Assembly (NCBI RefSeq): GCF_008831285.2
Contig: NC_045146.1
Location: forward strand, 5,652,972-5,716,971
Direction of reading: 5' to 3'
DNA length: 64,000 nt
Source of the DNA: Nymphaea colorata
Taxonomy: Eukaryota > Streptophyta > Magnoliopsida > Nymphaeales > Nymphaeaceae
This document shows, in pieces, positions 1 through 64,000 of this stretch (position 1 is the first letter of the stretch; each line of letters starts with the position of its first letter). A model generated the notes under the pieces. That model saw only the letters and a list, made by a program, of their open reading frames with translations, did no database searches and was not told the DNA's origin. The position numbers were made by a program, and so were the translations under genes.

Positions 1-600
1 TTTGACCGGGTAGTTTGAATAACAAGATTAGTTGTATAAGAAGAAAATAAATTGCACCAATCAGTGAACCAATAACATGAACAGCACAAAGATAATTTGA
101 TCAAGGAACTGCTCAATAATGTTCCTTATGCATATAAACTTAATATTTTTTAATGTCTAATACATGAATTTCACTTGTTATTCTTGAACTTGGATTGTAT
201 TTAAAATCAAATGTGGATTTCAGATGAACCAAGATCTGTCAGTTTGCAAAGTAGTTGGATTAAGGTCAATCTCTCAAGTTGGTTCAGAAAGGATTCAAAT
301 TCCATTGATCACATAGACTTCTTTTTAGTTATTTTTTATTGGCAAAAGAACCAATGGTTCGGAATTAGGTATGCATTTGGATCTTTTTAATATCTAGATT
401 TAGATTTCATGCAGATATTCCTTTAGATTGAAATTCATATCTATGGAATGTGTCTGTATATGATCTGCACTCTCCATAGATGAGTTTAGTAGGGATGGAA
501 GCAAAGAAGATCATTTCGAAATTAACATGCATCAAACAATTGTGATCCTTCATTTGGCAATCGGTGACTCTTCGCTTGTCACTGTTCAAAGTGGCTCCAT
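1..600. other. AT-rich intergenic sequence, nothing recognised
   Basis: I see no conserved coding frame, RNA gene or transposon terminus here. It lies beyond the left LTR of the first Copia remnant. The few open frames are short and have no family signature. Confidence 0.4.
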
Positions 601-649
601 CTTGGCACTTATTCAAAGTCACATTTCATTTTGATTTGACTATATGGTG

Positions 650-2640
650 AGAGCAGTATGGTTGGCGAGAAATCTTTGAACGTGTTGGAAACGAGGCCCT
701 TTGTAACAACCAGACCCACTCTTGGGCTCGGGCCCCTGGTTCGATGGATCCCAACCCGCCCCTTAGCAATTTCGGCTCCAACCTCACAAAGACTAGGAAC
801 CAAGACAATCATCTATTCAATAATCCTCTTTATATGCTCTTAAAGATATCTCACAATCTTCAATAAAAGACTAAATTTTGGGGTGTTACACCTTCTTTTT
901 CTCTCTCTTATGACACCAAGAAAAGAAATTGAAGAAGAGAATGTTGAAGAAGAAGACACAAGGATTTTATGTGGCGTGAAGACAAGGTTTTCCTATGTCT
1001 ATGGTCAAAGAGAGTTTTTACTAGCACAAAAGAATCAAAGAATACAAGTAACCGCTCCTCTTCCTCTCCATAAACATGTAAATTAGTGCAAACCCATAAA
1101 AAAAATGCAAAATTATACAAAGGCCCTTACAAAAATTTGCCTTGGGACCTACCTTCCGAGTATGGGCCTTTGTCTCCTTGCAACACCCACCAACTTACAT
1201 TGTTGTTGAACCCACAAAAATTAAGGAGGCCTATTAAGTATGGATCAAGCACCACACTCCAACAACCTCCCACTTGGAGGCTAATCTAGCATTCAAGCCT
1301 TGTACTTTTTCTTCAAGTCTTCCAATCACATTGTGTGCACCTCCTCAACAATTAACCTTAGAGGCCAACTGAGGTTATGCTTAAACCTCAATCTCTCAAC
1401 AACCGTAAACTTTGTTAACATGTTTGCTGGATTCTTTTGTTCCACAAATCTTGTCAAGTGACAACAAATTATTGTCCAATAGCCTGCAAATAAAGTGATA
1501 CTTCAATTGTATATGTTTTGTCCTTAGATGGAACACCAAATTTTTTGGTCAAATTTAAGATACTTGACTATCACATAAAAGAACACTTCTACCTTCTTTT
1601 TTGTCCAACTCTTAAGAGATTCTTTAATTTAGTACTTGCTTCTGTGACGGAAACATATTCTCCCTTGATGGTAGATAGTGGAACAATCTTGTAAAGTTGA
1701 GACAACCAACTCACACTTGTTCTACCCAAGGTGTAGATATATCTAATTATATTATGAATATTGCCTATATTTACATCCACTAAGCCTTATGAGGACAAGC
1801 CATTCTTCTTGAAACAAATTGTCTTACCTGAAATTCTCTTCAAGTATCTCAAGATCCATTTAACAACTCATAATGCTTCTTCCCTAGATTAAACATGTAC
1901 ATACTCATTGGTCCCATTGCAATGTTTGGCCTAGTGTTGTCCATAGCATGACTTCCCACTGTAGAAGCATAAGGGATATTGGACATAGCTTCTTGTTCTT
2001 TGTGTGTCATTGGTGACAAATCCTTTGAAAGTTTAAAATGTTTTGGCAAGGTACTGCTAATAGTTTTTGCATCTAGCGTTTTAAACTTACATAAGATCTT
2101 CTTAATATAATTTTTTTAGATCATTTTAAAGTACTTACCTTCTTATCCATCAGTATTTCATTGTTTTACAATACCTAAGTCCTTCATTGAAAATTCTTTT
2201 GAAATTGTTGTTTCAACATATACATCTCTTATAAATGGAACCTATGAAAAGCATGCCATTCACATACAAGAGCAAAATACTATAAAAACCATTAAATCTT
2301 TTAATCTAACAACAATTATCCATATCACAACTCATATGAAGCTATCGAAGTTTTTATACCATTGTCTTGGTGTCTGCTTCAAACCATGTGGGCTCTTTTC
2401 TAATTTTGCATACAAGGCTTTTTTTCCCAAAAACTTGAAAGCCTTCTGGTTGTATTATATAAATGTCTTCTTCTAAAATTTCATGGAAGAAGGCGGTTTT
2501 GACATCTAATTGTTCTAGGCATAGATTTTCAGCTGCAACCAAACTCAATACCAATCTAATTGTAGTCAATTTAACAACCAGAGAGATCATTTTCAGTGTA
2601 ATCAATATATTCTTGCTGCGGGAAACCCTTCATCACTAAT
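650..2640 (-). mobile_element. Degenerate Copia retrotransposon, 3' half (RT, RNase H, PPT, 3' LTR)
   Basis: Read on the minus strand, the segment carries the C-terminal half of a Copia polyprotein. Around 2605-2390 is a reverse-transcriptase block (LDVKTAFFHEILEEDIYI, then PEGFQV and LVCKIRK). It is followed by a frame-shifted equivalent of the LYGLKQ..RQWY block. Around 1780-1589 is RNase H (YTLGRTSVSWLSQL, VPLSTIKGEYVSVTEAS), and the polyprotein end runs to about 1340. A polypurine tract (minus strand AAGTGGGAGGT, 1265-1275) is followed at 1264 by an LTR start, TGTTGGAGTG. A TATAAAGAGG motif near 830 fits an LTR promoter. Stops and frameshifts are frequent, so it is dead. Gag, protease and integrase are absent upstream of RT. 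The far LTR edge (about 650) is a guess. Confidence 0.8.
1265..1275 (-). other. Polypurine tract of the first Copia remnant
   Basis: On the minus strand AAGTGGGAGGT lies directly before TGTTGG, the usual arrangement of a Copia polypurine tract and LTR start. It primes plus-strand DNA synthesis in active elements. Confidence 0.65.
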
Positions 2641-3180
2641 CTATTGATTTTTATGATGTATTGGGACCAATCAAACTAAGTATTAATTAAAATTGGAGGG
2701 GTGGTTGAGTAGAACGTTAGGACTACTAAAAATAGTGAATGAGATATTAAATAGGAGTGGAATAAGCCAAAGGGTCAACTTTTTTCTTTTGGGTAACAAC
2801 AAATTTGAATGAAATTTTTGGGACCATCAAAAATGGTTTATTAAGCTTGAGTAGACAACATTTTAGCCTTCTACTTGTTGCTATCACAGTGAAAAAGACT
2901 CTTGTAACGAAAATATTGGAGAGAGAAAGAGATATCTTCCATTTTCTTGTTGCATCCCTCGTTAAAGTCTAAGTTGAGGATAATAACTTGTTCTCCTATC
3001 ATTTCAACGACAAAGTGTTAGAGGAGGAAGCTAATGGGCTGCTGATTTAGATTCAAGTCATCTCTGTTCAGGTAATTGCTCTACTTAATTTGGGTTTGCA
3101 ATCTTGAATGTAAAGATACAATTATATGCAAAAGACTATGTGGTAATTTGGATGTATCTGATGTATGTGTAGTGCAAGGA
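2641..3180. other. Unassigned spacer between two Copia remnants
   Basis: About 540 bp of AT-rich sequence separate RT of the left remnant from the RNase H remains of the right one. I find no LTR matching either neighbour and no coding similarity. It could be a decayed LTR or an unrelated insertion. Confidence 0.35.
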
Positions 3181-6100
3181 AGGAGAAGGAACTGATCAGT
3201 CATAGTCAACCAGGACTGCCTCTGTCCATAAATTCCTTATGTATTTAGAAACAGAAACATGCCCATGTTTAGAGAGATGTTTTACTACTTCTTGCATCTC
3301 CACGAGATCAAGGAATCCCTTAGAAACACACAAAACTAGTAGTTGAGAGTCTACTATTGGGATCTCCTCTCCAATGTGTCTGTATATGTAATTAAGTTAA
3401 ATATAGATGAAGCAAAAAGTAAGATTCTCTTGTTGATTGTGTTCTTGATGTATTTGACTATTCTTATGACTGCACCCATGTGAACTATGGTAGGTGCTTG
3501 TTGAAATTGACTAGAACATGCATGATATGAGACATTCTAGGACATGTGCTACTCAAATATGAAAGTGCTCCTACAAGTTGTTGATATGGTGTGGGATCGT
3601 CTAGCAGTTTCCCATCATCTCTTCTGATCTTCACTTCAAGTACCTTAGAAGTCTATACTATCTTCTCATCTGTCAAACCTGATCTTTCAACAATATCTGC
3701 AACAAACTTTGTTTGAGACAAAAAATATCCTTTTTGAAAAACATACTTCAATGCCAAGAAAGTATGTCAAAAAACTTAAATCAATCATGTCAAATTTTTC
3801 TTTCAAGGTTTGCTTAATTAAACTTGCCTCTTTATTATCACTACTTGTGATTATCATATAATCAACATAAAGAAGAAATATAACAATATCTTTGTTTGTG
3901 CTTTTGACAAAAAGTGCAGTGTCAGAGTAGCATGATTTGAAATTGCTTTCCATAATCACCTGAGCTATCGTGCATATCACATTCATCATCTAATGCATAA
4001 ATAGACATCAAATCATTCAAGAAACCATAATCAATATCATGTTTGGATATCTTTTTCTCAAACCCTTTTTTCTATTCACGAAAAGCCACATTTCTTGAAA
4101 CGTAAAGCTTATTCTTTTTCAACATTGTAACATCTATATCCTTTTTTACTCTCAGAGTAACTAATGAATACACATTGCAAAGCTTTCAATGAAAGTTTGT
4201 CTCCTTAATCGTTAAGAATAAAACATTTAGATCCAAAAACTTTAAGTCGGTTGTAGTCGGGTTCAAGATTATACAGTTTTTGAAAAGGATACATTTTGTC
4301 CAAATTTTTTGAAGGCATTCTATTACTGAGGTAGACAGTAATAAACACTGCTTCTGCCCAAAGATTTTTCAGAACTTCCATTGCTAGAAGAAGAGTATGT
4401 AGTTTCTATGCTATGACGATGTTTCCTTTCTAAAATTCTATTTTGTTGTGAAGTTCTTGGACAAGATTTCTAGTGTTCAATACCATTTTCTTTCAAATAG
4501 TTTTCAAAAGCTTTCAAAGTGTATTATCTTCTGGAGTTGGGTTTAAAAATTTTTATATCAATTTGGAATTGTTGATCAGTTGATGAAAGTTCTTGAAATT
4601 TACAAACACATCAGATTTATGAGTTAGAAAAAAATTCACGCATATCTAGTATAATAATCAACAAATAGGATATAGTAAGAATAGCCACCTTTGGACATAT
4701 CCGGAGCTGGACCCCACATGTTTGAGTGAACAAGTTCAAAAGGCGATTTACTTACAACAGTTTTTTCACCAAATGGAAGGGACTTCATTTTTCCAAATAT
4801 GCATTCATTACATAGAAGATTTTCATTACATGCATTCTTCAAAAAAGGAATACATTTTATTTTTTCATGACTAGTGTGCTCTAGTGTTTGATGTCATGTG
4901 AGAATATCATTTGCTTTCCAGTATTACAAAAAGAGTGTATTAAATCCAAAAATTTCATGTAATAAAGATCTCCTCTTCTAACTCCTTCCCCAATCGTCCT
5001 CTTTGAGACTTGATCCTGTATCCAACATTTATCTTGTGAGAAAGCAACTTTGCCACCATGCTCAGCAATTTGGGATACATACAACAAGTTCAAGTTCAAT
5101 TTCATTATTTGTCTAACATTGGCTATTCTAAAAGTTTTTGAGTTTTTATCATGTTTTTTCAAAATCTACAATACTTTCTATTTTCAAAGAAGTACCATCC
5201 GCAGCTGAAACAAAGTAAGGAAATGAGTTTGTATTAGATTTAAAAGTTTATTTTTGTGAGGTGTCATATGGAATGAAGTTCCGGAGTCCAAAAGCCAGGC
5301 AATATTACCTTGAGTTGCAGCGGTAATAGCTCCAATAGTAGAAGTACCTCCTTTGAAATAGGGCTGCAATGCTTCGGCAAGTTCTACAAGAGAGAATCCT
5401 TGAGCAGTCCTTTGATAAGAACTTTCAGTTGTAGCTTTATTTTCAGCAACAACTGGTCTTTATCAAGTATCCTTAATTTTAGGCATTTAGGTTTAATATG
5501 CCTAGGTTCATGACAATGAAAGCAAATAATTTTCTTGCTAGTATCCTCATTATTTTCCCAAAATAAGCAGATCTATAATTCCTTACGTGATTTCCTAGAT
5601 TTGAAACTGCTAGAACACTATCAATTGATTTCCTTTTCCTTATAGTGTATAAGCCGATTCTCTTCCATAATAAGTTCATTCAAGGCCTCATTCACAGTAG
5701 AAACAGTTGGCCTGTGAAGTAAAGACGACCTTGCAATATCAAACTTAGACCTTATTCCCATAAGACAATGATAGAACTTGTCCTCTTGAATCAGTTTATC
5801 TCTAAGTAAGATATCTTCGGGATCCTTCCATTTTGGTTCAAAGACAGATAATTCATCCTACAATTGAGAGAACTCTCCATAATATTCTTGTATGGACTTG
5901 TCTCCTTGCTGCAATTTAGAGATTTTTACTTAGAAATTCCATTTATGTGCCGCAACTTTCATTGTATGTGTCTCTTTCAAGTAATTCTATGCTTCATGGG
6001 CCAAATCAAATTTAGCTAACTGGACACTAACGATAGGATCCATGCTGTTTAACGAAGACATCACCCTGTGATGATTGGTTTTCCATTCTTTCCATTTTTT

Positions 6101-6710
6101 TAAAACTCCTTGACTGCCTTATCTCCCTCAGTTCCTTTTGACTCTTCAAATTTTCCGTCTATGGTTTGAGTAAGGCTTATTGTAGGCTCAGTTTCAATCC
6201 CTTCAATGTAACTCCAAAAACCTTTCCCTCCTATATGGTGCTTTATGATTGAAGCTCATATAACAAAGTTGGTTGCACTAACTTTAAGAAGGGGCTGGAG
6301 TGAGATATATTCCTTCTCATCCATTGGAAAAGCAAACCGGCATGCCTTTTGAAAAGAAAAAAAAAGTGTACCAGGTTCTGCTATAAATGATCCACAACAA
6401 TATGTCACAATAGATAGCAACTTCGACCTCGATCGGTGCTTCTAATAATGCTGATATATCACCAATAGATCACTCCAAAACAACAAGTCAGAGTTGACAG
6501 CAGCTCTAACTTAATCAGCACTTCCAGTCAATGCTGATACAACGTCAATAGATCTCAGTCAGCCTGTTGTTTTTTTAATCGTCAAGGTTTGAACAACACT
6601 TCAACATTCACTCCAACAGACGTGCCAGTCTTTGATCAACAGTCTTCAACTTCTTACTAAAAGAAGCACTCAAACAACTTCTAACTAAGAGAAGCACTCA
6701 AGCATAGCCA

Positions 6711-6724
6711 AGCTCCAATACCAT
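6711..6724 (-). other. Copia primer-binding site
   Basis: The minus strand reads TGGTATTGGAGCTT directly after the LTR end ACA. It is close to TGGTATCAGAGC, the common Copia site complementary to initiator tRNA-Met. Confidence 0.65.
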
Positions 6725-7020
6725 GTAAACTTTATTCACTAGAGTCAAGAAAAATATTATCTCATTGATGAACAAAACACTGCTGTTTAGGAACTTTCAA
6801 AAGAAAAAGAAAAGATACAATAAATAGAAAATGGAAATGGAAAGAGCCCTCGGAGTCTCCAGATGTTTGGATAAAGCCTGCCATATCTTTGGCTGTAAAA
6901 TATAGAAATAAAATATAAAATACAAAAGTAAAAGGAAAATAATAAAAGAAGTGAATCTAACCTATTACAAGATAAATTTATTGTATCAAATTAATTGAAG
7001 AGAAACATAGGCTTCTAACA
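6725..7020 (-). repeat. 5' LTR of the right Copia remnant (~296 bp)
   Basis: It is bounded by TG and CA on both strands and abuts the primer-binding site. It does not resemble the LTR start at 1264, so the two minus-strand Copia remnants are not the two ends of one element. Confidence 0.6.
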
Positions 7021-7560
7021 AGAGCTTCATCAATACCAAATGGTGAGATCTCCATGAACTTTAGCTTATAAGTAGGTCTTGCCCCTCTTATGATATTGGA
7101 TCATAGCTTCCGCATGCTACACCCATTCGTTTGAGCTATGCCTTATATAATTTATGATTTCCTTTTCCAAATAAGAGGAAAGATACCGTTCTATTATCAA
7201 ATAGAGGAACGTGGATTTTTATGTTGTTTTATTTTCTTTACTTTCTCGATTGTCTTAATTATTAATTATGCTTAACCTTTTTTATTGCAACAAGATAATA
7301 ACCTATTTACCTTGATTTGAGACGTCCCACACAAACTCGTTGGTTTTGTATTATTTTACAAAACGATTTCCCATACAGGAAGTCGACATATGTTCTGCGG
7401 GGTTGGTCACCTGTCGTCATTTTAGTGAAAAGAAAGGGTATTAAAGGAAAAGGATGGACTAGGGTATGTAAGCAAAGCCCAGAGTTGGAGTGGCCATTCT
7501 CTCTCGCTCTCTCTCTCGCTCTCGGGTTTCTTGGTTCTGCGCAAGAACCCTATCGCCACC
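7021..7560 (+). promoter_or_regulatory. Upstream region and 5' leader of the NACA gene
   Basis: No clear TATA box is seen. A CT-rich pyrimidine patch lies at about 7497-7525, just downstream of an AAGCCCA motif near 7475. AAGCCCA is the reverse complement of the TGGGCTT element often found upstream of plant translation genes. The start codon sits in a favourable GCCACCATG context. The transcription start is inferred to lie close to the pyrimidine patch. Confidence 0.45.
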
Positions 7561-11937
<4,377 letters not shown>

Positions 11938-13190
11938 GGAATATCATGGCAAGTAGTTGGTCTTATTCTATCAGGAGCTTGAAGTTTCGTCCATTTTCCT
12001 GTTGCAGCTAAATGTGGACTTTTTTGGTCTATCATTCTCAATATAGTTTGCAAGTCAAATTTGATGCCTGTATGATTTGCCTTTTCCTCTTTGTTTCATT
12101 TTGTTAGTGATGCTCTAACCTTTTGTTAATCATGATGGTAGAGCTTTCAATGGGAAACATGATAGTGGTTCTTGGTATCTTTCTCCTCAAGAGCTAAATC
12201 CTGTGAAGTTTTTCCAAGTGTGCTTTATGACTGTTTTGGTTTTCATCGTATCTCTTGGACAATCTGTTTCTCTTTTGGGCTAAAAAATTACACCTTGATT
12301 TGCTACTCCCCGTTGCGCTTGTGCATTTTAGCGTGATTAGTAGAGGTTTTAGTTTTTCACTTGTTCTTGTTAATGCTTCTCTCACCATTTTCTAGTCTAT
12401 CTCCTTTAGTACTAAGTTCCTACTTGTATAAGATTGGGAATATCGAAATAAGAAAGTTAACCTATAACTTGGCTGGAATTGGTCTTGTGTTAAATTAAAT
12501 ACCCATTTCAGGGCAGGTGACCTGGCCTGCACTTGTTTTCATCCTACTGTATCACTGTTCCCATAGATGCTTCACATGAGCAATCATCTGGGTTTCTGCC
12601 TCACAAGGGGCCTTGGTGAGGTTTGGAACCCATGACCAGTGATCATCGTAGCCAGTGCATCAACCCCGCTAACCTCTTCCATTCTGCTCATCAGAAAGGC
12701 TTGAGAACTTCAATGGAACCTCCAAAATATGCACTTGGCTTCAAGCTTGGTGTCATGCAGCTCCTCCCTTGAGATGCATGCAATTGGCTGGATGGCGTTT
12801 TAGCTGTTGTTGCTCTAGTTTGGCGATTTTCCATGCTTAGATGGTTTTACACTTCAACGGCTTCATTTTCTGTAGTCATGCTCTGATGGTTCATCTCTTG
12901 CTTCCGTTATTTCTGATATGCTGGTCTGTGTTGTGAAGCAAGTCTACCTGGCTTTTATTTTTACCAAGATAAACAAATAATAGACATATATGTTACTCAC
13001 AAGATGCATGCCTTCACTAGAAGTAATGAAAATTGGACTTTTCTTCTATCAAAATAACTTTTCATCATCTATGATTTAGTCTTTTGATTTCCTAAGAAAC
13101 TTATGGTCAACAAATTTGACTTTTTTTTTTAATGGAAAAACATAGGCTCGTCTACAAAACTCCCGAAAGCTCTAATTGGCTTACACTGTA
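11938..13190. other. NACA 3' flank and intergenic spacer
   Basis: The 3' untranslated region follows the TGA at 11935-11937. A canonical polyadenylation hexamer is not obvious. The rest has no coding signal apart from a tRNA-like stretch on the minus strand (separate entry), and it runs into the LINE remnant. Confidence 0.4.
12500..12690 (-). repeat. Possible tRNA-derived SINE remnant
   Basis: The minus strand contains GGTTAGCGGGGTTGATGCA, resembling the region around a tRNA A box (about 12675-12656). About 30 bp later comes GGGTTCCAAACC (12631-12620), resembling a B box. The spacing fits a tRNA promoter. I find no poly-A tail or target-site duplication, and the element may be older or truncated. 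Confidence 0.35.
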
Positions 13191-13199
13191 TTAACAGGA

Positions 13200-14630
13200 A
13201 CTCTGGCTTTCATTATGTGGGAGTGTACATGCCGCCTAATGTGACTTTCAGAGATCTATTCGTCATCTTTGTGACTAGTCGAGTCAAGTGACGCATCCGA
13301 TGTTTATAATGAGAGATTTCAATGCAACGTGTAATGCAGACAGGAAGGACCCAATCTCGCCTGTCTTGTGAATCATGGAGGATGATCGGTGCATTTTCAC
13401 TTGGTGTAATGACAGACATGGAAAGGAGATGATTGGATAAACCAATTGACTACGCACCCAAATTTCACTTTGAGAGTTCTGACCTGTGCAACCTCGGACC
13501 ATAGTCCATTGTTCCTCATTGTTAATGAAGGAGAGCTCAGAGCAGCTGGAAGAAACATCTTCAGATTTTAATATGGTTGGACTACAAGGCCATACCGTTG
13601 GCCAGTGGTCAGAAAGGCATGGGGGAGGCCCCAATACAGATGCCACATGATCTGGGTGATAAAAAATGTTGAAGAATGCCTACAAGAGCTTTCTTGGTGG
13701 AATTCGAAGCATTATGGGTGGGTTGATGTGAGAATTAAACACCTTAGATGTGAACTTGATAGAATCCACTTCTCAAGCCAAGATGACATTCTAGAATGGG
13801 TTGTTTGACAAGAACTTAACCAGACCCTTTGCAAAGACATGTTATTCCGGAAGCAGAAGTTTACATGCTTCCAAGAGGGTGATAAGAGAACACTAAATTT
13901 CTCCAGACGTATGCTAACCACTGGTCCATAAATTAAATTGGTCTCACACCTGGTGTTGATTGTGGAGTTTCAGGACACAATGGCCATAAGAGACTTTCAC
14001 CCAATCGCATCGTGTAATAGTCTCTATAAGTTCATCTTGAAATTAATGGTTAATTAATAGGATGAGAGGCCATTTAATGAAGCTGATAACTAGAGAGCAA
14101 GGAACTCTGTAACTCATTTAAGAGTGAATCCTCAGGGTCCAGGAGCTCTGAACTACCTCCAAAACCATAGGAGAGCATCCTTACTACTCATGAAGCTTGA
14201 CATGTTGAAAGCTTACGATGGAGTCACTTGGTCCTTCCTCTCAAATGTTCTGGAGGCCTTGTGGTTTTAACCTGGTGTGGAGAATGAAAGTGATGACTTG
14301 TGTCTCTATGACATCTTATGAATGTGTTTCCTTTTTTTTTTTTTTTTAAAATTTCATTTTATTGCCATAAGGGTCTCAGGTAGGGAGACCCACTCTCCCC
14401 TTATCTCTTCCTTATGGTGGTGGATATGTTTATCTGCAAATTTAAATGAGAGAAAAGAAAAAATGTTTGTCATGACTCTACAGGCTACAAGGCTTGGTGA
14501 GACCTCCCAATTCTAGCATTCACACATGATATCATCCTTTGCTGTATGGCCAAGCCTCATCTAGCGCAGCAGTTGAAGCTAATCCTTATTCAGTTTGAAG
14601 CAAAATTTCCAAGGAAATTCTCAGATTAGA
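13200..14630 (+). mobile_element. L1-type LINE remnant, 5' part (endonuclease and reverse transcriptase)
   Basis: Plus-strand frames, broken by stops and shifts, carry LINE ORF2 landmarks in the right order. The endonuclease shows VGVYMPP, then RDFNATCNADRKDP (GDFN-like), FTWCNDRHG and TSDHSPLFLI, at about 13205-13530. Reverse transcriptase shows DFHPIASCNSLYKFILKLM near 14000, PGALNYLQNHR near 14150, LKLDMLKAYDGVTWSFLSNVL-like sequence near 14200, KGLR.GDPLSPYLFLMVVDM near 14370-14430, and FTHDIILCCMAKPH near 14520 (degenerate FADD). The copy is non-functional. It stops abruptly at about 14630, where unrelated sequence begins, and its continuation lies at 18504 onward. Confidence 0.85.
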
Positions 14631-15929
14631 GTCGATGTCCGCATAATGAAATTCTAGATCCAAGTCTAAGATCTAGAATTTAATGAAGTGCAAAAATTTA
14701 ATGAATTGACAAAATTAGGATTTTTGTCAAATTTAGAGAAAATTCCAAGATTAAGTTTGTGATCAATGCAAATCAAGATAAAAAAAACTCAAATGTTCAA
14801 TGGAGACTAAAATTCTGGTTATAGTGAGAATTAAAATCTTCTTTTGCGAAGAGAGAAAATAAGTCAGTGTGACCTTCTCTCTCTTTATTCTCTTTCTTAG
14901 ATTTATTAAAGAAAGACCCAACTCGAGAAAAATCTAGGAATGAATCGCCTAGAACAAAGAATTTCCTAAAAACTGTTTAGGAAATTAATTCACAAAAATC
15001 CCAAGTTTGAATTAGCTTGAACCAGACCCGATCGAGCTAATTCACTCCTAATTCAAACGACCCAAAAGACTCTTTCAATCTCAAGGCGCCATGATAAAAC
15101 GCATAAGTCTAGATCAACAATGATCTAGACCAATCAAATAAAGAGTGCCTCAAGCGAGCTTACTCTATTAAAAAATTTTTCAAATTAACTAATCAGTTTT
15201 TCGAAATAATGAAAAACCGAGGAGACATTTGAAGAATATGTTCTTCTTCACCCTCACCTGGAACTTCTGAAAAGGCAAGAGGAAAAGGTCCAAAAAAGGC
15301 TTGCCTCTCTCCCTAATTCCAATTTCAAGAAAGTTGAACTAGCTTTTTAAAAAACTATGGGGCAGCCCATTTGGTGCGCCCTCCCAACTGGTTCCAAGGA
15401 GGAACCAGAAAAATCTAAATCTGGTTAAGGAAGATGAGAACCAGCCATTAAAGACATTCCTTCCCTCCCTTTTCTTTCGTTATTGAATTCTAACTAGCTG
15501 GCAAAGACCAGATTTATGAAGAGACAACTGCTACATGCTTGCTTGATTTTTAAGCTAAGGAAGATAGACAAGAAAGCCAGAGTGGGAGAGCTGATTGGCA
15601 AGGGAGAAGGTGCCCCTTGCATGCAGCTTTTGCTTCATCCCCATGCCAAAATTATGAAGATTGCTCCATGATTTCTTGGCTTCCCAAGAAATTTGTCTAA
15701 CACCAAGCCATTATGACTTGATGCCTATATAATCCAACATTCAGGAGCAGCTAAGGACCCCTGGCATGTCTAGGTAGCCCCTGCTCTAGCCGACTCCCCT
15801 TACTCAAGACTCAGAGCCCAGCCGAGCCAGGCCTAGACGTCTTCTCCACTCAAAGTGACTCAGTCTAGTCGCCCCTGCGTTTCAGCCTAGTTGACTTGCT
15901 TGTTCAAGGCCCTTCAGCCAAGTCTACGG

Positions 15930-16375
15930 GTGGGTATCGGGCCAGGCCGGCCAGCCCGGGTCTCGTTCCGGGCCCGGCCAGCCCGGGTCTCGTTTCGGGC
16001 CCGATCCATTTAAATTTAAAAAATATTTTTTAATTATAAATAACATTTTTAATATAAAATATATTTATTAAGAATAAAAACTATTATTAAAACAAAAAAA
16101 TTTTTAAAAAATATTTTTTTATTTTACAGGGCCTAAACGGGCCGGGCCGGGTCTCTTTCTGGGCCCGGCCCATTTAAATTAAAAAAATATTTTTTAATCA
16201 TAAAACAACATTTTTTAATATAAAATGTATTTATTAAGAATAAAAAATATTATTAAAACCAAAAAATTTTAAAAAAATATTTTCTTTATCTTACCGGGCC
16301 TAAACGGGCCGGGCAGGGCCAACCCGGGCCTAGCTGTCGGGCCCGAGCCGGCCCGGCTCGACACCCTGCCTTAGC
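15930..16375. repeat. GC-rich/AT-rich compound repeat with ~164-bp duplication
   Basis: Blocks of GGGCCGGGCC-like sequence alternate with runs of AAAAATATTTTTTAAT. A unit of about 164 bp is present twice (marker CATTTAAATT at 16007 and 16171). A 28-bp GC-rich piece beginning GCCAGCCCGGG is itself doubled at about 15950-16003. The outer ends are both GC-rich and partly complementary (GGGTGGGTATCGGGCC near 15936; GAGCCGGCCCGGCTCGACAC near 16345). It resembles a widespread plant dispersed repeat and has no coding content. Confidence 0.6.
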
Positions 16376-16487
16376 CAAGTCGGCTCCCTATCTAAAATGA
16401 CTCAGCCCAGCTGGTCTTCAATCAAGCAACCTCCTGCTCCAGCCAGCCTGCTCAAGGCGTCACCAGCAAAATACCTCCCACGGAGGC

Positions 16488-16824
16488 CTGGTGGGCATCG
16501 GGCCGGCCCAATGTCCAAAACCCGAGCCCGGTCCTAGGCCTTATACTCAAAACCCGAGCTCGGATCTTGCCCAGCTCGGCCCAATTATAATAAAAAATAT
16601 TTGTTAAATATTTTTTAATATATAATATATTTTTAATAACAAAATATATATTATTAATTAAAAAATAATATTTAAAATCTATGGGGCCGAACTGGGTACC
16701 CGTCGACTGACCCGGGCCGACCCGATACATTATCGAGTGAGGCTGGTTCTTTGGGGCCCAGGCCTTGGTCTGATTGGGCTGAGTACCGGGTACAATGGGT
16801 ACCGGGCATGATGCCCACCTTTAC
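16488..16824. repeat. Second GC/AT compound repeat with inverted ends
   Basis: The left end reads GGTGGGCATCGGGCCGGCCC and the right end, read on the minus strand, starts GGTGGGCATCATGCCCGG. This gives short terminal inverted similarity around an AT-rich core. It is related in style to the block at 15930-16375 but not collinear with it. No target-site duplication was identified. Confidence 0.45.
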
Positions 16825-18503
16825 TCTCAAGCTCAAGCTGGTTCCGTCTAGCACCACCTAGCTCCCTCAAACTGATTTAGCTCACTAGCCGACTCATGCT
16901 CAAGTTGATTCTAGCCTTACAACAAGTCCAGCTCGGCACCCCTGTTCTGCTCTGTTTTGGACATCATTCCAGATCATCTTCGCCTCAATATTTCCACCAA
17001 ATCAGGTCAGCTACCTCTCTAACTTGCATGTAATTCAATTATAGTGTCATGCACGTTTGAATTTTCCTCAAAAGAATGAATGAAGATCAGACCTCATTTG
17101 GCAGTCACAAAGTAGCTGGCTGCTGACACGGTCAGACCGACCCCACCATGGCCTGCTTTGCAGCAGCCTTGGTGAAGTCATCGCCTCTTTCTACCAAGTT
17201 AAAAACTAGGGTTCAAATGCTCATGGGTTTTAACCCCTTAACACGCAAATCAATGGGTTTCATTTCTGCTATTCAATTATACATAGCAAGTTGATTTTGG
17301 AACAGTGATTCGTTACCATGATCTAGACCCTAACCAGTCCCATGGATCGAGGTTTTTCGCCAAGCTATCTAACTCAAAATGGCATCTCTCTTGCTGTTCC
17401 AAAACAGCAACCTTCATGCATGATTTTTTTCATTCTAATTTTCATGATGTGTGGCATTTTCCCAAGCGTTACCTTACTGGAAATGGTTAACGAAAATGAC
17501 AAATGAATCGTGGTTTTGTGCTAGGATTTCTTCTATGTTTAAAAGCAGTGAATGATGTCCAGCAAAGTCAATACAAAGAAAATGTACATGTTAATGCATA
17601 TGTGCATGCATTCCCATAATCTTCTTAACCCATTTGAGCTAAAATTCTGTTTTCAAAAATCAGAAAATGATGTTTCTAAATTCTGATTTAAAGAGATCCA
17701 ATTCGTACGATACTGGAGGAACATCACCATGGTTTGGGCAAGAATGTCAATGCAAAGATTGAGAGAAAGGAGCACAGCATAGATGTACTCTTGAATGCAC
17801 AATGGATTGAATCTCACAATTTTGCCAAAATGGTTCCATCAAGGATTTGATTTGCTCAATGCATGAGTATGATCCATCTTAAAATGAAACAAATGAAGTA
17901 AAGTGGACTTGTTTCAACTTATTTCATATTCTCAAATTTTCAGAAATCTATACGATTTCGAAAATCAACAATTAACAAATTCTTCAAAACTAGACTTGGA
18001 ATCCTAGAATTTCACCAAATGTGACCAAGTTTTCCCAAAACTTTCAAAACCAAGATCCAAACCCCAAGGTATTGGTCGATTTCTGACCCTGCCAAATCTA
18101 AAATTCTTCAAGCTCAAACAATCCAATTTTCCAAAAATTCTAGCTAGATTTCAATCCAATTTCTCCTATCCAATTAAAATTTCAAATCAAATTTCAAATT
18201 CCAAAATCCCAAGCTATCCTCAAAATTTCTAAAGTCTAGCCCATATATCCAATTTTCGATGATTCTATTCAAAACAGATCTAATTTCAATATCTAATTCC
18301 AATCCTATCTGAATTCTCAAAAGTCCAATTTTTAGACCAAATCAAAGTTCAATTTCTAAAATCCAGGATTAATTTGAAAATCCCACTCTAAAATCCATCC
18401 TCCAATCTGTGTGCATGCATGTAGGAAAAGCAACTTGTCAAAAGCTTGAGAAAACCTAGATCTTGAATCGATTACCCCTGTAAATGGTGGTAGGAATAGT
18501 CGA

Positions 18504-19480
18504 TCCTCATATTGATGGGTGGGTCCCTTTCTCCTAAAATTTATTTTCTAACAAAAACCCAAATTTCGTTGCTTGGCATGCGATTTTCCTTCATGCACAG
18601 GTTGCGGAAAGATTGGGGTGTGAACAACATCAATCCTAACAAGTCTTCCGTGAACCCTTTAGGAGTTTTAGAGTGCCTACTTGAGAGACTCCACCTTTGT
18701 TGGGCTCAGAAATCAAGCACTTTCCTCTGGCCTATTTGAGCCATCCACTCTTTGTTGGTAAGCTCAAAGAAGGCTATTGTATTACTTGGACAAGATTATG
18801 TCTAGACTAAGTAGGTGGAAAGTTAAACTCTTATCTTATGCAGAGAGGTCTGCCCCATGAAATCAGTTCTATTCCAGCTATTTAACTATTGGGCTAGACC
18901 TTTTCGTATCTCTATGGATGTGATCAAATGAATCAGTAGAGCCATATTGGATTTCCTATGACGTTCAATAATGAAGTCGAGTCGAAAATAGCCACTGAAA
19001 TGAATGGTTTCGTTTTTGTAGTGTAATTTGAAAATTGTTCTAAATTCTGATAAGCGGCATCCCATCGAGCCATTCAATTCTTACCATAACTATCATGCAT
19101 GGGCAGTAGGCTCAGAATCCACCGGAAGAGTGTCGCCAGAAGGAGAAAGCACAGCTATTTAACTATCACTTTCCATTAGATATGTGCTTCTGCCAGTGGC
19201 AAAAGGAATTGGTGGACTATCATTCATTGTGAGAGAGAAAAGCTCATTTGATTGTTCCTGGAACTAAATTTTGAAGTATGAATTCCTCGTACATCTATTT
19301 TTTAGAGAGCTTATGAAAAAACAGACATGTTATGTTTTTGGAAGAGGTTGGTTGGGAAAGATATGGTGATGGTACTGCTAATGGTGGTTAGCTTCTTATA
19401 GAAATGTGGGAATAAAGTTTTCTATGGTAAAAATCTTATTCATGCCCCTTCCATTACTAGAATTAGAAATGTACTATGAG
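18504..19480 (+). mobile_element. L1-type LINE remnant, 3' part
   Basis: This continues the element interrupted at 14630. Plus-strand frames include FPLAYLSHPLFVGKLKEG (equivalent of LPFRYLGVPL..GKL) at about 18723-18775. LLYYLDKIMSRLSRWKVKLL and SYAERS follow at about 18775-18855, then MKSVLFQLFNYW near 18860. These are the conserved segments after the polymerase core in plant L1 ORF2 proteins. Stops and frameshifts abound. The 3' end and any poly-A tail are not resolved. Confidence 0.75.
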
Positions 19481-21925
19481 TGAGCTCGACTTGAATTCGG
19501 CTGGTTCGACCTCAAGTTGAGCTTTACGAGCTGGAGCTCAACTTGATTAAACTCATGTCACTTGATTTGTAATATTTTTTTTATTTAAATGAAAACAAAA
19601 ATGAAAAAATGTGTTAATTAATCAAGAATTACCAATATGCCCTTGAATGTTAACAAATAAGGAAGTCATGAACTTAACTCGAACTTAATTAGTTTACGAC
19701 CTGAATCTTAACTCGAGTTCAAGTTTACATGGGGGCAGGAGCACATACCTAACCAGAATGCTACGGGACTCTCTCATGTCACTGGTTCATCTCTTGTTGT
19801 AACCTAGATATTTAGTTTTATGACTCGTCCTGAGGCCTTGTTTTCCATCATATAGGAGTGCCTTGGAAACTCTCCCACTTATGTAGAGATTTTCCCCTCC
19901 ATTATTGTATGTAGTTTCCTATACTTTGACAATATATAAAACTTATCGTTACAGCATGTCAGTGAACTACCAACGTGCATCAAGCCATTGGCATTTGGTT
20001 CATCTTTTCTCATCAGGCGATGCTGTAGGGAGTGAAACATGAAACCTCTTTTTCCTACCTTCATTGACCTTATTGTTATGGCAACAATTGTGGCTGTCGA
20101 CAATGACATGCATGCCAAACCCCTTATGAGAAGTGAAGATCGACACTCGACTGTGCGCTATTGGAGCAGCTCAATTGCCCCATGTTCATTCCTCATTTCT
20201 TTTTGTCTATCGAAAAGCAAGGTGAGTGATAGACTAGGTACATTTTCATCATTAGTTGCATGTGTTTGACAGACATAGGAGTTTGCCTCCCTTTCCTATC
20301 CCTTTGATGCAATTGTATTGTTCCCCTAGGTTCTTGATTCAATTCTGTAGGGATCATCTGCTTGTATTCAATCGGCTGCTGCTCGTGTTAAGAGATGACT
20401 AGTGTGGTGTTTTATGCTTTGGTAAGCATCTCTCTCTCAATCTTATTTTGACATACGAAGTGTCAATAGCAGTGAAATTCCACCAAAGCTCGATGTTGGT
20501 AAGACATGTGAATTCACAACGGCCTTAGAGGTTGTGCCAATTCCTAATGGCTATAATTGTTAGGAATTTGTAAGATATTCCCAACAATGTAGGCATTTGG
20601 GAATTAGAAGAATTCCTAAAAACTTTAGCATTCCTTTGAAGAATTGCCAACAGCGGTAGTTGTTGGTAGTTTTCTTAGAATTGCCAATATAATCGACTGC
20701 AGTGTACAGGGGACATCCCCAGCAACGTTGTAGCGAAAATCTTGACAAAAAAATTGATGGGACCCAAAGTTAGTTTCATAGTATAAAAAATTACAATTTT
20801 GATTTATTAGTATTAAAAATTTATAGCAAATTTTTAAAAACATAGAAAAGTACAAAACAATGAGCGCAAAAGAGGAAAAGTACTTTATGGAGAAGAAAGA
20901 ATATCGTAAAAATGTATTAGAGGTATGTTATTCAGAACATGCATTTTTTCATTAAAAATAATCAAAATTGGCTGTTTAACTTTCTCTTAACATTTAAATG
21001 AGTGTCTGAATAAGTTTTCATTACATATGACTTGCTTTTTAATTAAAGTCCCTATGTAGCTTAGGGTTATGTAAATTGAATCTTTAACTTTTGAAAACAA
21101 ACTTAGGCTCTTCTAAAAAGAAATCTAAAAGGTCTATTATTACTACAAGAAATTAGCCTTTGAGTTTAATCTTTCTTACTTTAAATGTGTAAAAAATTAT
21201 GAAACTTTAGATCTTAAAATCAAAAAATGACTGGGGCCAAAATTAGTACAAAATTTGTAAATTTGACTTTTCCCCTAGAGTTACTTCGGGACTTGGGTGG
21301 ACCTATAACCCAAACACCCTTCAACGTGGATGTCAGACACACTTGCCACCATTTACAGTATGGTAGAGCAATTTGGCTGGAACCAAACCTGCAACATGTT
21401 GTGCACAATAACATCGGTTCCTCCAACTGTGCTATGCCCCTTGGAGCGAGGTCAAAATTCAAATCGGCTACCGATTTTTTGGGTGGTGTCTTGGTACTTT
21501 GGTTTGATTTTTCACTACACTCACCAAGCTTATTAACATAAGATAGTTCTCTCTCTCAATTCAATATCAACTTCAAGCTTCTATCTCGAACTTTTCACCT
21601 TTATTTATGGCCTGTAATGTTTGGTAAGCAGCTTCTCCTCTTTATTGATTTGGCCAATTCCTCACAGCAAATGTGTGCCTCACATTCTTGCAAGCGACTT
21701 TAATTGCATGCTATTTTACTATGTCTCCAATAAACATGTTTGTCTTTAACAAATCAATGTAGCTATTCAACCAGCTTCCTTGCTCAACATCAACTCATAA
21801 CTCTTCATCATTCTTGTGAAACATTTGCTTGGTGTAACAAGTGATTGGCCCTCTGCTTAAGAATTACATTCAAGTAGCTTGTGTCTTTTAGAGTCCGGCT
21901 TCCTCCATTGACGTTCTTACAATTG
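19481..21925. other. Intergenic sequence with decayed repeats
   Basis: From 19481 to 19720 the sequence is rich in GAGCTCGACTTG/TTGAGCT-type words, typical of a dispersed plant repeat. From 20500 to 20750 short motifs such as GAATTGCCAA and AATTCCTAA recur in both orientations. No coding similarity or RNA gene was recognised up to 21925. Confidence 0.35.
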
Positions 21926-22350
21926 GGGGCGTCAATAAATCGAAATGAATATCCATTTAAAAAATGACATCCAATTAAATTCAAATTCAAGTTTACTTTT
22001 AAATAAATAATCGATCACTTTTCCAATAAAGGGTTAGGGACCCTACTTTCCTGCAAGTTGCATCAAAAATAAATATTCAATCAGATTTGGATTCAGATCT
22101 AGTGTTAAATAAATATCTTATATTCATTATCCATCCATTTTGAGAGTAGGTTCTGAGCATATCATTTGCAGTTTGGATTTGATTTTGTATTTAAAAGTCA
22201 TATTTGGATTCATATGTACATTTAAAGGACAGATTAGGATTTTGAATTTAACAATTGGATTGTTGATATGCACTTTTTTTCATTCATATTCAAATTTCAA
22301 ATCGAAGTCAAATCCAATACATGGGCATCTGGTAAATTGGATATAGCAAG
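21926..22350 (+). repeat. Dispersed AT-rich repeat (GGATTYGGAT-type family)
   Basis: It starts GGGGGCGTCAATAAATCG and continues with repeated GATTTGGATTCAGAT-like words. It resembles the arms at 31694-32110 and 32884-33290 and a shorter stretch at 38855-39130. It is non-coding. Confidence 0.4.
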
Positions 22351-22878
22351 ATGTACTTCCAATTCGCTTTCTCTCCACAAACGACCCTAGCTTGAACCTT
22401 ACCTCTCTTTCCCCCTTATGGTATAGAGAAAATCAGTTTTTGCAGTTCCCGTTTATACTTGACACCAGCGGCGCTGCAAATGGATCGGATCTGGTTTCAA
22501 TATCATATTTGGGGAGTCCAAAATGGGGAAATCTGATATCCAGATTCGAACAATTTGCACACCTACCCATAGATTCGCCTTTTTTTTTATTTTTAAGGAT
22601 AAAGAGATCGGACCCATTTGAAAGTTTACCCTTGATCAGGCCTGCAAGTAGTCCAGATCTAGATTGAGCGTTTTGTGATTACTAATGTATCAGATCCGAT
22701 TCTGATCCAACCTTTAATACATTTAATTGCACTAGATCCTATCCGTTTTGCAACCCTCTTCATGACATTTCATCAAACCTTGCTCCAGTTAGGCGGTGAT
22801 CAGGAATTCAGAGAGAGAGAGAGAGAGAGAGAGGTATTAACCTGTAACACAACCCAACCAGTTGTGCTACCCATCATT

Positions 22879-22921
<43 letters not shown>

Positions 22922-24610
22922 GAGACAAAGGTGCCTTGCATTCAACTTTATGCAGGACAGGGCAGCATGTCTGCGAGCACTTCATGACCTACACACACAG
23001 GCAGACAAGCGTGCACACACACACACATACACACAAGCAGAGGACACATGCCTCATAATCTAAACATATACACACTATATATGCTAAAAATCTAGTTGGC
23101 CAAAGTAAAGCCTTTTGCAGTAATAAACAAGGCAGTGTAGAGAGCAGCCAAAACCGTGTTATTGGTGAACGGCATTGTGGGAGGACTCAAAAGCAAAGAC
23201 AAGATGCAAAAAGAAGTCATAAATGGCACCCATGATTTGCTTACATAATTTCTTTCTTGGATTCCTTTTGTTTTATTTGGGGGAAGACTCCATTCCTCTC
23301 AAGGACAAGCAGACCAACTTCTTTTGCTCAAAGTCACAAGGTGGACCTAACCCAGCCGGAAAATGGCCATGATCTAAAAGGCAATATTCTGTAGCCCAGA
23401 CTCAAAACAGCTGGATTTGAGTTGGGTCCAGCAAAAAAATTTCATGGAGTTTCAAAATCTTGGTTCAATTTAATACATATGAATCAGCAGGCCATGATCT
23501 CAATCACTGGAAGCTTTTCAAAATGTTTGCAGATAATTTGTCATGTTAAAAAATATCTGTCTCTGCTGGAATGATAAGGAAAATCCACAAGATATAGTGT
23601 AGCTGAGACTAAACATGCTGAGGGGATAAGCCTCGAAAGAATCGTTTAAAAGCAACCAAACAAGGAGAATATTTATCCGGGTAAATGTGTACTTTCCTTT
23701 CTTCTAAGCGACAAGCCATGTTGGCTACTAAACCCTCATGCAAGCAAACATCCTTCTACCACTTTCATTTCTTTTTGAAAGAAGCTTTACCTTCACAAAT
23801 GGCAGATATGCTTTTCATCATCAAGGCCTTTTCTCTGGCCTCTCCATCAATGAAGAAAAAAGTATTTCTATTCAATGTTGATTTAGAAACCTCTGATGCT
23901 GCTTCACTTGTATCCGCTTGTTCCATTAGCTCTTTACCAATACATTACTCGGGTTTTCCCCAGATATATCCTCATAAGAGTGAATGGTTCTTTTCAAGCC
24001 TAGTTCCAACCTCGGAAGCCACAGTACCTCTTCTTGGTAGGCAGAGTGACCCTGGTCACCTATGTCCTGTCCACAATTCCGATACACTACATAGCTAATC
24101 AAATCTCATTTTGAAATCCTTTCTCTAGAATCGGGTCTAGTATCTGAGAAACATCTCTTGCCCTGGATTTGGCTTGCTTGCCATGTCCTAGGGGTGGCTT
24201 AGGCATCCTTAACATTAAACTCAAAAAATATTGTGCTACTGCTAAGATGGACACTTTTGCTGTCACATTCGGATGACCAATGAGCACTCTTCATTAGAGT
24301 AAATGCTTTGAGGTTATAGATCCCACCATACGTAGTTTAGCTGATCCCACCCAAGCCTTTTTCTGATATCTATAAAGCTTGGTTCTCTGCCATTAACAGC
24401 TTCAAATAGGCCAACATGACAATCCATTATTTTCCAATATAGTGCAAGAATAGTCGTGGTTTCATCTCTATATCTCTCTCTCTCTCTCTCTCCAAGTGGA
24501 GTTCCTACCTCTAGAAATTTGGATTTTATAATATTGGCCTTTTTCTAGTATATATGGAAACCAAAAAATGTAACTATTGGAATATACCTACATTTATTAC
24601 AATACTAATA
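22351..24610. other. Intergenic sequence with microsatellites and one unrecognised open frame
   Basis: GA microsatellites lie at 22810-22833 and 22880-22920, a CA-rich stretch at 23011-23036, and CT repeats at about 24472-24492. A plus-strand frame of 137 codons (23685-24098) has no family signature, no splice context and ordinary intergenic composition, so I do not call it a gene. Confidence 0.45.
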
Positions 24611-24616
24611 ATATAT

Positions 24617-24912
24617 ATACAGAAGCAATTAATATATGCAATAAATTTCCTATCCGGGTGAGTGAAAAGGTTAACCTCACTGCCTAGGCAAGAGCCGAAG
24701 CACCACCTCCGTCTCTTGGCCTAGGGTCCAGAACTGTATCGTGGGGAGATTTCTGCATATATATTACATAAGCAATTAACATATGCAATATATTTCCTAT
24801 CTGCATGAGTGAAAAGGTTAACCTCACTGCCTAGGCAAGAGCCACAGCACCCCTCCTTCCCCTTGGCCCCAGGGTCCAAAAATGTATCGGTACTAGGTGG
24901 CAAGATTTCTGC
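24617..24912. repeat. Two-copy tandem duplication (~147-bp period)
   Basis: The segment around GTGAGTGAAAAGGTTAACC at 24658 recurs 147 bp later (AGTGAAAAGG at 24661 and 24808). The match continues through CACTGCCTAGGCAAGAGCC, GGGTCCA and AGATTTCTGCA. The copies differ by several substitutions and small indels. A minus-strand open frame across it (24721-25098) is unrecognised and probably a by-product of the duplication. Confidence 0.75.
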
Positions 24913-27181
24913 AAGCTTCAACTTGCACATAGTTACCACCTCCCTTACAATATAGGAGCATAACCCTCTGCAGGTTCCAACTGTAGATGCGCCCCAAGTC
25001 CGCCCATTTAAGCTAAGAACCTTAGGACATGCAATATATTTCCTATCATTCCTCACTTTCATCACATAAGCTTTTGTAAATGTTTTGGAACTTGGCAACT
25101 CTGCATTCTCACATATATTTGTGATTAAAAACCATTAATTAAAGCCTGTTCTTAACAAATGCACTATGATGACCGCGTGGACATTATCATTATTTTGACT
25201 TTCCATGTTCTAAAGACACAAGACACAACAATGGCATTGCATTTCAATTCAGCAACTTTTCAAAATCTAGCGATAACGTCATAGGCTATGATGATGACAT
25301 TTTCAAAATATTAACGGCATTTATCACCAGGGTTCGAACTCAGCAAGCCGTTGAGGCTTTTGCGTAGTGCGAACTACTGTACTCCAACAATCATCTGCAG
25401 TTATTAGCATGCAAGAAATACATCAAAATGCCCCAGAAATGAATGTAACCAGACCGGTTTCAACGCAGATGTAGCTTTTACCTCCAGCCAACTAGTCAGA
25501 TATTGCCTAATCAAACATCCCATGGATTCAGAATAAGATGCACAAACAGGACCCAAACCAAACGTCCATATGCACTTAGATTCGAATATCCATTTGGTTC
25601 AGCAAGAAAAATCTAGGAAACACGTATGAGTGTAATTGTTAATCAGATATAGTGATTCGATGAGAAATCGAAATCGAAATCGAGACTGACCCCTCTCCCC
25701 CCTCCCCTTGGGGTGCAGGGTTACTTTGAGACCTAGATGAACATATGGTTACTCCCATCAACTTGAGAGTGGTTGAATTTACTTATTTAATCAATCAGAC
25801 AATATTATCCAAACGATTTGCATTCTTAAGATGGACCTGAATGCCTTAACGCATAAAGTTAAGCCCTCAAAACAGACATTCTGTTGTGTTGTGGTAGAAG
25901 AACCAAAGTCATATGCAAGATATATGCAGCCAACTTGATTTCAAAGAGGAAGATGATGGCAACAACTCAAATATGACCAATAAGAAGGCAAAGAGCTGGT
26001 AGCCTGTATATAGATAGAGTGCATCTGCGGATCTTCATGTTTCATGGATAACCAGCCAGGAACATTTGGAGAAACTTTTCCTTGATGCAAAATTATCGTT
26101 ATAGAGAAGGCAAATGCATGCCAATTATACATGGATCGAACTTCTAAATAGTTTCTGTAGCTTGCTTAGGTGGTGTTAATGTCGGTTTGAAGATGAATCA
26201 TTCACAAGACTAAGAAAATCGCTCTGAAATTGGGATAGATTCGAAACAGAAACACGCGTTGGCCATAACGAAAAGACAACATAACGCTATTCATAAATAT
26301 GCACTTTTATGGTTTTTTTTATATCGAGAACGCTCGATCTGTCATTGAAGTCCCACTTGCAAGTCTAGGAAACGTCGAATAGAGTTCGAAAGAAAAAGAA
26401 ATGCTGGCTGACATGAACTGACTTCGTAACAAAGGAGAGGTGATCAGCCTCTACTGATATAAAGCCAAAATGATCTCAGAAAAACTACAGGTTGAAGTGC
26501 TAAAAAATATTTTTGCTTCCAATTTCAGTCTCAACTTTCGCACCAAACATGCTCTAGACTGGCAATAGAAAGTGACACACAATGGGGAAAGGAAGACGTG
26601 GTTAACATGCACTATATAAATTAAAAAGGCAGGTCGAATGCATCCAACAAATAAGCCGCTTGGATCATATTAGAGAAACTCTTCATCGTTCTTCCAGATA
26701 AACTGTTGGGATCTCTTAGTCAGATTCGCTTTGTTGGCAAGGCTAACAAGGCTGGATCGATTATGGGAAGACAAGCACCTAGGATTATCTAGCCTACTTT
26801 TGGATTGAAGGAAGGAAAATGATAATTAAAAAAAAAAAGAGGAAAACAAAAGAAAGAGAGAGAAAGAAAGAAAGAAAGAAAAAATTGTTATAAGAACTTT
26901 TTCGTAAATGAAGTGGAAGAAATAGTTACATATAATGTTTGTACGGAAAATAAAAAAAATTAAGTTTATCTAACTATCATTTTCCCCTCTTTTCCTCCAC
27001 CCAAATGAGGAAAGCATTTTCTAAACCCTCTTTTCTCTCCACTTGATAGAAAAATTGGGGCACGGTTTCATCACAATGTTAAAAGTTTTCTGGGAACAAC
27101 ACCCAAAAACAATTCCCGATACAGTTGTTAGCCAAAAGACTCCTCACCCTTTCATTCAATGAGAAAACAGGGGAACAATAA
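24913..27181. other. Intergenic, no gene seen
   Basis: No conserved protein frame, tRNA or transposon terminus could be supported. There is a homopurine AAAG/GAAA-rich patch at about 26830-26885. Confidence 0.4.
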
Positions 27182-27344
27182 GGGCTGTTTGGCAAAAGGA
27201 ACAGATTGTTACTGTCAATCTATGATAAATGGAGTAGATTTATTGAACACTTGTTTATATTGTTATTGTTATATGAACCTGCCCCCTTTTTTGGGGCAGG
27301 CTCATGGAAATAGTAATAAGAGTGTTATTGTTGCCAAACACCCC
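27182..27344. mobile_element. Small hairpin MITE
   Basis: About 163 bp with terminal inverted repeats: GGGCTGTTTGGCA at the left, and the right end reading GGGGTGTTTGGCA on the minus strand. The interior carries a near-central inverted repeat, CCTGCCCC and GGGGCAGG, at about 27278-27302. TIRs of the GGGYTGTTTGG type are common in plant MITEs. No target-site duplication is clear, so I do not assign a superfamily. Confidence 0.6.
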
Positions 27345-28135
27345 CTAGATTACAATCACAAATAAGCAGACAAGAAATACACTAAAACCAAAGATCATCG
27401 TTGATATCAATCATCAAACAGATAGCCTCCTCCAACAAAAGGAATTTAGGTAACGTCAGTGAATATCATACTTATTGATATTTTAAACATCGGTCTATGT
27501 CAAACATCCTAGTCGGGTTGGTGGAGACACTCTCAGGCCAACTTGTAAGCATGATTTTAAGCATTTAAGAACATACAGAAAGCTTAGGGAATGACCACGT
27601 GTGCTTATTGATCTAAGAAAGATGCACGATACTTGTGTTCAGACAGCACAACAACCGACTATCATACAAAAAAGTCTAATTGAAAACAAAACAGCAAATT
27701 ACAACTGCCGTAAGAAAGCAATTCCAGCATCGTTCTCATATTCTAAAAAAAAAAAAAAAGAACGGGCTATTTAATTGAGATTCAATGTGACGCTGGAGAC
27801 TTAAAATAATCGTGTGATTTTACACTCTGAACGATCATTGTCACGTGGAAACCCCGCTTATATGTCTGCTAAACCACATGACTTTGAACTTAGAAAGCAC
27901 CTATCCTCCTTACCCAGAACACAGATTAGAAGCAAATAAACCACCTCAAACCCCATAGCCAGCAGAAGGAAGAGAGAGAAAGAGAGAGTGAGATCCAAAG
28001 GAGTGTTGAAGAACACCATCGTATTATCTACAGACAGGTAATAAGCAAAGGTCTTACCTATATGTTGAGAGGAAAGGATCTTACAGAAACTTCACACGGT
28101 GTTGCACTCAAAGATGAAGCTATTATTGAGATATG
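27345..28135. other. 3' flank of the RING-finger gene
   Basis: The sequence is adjacent to the stop codon at 28136-28138 (minus strand) and presumably contains the 3' untranslated region in its right half. No polyadenylation hexamer is compelling and nothing else is recognised. Confidence 0.4.
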
Positions 28136-29113
28136 TTAGTCAGAGAAAGGCCAACCACTGTAACTCCTTTGAGTATTTTCTTCACACGCAGCTGAGCTAC
28201 TTCCTGCAGAACCACGGCTAGAATTTCCAGAGCGAAAGGGCCAGAGGAAAGAAAAAGGGTTACGCCTCCCTTGGTTATCAGAGTTCATGTTGCTTTCCCT
28301 CCAGCCCGGATCGCCAGCAGACAAATTCCTGAGGCTTCCACTTCTCTGACCAGTTGATGAAGGAGGATTTACATCCACTGGTGTCACTGTTCTTGAGCTG
28401 GAACTACTAGCACCCGGTGCAGGCAACTGGTAACGACAGACAGGGCAAGAGTTGTGTTGAACCAACCATGGCACGATGCATTCAGAATGATATATGTGCT
28501 TGCACGGCATCTCCCGGGCTTCTGTACTAATGTCAAATTTTTCTTTGCAGACAGGGCAGTGAGAATCCACACGCAGGTGCCTCTGGCCAATCTTGATGGT
28601 TGGCAAGGCTTCAATGGATGAGCGGGATGCTGGAGGAGGTCCCCTTCTGTCATTCATGGTTAACTGTTCAATCAATTCCTCAAGATCCTGATTCATAAAA
28701 AGTTCACCAGCATTGGCAGGAAGGCGCCTCAATCCTATCCCAGATCCCCCATCAAATATTATCTCCATTCCACCATTATTCAACATTCCAGAAGGCATTT
28801 GACCTCTGAAGATCACAAAAGGGCCCAAACCAAACCCGAGAGGTTGTTCACCTTGATACCTGCCCCTTGCATCTAGATCACGGTTTCTTCTTCCAGATCG
28901 TGGACCAAGGAAAGCAGACAAAGCTTCCATTATTCGGATACTAGGCTGTTCCTCATAATCAAAACCAAGAAAGTCAAAAGGGCCATTACCCTCCATGCCA
29001 TCAAGCTCTTGTATGAAGCCACCACCACATCTAGAACAAATTGTGTCCCTTCCAGACACATTAACCAGGCAGTTGCACTGGTAACACCAATGGGTACTTC
29101 CATTTCTAGACAT
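28136..29113 (-). CDS. RING-H2 E3 ubiquitin-protein ligase, RHC1A/RING1-like
   Basis: A single uninterrupted coding exon encodes 325 aa. Residues 8-35 form a zinc ribbon (HWCYQCNC, then TICSRCGGGF) with cysteines 10, 13, 26 and 29. The middle part is low in complexity, with a GLGPF/IFRGQM segment at about 94-107. A RING-H2 finger spans 186-226 (CPVCKEKF, MPCKHIYHSECI, SCPVCR), with ligands C186, C189, C204, H206, H209, C212, C223 and C226 all present. The tail is Ser-rich and contains NPFSFLWPFRS. This architecture and length fit plant RHC1A-like ligases. I see no C-terminal DUF1117, unlike the RDUF group. The RING binds a ubiquitin-charged E2 and directs transfer to substrates, which are unknown here. 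The ATG is the first in frame and matches the usual ribbon-proximal start. Confidence 0.93.
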   Translation of the reverse strand: MSRNGSTHWCYQCNCLVNVSGRDTICSRCGGGFIQELDGMEGNGPFDFLGFDYEEQPSIRIMEALSAFLGPRSGRRNRDLDARGRYQGEQPLGFGLGPFVIFRGQMPSGMLNNGGMEIIFDGGSGIGLRRLPANAGELFMNQDLEELIEQLTMNDRRGPPPASRSSIEALPTIKIGQRHLRVDSHCPVCKEKFDISTEAREMPCKHIYHSECIVPWLVQHNSCPVCRYQLPAPGASSSSSRTVTPVDVNPPSSTGQRSGSLRNLSAGDPGWRESNMNSDNQGRRNPFSFLWPFRSGNSSRGSAGSSSAACEENTQRSYSGWPFSD

Positions 29114-30660
29114 TGTATAAAGTTTAAATTCGAAAAAGTATGGCCTTTATCAAAATGAATGTTAACTACAAGATGGCAGCTGAAATCTAAATTCTGATGC
29201 CAAGTACTTTGCCTTGTTTTGCCTTTATTTGTTGTCTAGTCAAAGAAGAAAAAACAAAAGAAAAGCATTAATTAGTTCCAAAGTTGTTTGCTCCATAAAA
29301 ATGTAATCGCACAATATCTAAAGCAAGCAGATTAGGAAAGGAAAAAACCCATGCAACAAAAGATTTCCAAAAAACAAAAACCCAGTTCACATCCCCATTT
29401 AAAAACCACTCAAGGAAAGTTCCACTAAATTATGAGCTGCTCCAAGCTAGGGAAAGTTCCCAAAGCTAAAACCAAAATCATATGCGCAAAGCAACAAAAC
29501 CAGAGCGATGTTGGCCAAATGAGTTAATCTCTGTAAATCCTGACACACGAATGCTGACAGAAACACTGTTGGCCAAAAAAACCGTCATGAAAAACACAAG
29601 CACACTAAAATTCAGCGGAATCTGAGAAAAAAAGAAAAAGAACAAAAAGGACTCACTGAAAAGGACAATAGTTAACAGGATCACATAGCAAAAGGGAGAA
29701 AAGAACACCATAATACAGAATTGATGGGGCTAAATGAACTTACCATCCACTGAAACGGCCAGATCAGTAAGATATCAATAAAAACCGTACATGAGGTGTA
29801 GTATCAAAGAATTGGTCTCTCAAGCAAACGTCGAAAGACATACAACACCAAAATCACATAAAAAAATTGGCAGATAAAAATTATTTTTGACACTTTGGAA
29901 AGCAACAGTTGATTCTTTCCACCATAAAATCAAGGAAAATAGAATAAGATTAAGAATTAAAATAAGCAGATGAAACCCTAACTTGGGTCAGGAATAGTAG
30001 TCTAGAAAAGGATAAATTCAGCACTGTTTAACAAGAATCAGACCAAAAAAAAGAAAAAGCTAAGTATACAAACTCTACGATACAAAGTTTAACATGGGTC
30101 ACCGTCCTGATTTAGTCCAGGAAAACAAGATCGGGCACGTACATCACACTTGTACACCAAAATTGACCAAGTAATCCTCGCCAGACACTAGCAGGACGAC
30201 CTAATCGCGCAATGAAGTACCAATTCAAAAGCCAAAGATCCAAAACAGCAATACTGAAAGAAAAGACTCATAGAACGAGATAAAATTTGACAAAACAACC
30301 GAAATATCCTAAATTTACACACCTCAATGAGAAAAGGGAACAACTAAAGCAACATGCCTCGAGAAAAATAAATAAAAATATCACAATTATCCATCCAAAG
30401 TAAGGAGAAATGTGCAGAAGAGAACTCCTCACTAGACGAGAGTCAAACGAAATTATGAAGAAAATCCTCATCAGACAATCATAAACACTAATTTTCTGTT
30501 GAGGATCATCAGACAATCACAAGGATTCCAAAGAAATCCGTCAAAATAGCGAAAAAATCCGCCAGAAAGTATGAGATAAGCAAAGGAGCATTAGATGAAG
30601 AATAAAAAAAACAACAATACCTGGAAAAGAAACGCTAGATGGATCTACAGGAAAAAATCC

Positions 30661-30663
30661 CAT
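30661..30663 (-). other. Upstream start codon (uORF) in the RING gene leader
   Basis: An ATG in strong context (CGCCATGGG) opens a frame across the leader donor. With the proposed splice it ends after 18 codons (MGFFPVDPSSVSFP, then a few residues and TAG). The main ATG is downstream and in a different frame. Confidence 0.4.
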
Positions 30664-30671
30664 GGCGAAGT

Positions 30672-30696
30672 AGAGAGAGAGAGAGAGAGAGAGAGA
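30672..30696. repeat. (GA)n microsatellite, CT-rich leader on the gene strand
   Basis: About 25 bp of GA repeat. On the minus strand it forms a CT-rich leader just 5' of the proposed leader donor of the RING gene. Confidence 0.9.
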
Positions 30697-30770
30697 AGAG
30701 TAAAACTAAAAAATCGACGGCTCATCCGAAACCCTAAATACCAAAAATTTGCATAATTAAGGAAAAACAA

Positions 30771-31693
30771 AAAAAATGAACAAAGATAAAGGAAAGGTTT
30801 CATGCCGCACCCAAGATTTTGCTTGTAATACGGCTGGCTGCTCCGACCTTTTTCTTTTTCCATTTCTGTCCTTACGTTTTGAAATTTATGAGAAGCTGCA
30901 CTTTATGGTTTTGAAAAACTTTTTTTCGTGCGGTTCACAGACAAGGAAAAGCGGTTTTTTTTTTCCTTTGCTTCTTTTTCGTACATGTTCATATTAAACA
31001 TGCCTACTATGTTGTTGATAAACTCAAGCTTTCCTTATAGCTATTGACTTGTCCATTTGTACCTTAGGAATCTCAAGTTATTTGTAATAAATTTGTCAAT
31101 AAAAGCTTATTTATTTTCGCTGAAAAGCAACACTATAATAGCGTTGAACTTATACAACAGAGGCAGGCATTTTCTTAAAGGCCATCAAAACAATATTAAC
31201 TTAAGTTCCTAACTGTAGGTAAATGAATACTGTAAAAGTTGTAAATACTGGACATAAATTGAGTCCTACTTGGTCAAGAACCGTTCTTTTGTTGACTAAA
31301 CTTGGAACAATTTCGTAAGAAAAATGAAGGACATAATTGTTGTATTTAAATTGATAGAAAACGTATCTGATATTTTTGTATTTAAAATATTTTAATGGAA
31401 AGTGTTATGAAAACAAAAAAATTATTGAAAATGAATTTTTGAATCAGAAAGAGCCGATATCTAACTTAAGTAGAGCACTTTCCATGTGTACCGAACATGG
31501 GAAGCTATGTTCCCACGGCTCAATCACTGGGCATTCTTTTTTATTTCATGCCGGTGTTTTTTTCATTCCAATTTTGCCCTTATAGAAGGGTCTTCCATTA
31601 GGAGCAAGAAATGTCTATCATAGGTCTCTTCGAGTGGTAGAGTCGGAATTGTTGGTTGGAGGGACATTAATTTAAAACTTTTATCTGGTCAAT
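30771..31693. other. Intergenic, nothing recognised
   Basis: AT-rich sequence upstream of the RING gene promoter. No protein family, RNA gene or repeat terminus was identified. Confidence 0.4.
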
Positions 31694-32110
31694 GTATTTG
31701 ATTTGAAACGAATATCCGATCAAATCAATCTAAAAAAATTGGATATGAAAAAAAAAAATTTAATATCTGATTAAAGTAATCATCTCAGATTGAGATTTAA
31801 TAAATGACATATGATCGGATTCAGATATACATAAATATCTGGTCGGATTTGGATTGAATTTATTTTTAGGCAAATATCTTGTATCTAATGTTATTAGATT
31901 TTGAAAATTGATAAAATTCGGCTTAAAATTCGGATTCAGATATAAATATAAAAATTAAATTTTGGTTGAACTAAGATTGTAAAATCGGATTTGGTATTCA
32001 AATTTGGATATAACTTTTTTTTATTTGAGTTCTAATCCCAATATGTGAATATCCAAAAAAAATGATATAATTAAAGTAACCCAAATCGGATCCATTGACA
32101 TGCTCCACGG
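31694..32110 (+). repeat. Left arm of a ~0.4-kb inverted repeat
   Basis: This block aligns along its length with the reverse complement of 32884-33290. Shared landmarks in the same order include AGATATACATAAATATCT, AATATCTTGTATCTAATG, GATTTTGAAAATTG or close variants, and GGATCCATTGACAT/CGATCCATTAACAT at the inner end. The arms have diverged clearly, by substitutions and small indels. Confidence 0.75.
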
Positions 32111-32883
32111 GCGGAACCTTGTTAGGAGTCAAATGAACTGCTTCATAAATTTAAGGGAGTGTATTGATATCATACATAAAAAGTGGCACGCCATTGAATT
32201 TTATTAAAAAGTGAACGGCTAAAAAGAAATTGCGATGTGGCAAGTGGGCTCACAATTTTTTTTTTTTTGTCAAAAAGGTGTGCGCAATAATTCGGACAAT
32301 TTGGAGAAGCAATTGAATATTGTTACACTTCCACCGAGATTTTGTTTGTTTCCATTTTTCATTAGAGGGCTCTCCGCCTTTTTCCTAATAAAAGCCCACC
32401 CATATGATCTATGTCTATGTTGTTGCCTATTATAAATTCTTTCGTGTGTGTTTGGATGATTTTAGGTTTTCATGATTTTACCTGTAAAATCAAGTTTTTG
32501 AAAGCTTGGGCGTCATTAAATCTGGATTTGAAGAAATTAAACATAGTTATGACAAAAAACCTGATTTTATAAAAAAGAGTAAAAAAAAGAACCAACTCCC
32601 CTTAAATTAATTCATAAAAAGTTAGGCTTTGAGCGTCAATAAAAAAAAAAAAACAAGCTAATTTTAATTTCATTGTTAAAACAGTGGTCTATACTTCGAT
32701 TATATGGGAAAGTGAAGGGTAGAGTTTTTTTCCAAGTCTTTGATAACGGAGCAAGCGTCCTTTCACAATTTGTCATGTCCGCAATTAATTTTGCCACCAA
32801 CGCCACTCGGTGCCTGCTGCAGGTGTGTTAAGATCGGGTCGGATCGTGTCAGGTCCACAATTGTTCTTCTCATAAATGTGAAT

Positions 32884-33290
32884 AGGGATGTTAATGGATC
32901 GATTTATGTCGGATATATTCTTAATTATATCCGCTTTTTCAGATTCGAATTTGAATAAAGAAAAGTCATTTCCAAATCCAAAACCAAAATCTGATTTTGC
33001 AATTCAAATCTGATTTTTATATTTATATCTTAATCTGAATCTAAATTTTGAACCGGATTTTGCCAATTTTCAAAATTTAATAGCATTAGATACAAGATAT
33101 TTACCTAAAATTAAATCCAATCCAAACCCGACTAGATATTTATGTATATCTGAAACAAAATCTGAATATGATGGAATGCCATTTATTAAATGTGAATCCG
33201 ATCCGATTTTTAAATCGGATGTTAATTTTTTTTTATATTCGATATTTTTCGGATCAGATCGGTCGGACATCCAATTCAAATCAGATATTT
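32884..33290 (-). repeat. Right arm of a ~0.4-kb inverted repeat
   Basis: Reverse-complement counterpart of 31694-32110. The intervening 32111-32883 segment (about 0.77 kb) is unrelated, with no conserved coding frame. The inner end, GGGATGTTAATGGATCGA, resembles the start of a widespread plant dispersed repeat, so two inverted insertions of one family are as likely as one element. Confidence 0.75.
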
Positions 33291-33532
33291 GGGAGGACAG
33301 TTTTTGCTTTCATAGTATTAAATTAAGAATGTGCTGATCCGTTGTATGCAAAAAATAAAGGGGGAAAAAAATCATATTGACTAGTCTTGCTGCATGAACT
33401 AATTAAAAGTCTTCTAAAAATAAAAAAGGAAAATTGCATTCTTACGAGCCAATAGTAGGTTAGATGCGAGGGGCAACGCGTTTATATTCTTTTTATCGCT
33501 TCCATAGCTTTATTATCACTTACATACTAAAG

Positions 33533-33800
33533 AGGCGTTTGATTAACTTGGAATCAATGAAATTCTAGAATCATTATTTTGAAAATAGGAAATGTGTTAT
33601 TAAACAAAGGATTTTGATTCTGGAATTATGAACTCATCCCATAATCAAAATTCTAAAATTATGATCCCACCTTAGGGGATGGAATTATGATCCTAGAATT
33701 CTGGAATTTTTTATTCTCTCTTTTGAGTTCAAAGCACAAATGTCTTAATGAATTCTAGAATTTTAGTGTCATTTTCATCAAACAAGTTATGCTTAATTGT
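33533..33800. repeat. Possible MITE with GCGTTTGAT-type ends
   Basis: The left end reads GCGTTTGATTAACTTGGAAT and the right end ATTTTCATCAAACAAGTTA. The ends are short inverted matches around TTTGAT. The interior repeats TCTAGAAT/ATTCTAGAA in both orientations, which suggests foldback. No target-site duplication was found. Confidence 0.35.
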
Positions 33801-35025
33801 AGAATCAGAACTCCATACTATTAAACTCTGAGAAAAATTGGAACTGAAATTTTCATTTGAATTCCAAATTGAGGAGGAAATTTGTTTTTTGGAATTTTGA
33901 TTTCAAAATAGGGAAAGAGAAGAGCGATTGGGGAATGAATATCTTACACAGTTATAGTAAACGACTCTTTGAAGACATCCGAGAAAATTAGAACGATACC
34001 TATTTAAAGTAAATCCGACTTAATGAGTTTAAGTAAGTAAGTCTGAGGGATGTTCTTCATCGGTACACTAAGACGGATTAGTATGTATAGCAGTTGCCGA
34101 CCTAAAACTCGTTATAATGACCCAATATTAAGTCTAAGAGGCAACCACACAAGAATACCAAAGTCTAGGGCTTGGCAACTTGATGGGCTACTAGGTTTGA
34201 TGATAGATGTAAGGCTCTAGAGGAAAAAAGAGATCAGAGTTGAAAAGAGAAAATTGCACTTCTAAAATAAAAAAATATGATTGTATTGTAACTCTGAAAT
34301 TAATATGTGAATAACTACAAGTTTTAAAAATATTGACTATAGTGGCAATGTTGTTAAGTGCACTTATGTGAAGCGATGCGTTGAGCTCGTGAGGCAAACC
34401 CATGAGTAATATCAAGTTCAAAATGTTCAAATATATAATATCCTTAAAAAAATAAAAAATAAAACATAAGAAAGTAAAAATGATTTCGGAAGCTAAATTA
34501 TATGAGAAACTAAAACTACCTATGTATATTTTTCTATAAATCGAAACTAACTATAGCGGTATGATATCTAACTTGAAAAACTTAAAACAAAAATTATGTT
34601 TCTTCGAAGCACAATAGAATTTCATGAAAATTCAAAAACCAAAGGTCTAAAGCTTTCTTTAGTTTGTTAGCTCCATTGTGCGCATGAAAAAAAGAAGAAG
34701 AAAATTTTGACTCTCAATTCATAAAACTTGGGAAATGAGAAGTGAAAGAGTTTAATATATAAGGATTAGAAGTAGTACTCAATAACTGATGAAATCAATT
34801 AGAAGTAGTACTTTTCAGAACTCACCCGATGCACACGCACCATGCAGCAGATGCGCATCTAGTAAGACATGCACACTAGGTCAAGCATGCCTCACATTTA
34901 CTTTTTGAGGCATTTTTCTATTTGATCATAGACGCATAGTGATGCTTGATGCACTCGTCTCTAAAATATGTGTCAATAAAGAGTAATAGCGACATCATGT
35001 AGGTTAGACATAGGTTAAAGTTTTG
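33801..35025. other. Intergenic, nothing recognised
   Basis: AT-rich sequence with no supported gene. The text between 34740 and 34810 repeats the phrase TAGAAGTAGTACT twice (about 34768 and 34800). Confidence 0.35.
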
Positions 35026-35029
35026 CCCA

Positions 35030-35357
35030 TGTCCAATTATTTATCGGTAAAACATTTTAGCGGCGAACAGTTTCGTTGCCGGTAGTGTTTTTGCCGATGG
35101 CCACTAACATGTTCAAAATAATGGATTATTATTGACGCGAGAGGACATCGGTAATGGCCAATGTTTACCTATGTTTAAGCCGCGCCAGTGATACCCTATA
35201 CTGACGCTTCTATCTAGATAGTGTGTCGATGATCATTTTTTTTCTGATGGTCGCTTTATCAACAAAAGAACGAAATGTCGGTAAAACCATTACCGACATG
35301 CATTTGATTTTCACCGACATTTTGTGGCCATCGGTAATGCTTATGTTTCTTGTAGTG
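35030..35357. mobile_element. CACTA-type transposon terminus with subterminal repeats
   Basis: Read on the minus strand from 35357, the sequence begins CACTACAAGAAACATAAGC, the classic start of plant CACTA (En/Spm) elements. Behind it, short motifs recur in both orientations, as in CACTA subterminal regions: CATCGGTAATG at about 35145 and 35330, TGTCGGTAAAACCATTACCG near 35277, CACCGACAT near 35313, GCCGATGGCCAC near 35092, and ATCGGTAAAACA near 35043. The opposite end was not found, so this is a deletion derivative or a truncated copy. Confidence 0.7.
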
Positions 35358-36674
35358 TTTGGTAGAGACAACATGAGTTTTCATTACAACATGATGATTA
35401 CAAGTGTATCAAGCATATGTTAAGCTAGTGTTTGAGCCCCTAGAATTAAGATTCCATAACGGTAACTCTAGAATCCTAATTTTGGAAATAGCGGAATTGG
35501 AAACACAATGTCATTTTCAAGCAATAAGCATAGTGTGCTTCAGCTTTATGCTAGTAATCTCGAGCAATTTCCAAATGAGTTTCACCCTAGAAGCTAGAAA
35601 TTGCCATATTTACGAGTATAGAAAAAAGGGAAAAAGAAATACGTCCCCTATCAGATGCTGACACTCACTTGCCTTTCTTGAGTGATGAATTTTCCTCAAA
35701 TAAATGACGATCACTACAGTTACGGGCACAATATTTGAATTTGAAACCAGCATTTACATCTGGCGTTATTGAGAGGTTGGTATTTCCTTTCTCTTTGTGT
35801 AGTTCAAAATTATTTCTAACTTGGTATTCCTGTGGACTTTTCCGTATCATATTGGCTGTCACACATGCCTTCATTCCTTGATTGTCTCAATTTGAAAATG
35901 ACATAATCTGGGTGAGAATCAAATCTGTCACTAATATCTTGATTGATGTTATCTTGGCAACAATCTCACTATTTGAATTGATGATATGGACGGGATGAGA
36001 AGGATCTATTTTGCTTTCATGATTTATAACATTTTCATTGTAGTTTTAGAAATTGGTATGTAATTATTGCTCGTGTTGGCTGAGCAGGAGAAGTATTTCA
36101 TCCTACCATCCAACAAGAGGGTCGAAGCCCCCTACCCTTCTCCCCATCACCCTAGGTTTCAAGTTTGCTTTCGTTGCCTTGGGTAAGGCGCTTTCGCTAT
36201 GCTTCAACTTGCATATCGGTTCATCCTTTTTACAACACAAGAAGTTGGTGCCTCCAAAGATTCAAAATGAACACTGGCTACTTTACCTGCCCCCGTTCCG
36301 CCAGTTGCACCAACCCCCTCGGGGGGATTGAGTATGTCAGTGTTGGTGGCTTGGTTTCCATTGTAGGGATTCAATAGATGATCATGGTAGTAGATGCCAG
36401 TTGACAAAACTAAACCAATTTTTTGCTTGCATGGATTTTAGCTAGTTCATCTTTGACCCTAACTTTAAAGAGCTAGGAGATGGCAAATTAATTTTGGGAG
36501 AAGAGTATGCTATTTGTATGCTTGATCTCTGCCATTCCAAGATCTACCTCTGACTGGAAGGTGATTGTGATCAGTAATATGGGCAATTCCATTGTAAATA
36601 GTTAGAATTCTCAACCCATGGTTGATTTCACAAGAAGCAAATCTTCACTCTGAAATGAAGGAAGGAAGTAAAAG
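35358..36674. other. Intergenic, no gene supported
   Basis: Several overlapping short frames at 36053-36407 are mutually exclusive and lack any family motif. No other structure was recognised. Confidence 0.35.
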
Positions 36675-36847
36675 CAGTGGCAAAGGGAGGTGTGGGCAAT
36701 TGCCCATGTGGAGACCAAAAAAAACTTCATATTTTTATATTGATATTTTGTTAGCAAATTTTCTCATTTACATATTGATGCCCCTTAAAAATAATTTTTT
36801 TTACATACCAAGTGCTCCTTAGTTTGTATTTTCTGGCTCCGCCCCTG
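36675..36847. mobile_element. hAT-type MITE with near-perfect 8-bp target-site duplication
   Basis: A 173-bp element. Its right end reads CAGGGGCGGAGCCAGAAA on the minus strand and its left end is CAGTGGCAAAGGGAG, a decayed version. Flanking octamers are AGTAAAAG (36667-36674) and AGTAGAAG (36848-36855), 7 of 8 identical. An 8-bp duplication and CAGGGGCGGAG ends are hAT hallmarks. It shares its ends with the element at 63798-63992. Confidence 0.8.
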
Positions 36848-37111
36848 AGTAGAAGGTTGCTCCATGATATGTATTGTCCATAAGCTCCAAGGTTTGAGTG
36901 GTAAGCTCCAAACATGAAACCGCTCCTCTTTTGGCAAAATTGAATGTCATATAAGAACATTAATGCACCAATTGTAAGTGGTGCAACTAAAAAGTGAAGG
37001 GGGCGACCTGGTTGCTTCTTGTGAGGAAGTGGAGATTAGGAAGGAAATGGAAGTGGCACTGTAATTTGAAGAAGTGATACTCCAGGTGAAATGGTTGAAA
37101 GAAAGGGACAA

Positions 37112-37357
37112 AAACAAGATATTATTTTAAGCGATTGCCAATAATAGAAAGAAACACAATATTTTAATGAATTATTTTCTTAAGTTAGTCGGTAAACAAG
37201 ATATTATTTTAAGTGATTGCCAATAATAGAAAGAAACACAACATTTTAATGAATTATTTTGTTAAGTTAGTCGGTAAACAAGAAATTATTTTAAGCGATT
37301 GCCAATAATTGAAAGAAACACATCATTTTAATGAATTGTTTTGTTAAGTTAGGTGGT
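37112..37357 (+). repeat. Three-copy tandem repeat, 82-bp unit
   Basis: Units begin AAACAAGA(T/A)ATTATTTTAAG at 37112, 37194 and 37276, giving an exact 82-bp period. The copies differ by only a few substitutions. No coding content. Confidence 0.92.
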
Positions 37358-38370
37358 TATTTGTAATTTTTTATCACATATTAGATTTATTATTCATAAA
37401 TACGCTGGTAAACTTATTGTTGAAGCAATAATACTTGCTCTCCATGTCTTTTGCCTTTGTTACCTTGACATGCATGCTCATATGTCATTTCTCATGTATT
37501 TCAAGGAAGTTAAGCTTAGTTAATAAAGTACTCAACACTAACAACCATTTGTACTACAAAAAAAACCACTAACACGTAAATTAATACATAGTAGCACATC
37601 GAAACACCCAAAAGCAAATCTTGTACCATAAAAAGATAAATGATTAGATGAAAGGTTCCACTCTTTTCGGAGTGATAAGATAAAATACTTCACTGATCAG
37701 GAGAAATAGTCAACACCAAGAACTCATTTAAAACCATTAAATAAAAATTGCCAATAGGAATTAATTCAGCAGATATACGAATTTATCAAATTGGGTCCAG
37801 CCTTTAAAATATACCCAAAAGAAACAAATATAGTGAACAATTTCGCGGAAGGTGCAACTTGAGGAGACAAGGATTATGACAGAGCCTTCAGTTGTCGATT
37901 GTAAATTAATTGGATGAAGAGAACGTCGTGGTCTACACTCTGTAGAAGGTCCCGCATGGAAATTAAAAGAACAATCTTCTAAACCAAACAAATTCTCTAA
38001 CATATTTCTAAAGTTTTTATTATTTAATGGTCAATCTGGGAAAGCAAATAATTTCACGACATGGGCTCATTGTTTGTCACAAGGAGTTGCGGCTAAGGAT
38101 AAAATTCCTTCAACTGAAAGATACAATTCCGATGCAAAAGGCAAAATTCGTTTAACGTAAAAGAGTTTTTATATTTTTTATTTTATTTTAACAAAGAAAA
38201 ATTGCGATTTAGGTCAAAAAATGGAGGTACTGATCAAATTAAAACCTCTGTTGTAAAAATATGTTTGGAAAGGGTAAATCTCAGCAGTTCGTCCTCAAAG
38301 TTTTAGAGAATACTGGTAAATATAATAATTTTAAACATATGAAAAAATATAGAATCATATAAGACATGGA

Positions 38371-38418
<48 letters not shown>

Positions 38419-39532
38419 AGAGGGAGAGAGAGAGAGGTTGCCAAGATTATATTGAACCAAAATAACGCGCATTTCAATATGTGCTCATAAAATGTATCTA
38501 CAAAGTATTATTATTTTAATAAAGCAAGAAGCAAGACCTGCACCACTATTTCATCAATGAATACATGAGCCAGGACTTTTTTTAAGGGCGGGCCAAACAG
38601 TCCAACCTATGCATCCGGGTGGAGCCAAATTGAACTCGAATCCAAACAAAATATAGCGCAACTAAAAATTTTCAATTTTTTTAATTTATTATTATTATTT
38701 TCAATTCGTTGAGGGTGGGAACATGGCCTAAGCGAACCCCTCCATCCCTCCTCCCCTCAATACAGGCTTTCCGTGGCCAAGAAAATGTTGCACCAGAGGA
38801 GGCTGAATGTCAGGGACAATTGTCAATTGGTGGCGAAGCTTCTCTGTGCTTTCACCTTTCACCATATCTGATTTGGATATTCATATACTTGGATTCAGAC
38901 TTGGATTCATATGTGGATGAAAAAAAGGCTATATCATATCCGAATCTGCTTTTAAATATACATCCAAATCCGATCTGAATCTGCCTTTTAAGTTATAGTG
39001 AAATCTGATTGAATCTAACTTTTAAGTCATATTCTAATCTGATCTGAATCCGACTTTTAAGTCATATTTGAATCTGATTAGAAGATGACTTTGAAGCCAT
39101 ATGCAAATCCGATTCAAATCTAACTTTTAAATTCTATCCAAATTCAGTCACAAATCAAACCAAGGCAATTGCAACTGCATGCTCATGTCTTAACTACCAA
39201 GCCATTTTTGGGTCTTGGTATTCTATTCCATTTAATAAGGCAATAATAATTACCAATATAAAATTATCATATTCTTTTTTAACATTTTCTTGAACAAAAT
39301 GGTGTGTAACATGCTTCTCATCTAGGTTGAACAAATTTCATAGACAACAAAACATGACCAGATCACTTGAGAGAAAATGAACAGTCAAACTAGTCAAATG
39401 TTTCAAAATTAAGCTTGCTAGGTTTTACCATTTTAAGTAATAAACATCATAACAAGTTAATATGTGCAAAAAACATACAATAAACACCAAATGATGAACC
39501 CAATTTTAACCTCACACCAGCCCAACAGAGCA
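37358..39532. other. Intergenic with microsatellite and dispersed-repeat fragment
   Basis: An (AT)n tract of about 43 bp lies at 38373-38415, followed by a GA-rich stretch to about 38437. From 38855 to 39130 the sequence is built of AATCTGATTYGAATCTGA-like words, resembling the dispersed repeat at 21926-22350. No gene recognised. Confidence 0.45.
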
Positions 39533-39560
39533 AGAGAGAGAGAGAGAGAGAGAGAGAGAG
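39533..39560. repeat. (GA)n microsatellite
   Basis: About 28 bp of AG/GA repeat. Confidence 0.95.
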
Positions 39561-39599
39561 CATATTTAGTGATTTTAAACATTTTGATAGTTGACTTGG

Positions 39600-41030
39600 A
39601 TCTAATTTTTGACCTTGGAACCAAACTCACCCCAAAATAAACCTTTAGATCCATGTCCAAATTCAAATCTCGACCTTATATCCAAATCAGACCTTTAGAA
39701 CCATATCCAAATCCAAATGCAAGGTTTAAATCCAAAATTCAACTTTAGATCCAGATTTAGGACCAAATCCTAGTCCTAAATTCAAACTTCACACCTCGAT
39801 CCAAAATGCAAAGCCAAGTCCATAATTGAACCCAAGAAGCTGAATCGAGTCCAAATTAAGAAATTGGATTCATAAAGCCACTCATGGGTCCAACTTAGAT
39901 GCAAAACCAAAGTTTGGATCCAAATCAAGAATTTCAACTCAAAATCTAAAATCAAGGCCAAAATAACATTCCCCAACACTATTTAGCCCCACACGTGTGC
40001 ACACACAAACCTCTCCTTTGTCTTGCATCTCAATCTTGTGTTGAAACTTTTAAAAGTACGTTTTGAGCCCAAAACACTCATCCATTGATTTGAGCCTTGG
40101 GCATCGATCGGAACTTTTTTGAGACCAAACGAGCCCAAAACCACCCAAAACGAGCTAGAAACCATTTTGACCTTAAAAATATACATTTCAAAATAAATTT
40201 TAAATTTGTTTAAGTTGGGACCCACCTTGGGAGGCCAGAGAAGCATAAGCTCCCTTTATTGCTCCATTTTTAAGCCTAGAGGGGGCACTGTGCCCCCACC
40301 TGGGTGCCATGGCCGAGCAGTTTACGACAATGCACCATGGCAAGGTACGCAGGCTCGCGAGGCCAATCCCAACCCTGGGCACTCTGGTGTGGCTGAGGCA
40401 AGGCCTGCGCCTTGTGGAGGCCCTCTTTTGGCTTAATTTGGGGGTGGTTTTGGGCCTGTTGAATAGGCATTAGCCCTACCAACACTACCCAAAGGCTGTT
40501 TGTAATAAAATAATTCAAAAAAAATGAAATTTGCATGAAAACCTTGTTAAATAAAAAAAAAATCAAAAATTTGAGTTTTGGCTCCCAAACTCTATAAATA
40601 CCTTTCAAACCTTCTCACATGGCCATGAGTTAATCCTTGAAGAACCTCTAAAGCTTTCTTACTTAAAATTTAGAGTTTTCCCCCTTATCATTCTCTCCAA
40701 TTCTATCATCTTCTCAACTTCTTCTTCAACCTTGAAAGCTAGCATATTCCTCAACTTCCATTCTTCAAAGGAGCATGGGAAAAACTCTTAGAAGATTTCG
40801 TGATTGTCTGGGATACCAACATCTTGGAGTCTCACTTAGAAGATTTCGTGATTGTCCTGGACAAGAGATTTGTTCCCTCCAACCATTCTGCAACATCTTA
40901 TTCTTTTTTCCATTCATCATCTCCCCATGGCCATGCAAGAGAGCTCTAAAAACTTCTTTCCTGGAGTCAATAGCTACTTTTGAATGCATCATGAGCATGA
41001 ACAAGGTGAAATAATTTTTTTTTTCTTTCT
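39600..41030 (+). repeat. LTR-like block with TATA box
   Basis: A stretch built of ATCCAAAT/TTAGATCCA words (39600-39960) is followed by a GC-rich segment with a perfect 8-bp hairpin (GGGGGCAC/GTGCCCCC, about 40279-40295). A TATA box follows in context (CTCTATAAATACC, about 40588), then a leader-like A/T-poor stretch. At 40787-40808 and 40835-40856 the phrase CTTAGAAGATTTCGTGATTG is repeated with a 48-bp period. The layout resembles a retrotransposon LTR promoter. Boundaries and a partner LTR were not found. Confidence 0.35.
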
Positions 41031-41581
41031 AAGCTCGAAATATGTTTCTTTCTAGGCTCAAAGTATGTTTCTTTTTTTGCTTTGCTCATTCAATATGTGC
41101 ATTGTCTATTCTTATGATGATGTTTATGCATAGTCAGTTGATTTACAATTAATATGTGAATGAACGGTAAAAATGAGTGCTGGGGTTGAACTTTCTTTGT
41201 TATCGTTTTAATTTTTGAAGTTCAGATTTGTCAAGCCCGATAAAGCTTTTACGAATATGTATATGTTAAAATGCATCTTTCATTTTTACGTTCAGTATGA
41301 ATTATTTCTCTTAATCACCTCATTATGGACTCCAATAAGAGCTCTTTTATGTTATTAACTTTTCATCTCATCTATATTTGATTTTTTCCCCTACCCAACG
41401 GTGGAAGAAATAAGTTTCATTGTAATAAATAAAATAACTATTGTCTTTGCATATTTATATAAATACATTTTGAATCTTCTTTTTAAAAAGAATTTTAATT
41501 TCATGAGGTTATGGAGACTTAGTTTAAGCTCTTGTATTAGCCCAAGTTCATCTCCAGCCTAAGTTATCTCTTGATTTTAAT

Positions 41582-41632
<51 letters not shown>

Positions 41633-43860
41633 CTTTCTAAAAACTTTCTCATCTCTCTCTCTCTTCGATTTAAAATTTTCATGTATGTAAATACATGCAT
41701 ATAAGTATATTTCTCTCTTTCTAAAATCTTTTTTCTTTATCTCTCTCTTTCTCTTTCTAAAATCTCTTTCTCTCTCTCTCTCTCTCTTGACTTAAAATCA
41801 TCTTTTATATATGATCATATATGTAAGTACATATATGAACACACACACACATATATATATATATCATTGTCTCCAAAATAATTTCCTCTCCCTCTTTCTT
41901 TTTCTCTATTTCACTCTTTCAAATGTCTCTTTTTTAAGGCCTAAAAATCTTGATTTTCATTTATCAACTTCATTAAGGCCAAAACTGAAGTAATGATCTA
42001 ATCTTGAAGTCATTCAAAAACTTTTTTGTTTATAAGAATATTTTTGACAAAATGGTAGAGGATATGCAAGCAAGTGTAGGAAATCTATATATGTTTGATG
42101 GTAGGAATACTTTTAGATGAATGCTATAGTAGGAATGAATGATTTACTTTCAATCATATAGAATCAATGGATTCATGCATCCACAATCACCTGTGGAATT
42201 CAAAAATGATCATAAGAACATCTTTAAGAAAACTCAGGTAAGATGACGTGAAGTTCTAGTTATGTAGTAACCGAGACAGGGCAATATCTCAGCTCTATTT
42301 AAGATTTCAAAAGAACACTCAATTGATTCCAAATGAAATATTTAAAATATCAACATTAGCTTTCAAAGATTTTCAAATACTACTTGTAAAGATTTCATGA
42401 TCCATTTCTTGATATCAAAATCTCTTAAGCAAATATAGTTTATTCTTCTTAAATGATACTTCAAAATTTCCCCATCCAAAGGTCTTTGAAATGTCAAATT
42501 TCAAAATTATTGCCAAGAACTACACTGGATGAAGACATTTAAATAAAATGAAATGCATAAAAAATAAGCATTACCTTTGGATTAGTTATCTTCGGTAAAG
42601 GTTCCAGAAATAACTAATGCTTGTACTGACGGGAGTGTTATTTTCTCTCTCCTTTCAATCAAAACCTTATTTTTCTGAAGCAGTCTAAAAAACAAAATAA
42701 ATTTTGGAATACAAACACAACCTTAATAAAAAAAACATTTCACCTTATAATACGAGCTTGTAGGGATTGTCTTTCAATGCCTCCACCTACTAAAGTAGAT
42801 ATGTACTTCACATTTTGATTATACTTTGATCATGTTGACACTATATTGAAAATAATGTTATCAAATTAACCTATATTATGTGAAAGAAAGTTTTAATTAA
42901 ATAAACATCTTAAACACAAATAACGGTAAGTTTTAATTAGTATTAAAAAAATGGATAAGTACAAAAAAATATATACTTCTGATGTATGACTCAGTTTTAA
43001 TGTATGCAGATGCAAATGATGCTTTATCTTTAGCCAAAAGAATAGGAACATCAAAATCATCTAGCAAAAGAATGAAATAAGTAGCAAAAAATGCTTAAAA
43101 ACATTAATAATAATTAATTACCTTCAATTTGATTCACAACCAATTTTGTGCACATATCAAAGCCTCCATGATTTTTGCACCAAATTGACTTTTATATGAA
43201 TCAAGCTTGCATCTACCTATACTACATTTTGGCTCTGATGCAACAACTGGTATCGAAATAACCAAAATATCACATTCATTTTAGATAACACTGGATATTT
43301 AGATGCATTGACTTTCCATCATATCAAAATATTATTATTATTATTTTTTGCAAATAGGCACTTTCAAATAAAACTTCAAATTTGATTTTGTATGTTGACT
43401 CTGTGATGATTCTTGAAGATAGTCTTCTAGTTCATTTGTTCCAGCCTTCTTATGAGAAGAAAATTCAACCAATGAAATAAAGCTAAATTAATTTTAATAT
43501 ACACTTCTATTAGATTGCATATATCTCAATATTTATCAATCAAACTTTTCTTTCATCTTTAAAATCGCTATATTTGAAAGACAATATTTGAACTTGAAAA
43601 CATTTTCTTAAATTCTGTTTTTATCTCACAAAACTCTTTAAAAAAGATATTAAAAGTTGGATACTTCAGCATACAAATGACATTAATACATCATAAAAAT
43701 ATTTTTAATTTATTTTGAATAACAACAATCTTCTTCTATTCATCCCTATTTGGTGTCAAATGATAATAACGATCAGTCTATGATGAAACTTTTTCTCCAA
43801 TAGTCAAGTTGACTTTTGTTCGCCTCATACTAGCTATCGTCTCAAATATGATTGTGAAAT
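41031..43860. other. AT-rich intergenic sequence
   Basis: A long (TA)n tract lies at 41586-41638, with CT-rich microsatellite patches at about 41650-41790. No coding similarity was seen. It may be decayed internal sequence of a retrotransposon associated with the LTR-like block on its left, but I cannot show this. Confidence 0.35.
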
Positions 43861-43864
43861 TATA

Positions 43865-44992
43865 TTAGATGGATGTGAAGACAACATTTCTTAATGGAGA
43901 ATTGGATAAAGAAATTTACATGAAACAACTCAATGGTTATGTTACCAAAGGCTATGAGCACAAAATTTGCAAACTCAAACGATCCATTTATGGGCTTAAG
44001 CAATCAAGGAGACAATGATGTTTAAAATTTCATGAGACCATCATTCGAATGGTTTTGATATGATTGATGAAGACCATTGTATTTATATGAAACAACAAAA
44101 GGAAAAGTTTGTGATTCTCTTATTGTATGTTGATGATATATTATGAGCTTGTAATGACATGGAGTTACCGAAATCAACTAAGGATTGGTTATCCATTCAT
44201 CTTAAGATGAAGGACATGGGTAAAACAACACTTATTCTAGGCATTAAAATTAATTAAAAGAAATCACTCAAAAAGTGCTCTCTCACAATAGCCATACATA
44301 AAAATCTCAAAGCAATTCAATATGCAAAACTGCAAACCAGTTAGTACTCCAGTGAGTAGTCTATCAATAAAAATGTGTCCACAAACATTAAATAAGAAAA
44401 ACCAAATGTCAAAAGTGCTATATTCTAATGCGGTTGGCAGTCTAACGTACCTGACTATGTGTACATGACTAAACATATGTCATGCAGTTGGTATGGTTAA
44501 GAGATACCAGTCAAATCCTGGAAATGCTCATTGAAAAGCAGTTAAGAAAATTATGTGCTACTTAAAAGGCACTGAAAATTTGGCTCTATGCTATCATGAT
44601 AGAGATTTGTGTAAAATGACTATACAGATGCAAATTGGGGAGGCGACCCTGATGAATGAAAACCTACATCAAGATATGTGTTTTTACTTAACCATGGTGC
44701 AATATCTTTGTATAGTAAAAAACAAACTTGTGTAGCCCTATCAATCATAGAACAGAATTTATAGTTGGATATATGGTTGTGCAAGGTGTTTGGTTGAAGA
44801 GACTATTTAAGCATTTTGGGATTGTTTCATATGCAAATGTCCCAATAACTATCTATTGTGACAATCACGTAAAAATTACGTATGCGAAGAATCCAAAGTT
44901 TCATAACATAACCAGACACATTGATACCAAATGTAAGTACATGCGAGATGTTGTCCAAAAAGGTAAAATGTTGTTACTAGTATATAAAAGTT
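43865..44992 (+). mobile_element. Degenerate Copia fragment (RT to RNase H)
   Basis: Plus-strand frames, repeatedly broken, give LNGELDKEIYMKQL and CKLKRSIYGLKQS (43890-44010), then LLYVDDIL near 44125. LKMKDMGKTTLILGIKIN follows near 44205-44260. RNase H pieces are TDANWGGDPDE near 44630, KKQTCVALSI near 44725, and the C-terminal ITIYCDNHVKITYAKNPKFH and TRHIDTKCKYM (44850-44950). This is the standard Copia order. No LTR, gag or integrase is recognisable. A purine-rich GTGTGGGGGATTG at about 47750 could be its polypurine tract, but 2.7 kb of other sequence intervenes. Confidence 0.8.
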
Positions 44993-47131
44993 GAATTAGT
45001 ATATAAAAGCATGTAATGTAAAATAGACTTACTAGTATATAAAAGTTGAACTTTTGTATGATAATTCCTTTTAAACATGTTACATATATGTCAGGTTGTG
45101 TAACCAGGTAGAGATTGTTTGCTCACCTGAACTGATCGCCTCAAGCGTTTTGCAAAAGCAAGGTAAGATGAAATGAACAAGACATAGGATGCTTACCGAT
45201 AAGCAAGATAGGTTTTGCATGTTGAGATTTCAATAAATCTTAGACACAGTACATATTTATATGAAAAGATTGCTTGTTTAGATGAAGATGAGGTATTACA
45301 CTAAAGACCAATAACACTAATATGATCTTATAAAATCATGTATACCTGGTAGCCAGCTCTGAGAGCTCAGATTATCTTAGTTAGACTGAGATGATGGAAT
45401 TTTGGTGATTTGTGCGGCAAAATTTAATTACTCAGTGCATATACAAATCTCACAATGGTGAGATAACTTTTTCACAATATGTGAGACATATCACATGTGT
45501 TACCACTATTTAACAAAGTTGACCATATATGAGAAATGAAGGATGATCCATGCTCCTTCATTGTGTGAGTTCCATGGATACTAAAATTGACATTAATATC
45601 AGTATCTAATTTTTTGTCATTATGGACTCTTGACTGTATTTTGTAATGATGAATTAGTGATGCTCCTTTAGTGTACTGTCTGAAGATTATGAATGATTTG
45701 ACCCAATTGGTGTTACCTGAGAAATAAAAAAAATGTATTGGCATTGGAAATGTATTGTTACAAAAAGCAAAAAAGAAGCATTGGTGGCTTGATACAACAA
45801 AACCTAAAAACCAAGTTAAGGGAGAGATTTGGAGCAGCATTCCATGGTTTATATGGATCTGCTATACACTTCTTCTTAACTAGTTGGTTGGAAACAATAG
45901 TGATGTTCATGTTTCCATGTTGTTTTGATTGACCCTATTTACAAATGCAAAAAGAAAGACTTTTAGGATTATGTGTTGGTTTTCTTTATGAAAGAAACAA
46001 AGGTTCAGACTTCAAAAAAATTGAATAAGAACATGTAAAAGGTGTAAGGTGTGCCATATTGTTATGGATTTAGTGTCATCTTAGCAGCAAGTTTTGGTGT
46101 TGGACCCTTAGTGATGCTACATAATATAAGCCAACAAGCATAAGTCTTTGCCTCTCTCAGTAGTCTTTAGTGACATTTGTTAGTTAAAGTTGTGGAACTA
46201 TAACTTCTTGGCTGACAACTTGAGATGCATTTTCTCTTTTTTTGTAGATAATAAGCACGATCATCAAATTTAAAACCATGAATTCTTATATAATTAAAAA
46301 TCCAGAAACATTAGATGTGACACCTAATCAATTCAAATTTTGTCCTAAGTGATATGAAACACAAAAGAAAAGAAAGGATTTGTCAGTTTTTTGTATTTGG
46401 CAACTTTAATATTGTTAGTTGCAGCATAATTATTTTTGGAGATCTTATGTTTGAGTCGGTAATATCCATCATCTTCATTGAGGATAACAGGAAAAAAAAG
46501 TATTGAACCACAAATCAAGAATGCAGAAATAAGACTTAAAAAGAATAACAAAGAACAATGATTATGCAGTAAAAACCTCCACACATCAACACAAGAAGGA
46601 AAACCATATTAACACTTCATTCAATTTGTAGTTTTCTCTTCAAAAAAGTTGAAGTAAATCTTAAAGCCGGATGAGAAAACAAAAGTACAATGACGAGATG
46701 GTGGAAAAGAAATAACAAATGTATCCCAAATCAAATTTCAAACAAAATGCTGTTACTGCATGCCCTAGAACTCCCCTGCTAGAAGAGGTCTAGTTCACGA
46801 AGAAGCTTTCTTATTTCTCATTCTCTTCATGACCCTCCTAGTCTTTGTTCTCAGATTCCCAAATGAGCATACTCTGCCCTACCAAATAGAGCGAAGCAAT
46901 GAATGGATCATGCCATACTATGCCCTCCCTTCTTCTCTTACAATGATCTTCGCTGATGCCGACACTTCCACTCATCAATTCACTCAATTCCAAGGATATC
47001 ATTGCACATTAATTGGCAACCACAACCCTCCAAACACACTTTTATAAGCATGTCAAGAATGATAACTATAAAAGGTGGATTTGGGGGAACCACAAAAAAC
47101 CTGATGGATTCATTGCTGCCCCTAGTTAGTT
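44993..47131. other. Intergenic, no gene supported
   Basis: Just after the Copia fragment, the phrase ACTAGTATATAAAAGTTGAA recurs at about 44977 and 45030. No other repeats, RNA genes or conserved proteins were recognised. Confidence 0.35.
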
Positions 47132-47344
47132 TAGGAACCCAAGGGAGCCGAAGCCCCCTCCACTTTCCCTTATCATTAGGGTCCAAGGCTGCATTGAGAA
47201 ATGGATGGGAAGCCATACACCTATCGACTAGAGTGTAACACATCCATTATTTGTAGTTGAGAGAAGTAGGGCCCATGGGAATCGAACTAACAACTAGACT
47301 TTTATCAGTCTACCAACCCAACCAGCTATGCTACACACCTTATA
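47132..47344 (-). mobile_element. tRNA-derived SINE with 13-bp target-site duplication
   Basis: The minus strand starts near GGTGTGTAGCATAGCTGGTT. TAGCATAGCTGG (47333-47322) fits the RNA polymerase III A box and AGTTCGATTCC (47288-47278) the B box, about 33 bp apart as in tRNA genes. The 213-bp unit is flanked by the exact direct repeat CCCCTAGTTAGTT (47119-47131 and 47345-47357). A tRNA-like head, a non-tRNA body and a long target duplication define a SINE copy. The cloverleaf is imperfect, so it is not a tRNA gene. Confidence 0.8.
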
Positions 47345-47357
47345 CCCCTAGTTAGTT

Positions 47358-48519
47358 AATTACCTTCACATATTACACATTTCTAGTGTCATCTTAGATG
47401 ATGTCATGAACAATTTGGAACTTAGGCTCATTACATCATTAGCAGTAATATAATTTCATGTGTACATGTTAAGTAAAAGGAGGAACTTATGAATTTTACA
47501 TGGAAAAGAACTCAAATTTGGGATGGTAAGCTGTATGCACCTTCTAAGTTGGCACCTTTAATATGTTACAAAGATTTGTTTGTTTTCTTATTATCTATAA
47601 AAAGCCTTGCTTCAAAGTGTAGGATTTTATGATGTGTTTGCTTCAAATTAGAGGTCCAACTAAACTCGATCAGTATTTAGTTGCACCTCATGTCAAAATG
47701 ATGTGGGAAATTTTACTGACTATCACTCTTTTGTTAAGGAAAAAAACAAGTGTGGGGGATTGTCTCACCATTGGAAACTGCAATCAGGTAGATTCTTTTG
47801 GTGACATGTAGAAAAACTTATTTAAATAAATAGAAAAGATATTTAGTCAATAACAAGTTATTATCTTAAATTGCAGTATAGTTTTAAATAAAATCTAGGG
47901 GAACTTGGTCTTCAGCCAACTTAAGAAGAGTAGTATGGAATCAAGATGAACATTTTCGTGCCCTCGTGGCAAGATGAACTCAATCCCAAGTCCTTCCCTT
48001 CTACTAAACCAACTCATTTGGGTCCTATTACTCCTCCTCTATATACACTGCTGATCAAACTGACAAGAAACAATAATTTTGAGGATGAAACAAAAAAAAT
48101 TGTTAGGTTGTAGAAATCAAAATGTACATGGCAAAATTGATTCAATTGCTTGGTCAATATTCATGTGATATTTTCAATTTTTACTGTTTTTAAATAATTT
48201 ATTCTTATATAGATATTCTAATGATAATATATGTAATAATAGGGAGTAACATGCTACCGTATGCCATATGCCGATGGTTGAAAATTAAAATGTAATAATA
48301 GGGAGTAATACGCTAAAGAGTAACTATCACATGAGTATTAGCAACGATTTATGATATTTTTAATAATAATTCATGGTGCTTTTAGCTAAAGATGTTTTAT
48401 TGGTAGCATTCGGCACACAGCAGCATGGAATTCTCCGTGTAATAATAATTGATTCGAGGGAGTCGCCTCATCACTGAAACGGTAATTAATGGTCAATCCA
48501 TTAAATCCGTTTCCGTTCA
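47358..48519. other. Intergenic and upstream region of the SAC3C-like gene
   Basis: No TATA box is evident near the start codon at 48520. A sequence AGGGAGTAA occurs twice (about 48241 and 48300) with shared context. A Copia-like polypurine motif lies at about 47750. Nothing else is recognised. Confidence 0.35.
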
Positions 48520-51500
48520 ATGTCCTCTGCTCCCACGGCTGATCGAAACCCAACCCAGAAATCAGTGGAGGAGCCAGTGAGTCAGTGGACCGGAAGGAAA
48601 AGGCATTCCGACTCCAAGATGCACAGAAACAAGGACTCGGCGTTCACCCGGGCGAAAGGAAACCGGAATCCGTCGTTGTCCTCCGCCATGGACTCCGGAC
48701 TTACTTGGGGACGCCGCGGCTCCTCCTCATCGCAAGGTTCTGCCAGCGAAAGAGAAGGCGAACCGGAAAGCCTCCCCTTCGTCGTCGGGAATTGCCCCGA
48801 TATGTGTCCTGGTACTCCGTCTATGTCTCTCCTTCCTGAAAGGCCTTAGAATAGTTCAATAATGCTATGGTGGTCCATTTCTAATTCTAAAGCTTATAAT
48901 AGCTTAATAAGTGTTATAAAACTTGATCATTTCTCTGTTCTGGCGTCGTGTTATATCCTAATCTTAATTTGGAGAGCCAATTGAATACATTTGATCTAAT
49001 TTATAGCCAGGGAAAGGGCTGAGCGCGAACGACTTAGAGATTTAGCTGTCTTTGAGAGATTTTACGGCAATCCGCGGAAGACTTCATCAAGTCTCGCTGT
49101 GAAAAAGGTAATGATGCTTCCGTCTTTGTTAAGACTTCTTCAGTTGGTATCTCATTTTACTTGAAAAAAAAAAGTGTTAGTGCTAGTTACTCGTACGGCT
49201 CAACAGTTCCAAGGTTGGTGAAAATGATCGATTTTGATAACAACCTTGGTGGGGGTACATGGTTGCTGTAAGATGCTGGTCGTAGAATTCAGTGGTGGAA
49301 ATTCAAGTTCCTTTGGCAAGATTAGCTTTTTATGAAGAAAAGTTTTAAGAAGATAATGCTAATATATTCCCTTTTTAATACTAACCAATTTGTACAACGC
49401 ATTTGTTCTAGTTGAAACATTCAGTCTTGAAATGCAACAATGGAAGCCCATTGTAGACTTTGAAAGTTGGTGAGTTTTCCTTGACCAATCTTTACTCTGG
49501 ATCACCATGACTTGACGTGTCTCACATGTTTTGTGTTTTCACCTGCCCACAAGTGTCGAGGTGCTTGCATGCGATGTTGATCATGTTTCATCGTTGTTGG
49601 GTTTTTTACATGATCCTAAGCATTCCGTTTTTCTGTATTTTTCTTGCTTAATTGACTAACATTTGTCATGTTGCTAATAAAGCGATCCTTAAAAAATGAA
49701 AGCCTGAGATAAATATATGTACTTCATTTCGCTAACTCATTGTGGATATATTTTTCTAGTTAAACAAGTTATTATTCATTTCCTCGTCTGTTGGTTGAGT
49801 TTACAACTTGCATCCAGTCCATGGATAAGCTCTCCCATTTGTGATGACATTCTACAGTTTTTATTTTTCCTGCAGTGCTTGTGAAACAAATGGTAATGTC
49901 ATTTTCTTATTGTCTTCAAATATTGAATGCATTAAGAGGCTGATTCTCCATTTATCACTAGTTTTGCAGAACTATCTCCTCTGTTCATGTGCATGCATCC
50001 GACATACGACCTCTTCCTGTGTTGCAAGATACATTGGCTCACCTTTTCAACCTGCTGGAATCATCAGACCAACCTTTTGAAGTTGTCCATGAATTTGTAT
50101 TTGATAGGACAAGGTCTATTAGGCAGGATCTTAGCATGCAGAATATCAGCGGCTATGAGGCAGTTGACATGTATGAACAAATGGTAAAGATCTTGACCAA
50201 ATTATAGTTGAAACGTTGCTGTCATAAGTTTTCTGTACATTGTTATCTTCAACTACGTTTATTGAAACCATCCTGTATCTTTTGTGCTATGTATTGGTTT
50301 TTCCCTTTGTGATTTTAAATTTTCATTTGATATTGTTTTATGCAAATATATACATGTGTTGGTGCATCGTTCTCTTGATTTAATAGATTTTCTACAAGCA
50401 GAGGGTTGGTCACAGGGTTCAGTGATTCCTTTTAGTTCGTCTTGCTTAATTTCCAATAAAATGTGTCTTATGCAGGTTATGTTCCACATCAAATCTCACC
50501 ACAAACTTTTGCAGCGTGAAAATGTCAGCACTTCTTCCATGCACTACCTCAACTTGGAGCAACTGAAAAAATCCTTGAAGACTCTGTATGATCTGTATGA
50601 TGTCAATAGAAGCTCAGGTTTTGTTAGCAAGCATGAAGCTGAATTCTACTCATTTCACGTGCTCCTGCATCTTGGTTCTAATTGTCAAGCAACGGTGAAG
50701 CTTCCATTCTAGTGAAATTTTGCAGGCCTTGTTACTCAGGGACATGTGTAGGACCAGCCCCTATTTTAGGCTAATCCAACTACCCCTTCTTTAAATTCAT
50801 ATTTATATGTGGTTTTTTTGTAAGATTAGTTGTGTAGATGTTATCTTCAAATGCAAAAGTTCAGGAATCTACACAAAAAACTATAAGTTTCATGAGGGTT
50901 TAAAAATCATGGCCTGTAGGTTTTGGCATATAGAACTCTATGTGGTTATCTGAAAACAAAAAGGTTGTCGGTTTTGTAAGTTGTGAATATAAAGATTAAC
51001 ACCTACATACTCAAGATTATGAGAGTTAATAAGACGGCCATTTTGGGGATAGGTCGTACTCATTTCTGATTTCTCTGTTACTTGAAGCATAATCTGTAAT
51101 CGAACTTGTCATTTTCAGGGTGAGTCACTTGCTACATGGTTTTGGCGATTGGAGCCTCATCTTCTCAAGTCCAAGGATCTTTCTTTTGTTAGGAGCGTCT
51201 TGCGGTATTGTGTTATTCTGCTTGTTCCTATTGAACCTATTTAAATTTGAGATTCTTTTGTTTGATCTTTCTGTTTTAGTAATTTCAGTATGCTAGTGTT
51301 GTCTTTTTCCTCTTTTAAGAAAATAAGATTGTTTGTGTCACATGGGTATGGCTATCGGTTTGTAGCGTGAGATAGGTACAGCTGGTATGATGTGTTTCTC
51401 AAAAGAGTGCCGGATACGTATGAGAGAGGGAGAGAGCACAAACATATTATGTGCATACAATTTAAGATATATAACCAACAAGCATCCAGCACTGCACCAT

Positions 51501-53703
51501 CAAATCAGCAACAACCTTACAGATGCTGAAGTGTCTGTGCAATATGGACATTCCGTCAGTTCAAATTTAGTCATCTTCTTTTGAGGCCATTATATCTAAT
51601 ATATGTTAGTTTTTTCTCTTGTGATGTATAACAGGTACTTCAGAATAAATAATTTTAAGCAGTTCTTTTGCATGGTCGCAGAACGGGCATCACATCTCCA
51701 ATTATGTCTTTTGGAACCATTGTTCAATGAAGTAAGTAGTTCTGGAGCACAGTCTAAGCATGGAACATGCTTTGGTGCACAGTATAAACATAACGTATGA
51801 AATGCCATGTTGCATGTTGGAACTATATTATAGACAGAGTCACAGAAACGTGTGGGTGGTTGTTCAGAATTCTGTCAATAGCACTTCTGTAGCTCTCCAA
51901 TGGTCTTACCATACGGATCCATCTACATGCCATATTTGGAGAACTCACAAGCAATTTTAAGATTCTGTAAACATCTTTAGGCAAAATGGACACGATTCTG
52001 TAATATGCAGGGGTCATCTTAGATTTCTTGTTTATATGATCCACCTCCTAAGCCAAGATGTATTATACACTTCTATTTTCAGCATCAAAATGCATGTGCA
52101 GGTAAACTCTTACATGAATGTTAAAACATATACCAATTTGCCTGCACATTCAACCATTCACAACCATGTCTGAGTTACCCACCTAAGAAAGGTGCCATTG
52201 AGAAAAGCCGCTCCATCCATGACCAGCTTTGCCTAGCCGAGTGGTGCCAATGTAAGTTACCATTGATGAGGTTTAGGGGTTCTAAGGTTGGGAGATAGAG
52301 GCTAGGGCTTCTGGCTTATATTTCCAGTAACTAACTCATACCACATTCTGCAATTTCATAGATTGCAAGCACTTAGAGAGTGGCTGTGTTGAACTTAAAA
52401 ACAGATAGAATGCAGTGTTGTACGTATCGTTACGGGGCCATATCGTATGATACGTATCGTATCGTTTACAAAATACAATACGATACACCATCTGTATCAT
52501 AAATAGAGGTACGGGCTGATTTCAAAAAAGGAGGGCTTGAACCCTCTCGAGTTTCTTTTATAAAAACCCGCCCCTTCTTCATTTCTAACCTAGAGATTGT
52601 GCCGCCTTGGGGGAAATCATCGATTTCCACCGTGAAATCATCGATTTTTACCATAAATTAACCATGGATTTGTGCGTGGGTGGCTGATTTTCATTGGGAG
52701 GAAATGAGTTTTTTTAAATCATCAAGATGAAGATAAAGAAGACGATGGAGATGAGGATGAGAATAAATATGATGAAGATTATGAATGAGAGTCGAGAGTA
52801 CCTTCATTTTATATGTATTGACATTGAACATTTTCACAATTTCATTCTCATCTTGTAATGTAATACATAACATTTAAAACTTATTTTTTGATGTGGTGTC
52901 TCATAGACTTATGGACGTTATGACTTATGAATCTATGGTTATGAAATTACGATATATGTTACTTAGTTTTTGACTTGTTGTGCTTTCTAGATTGATAATG
53001 TTATGAATTTTGATGTTTATGAATGATGAACCATAACTTTATAGCAATAATAAGTCTGTCATTCTGTAAAACATATTTCTTATGAAGAATATATTATTCT
53101 TGATTTTTACTGAATTTTTATGCATTTTCGATTTTTTTCCTATTTTTCTGATTTAATTGTAAAAAAATGATACAGTTACGATACATTGCGATATTTCACG
53201 ATACGGCGTATCTTAAAGCCAGATCGATACGACTTCTGATATGCTTTTTACAACATTGATAGAATGGTTTCTCAAGGGCTTGCATTTGTGTTCATGTAAT
53301 ATTAGGTATTGTGCACGAAAAGCAAGTACTTATTCAGTGTACTTCATTAACAGGTAAGGGCACAAGCCTTATCCTCCATTAATCATTGTGGCTACAAGCT
53401 TCATCCTTACCCACTCTCTCACCTGGCGAAGCTTTTGATGATGAAGGTACGGGAGTCACACTTTGAAGATAATGCAGAAACAACAAGTAACACCTCCCGA
53501 AAGTGGGAATGAGTGTATTGTCCTCTTAAGCTGTTTGTGATGCCTGATTGCAGGAGTCTGATATGGAGTCCTTTTGTAATCTATGTGGGCTTGAGACGAT
53601 AACTGATGAAACAGGAAAGAAGTTCCTGCCCACCAAGCAGAATAGCTTCAATTTTCCCAAAGGAGGGCACCCGATGTACAATTTCGAAAGGTTGTGGAGG
53701 TAA
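48520..53703 (+). CDS. SAC3C: SAC3/GANP family protein, SAC3C type
   Basis: Eight exons join in phase: 48520-48811, 49007-49107, 49962-50183, 50476-50694, 51119-51204, 51635-51731, 53354-53446 and 53554-53703. They encode 419 aa, close to the plant SAC3C size (about 400). Residues 1-88 are variable and polar. The signature [20 protein letters not shown] starts at 89, followed by [11 protein letters not shown]. The SAC3/GANP helical domain covers roughly 98-400 and includes [32 protein letters not shown] and [18 protein letters not shown]. Yeast Sac3 and human GANP scaffold the TREX-2 mRNA export complex at nuclear pores; a matching role here is by homology only. The acceptor of exon 3 was set at CTAG/TTTTGCAGA, because the nearby TTTTGCAG breaks phase and loses the FCRT motif. 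Intron 6 (1622 bp) contains a Mutator-like insertion. Confidence 0.9.
52413..53257. mobile_element. Mutator-like element in SAC3C intron 6, 9-bp TSD
   Basis: An 845-bp insertion flanked by exact GATAGAATG (52404-52412 and 53258-53266). A 9-bp duplication is the Mutator superfamily hallmark. The left end is CAGTGTTGTACGTATCGTTA; the right end reads AATGTTGTAAAAAGCATAT on the minus strand. Subterminal regions on both sides are rich in GATACGTATCG-type words in both orientations. The interior includes an acidic frame (about 52725-52790: GAT/GAA-rich) but no transposase, so the copy is non-autonomous. The superfamily call rests on TSD length. Confidence 0.8.
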
Positions 53704-53791
53704 CCCTTATTTTATAATAATTATGAATTACGAAGTTCATCTTCTCAAACATCTATTCTGGTTTTTCAGGGGAGAGTTCTGGCTTTTGTAA
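53704..53791 (+). other. Alternative last exon of the SAC3C-like gene
   Basis: The stop of exon 8 is formed by the donor-like TGGAG/GTAACC. If that GT is spliced to the acceptor TTTTTCAG ending at 53769, the frame continues as RGEFWLL and stops at 53789-53791. The two ends differ by only a few residues. Transcript data would decide. Confidence 0.4.
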
Positions 53792-53893
53792 GACTTCCCT
53801 TGTAGTATAGAATGACAAAATGTGCACTTCCATTCGGTAAAGATCAAAAGTTGCATATTGTCAGGCCAGAATAAATCCGTGTAGCTAGTCTAG

Positions 53894-54600
53894 CTAGCTC
53901 AGTCTTAATTGCTTAACCCTTCCAGAGATAGTCCCAAACAAGAGGTCTTTTAAGACATTCTCAAGCTTAGAGATAACTGCGATCATAGGGTATCCCTTGA
54001 AATCTATATTGATACCTTTCCTAAGTATGGTGACGCACCTAGCCCCAAAATTAAAATGTCTGGCCAACATGCCTCGACCTTGATTTGATGAGATCCCATA
54101 GAATGAAAAAGGAAAGTCTTGTATTCTACATGGCCTTGGTGCTTCATTGTGAGTTTTTCTTAGAAGAAATCTGGCCGGGGGATACCCCATCCATTTATTG
54201 ACGAAAGAATAAAAGAATGCTAATGTACAATTCAAACAATACACCTCAAAGCCTTTAGCTCAATGGTCATCTTGCTCCAGGAGGAAGGAAAGAGCCCCAA
54301 AAGATAGGTGGCCATGACAGACAACAAAGTCTCTCAGTTGGAACAGGATCCAACGGGAGTAGCTACAAGAAGAAACATTGCAACTCAGGGAGACAAACAA
54401 CCCCTAAACCAGTATCTTCAACATGGATCTCTTCCTGTTCTGTCTCTCCGAAGTCAGCATCCCAAGCTTCTGGACAACCTCCATTAAGGAATCACCACCC
54501 CAATATGGTTTAACCACCTTATTATGATGACACCACCTACTCAGTCTGCCAGCAATAGCAGATCTTTTCTCCATTTTCTCTGTGGCCATCTTGATGAGTC
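53894..54600 (-). other. Unrecognised minus-strand open stretch
   Basis: Minus-strand frames across this block are relatively open (116 codons at 54244-53894 and 61 at 54589-54404). They include segments such as FPFSFYGISSNQGRGMLARH. I cannot assign a family. A decayed retroelement ORF (for example LINE ORF1) is possible but unsupported. Confidence 0.2.
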
Positions 54601-54672
54601 AGCCAAAAACACCAGTGTGTATCCAGATTGGGCTAAAGATTTTTGTCTGAAGCCAGATATGTATACTCTTAG

Positions 54673-55009
54673 CCTATATGACATGGGTACGTGAGATTTG
54701 CTTAGGTACCCATGTCAGTATGTGGGTACGGCAACACAGGCAGGTTGGTACAGCTGAGTATGGCTGTATTTTAAAACATTTAAAATTATATTTTCAAACT
54801 TAATTTTTTCTTTAATTTGACTTTTCCCTTCCACTAAGACTATATTTTCCTCTTATTTTTCTTTAATTTGGAGATTATTTGTAGATTTATATAATATGTA
54901 TTTACATGTACACTCTGCCATACCCCGTGCTTAAGTTTTCTAAAATCATCGTTCCCGTATCCGCATTTTTTATACCAGTACCTGTATCGTTCCTGTGCCC
55001 ATGTGACAT
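54673..55009 (+). mobile_element. MULE-like MITE, family member with perfect 9-bp TSD
   Basis: A 337-bp element flanked by exact TACTCTTAG (54664-54672 and 55010-55018). The left end is CCTATATGACATGGGTACG; the right end reads ATGTCACATGGGCACAGG on the minus strand. The right half parallels the element at 58292-58736, in the order of a TACCC-type word, AAGTTTTCTAAAATCAT and CCGTATCCGCA. The 9-bp duplication suggests Mutator ancestry for the whole family. Confidence 0.8.
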
Positions 55010-55018
55010 TACTCTTAG

Positions 55019-57453
55019 ATGCTTCATAAGTCCAACCCTGTTCCAGTATCACCTCAGGACAAGTTTGCCGGACACCCTACTGAGCTTGGGAAATGGAAAG
55101 CAGCTTATCTTGATATACTTTGGTTTCTGTAAAACCATATTTTCCAAACAATAATGTCGAAACAGAGCTTCAATTGCTTGCATCAATTTAATAATTTTCT
55201 GGTTTGAAATTAATCTTTATCTATTTTTCTTTCTTAAAGAATTACTTTTAAATATCTCTTACCAATTCACAACTGATTAGCTGAATCTTTTGACTAGCCG
55301 ATTCACCAATTCAATTGCCTGGCAGATTTGATTGTAAAAGTGATTATGATGACCTTACCTGATTCCAAACCCCCAAAAAATAGATATTGTTTAATAGCCT
55401 TGTATCAGAGACAGCATAAAAAGGCATGCATTGTAAGATCCTCAGTTTGTTCAGTCCGAAGATTTTAGTGGCATGGATCTTAAAAGATGGTGGATTTAAG
55501 GTCAGTTTTTGGAGAGGTCCGGCCTTGTTAGGGATGTGTTCCGTTCTTAAATCTATGAATTTAAAATCATGATGATCTCAGATCACCGTGGCTTTCAGAT
55601 CTGCAACATCCAGTGAATGCAGATTTGCAAGTTTAAAGTATTTTCGCATAAGAACGGTTACAAACCCGAGCACTTTCAAATAGATATCTCAACTAACTTA
55701 CAAAATCAGAAAAATTCAGTTTCTTGTTGAGTTGTGAATCCCAACTTCAAAGAGGTTTGAATATGGTGTAGTATCCAGATTCTTACCGAATGTGCTTTGT
55801 ATTGCATTCTGAAACAGCCGTAATAAAGCTTATTCAGAAAATTTGGCATCCAGATCCTCGGCGGAACTCCGACTAGGCTTTGGTCCTCAGTTCTTATATA
55901 CTGACGCTGGTTGTAAACCATGCATAGTCAAGCTATAAGCAGCGTCATCTTGAGCCATTCTCCGCCCACCCCCATGGTGCTGGCCCCTCTTGGGGGCTGC
56001 CCAATAACATTATTGGATACCAAGGCTGTTGCTCCATGGAACAAAAGTACTGAGTAATGAATCAGTTATGGAAAAGGCTTCATCCTCTGGTTTTGAAAGG
56101 CCTCTCAGTTTTACCAAAAAAAAAAAAAATCAAACAGCTTGAAAATGTCAGGACTGCACAGACCTGACCACAGAGTCCGGCCCTAAGCTTCCGTGCTGGC
56201 GTCTACTACAAAGTTTTGCACTAAGAGGAAGCTGACGCAAAGATGGTTCAGCTGACGGTACTCTATGTTCCATCCCCAGTACCCTCCCACTCTTTCATCA
56301 GTGAGATTGCATCTGCAGCAGCAATTTCACATCAAATAGTTGGAACTCTTGATGTGGAACTCCAGTTCACCCTCATTTTTCGCTGTTTAATGGTAGTTCT
56401 GGACAAACTTTGAAAAGAAACTTGAGATGTTCGTATGCGGCCGTGGGGTTCAAAGGCTTACAGACAAAATTTCAAACTCAGTCCAGTATCTAAATGCTCA
56501 AGAAATCTGACTTCACCTTTTATAAAGTCCGACGCTAAAAAAGGAAGCTGTCTGAACAAGACCCAATTCCAGTGTGGAGATGCAATCATGGAAGCATATT
56601 AAACTTAACAATATAAGTACAAAAAGAAATAAGATTCACGAAAAAATTTGGAAGTAAAAAAAAAAAACCCTCTCCATGATCCAACGTGAAGGTTGATCAC
56701 CAAGATGTACACTAAATTTGAAACTTGCTAGTCAACAGCATCTTCGAACCCAAACTGGAAAGGTTACCTTAATAAAGTACAACACACCCTTCCCCTTTTT
56801 GCTGCAAACATACAGATAGAGCTGAACTACGAGAAACTAAGAAGAGGTAGTAACTAACGGTTCTTGTTTCAATAACGAGAATCCAAGATAGAAGATAAAA
56901 ACTCTTATCGTTACTTTCTAGCTTGCATACTATGACTAAATAATACCAATGATCGTATGATCTTTAATTTTAATTGATCAGCTCCTTCAGAAGAAGTTCG
57001 TCGGCATGATAGCATTTTAACCAGTGATACCTTTTACCTAAACAAATCCCCCACTAAACCGAGCAGTATCCCTTATTGTATGGTGTAATTGCAGAGAATC
57101 CTTGGCTCCTTTTGAACACCATCAAAATCAGGCATTTGATATATTGGCACAAGATACTTTCAGTTGCAGTTATTGTTTAGATTCACCGCTTTGAAGTACA
57201 GAGACAAGAACAGTTCTGGATAAATGTTATTAAACCATGAGAAATGGACAAAAAAGCAAAAGCTATCAAAATTGCAAAATAGTACCACTAATCAAAACTT
57301 GTAAGATTACACATACAGCAGAAGAGAATTAAGAATCTATATCCCCAGACGAAGAACAGTTCCCAAAATAGGAGATTGAGAATTATAACCACACAAGATC
57401 CATAAGATGGAATTGGTACCGCAAGAACGACTCAGCGTTTGAATTCAGTACAT
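55019..57453. other. Intergenic sequence and 3' UTR of eEF1B
   Basis: No gene recognised. The right-hand few hundred bases adjoin the eEF1B stop codon and should contain its 3' untranslated region (minus strand). No single polyadenylation signal stands out. Confidence 0.4.
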
Positions 57454-60400
57454 CTAGATTTTGTTGAAAGCAACGATGTCACAGCTCTGAATGTATTCAT
57501 TTGCTGGTTCGACAGTGAGGTGATCTTCTATGAGAGTGTCAACAGACACAAGGTCGTCCACAATAGTCATCATGATCTGCAGCTTCTTTATACCATAACC
57601 AACAGGGACAAGTTTTGCTGGGGACAGAAAAACAGGTTCAGCATCCACCCTTTCATGGAGAGAAAAAAATTATAACAAGGGGAAGGCAAAGGAGGAAAAG
57701 CAAGTAAAAAAAACCATACATGCACCCCATAGAAGACCAGGCATTTCGATGCTGCGAACAGCCTCTTCAAGCTTCTTCATGTCAGTCTCATCATCCCATG
57801 GCTTTACATCCAAAAGAACCGAGGATTTTCCACCTGAAGTTGCCAGGAAACAAAAAAGAAATCTGAACAGTGGAACAAAAGCACTGGCAACACATTTGAT
57901 GGACATTAAGAATGCGTAAATCTAACTTAATCAATAAAATTAGCACCACTTAGGTGTAAAACACTAGAGAGTAGAAAAAGGTATTTGTAAATTGAAACTA
58001 CTTTCCTTGGCTAACATAACCAGGTCTCTACCATCGACCTTGATTTTAATCTTTTCTTAGACAAAAACAAACTTAAAGTCCTTGAGATACAACCAATTGA
58101 GAAATATCTTTGGGCATTATGATAATCAATAAACAACAAAGAGGCAAGAAGATCCTACTCTCTTTTTTCTTTGAAGAAGCTTTGACAGCTGCCTCACGTT
58201 CTGCAGCTGCCTTCTTCTCATCCTCGGTCTCATCTCCAAAAAGGTCCAGATCGTCATCATTTTCTTCTGGTGCAGCCTGAAAAGTGAAAACCTAAGTCAC
58301 ATGGGTACTTCAGGAAGGTCCACGTACCCGTGTCGCCGTACCCGTACCCAAAATGGGTACTTTGACACATGGGTACCTATAGATCCAAACTGCTTAATTT
58401 TACTTTGATTTAATTTTTTCCACCTTGTTTTTTATTCTATTCTTTGAATGTGAAAATTCGATTGATGTTCATATTTAACTAGGGGGCTGTTTGGTTGTCC
58501 ATATGTTTAAAGTTTTTCATAGGTTTCTTAAACACACTGCTGCAAGAGCCGTTGATATATATTTTCTATGTTATTTATTTGTTTATGTTGATGTATATTC
58601 TTTATTTAGATACATATTTTCTAAGTATTTCTTATTGTTTATATATATATATATACGGCCGTACCCTCCGCACCCAAGTTTTTTGAAAATGGTCAGTACC
58701 CGTACCAGCACCGGCACCCGTACCTATGTGACATAGGTGAAAACTAAACAAACTCAGCTCCCTCTCTCTCTCTCTCTGGCACACATATCTTGTATATATT
58801 TGTCACAATCTTCCCTCCACCCTCCTCCAAAGTCCAAACACACACACATGTATTGCATATATTTTTGGCAAGACTGCAGATGCAGTCTACTTTAGATTTC
58901 AGAATCCAAGTTCTTTTCACCCAATCTCGTGTATATGTATCCACTAAGTCACACGGGTGCAGGTGCGATACGGGTGCGGGTGCGGACACAAAAATTTTCA
59001 CAATTGTGGGATACCCGGACATGGCAAATATTATATTCTAAAAAATGATAAAATGAAAAAAGAACATTAAAAATCATAAAAAATGCAAAAAACATAAAAG
59101 CTTGTGCAAGTTTATACAAGTTTATGCATGAAGACAATGTTTTTTAAATTCCAAAATCTTTGTTTTCCCAAAGGAATCTCATGTTGGTCTAAGTTCTAAA
59201 CTGAATTTGGAATTTAGAAAGACCTGCCATGTCCCGCGTCAGGATCCCCGTGTTGGCGTGCCGACACGGGTACACGCCCTATTTTGAAGTGTTTGTGTGA
59301 CATTGGGTATCCAGCAATACAACATTTACTGTCATTTTTACCAAAAAATATATTGTTTTTATCTTGTCAAACATTGCCTAGTTTCAGCCAAAAAACTTGG
59401 CACAAGTTGAATTCTATAAATTTAAAATCTAATATCCACAAAACAAATCCATTAGATAAGATTTGCAAGCTTGGACTTTATAATTTTGTAAAGCATTCTA
59501 AGAAAGATTTCCAACACAGCAGATGATGATTGACCTTTGTCATCACCCAAGTTACATAGGTATGGGTACAGGTACAGGTTCAGACTATTTTCAAAAAACT
59601 TAAGTGTGGGGTACGGCCATGTAATATATATGTATATATATGTATGTATATGTATATACATGTATATATATGTATCTATATGTATATATATGTATATATA
59701 TATATATATATATATAAACATTCATGATTCATAATTAGATTCAAAAGAAGAAACTATTGAACAAAATATGAAAATAACATGCTGAAAATCCAACATATTA
59801 GCTTTAAACTCTGACGTAAAGTTATATAACTTGTATTAATTACATACATTATTTGAATTGCAGCTATGTATGCGTTTACTGAGTACAAACGATGTAAAAT
59901 AAAATACTAAAACCCTAAATTTGGATCGGAAATGACTCAGTCAAAGTTGACCGAGTCCTAAATCAGACAGATACAGTCCCAGCTACGTTGATTGTATCCG
60001 GTACTGTTTGACAAGTACTCAGGCTATACCCAAGACCGTACCAGTACCAATACTAGTGTTACCTGACTGGTACTGGTACGCTGCCTCTACAGCAGTACCG
60101 ATGTGACAATGGTCATCATTGGCCACGTCAAAGCATAATGGTGAATGGCCTACCTTTATTGCCAGTAAACTACATGGTCTGTCTTGCTGGTGGCAACTCC
60201 ACAATTTGCCGGTTTGGGTACGAAGATGAAGCTAAATAACTTTGGGTTTCTCAGTCCTAATATTTAACAATATGTTAAAAGAAACCTCAAAAGGTAAAAT
60301 ATATTAAAAATTTGGGAAAATGTGACAAAAGAAGCATTTTATCATTTTGGCATTTTCTCAAAATATAGTTATTTTTTTATTTCCCTGTTTTCCTCATTTC

Positions 60401-63024
60401 CTTTTTTTTTTGGCAAAACATAAACATGCACAGACCCACATACAAGAACTTATTCATTTAATATACATTTGTTCAATTTCCAACAAAAGATGATTGAGCT
60501 ACATAGGGATAACTGCATGTATAGCATGTTTAGCTTAGCATGATCCAGGAAGAAAAAAAGAACAACAACCTCTGTGGATTCATCAGGTGCACATACAGGT
60601 GCCTGACCAGCTAGCCTAACTCCAACACTTTTGCCAGGAAACCTACAAAAGATTATCTCTCAGCCACCATGACGCAATACAGAAATAAGGGCAGTAAGAC
60701 ATAACATCACTTTATCATTGCAGTCAGAGAAAGTGATATATTGCACAATGAAAACAGATTATGATACCTGAAAAGAAACATTAGACGAGCATTAATGAAA
60801 TAGGAAGGAACACATAAAGTTCAAAACAAGATCAGTGTTTCATGATAAAGGTCTCTGACAGTCACACTTATACATAATGCTCAATTCTAGTAGTCAACAT
60901 GGATAAACAAAGTTTAATTTTTGAACTTGTACAGCCATATTTTGCAAGATGACTAAGAGTAAACCCTCCAGCTCCTAGTACTGGAACTCTTTCTATACCT
61001 AATCTTCAGAAGATAATTAGTTCCTAAATGCAATGCAAAATTAAAAAAAACTCCATAACAGTTAGCACAAAGATGCAGAAATAGTTTCACTGTAATGACC
61101 CAATGACACAAAAGAGAAAGAAACAATTCATACTTGTTCAAAGGAAAAGTGGTGAAGGGAAGACCGACTATGTCACAAGGGTGCGCGAAACAGCTGCTGC
61201 ACGTGCGTTGATGCAACACAAGTGCTTGTGCAGCTCCAACACAATGCTGGATGCAGTCGACATGCATCCAGTGAGGGGTGAGGGCCAATACTGACCATTT
61301 TAAATGCACAACCAACTAAATTAGCCTTAAAACATACATAAATAAGACTATTAACTTCACCATGCCCGCACCTAAATTTTTTTTTTAAATTGCCACATCC
61401 ACACCTACACCAGCACCCCACACCTATGTGACATAGAAGACTGGGCAAGCTACAAGAGTTTGTAACTATGTCTCCCGACAAACCACCAAACAAAAAGATA
61501 CAATAGTATGAGTGCATGTACAACAGAATTAACTCCATAAAGATAAGAGTCTAGGATTTTGAACAGATATCCCAACAAACCACCAGACACAAAGATGCAA
61601 AAGTGTGAGTGAAAGTACAACAGAATTAACTCCATAAAAAATAATAGTTCTAAGATTTTGAACAGATCATTCCACAGGGGTGGGTATGAAGTATGAACGT
61701 CCAAAAATTTTTCTTATTCTTAATCTCATCAATTTTGTTCTGCTTAAGCTAACTAAAACTGGTAAATCAGATTAGCTCATTTCAAAATACTAAAAGACTT
61801 AACACCGTCTCATCATACAAGAACCAGAAACAACAAGTATGCCAGTCAACCGGGTTTACAACTTTCACTAGGCTCAATATTCTAGACTAAACAAAGCCTA
61901 TTAAAATTTCAATGTGAAAAAAATCCACATCTCTGCTATGGTTGCACACAGTACAAAACATTGATAAAATATAACTTGGCAAAAAAAAACTTTCACAGGC
62001 AGATCATACTATGAGGATAATAAATTTACTGCTCGAGAAGCTAAAGCAATTGAGAACTTCACAGACTTCATCTCCATTACCAAGAACAGACAACCTTCCC
62101 TCTCGGAAGAGTGCAAATGTAGATGACTCCGGCACCAGTTTGAGGCTTCCACAAGCCTTAACATTCTTGGGACACAAACTACTTGAGTCGATATATTTCA
62201 CTCCATATCCCTCCAACTTTTGAATGATCAGATCTGCTCTTCGACCAACAAAATGGGACAAATATTTTCGCCTTCGAGACACTTGGCACCACAATTTCGT
62301 TCCGATGTTTATGTTGACTTCTTTACACGGAAACAAATTAAAGGATGGATCCTCATAACCATGAAATCGAAATCCAAGCACCCAAGAATCAAATCTTCAG
62401 AACTCATCTCCTTGTAGAGAAACTACGGAACCATAATCCACGTAGTCTCGCTAAACGAGAAAAAGTGTCGCACCACGGAAAACAATTCATACAAAAGACC
62501 AAGAGCCCCAAAATCATAATTTCATCACATCAAACGTCAGAAAGGAGTTAATATAACACAGTCGAGAAAATAAAAAATGACCAACTAGCATAGATGAATC
62601 GAAGAACACCAAAGGAAGCGGAGATCAAGGAGACAGCCAAACCTTGCCGACAGGCTCGAAGAGATGGCCTCGTACCACCGGCACACGTTCGGGAACTCCC
62701 CACTTGGCGCCTTCATTACTGCAGCGTACACCCTGATGTCGTCCTTAGTCAGCAGATCTCTGCAACGAGCCAAACAGATTCCTCAGCTCAAATATCCAAA
62801 CAGAGAAGTTAACCAGAGAAACACCAAAGAAGAAGAAAATTAAGCTTCAGTAAACCCAGATAAACTCGGAACAGAAAATCAAAGACCCAAAACTCGACAC
62901 ATCAAGAAGAAGGAAAATGAAGGACTCTCTAGGCGTACCCAGAAATGTAAGTCTTGTTGGAGAGGAACCCATTGAGGTGCTTCAGGCCCGCTTCGGTGTG
63001 GAGATCACAGAAGGTGGCTGCCAT
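57454..63024 (-). CDS. Translation elongation factor eEF1B guanine-exchange subunit (EF-1-beta type)
   Basis: Six minus-strand exons join in phase: 63024-62939, 62759-62643, 60642-60570, 58276-58159, 57833-57720 and 57617-57454. They encode 223 aa (family about 224). All introns are GT-AG. Residues 1-68 form the GST-C-like N-terminus ([37 protein letters not shown]). The acidic hinge is at 96-113 ([14 protein letters not shown]), followed by a Lys/Ala-rich coil. Residues 133-223 are the exchange domain: [36 protein letters not shown], and the conserved end [14 protein letters not shown]. The family recharges eEF1A by exchanging GDP for GTP. The N-terminus, with GDLLTKDDI, matches plant EF-1-beta (eEF1B-alpha) rather than EF-1-delta. 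The first ATG lies 90 nt from a TATA box. Introns 2 and 3 are swollen by inserted elements. Confidence 0.97.
58292..58736 (+). mobile_element. MULE-like MITE in eEF1B intron 3, member 1
   Basis: A 445-bp element flanked by exact GTGAAAAC (58284-58291 and 58737-58744). The left end is CTAAGTCACATGGGTAC; the right end reads CTATGTCACATAGGTAC on the minus strand, 15 of 17 identical. Subterminal GTACCCGTACC-like words recur at both ends. It begins only 15 bp from the boundary of exon 4. No coding frame. Confidence 0.85.
58944..59306 (+). mobile_element. MULE-like MITE in eEF1B intron 3, member 2
   Basis: A 363-bp element flanked by GTATCCA (58937-58943 and 59307-59313). The left end is CTAAGTCACACGGGTGCAGG with GCGGGTGCGG words behind it. 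The right end reads CCAATGTCACACAAACAC on the minus strand, with CCGACACGGGTACACG just inside. It is a diverged relative of member 1. Confidence 0.7.
59548..60111 (-). mobile_element. MULE-like MITE in eEF1B intron 3, member 3 (inverted)
   Basis: A 564-bp element flanked by GTCATCACC (59539-59547) and GTCATCATT (60112-60120), 7 of 9 identical. The left end, CAAGTTACATAGGTATGG, is followed by TTCAAAAAACTTAAGTGTGG and GGTACGGCC. This is the reverse complement of the right end of member 1, so it lies in the opposite orientation. It contains a (TA/TG)n microsatellite at about 59625-59716. The right end reads CATTGTCACATCGGTAC on the minus strand. Confidence 0.7.
59625..59716. repeat. (TA)n/TGTATA microsatellite inside MITE member 3
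   Basis: TATATGTATATA units grade into a pure (TA)n run at about 59692-59716. It is intronic and probably length-variable. Confidence 0.9.
61168..61435 (+). mobile_element. MULE-like MITE in eEF1B intron 2, member 5
   Basis: A 268-bp element. The left end is CTATGTCACAAGGGTGCG; the right end reads CTATGTCACATAGGTGTGG on the minus strand. Imperfect flanks are GAAGACCGA and GAAGACTGG, 7 of 9 identical. Terminal match to members 1 and 2 is clear; the interior differs. Confidence 0.65.
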
Positions 63025-63074
63025 TGTGAAGGGAGAGATATGGAAACCCTGTGGAGAGCGAGCGAGAGAAATGG

Positions 63075-63083
63075 AAACCCTAA
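63075..63083. promoter_or_regulatory. Telo-box in the eEF1B leader
   Basis: AAACCCTAA on the plus strand. This motif is known near the start site of plant translation-machinery genes. It lies about 35 bp downstream of the TATA box, so at or near the inferred transcription start. Confidence 0.6.
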
Positions 63084-63114
63084 AGAGGAGGGACTCAAGT
63101 GACCCCGAGGAGTG

Positions 63115-63120
63115 TATATA
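63115..63120 (-). promoter_or_regulatory. TATA box of the eEF1B gene
   Basis: The minus strand reads CATATATACACT about 90 bp 5' of the ATG. This places the start near 63085 and gives a leader of roughly 60 nt. Confidence 0.65.
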
Positions 63121-63789
63121 TGAAGATGAATATGAGAAGGATATTCTTTACCCTCCGGCGTCTGATAGTATGGCCTTACTTTAGAAAGAAATGGGACACA
63201 GGTTACTTGTTGAGAAATTTCCTTTCGACTCCCTAACCTTTTTTAGGTTGCGTTAGATATTAGAATTTTAAATGCACGTTACATGTAAAAAAACCGCGAA
63301 TTTGTGATCGAATGGATTTGTGATCTTAAATCCGTTGAGCTCTGCAGTGAAATAAACATACCATTAGTTTTAATCGGGGCAGCATACAATAATCAAGAAA
63401 TGAATCCAATCGGTAATGCTGCCGATTCATGCAACAGTTCACCTGAAGTTGATTATGGATTGGCAAACAATATTGTTGTATAGTATTTTTTTTAAATTAA
63501 AAAGTAAAGAACATTATACGATATCTTAAATGATATATGGAGAATAGCACACTGCATTATCAAATAAAATTTTAATTGACTGCCACCAATTGAATTAAAA
63601 GTGACCGATTCAATGTAATGCAAATTTGCAGGAGAATAGTCCCTGCATGAACAATTGTGTCTGGCTCTCATCAGCCCTCCGCAAGTCTCTTTTTATTTCG
63701 CTTGAAGAACCAGTATTCATCGCCTTTTTTTTTCCCGCACTTGTGAACACCAGAACACCCGCCATGAATGGCTTTGTCACTCAAAGTAT
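63121..63789. other. Upstream region of eEF1B, otherwise nothing recognised
   Basis: AT-rich sequence beyond the eEF1B core promoter. Apart from the hAT element that follows, no gene, RNA or repeat terminus was identified. Confidence 0.4.
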
Positions 63790-63797
63790 CCTACCTT

Positions 63798-63992
63798 CAG
63801 GGGCGGAGGGAAGGGGGGCCGGGCCGCCTAGGCCGTGGCCCCACCCTAGCCAATGAAATTTTTTATTTTTACATTGATTTTTTTTTTTAATTACGTAATG
63901 TATTTTTTGTATTAAAATTCAGTTTGACCCTACCCGGATTCAGAGGTCGAACTGTCGGCCCGCCCCTGAAGAAAATCGTGGCTCCGCCCCTG
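63798..63992. mobile_element. hAT-type MITE with perfect 8-bp target-site duplication
   Basis: A 195-bp element beginning CAGGGGCGGAGGGA. Its right end reads CAGGGGCGGAGCCACG on the minus strand, so the first 11 bases of each terminus are identical. Exact CCTACCTT octamers flank it (63790-63797 and 63993-64000); the second ends on the last base of the window. It shares its termini with the element at 36675-36847. No transposase, so it is non-autonomous. Confidence 0.92.
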
Positions 63993-64000
63993 CCTACCTT

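Follow-up and report, generated by a model that had tools for sequence, protein, structure and literature searches.

Five separate short elements (E1 to E5, 269-565 bp), found in and beside the gene of the translation elongation factor EF-1 beta/delta (EF1B) in Nymphaea colorata, are almost certainly old MITE-type copies, not autonomous, that belong to a large family of the hAT superfamily in this plant genome. Their assignment to hAT is based on 8-bp target-site duplications and on a hAT transposase located within the same ends in larger relatives. The elements, whose termini are close to CTAWGTCACAYRGGTRC, span positions 54674-61436 of the window, that is, the whole 64,000-nucleotide stretch of DNA that was analysed (C9:5652972-5716971; Table 1). 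The ends, the subterminal repeats, the 8-bp duplications and the transposase-bearing elements with the same ends were all seen directly, and the family shows the traits of MITEs, being short, non-coding, present in many copies and provided with ends common to a coding element. The initial annotation had described five segments with common termini, GTACCC-type subterminal words and opposite orientations around a housekeeping gene; all of this held, and the canonical ends shifted the coordinates by 0-2 bases.

Table 1. Elements E1 to E5 and the host gene, with positions in the window, flanking duplications and orientation (the 3'-side end is the one resembling the end on the 3' side of the transposase).
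Feature	Position	Strand	Length	Location	Left duplication	Right duplication	Match	Remarks
E1	54674-55011	+	338 bp	2.4 kb past coding end of EF1B	CTCTTAGC 54666-54673	CTCTTAGA 55012-55019	7/8	3'-side end right
E2	58292-58736	+	445 bp	intron 3, 13 nt from acceptor AG	GTGAAAAC 58284-58291	GTGAAAAC 58737-58744	8/8	3'-side end right; most intact of five
E3	58944-59305	-	362 bp	intron 3	TGTATCCA 58936-58943	GGTATCCA 59306-59313	7/8	3'-side end left; opposite orientation
E4	59547-60111	-	565 bp	intron 3	GTCATCAC 59539-59546	GTCATCAT 60112-60119	7/8	3'-side end left; opposite orientation; TA-rich array 59619-59716 inside
E5	61168-61436	+	269 bp	intron 2	AAGACCGA 61160-61167	AAGACTGG 61437-61444	6/8	3'-side end right; orientation weakly supported
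EF-1 beta/delta (EF1B), translation elongation factor	57457-63024 (coding span)	-						EF1_GNE in last two exons

Allowing 0-2 mismatches, eight terminus sites were detected on both strands of the window, whereas 20 first-order Markov sequences gave an expectation of 0.05. Six of these sites are element ends (the left end of E1, both ends of E2, the left end of E3 and both ends of E5); the site at 58724 is the near-palindromic right end of E2 read on the other strand, and that at 58360 is subterminal, within E2. More decayed ends, with three mismatches, were observed at the right of E1 and on both sides of E4, and the right end of E3 has four. Two further end-like sites, at 51333 and 3488, had no convincing partner bearing a matching duplication and were left out.

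Duplications of 8 bp with at least 6/8 matching bases flank all five elements, a degree of identity reached in about 0.7% of 200,000 draws of random 8-mer pairs from the same region. When 9-bp flanks were compared at the canonical ends, 1, 3, 1, 0 and 2 of 9 positions matched in E1 to E5, respectively. Direct repeats of 7-9 bp had been noted at these flanks before, and flanking duplications stand in every element, but not the exact 9-bp repeat at E1: the string TACTCTTAG reads nine bases because the element ends in TA beside a 7/8 duplication, and it is better read as that 8-bp duplication (CTCTTAGC/CTCTTAGA) plus a chance TA belonging to the element. E1 alone may carry a real 9-bp duplication.

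The length of the duplication was evaluated on a sample from C1 that comprised 73 stretches (L009-L081) and took in 89 of the 100 ends listed first. With a stricter consensus, 84 exact ends yielded 41 pairs, which were formed blind to the flanks; for 36 ends no partner lay within 1.6 kb, and the remaining seven served as the second end of a pair. For a length of 8, the flanks agreed at a mean identity of 0.765, with 29 of the 41 pairs at 6/8 (75%) or better and 16 of them perfect. At length 9, the length that the initial annotation had proposed for scoring the flanks, mean identity was at chance (0.222), and no pair out of 41 was either perfect or at 75% or better. Between lengths 3 and 12, with 8 set aside, mean identities were 0.22-0.33, and the 75% level was reached by one of 41 pairs at length 10 and by none at length 11. 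The 12 pairs with 5/8 or fewer matching bases at length 8 were retained in the count. Among these low pairs are the L017 composite, a duplicated copy (L020), an end placed 2 bases off as judged by eye (L019), and probable mispairings.

The base composition of the duplications was analyzed on 32 left copies, typed by hand (26 copies from C1 with at least 7/8 matching bases, a single composite and the five window elements): T occupied position 2 in 21 and A occupied position 7 in 18. The pattern nTnnnnAn is the target preference given for Hermes, a hAT transposase (PMC10368747), and the duplications found here follow it as a tendency rather than a rule.

No transposase match was detected inside the window at E<=1e-3. 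In the C1 sample, pieces of transposase were present in eight of the 73 loci (L017, which was the query's own, L027, L028, L042, L065, L070, L072 and L073). L017 contains an element of 3552 bp bounded by these ends, whose own flanks do not match (3/8) and whose open frames, on the minus strand, are not continuous with one another; out of three pieces scanned against Pfam, one matched DUF659 (E 8.5e-43), another Dimer_Tnp_hAT (E 2.1e-8), and the last gave no match. The L017 transposase piece alone, when compared with PDB sequences, gave no transposase match. L070 together with its neighbour stretch forms an element of 4219 bp that has a 7/8 duplication, a left end placed by eye and a frame-broken transposase. 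L027 and L028 share their left flank, which suggests that one duplicates the other, and neither yielded a far end; for L083 joined to L073 there was no convincing far end, and the C-terminal pieces alone matched.

A search of the genome for the transposase gave 102 matches from the 97 scored out of 1329 candidates, and 11 rows had stop-free frames of 670 aa that were 58% identical to the query. Among these 11, the one examined lies on C7 and is a 3453-bp element with CTATGTCACACGGATAC at both ends (one mismatch each with respect to the consensus), a perfect 8-bp duplication (ATGTATAT) and a single uninterrupted frame of 668 aa, which matched DUF659 (E 2.9e-47) and Dimer_Tnp_hAT (E 3.9e-13). 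Its C terminus matched four transposase sequences from PDB, with E values between 3e-6 and 5e-6, and two of these bear the name Hermes. The BED zinc finger (zf-BED), an N-terminal feature of hAT transposases, gave no Pfam match in the transposase at E<=1 or, in another scan, at E<=5. A CCHC-like stretch was noticed in the transposase by eye only. For hAT transposons, the terminal inverted repeats are given as 10-25 bp and the complete element as 2.5-5 kb (PMC8961557), and the 17-bp ends and the coding elements of 3453, 3552 and 4219 bp fall within these sizes. A hAT transposase has an RNase H-like core and, at its C terminus, a hAT dimerisation domain, and both are present inside these ends when DUF659 is taken as the core; according to PMC3985635, DUF659 covers transposases of hAT elements, chiefly in green plants.

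The family had initially been interpreted as non-autonomous Mutator-like elements (MULEs) with 9-bp duplications. The five elements do form a single non-autonomous family of DNA transposons that leave target-site duplications, yet its superfamily is hAT, as indicated by the 8-bp length and by the transposase. In favor of the MULE interpretation, E1 gives the exact 9-base repeat when its ends are placed at 54673 and 55009. MULE duplications range from 8 to 11 bp, and 8 bp, typical of hAT, is not foreign to them, so that length alone has no power to exclude a MULE. A MITE of similar size to those described here (349 bp), Falling Stone of Prunus, is reported to be of Mutator type with 9-bp duplications (PMC12071656). 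Against this, length 9 was at chance both in the C1 pairs and, at canonical ends, in the window elements, and the transposase within the same ends is that of hAT. An autonomous relative with the same ends encoding MURA had been suggested as something to look for, but the two MURA places detected on C1:0-12.28 Mb, where 150 out of 191 candidates were scored, are 28 and 39 kb away from the closest of the 100 ends listed there. For the hAT transposase, one of the two places on the same segment is separated by 48 kb from the closest of these ends. On the combined grounds of duplication length and transposase type, the MULE reading was rejected, and it retains only a minute probability.

The anatomy of the hAT family was characterized on 34 elements, five from the window and 29 from C1. 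The tips begin C-T-A-W-G, with G at position 5 in 66 of the 68 ends and T at position 2 in 64 of 68, values to be read bearing in mind that the elements were chosen by these tips. The usual hAT tip consensus, which is not a defining one, also has G at position 5 but shows A at position 2, where the family departs from it. The motif GGGTRC occurs 152 times in the 6324 bases of positions 18-110 (24 per kb), while the middles of the elements (9 in 8097 bases) and their flanks (14 in 14822 bases) contain about 1 per kb; 126 of the 152 motifs face inward. As to orientation, the end downstream of the transposase in the coding elements resembles the right ends of E1 and E2, the left ends of E3 and E4 and, weakly, the right end of E5. 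The other end of the transposase elements resembles the right end of E4 and, weakly, the left end of E2; the likeness of the left end of E1 to coding-element ends is marginal, and the right end of E3 and the left end of E5 show nothing past the tip.

Subterminal repeats have been described as places of binding for hAT transposases, such as AAACGG for Ac (PMC3260210) and those of Hermes (PMC10368747), and the GGGTRC repeats are, by analogy, putative transposase binding sites. The DUF659/hAT-dimer transposase from the full-length relatives of 3.5-4.2 kb would recognise these repeats, in the outer ~100 bp, together with the 17-bp ends, and would then excise the element and reinsert it across a target with an 8-bp stagger, giving rise to the 8-bp duplication. 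This enzyme is the candidate mover of E1 to E5, judging binding and mobility from what is established in hAT biology.

The 407.8-Mb assembly (783 contigs) was also scanned. Exact matches to CTANGTCACANNGGTNC amounted to 2365 (1203 forward and 1162 reverse), against 0 and 6 for the reversed-pattern control. E2 had 39 further scored places (out of 1310 candidates, 40 were scored), which are 91-95% identical to it, lie on many contigs and are almost without exception of full length. For E1, 41 further rows were obtained at 71-86% (40 of 326 candidates scored), with full-length kin at 71-77% and 77% as the best among these; one relative of E1 lies at C9:5744833, 28 kb beyond the window. None of the other window elements appeared among the scored genome matches of E1 or E2. 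Given that the kin of E1 and of E2 are closer elsewhere than in the window, the sequence comparison supports independent arrival of these two, from different subfamilies. E3 to E5 matched other loci in the C1 sample, their sole comparison set, and separate arrival is likely for them on that sample. Recurrent insertion at this locus, as initially suggested, is hence sustained by outside kin for E1 and E2 and likely for the rest.

The spatial distribution of the family was analyzed on C1:0-12.28 Mb, where the 100 listed ends collapsed into 91 elements. Seven neighbouring pairs lay within 2.9 kb, compared with 1.9 expected; as many as seven arose in 12 of 5000 simulations. No triple within 2.9 kb was found among these 91 elements; two triples within 6 kb were present, with 0.09 expected. 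In the window, three exact-end elements occupy 2.9 kb, and random placement is expected to produce 0.68 such clusters genome-wide. The family is mildly clustered in general, and the EF1B locus falls in the upper tail, though it was chosen for its cluster. The cluster may reflect repeated insertion into accessible, gene-rich DNA, along with tolerance of intronic copies.

Two other explanations of the cluster were considered. Elements of the hAT superfamily often hop to linked sites, as established for Ac/Ds, and the five copies could have arisen locally, by tandem duplication or short-range hops of one founder at EF1B. The excess of close pairs on C1 is in line with this, as are the tandem and segmental copies known in the family (L020, L027/L028) and the fact that the best match of E4 in the window is E2 (80% over 74 bases). 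Each of the five elements has its own target duplication, however, the relatives of E1 and of E2 detected on other contigs include no window element, and E3 to E5 are also matched elsewhere on C1, all of which makes a local origin very improbable. EF1B might instead be a true hotspot for this hAT family, over and above the effect of gene-rich chromatin, as the triple in 2.9 kb has no counterpart among the 91 C1 elements and fewer than one such cluster is expected per genome. This second possibility has a modest chance at best, considering that the window was selected because of its cluster and that the family is clustered anyway, with triples within 6 kb on C1 well above expectation, some of them perhaps composites or duplications. 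Repeated insertion into accessible, gene-rich DNA remains the preferred explanation of the cluster.

The domain EF1_GNE (PF00736) was detected in two of the three exon pieces scanned, corresponding to the last two exons, and none was found in the third piece; the gene was identified as EF-1 beta/delta from this domain, and its first and inner exons, as well as the intron numbers, were assigned by eye from the translations. Four of the elements are located in two of its introns. The duplication of E2 forms part of the pyrimidine tract at the acceptor of intron 3, which raises the idea that EF1B has received insertions of one hAT family again and again over a long time and that E2 rebuilt its 3' splice region. 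In such a scheme, the 8-bp duplication would supply bases of the pyrimidine tract, and the E2 tip (GTGACTTAG on the gene strand) would sit at the position of a branch point and of a competing AG. This scenario has a low probability; if true, a transposon end would be part of the EF1B splicing signal.

These results reassign in class a plant transposon family of high abundance, with 2365 exact ends in 408 Mb, and tie its short copies to complete hAT elements of the DUF659 type. As one of these has a full open frame, both activity and target choice could be tested in the plant. They also illustrate how a single 9-base coincidence can mislead the assignment to a superfamily. No description of this hAT family was found in the literature among the titles and opening lines of abstracts that were listed, a search outside which lay the repeat libraries (Repbase, P-MITE), and comparison of viral contigs with the 23-base terminal pattern gave 0 matches.

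E1 to E5 are an ordinary case of a known pattern, in which a complete DUF659/hAT-dimer element is accompanied by short relatives carrying its ends. In the Ac/Ds system of maize, notably Ds1 and Ds-l4, the non-autonomous elements are likewise described as short and heterogeneous, with 8-bp duplications, and as sharing little with the autonomous one past the tips and subterminal repeats (PMC3260210); Ac/Ds differs in its 11-bp tips and AAACGG repeats, in contrast to the CTAWGTCAC tips, GGGTRC repeats and DUF659 core found here. Falling Stone (FaSt) of Prunus is comparable in its size and its presence near genes, but is reported to have 82-bp inverted repeats besides its Mutator-type 9-bp duplications (PMC12071656). 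BniHAT-1 and BniHAT-2 of Brassica nigra, likened by description, are high-copy hAT MITEs with 8-bp duplications, although longer (673 and 666 bp, respectively; PMC7385995). Also similar by description is the autonomous MarorhAT-10 of Marasmius oreades, a 3396-bp element with DUF659 and hAT-dimer domains whose ends are shared by the short relatives MarorhAT-4, MarorhAT-11 and MarorhAT-12 (597-631 bp; PMC9674265); those elements are fungal and their activity has been observed, whereas the plant family presented here is known from its sequence.

In EF1B, the host gene for translation elongation factor 1 beta/delta, the acceptor of intron 3 was found 13 nt from E2, one of the five short hAT elements of the window. 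The part of the intron with the branch point and the pyrimidine tract may be provided by the tip of this element together with its duplication. Three further repeats were recorded in the window (see table), one of them adjoining E5, the element in intron 2 of the same gene. A solitary site resembling the 17-bp terminus of the family had no partner that was convincing.

Features located in the window and on contig C1
Feature	Position	Description
Repeat with GC-rich motif	15947-16318	166-bp unit, 2.1 repeats, with motif GGCCGGGCCGGGTCTCG
Tandem repeat	37112-37352	82-bp unit, 2.9 repeats, 94%
End-like site	51333	TTGTGTCACATGGGTAT
Intron 3 acceptor region	58277-58300	
Direct repeat	61473-61541, 61570-61638	69 nt, 88%
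hAT copies, L020	3482-3840, 6890-7225	
Composite, L017	1669-7398 (C1:1673668-1679397)	5730 bp; hAT element, Ty3-like stretch, E2-type MITE

On contig C1, the two L020 copies have flank in common and resemble a tandem duplication of 3.4 kb; those of L027 and L028, also with common flank, seem to come from a segmental duplication, with one and the same hAT element in both.

Among transposase matches (97 of 1329 candidates scored), 11 rows (L084 and ten more, contigs C4-C15) held 670-aa frames without stops and with near-equal scores, one being inspected closely; these rows suggest recent activity of this transposase branch.

Within the composite, the Ty3-like stretch (1.7 kb) gave a weak reverse-transcriptase match (E 3.4e-4, under the Pfam cut-off). 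A perfect 8-bp duplication, GTTAAACC, was common to the two outermost ends only, and the elements' own flanks were identical at 3/8 and 1/8 positions. The composite looks like a macrotransposon mobilised through its outer ends, resembling those described for Ac/Ds, which move in this way.
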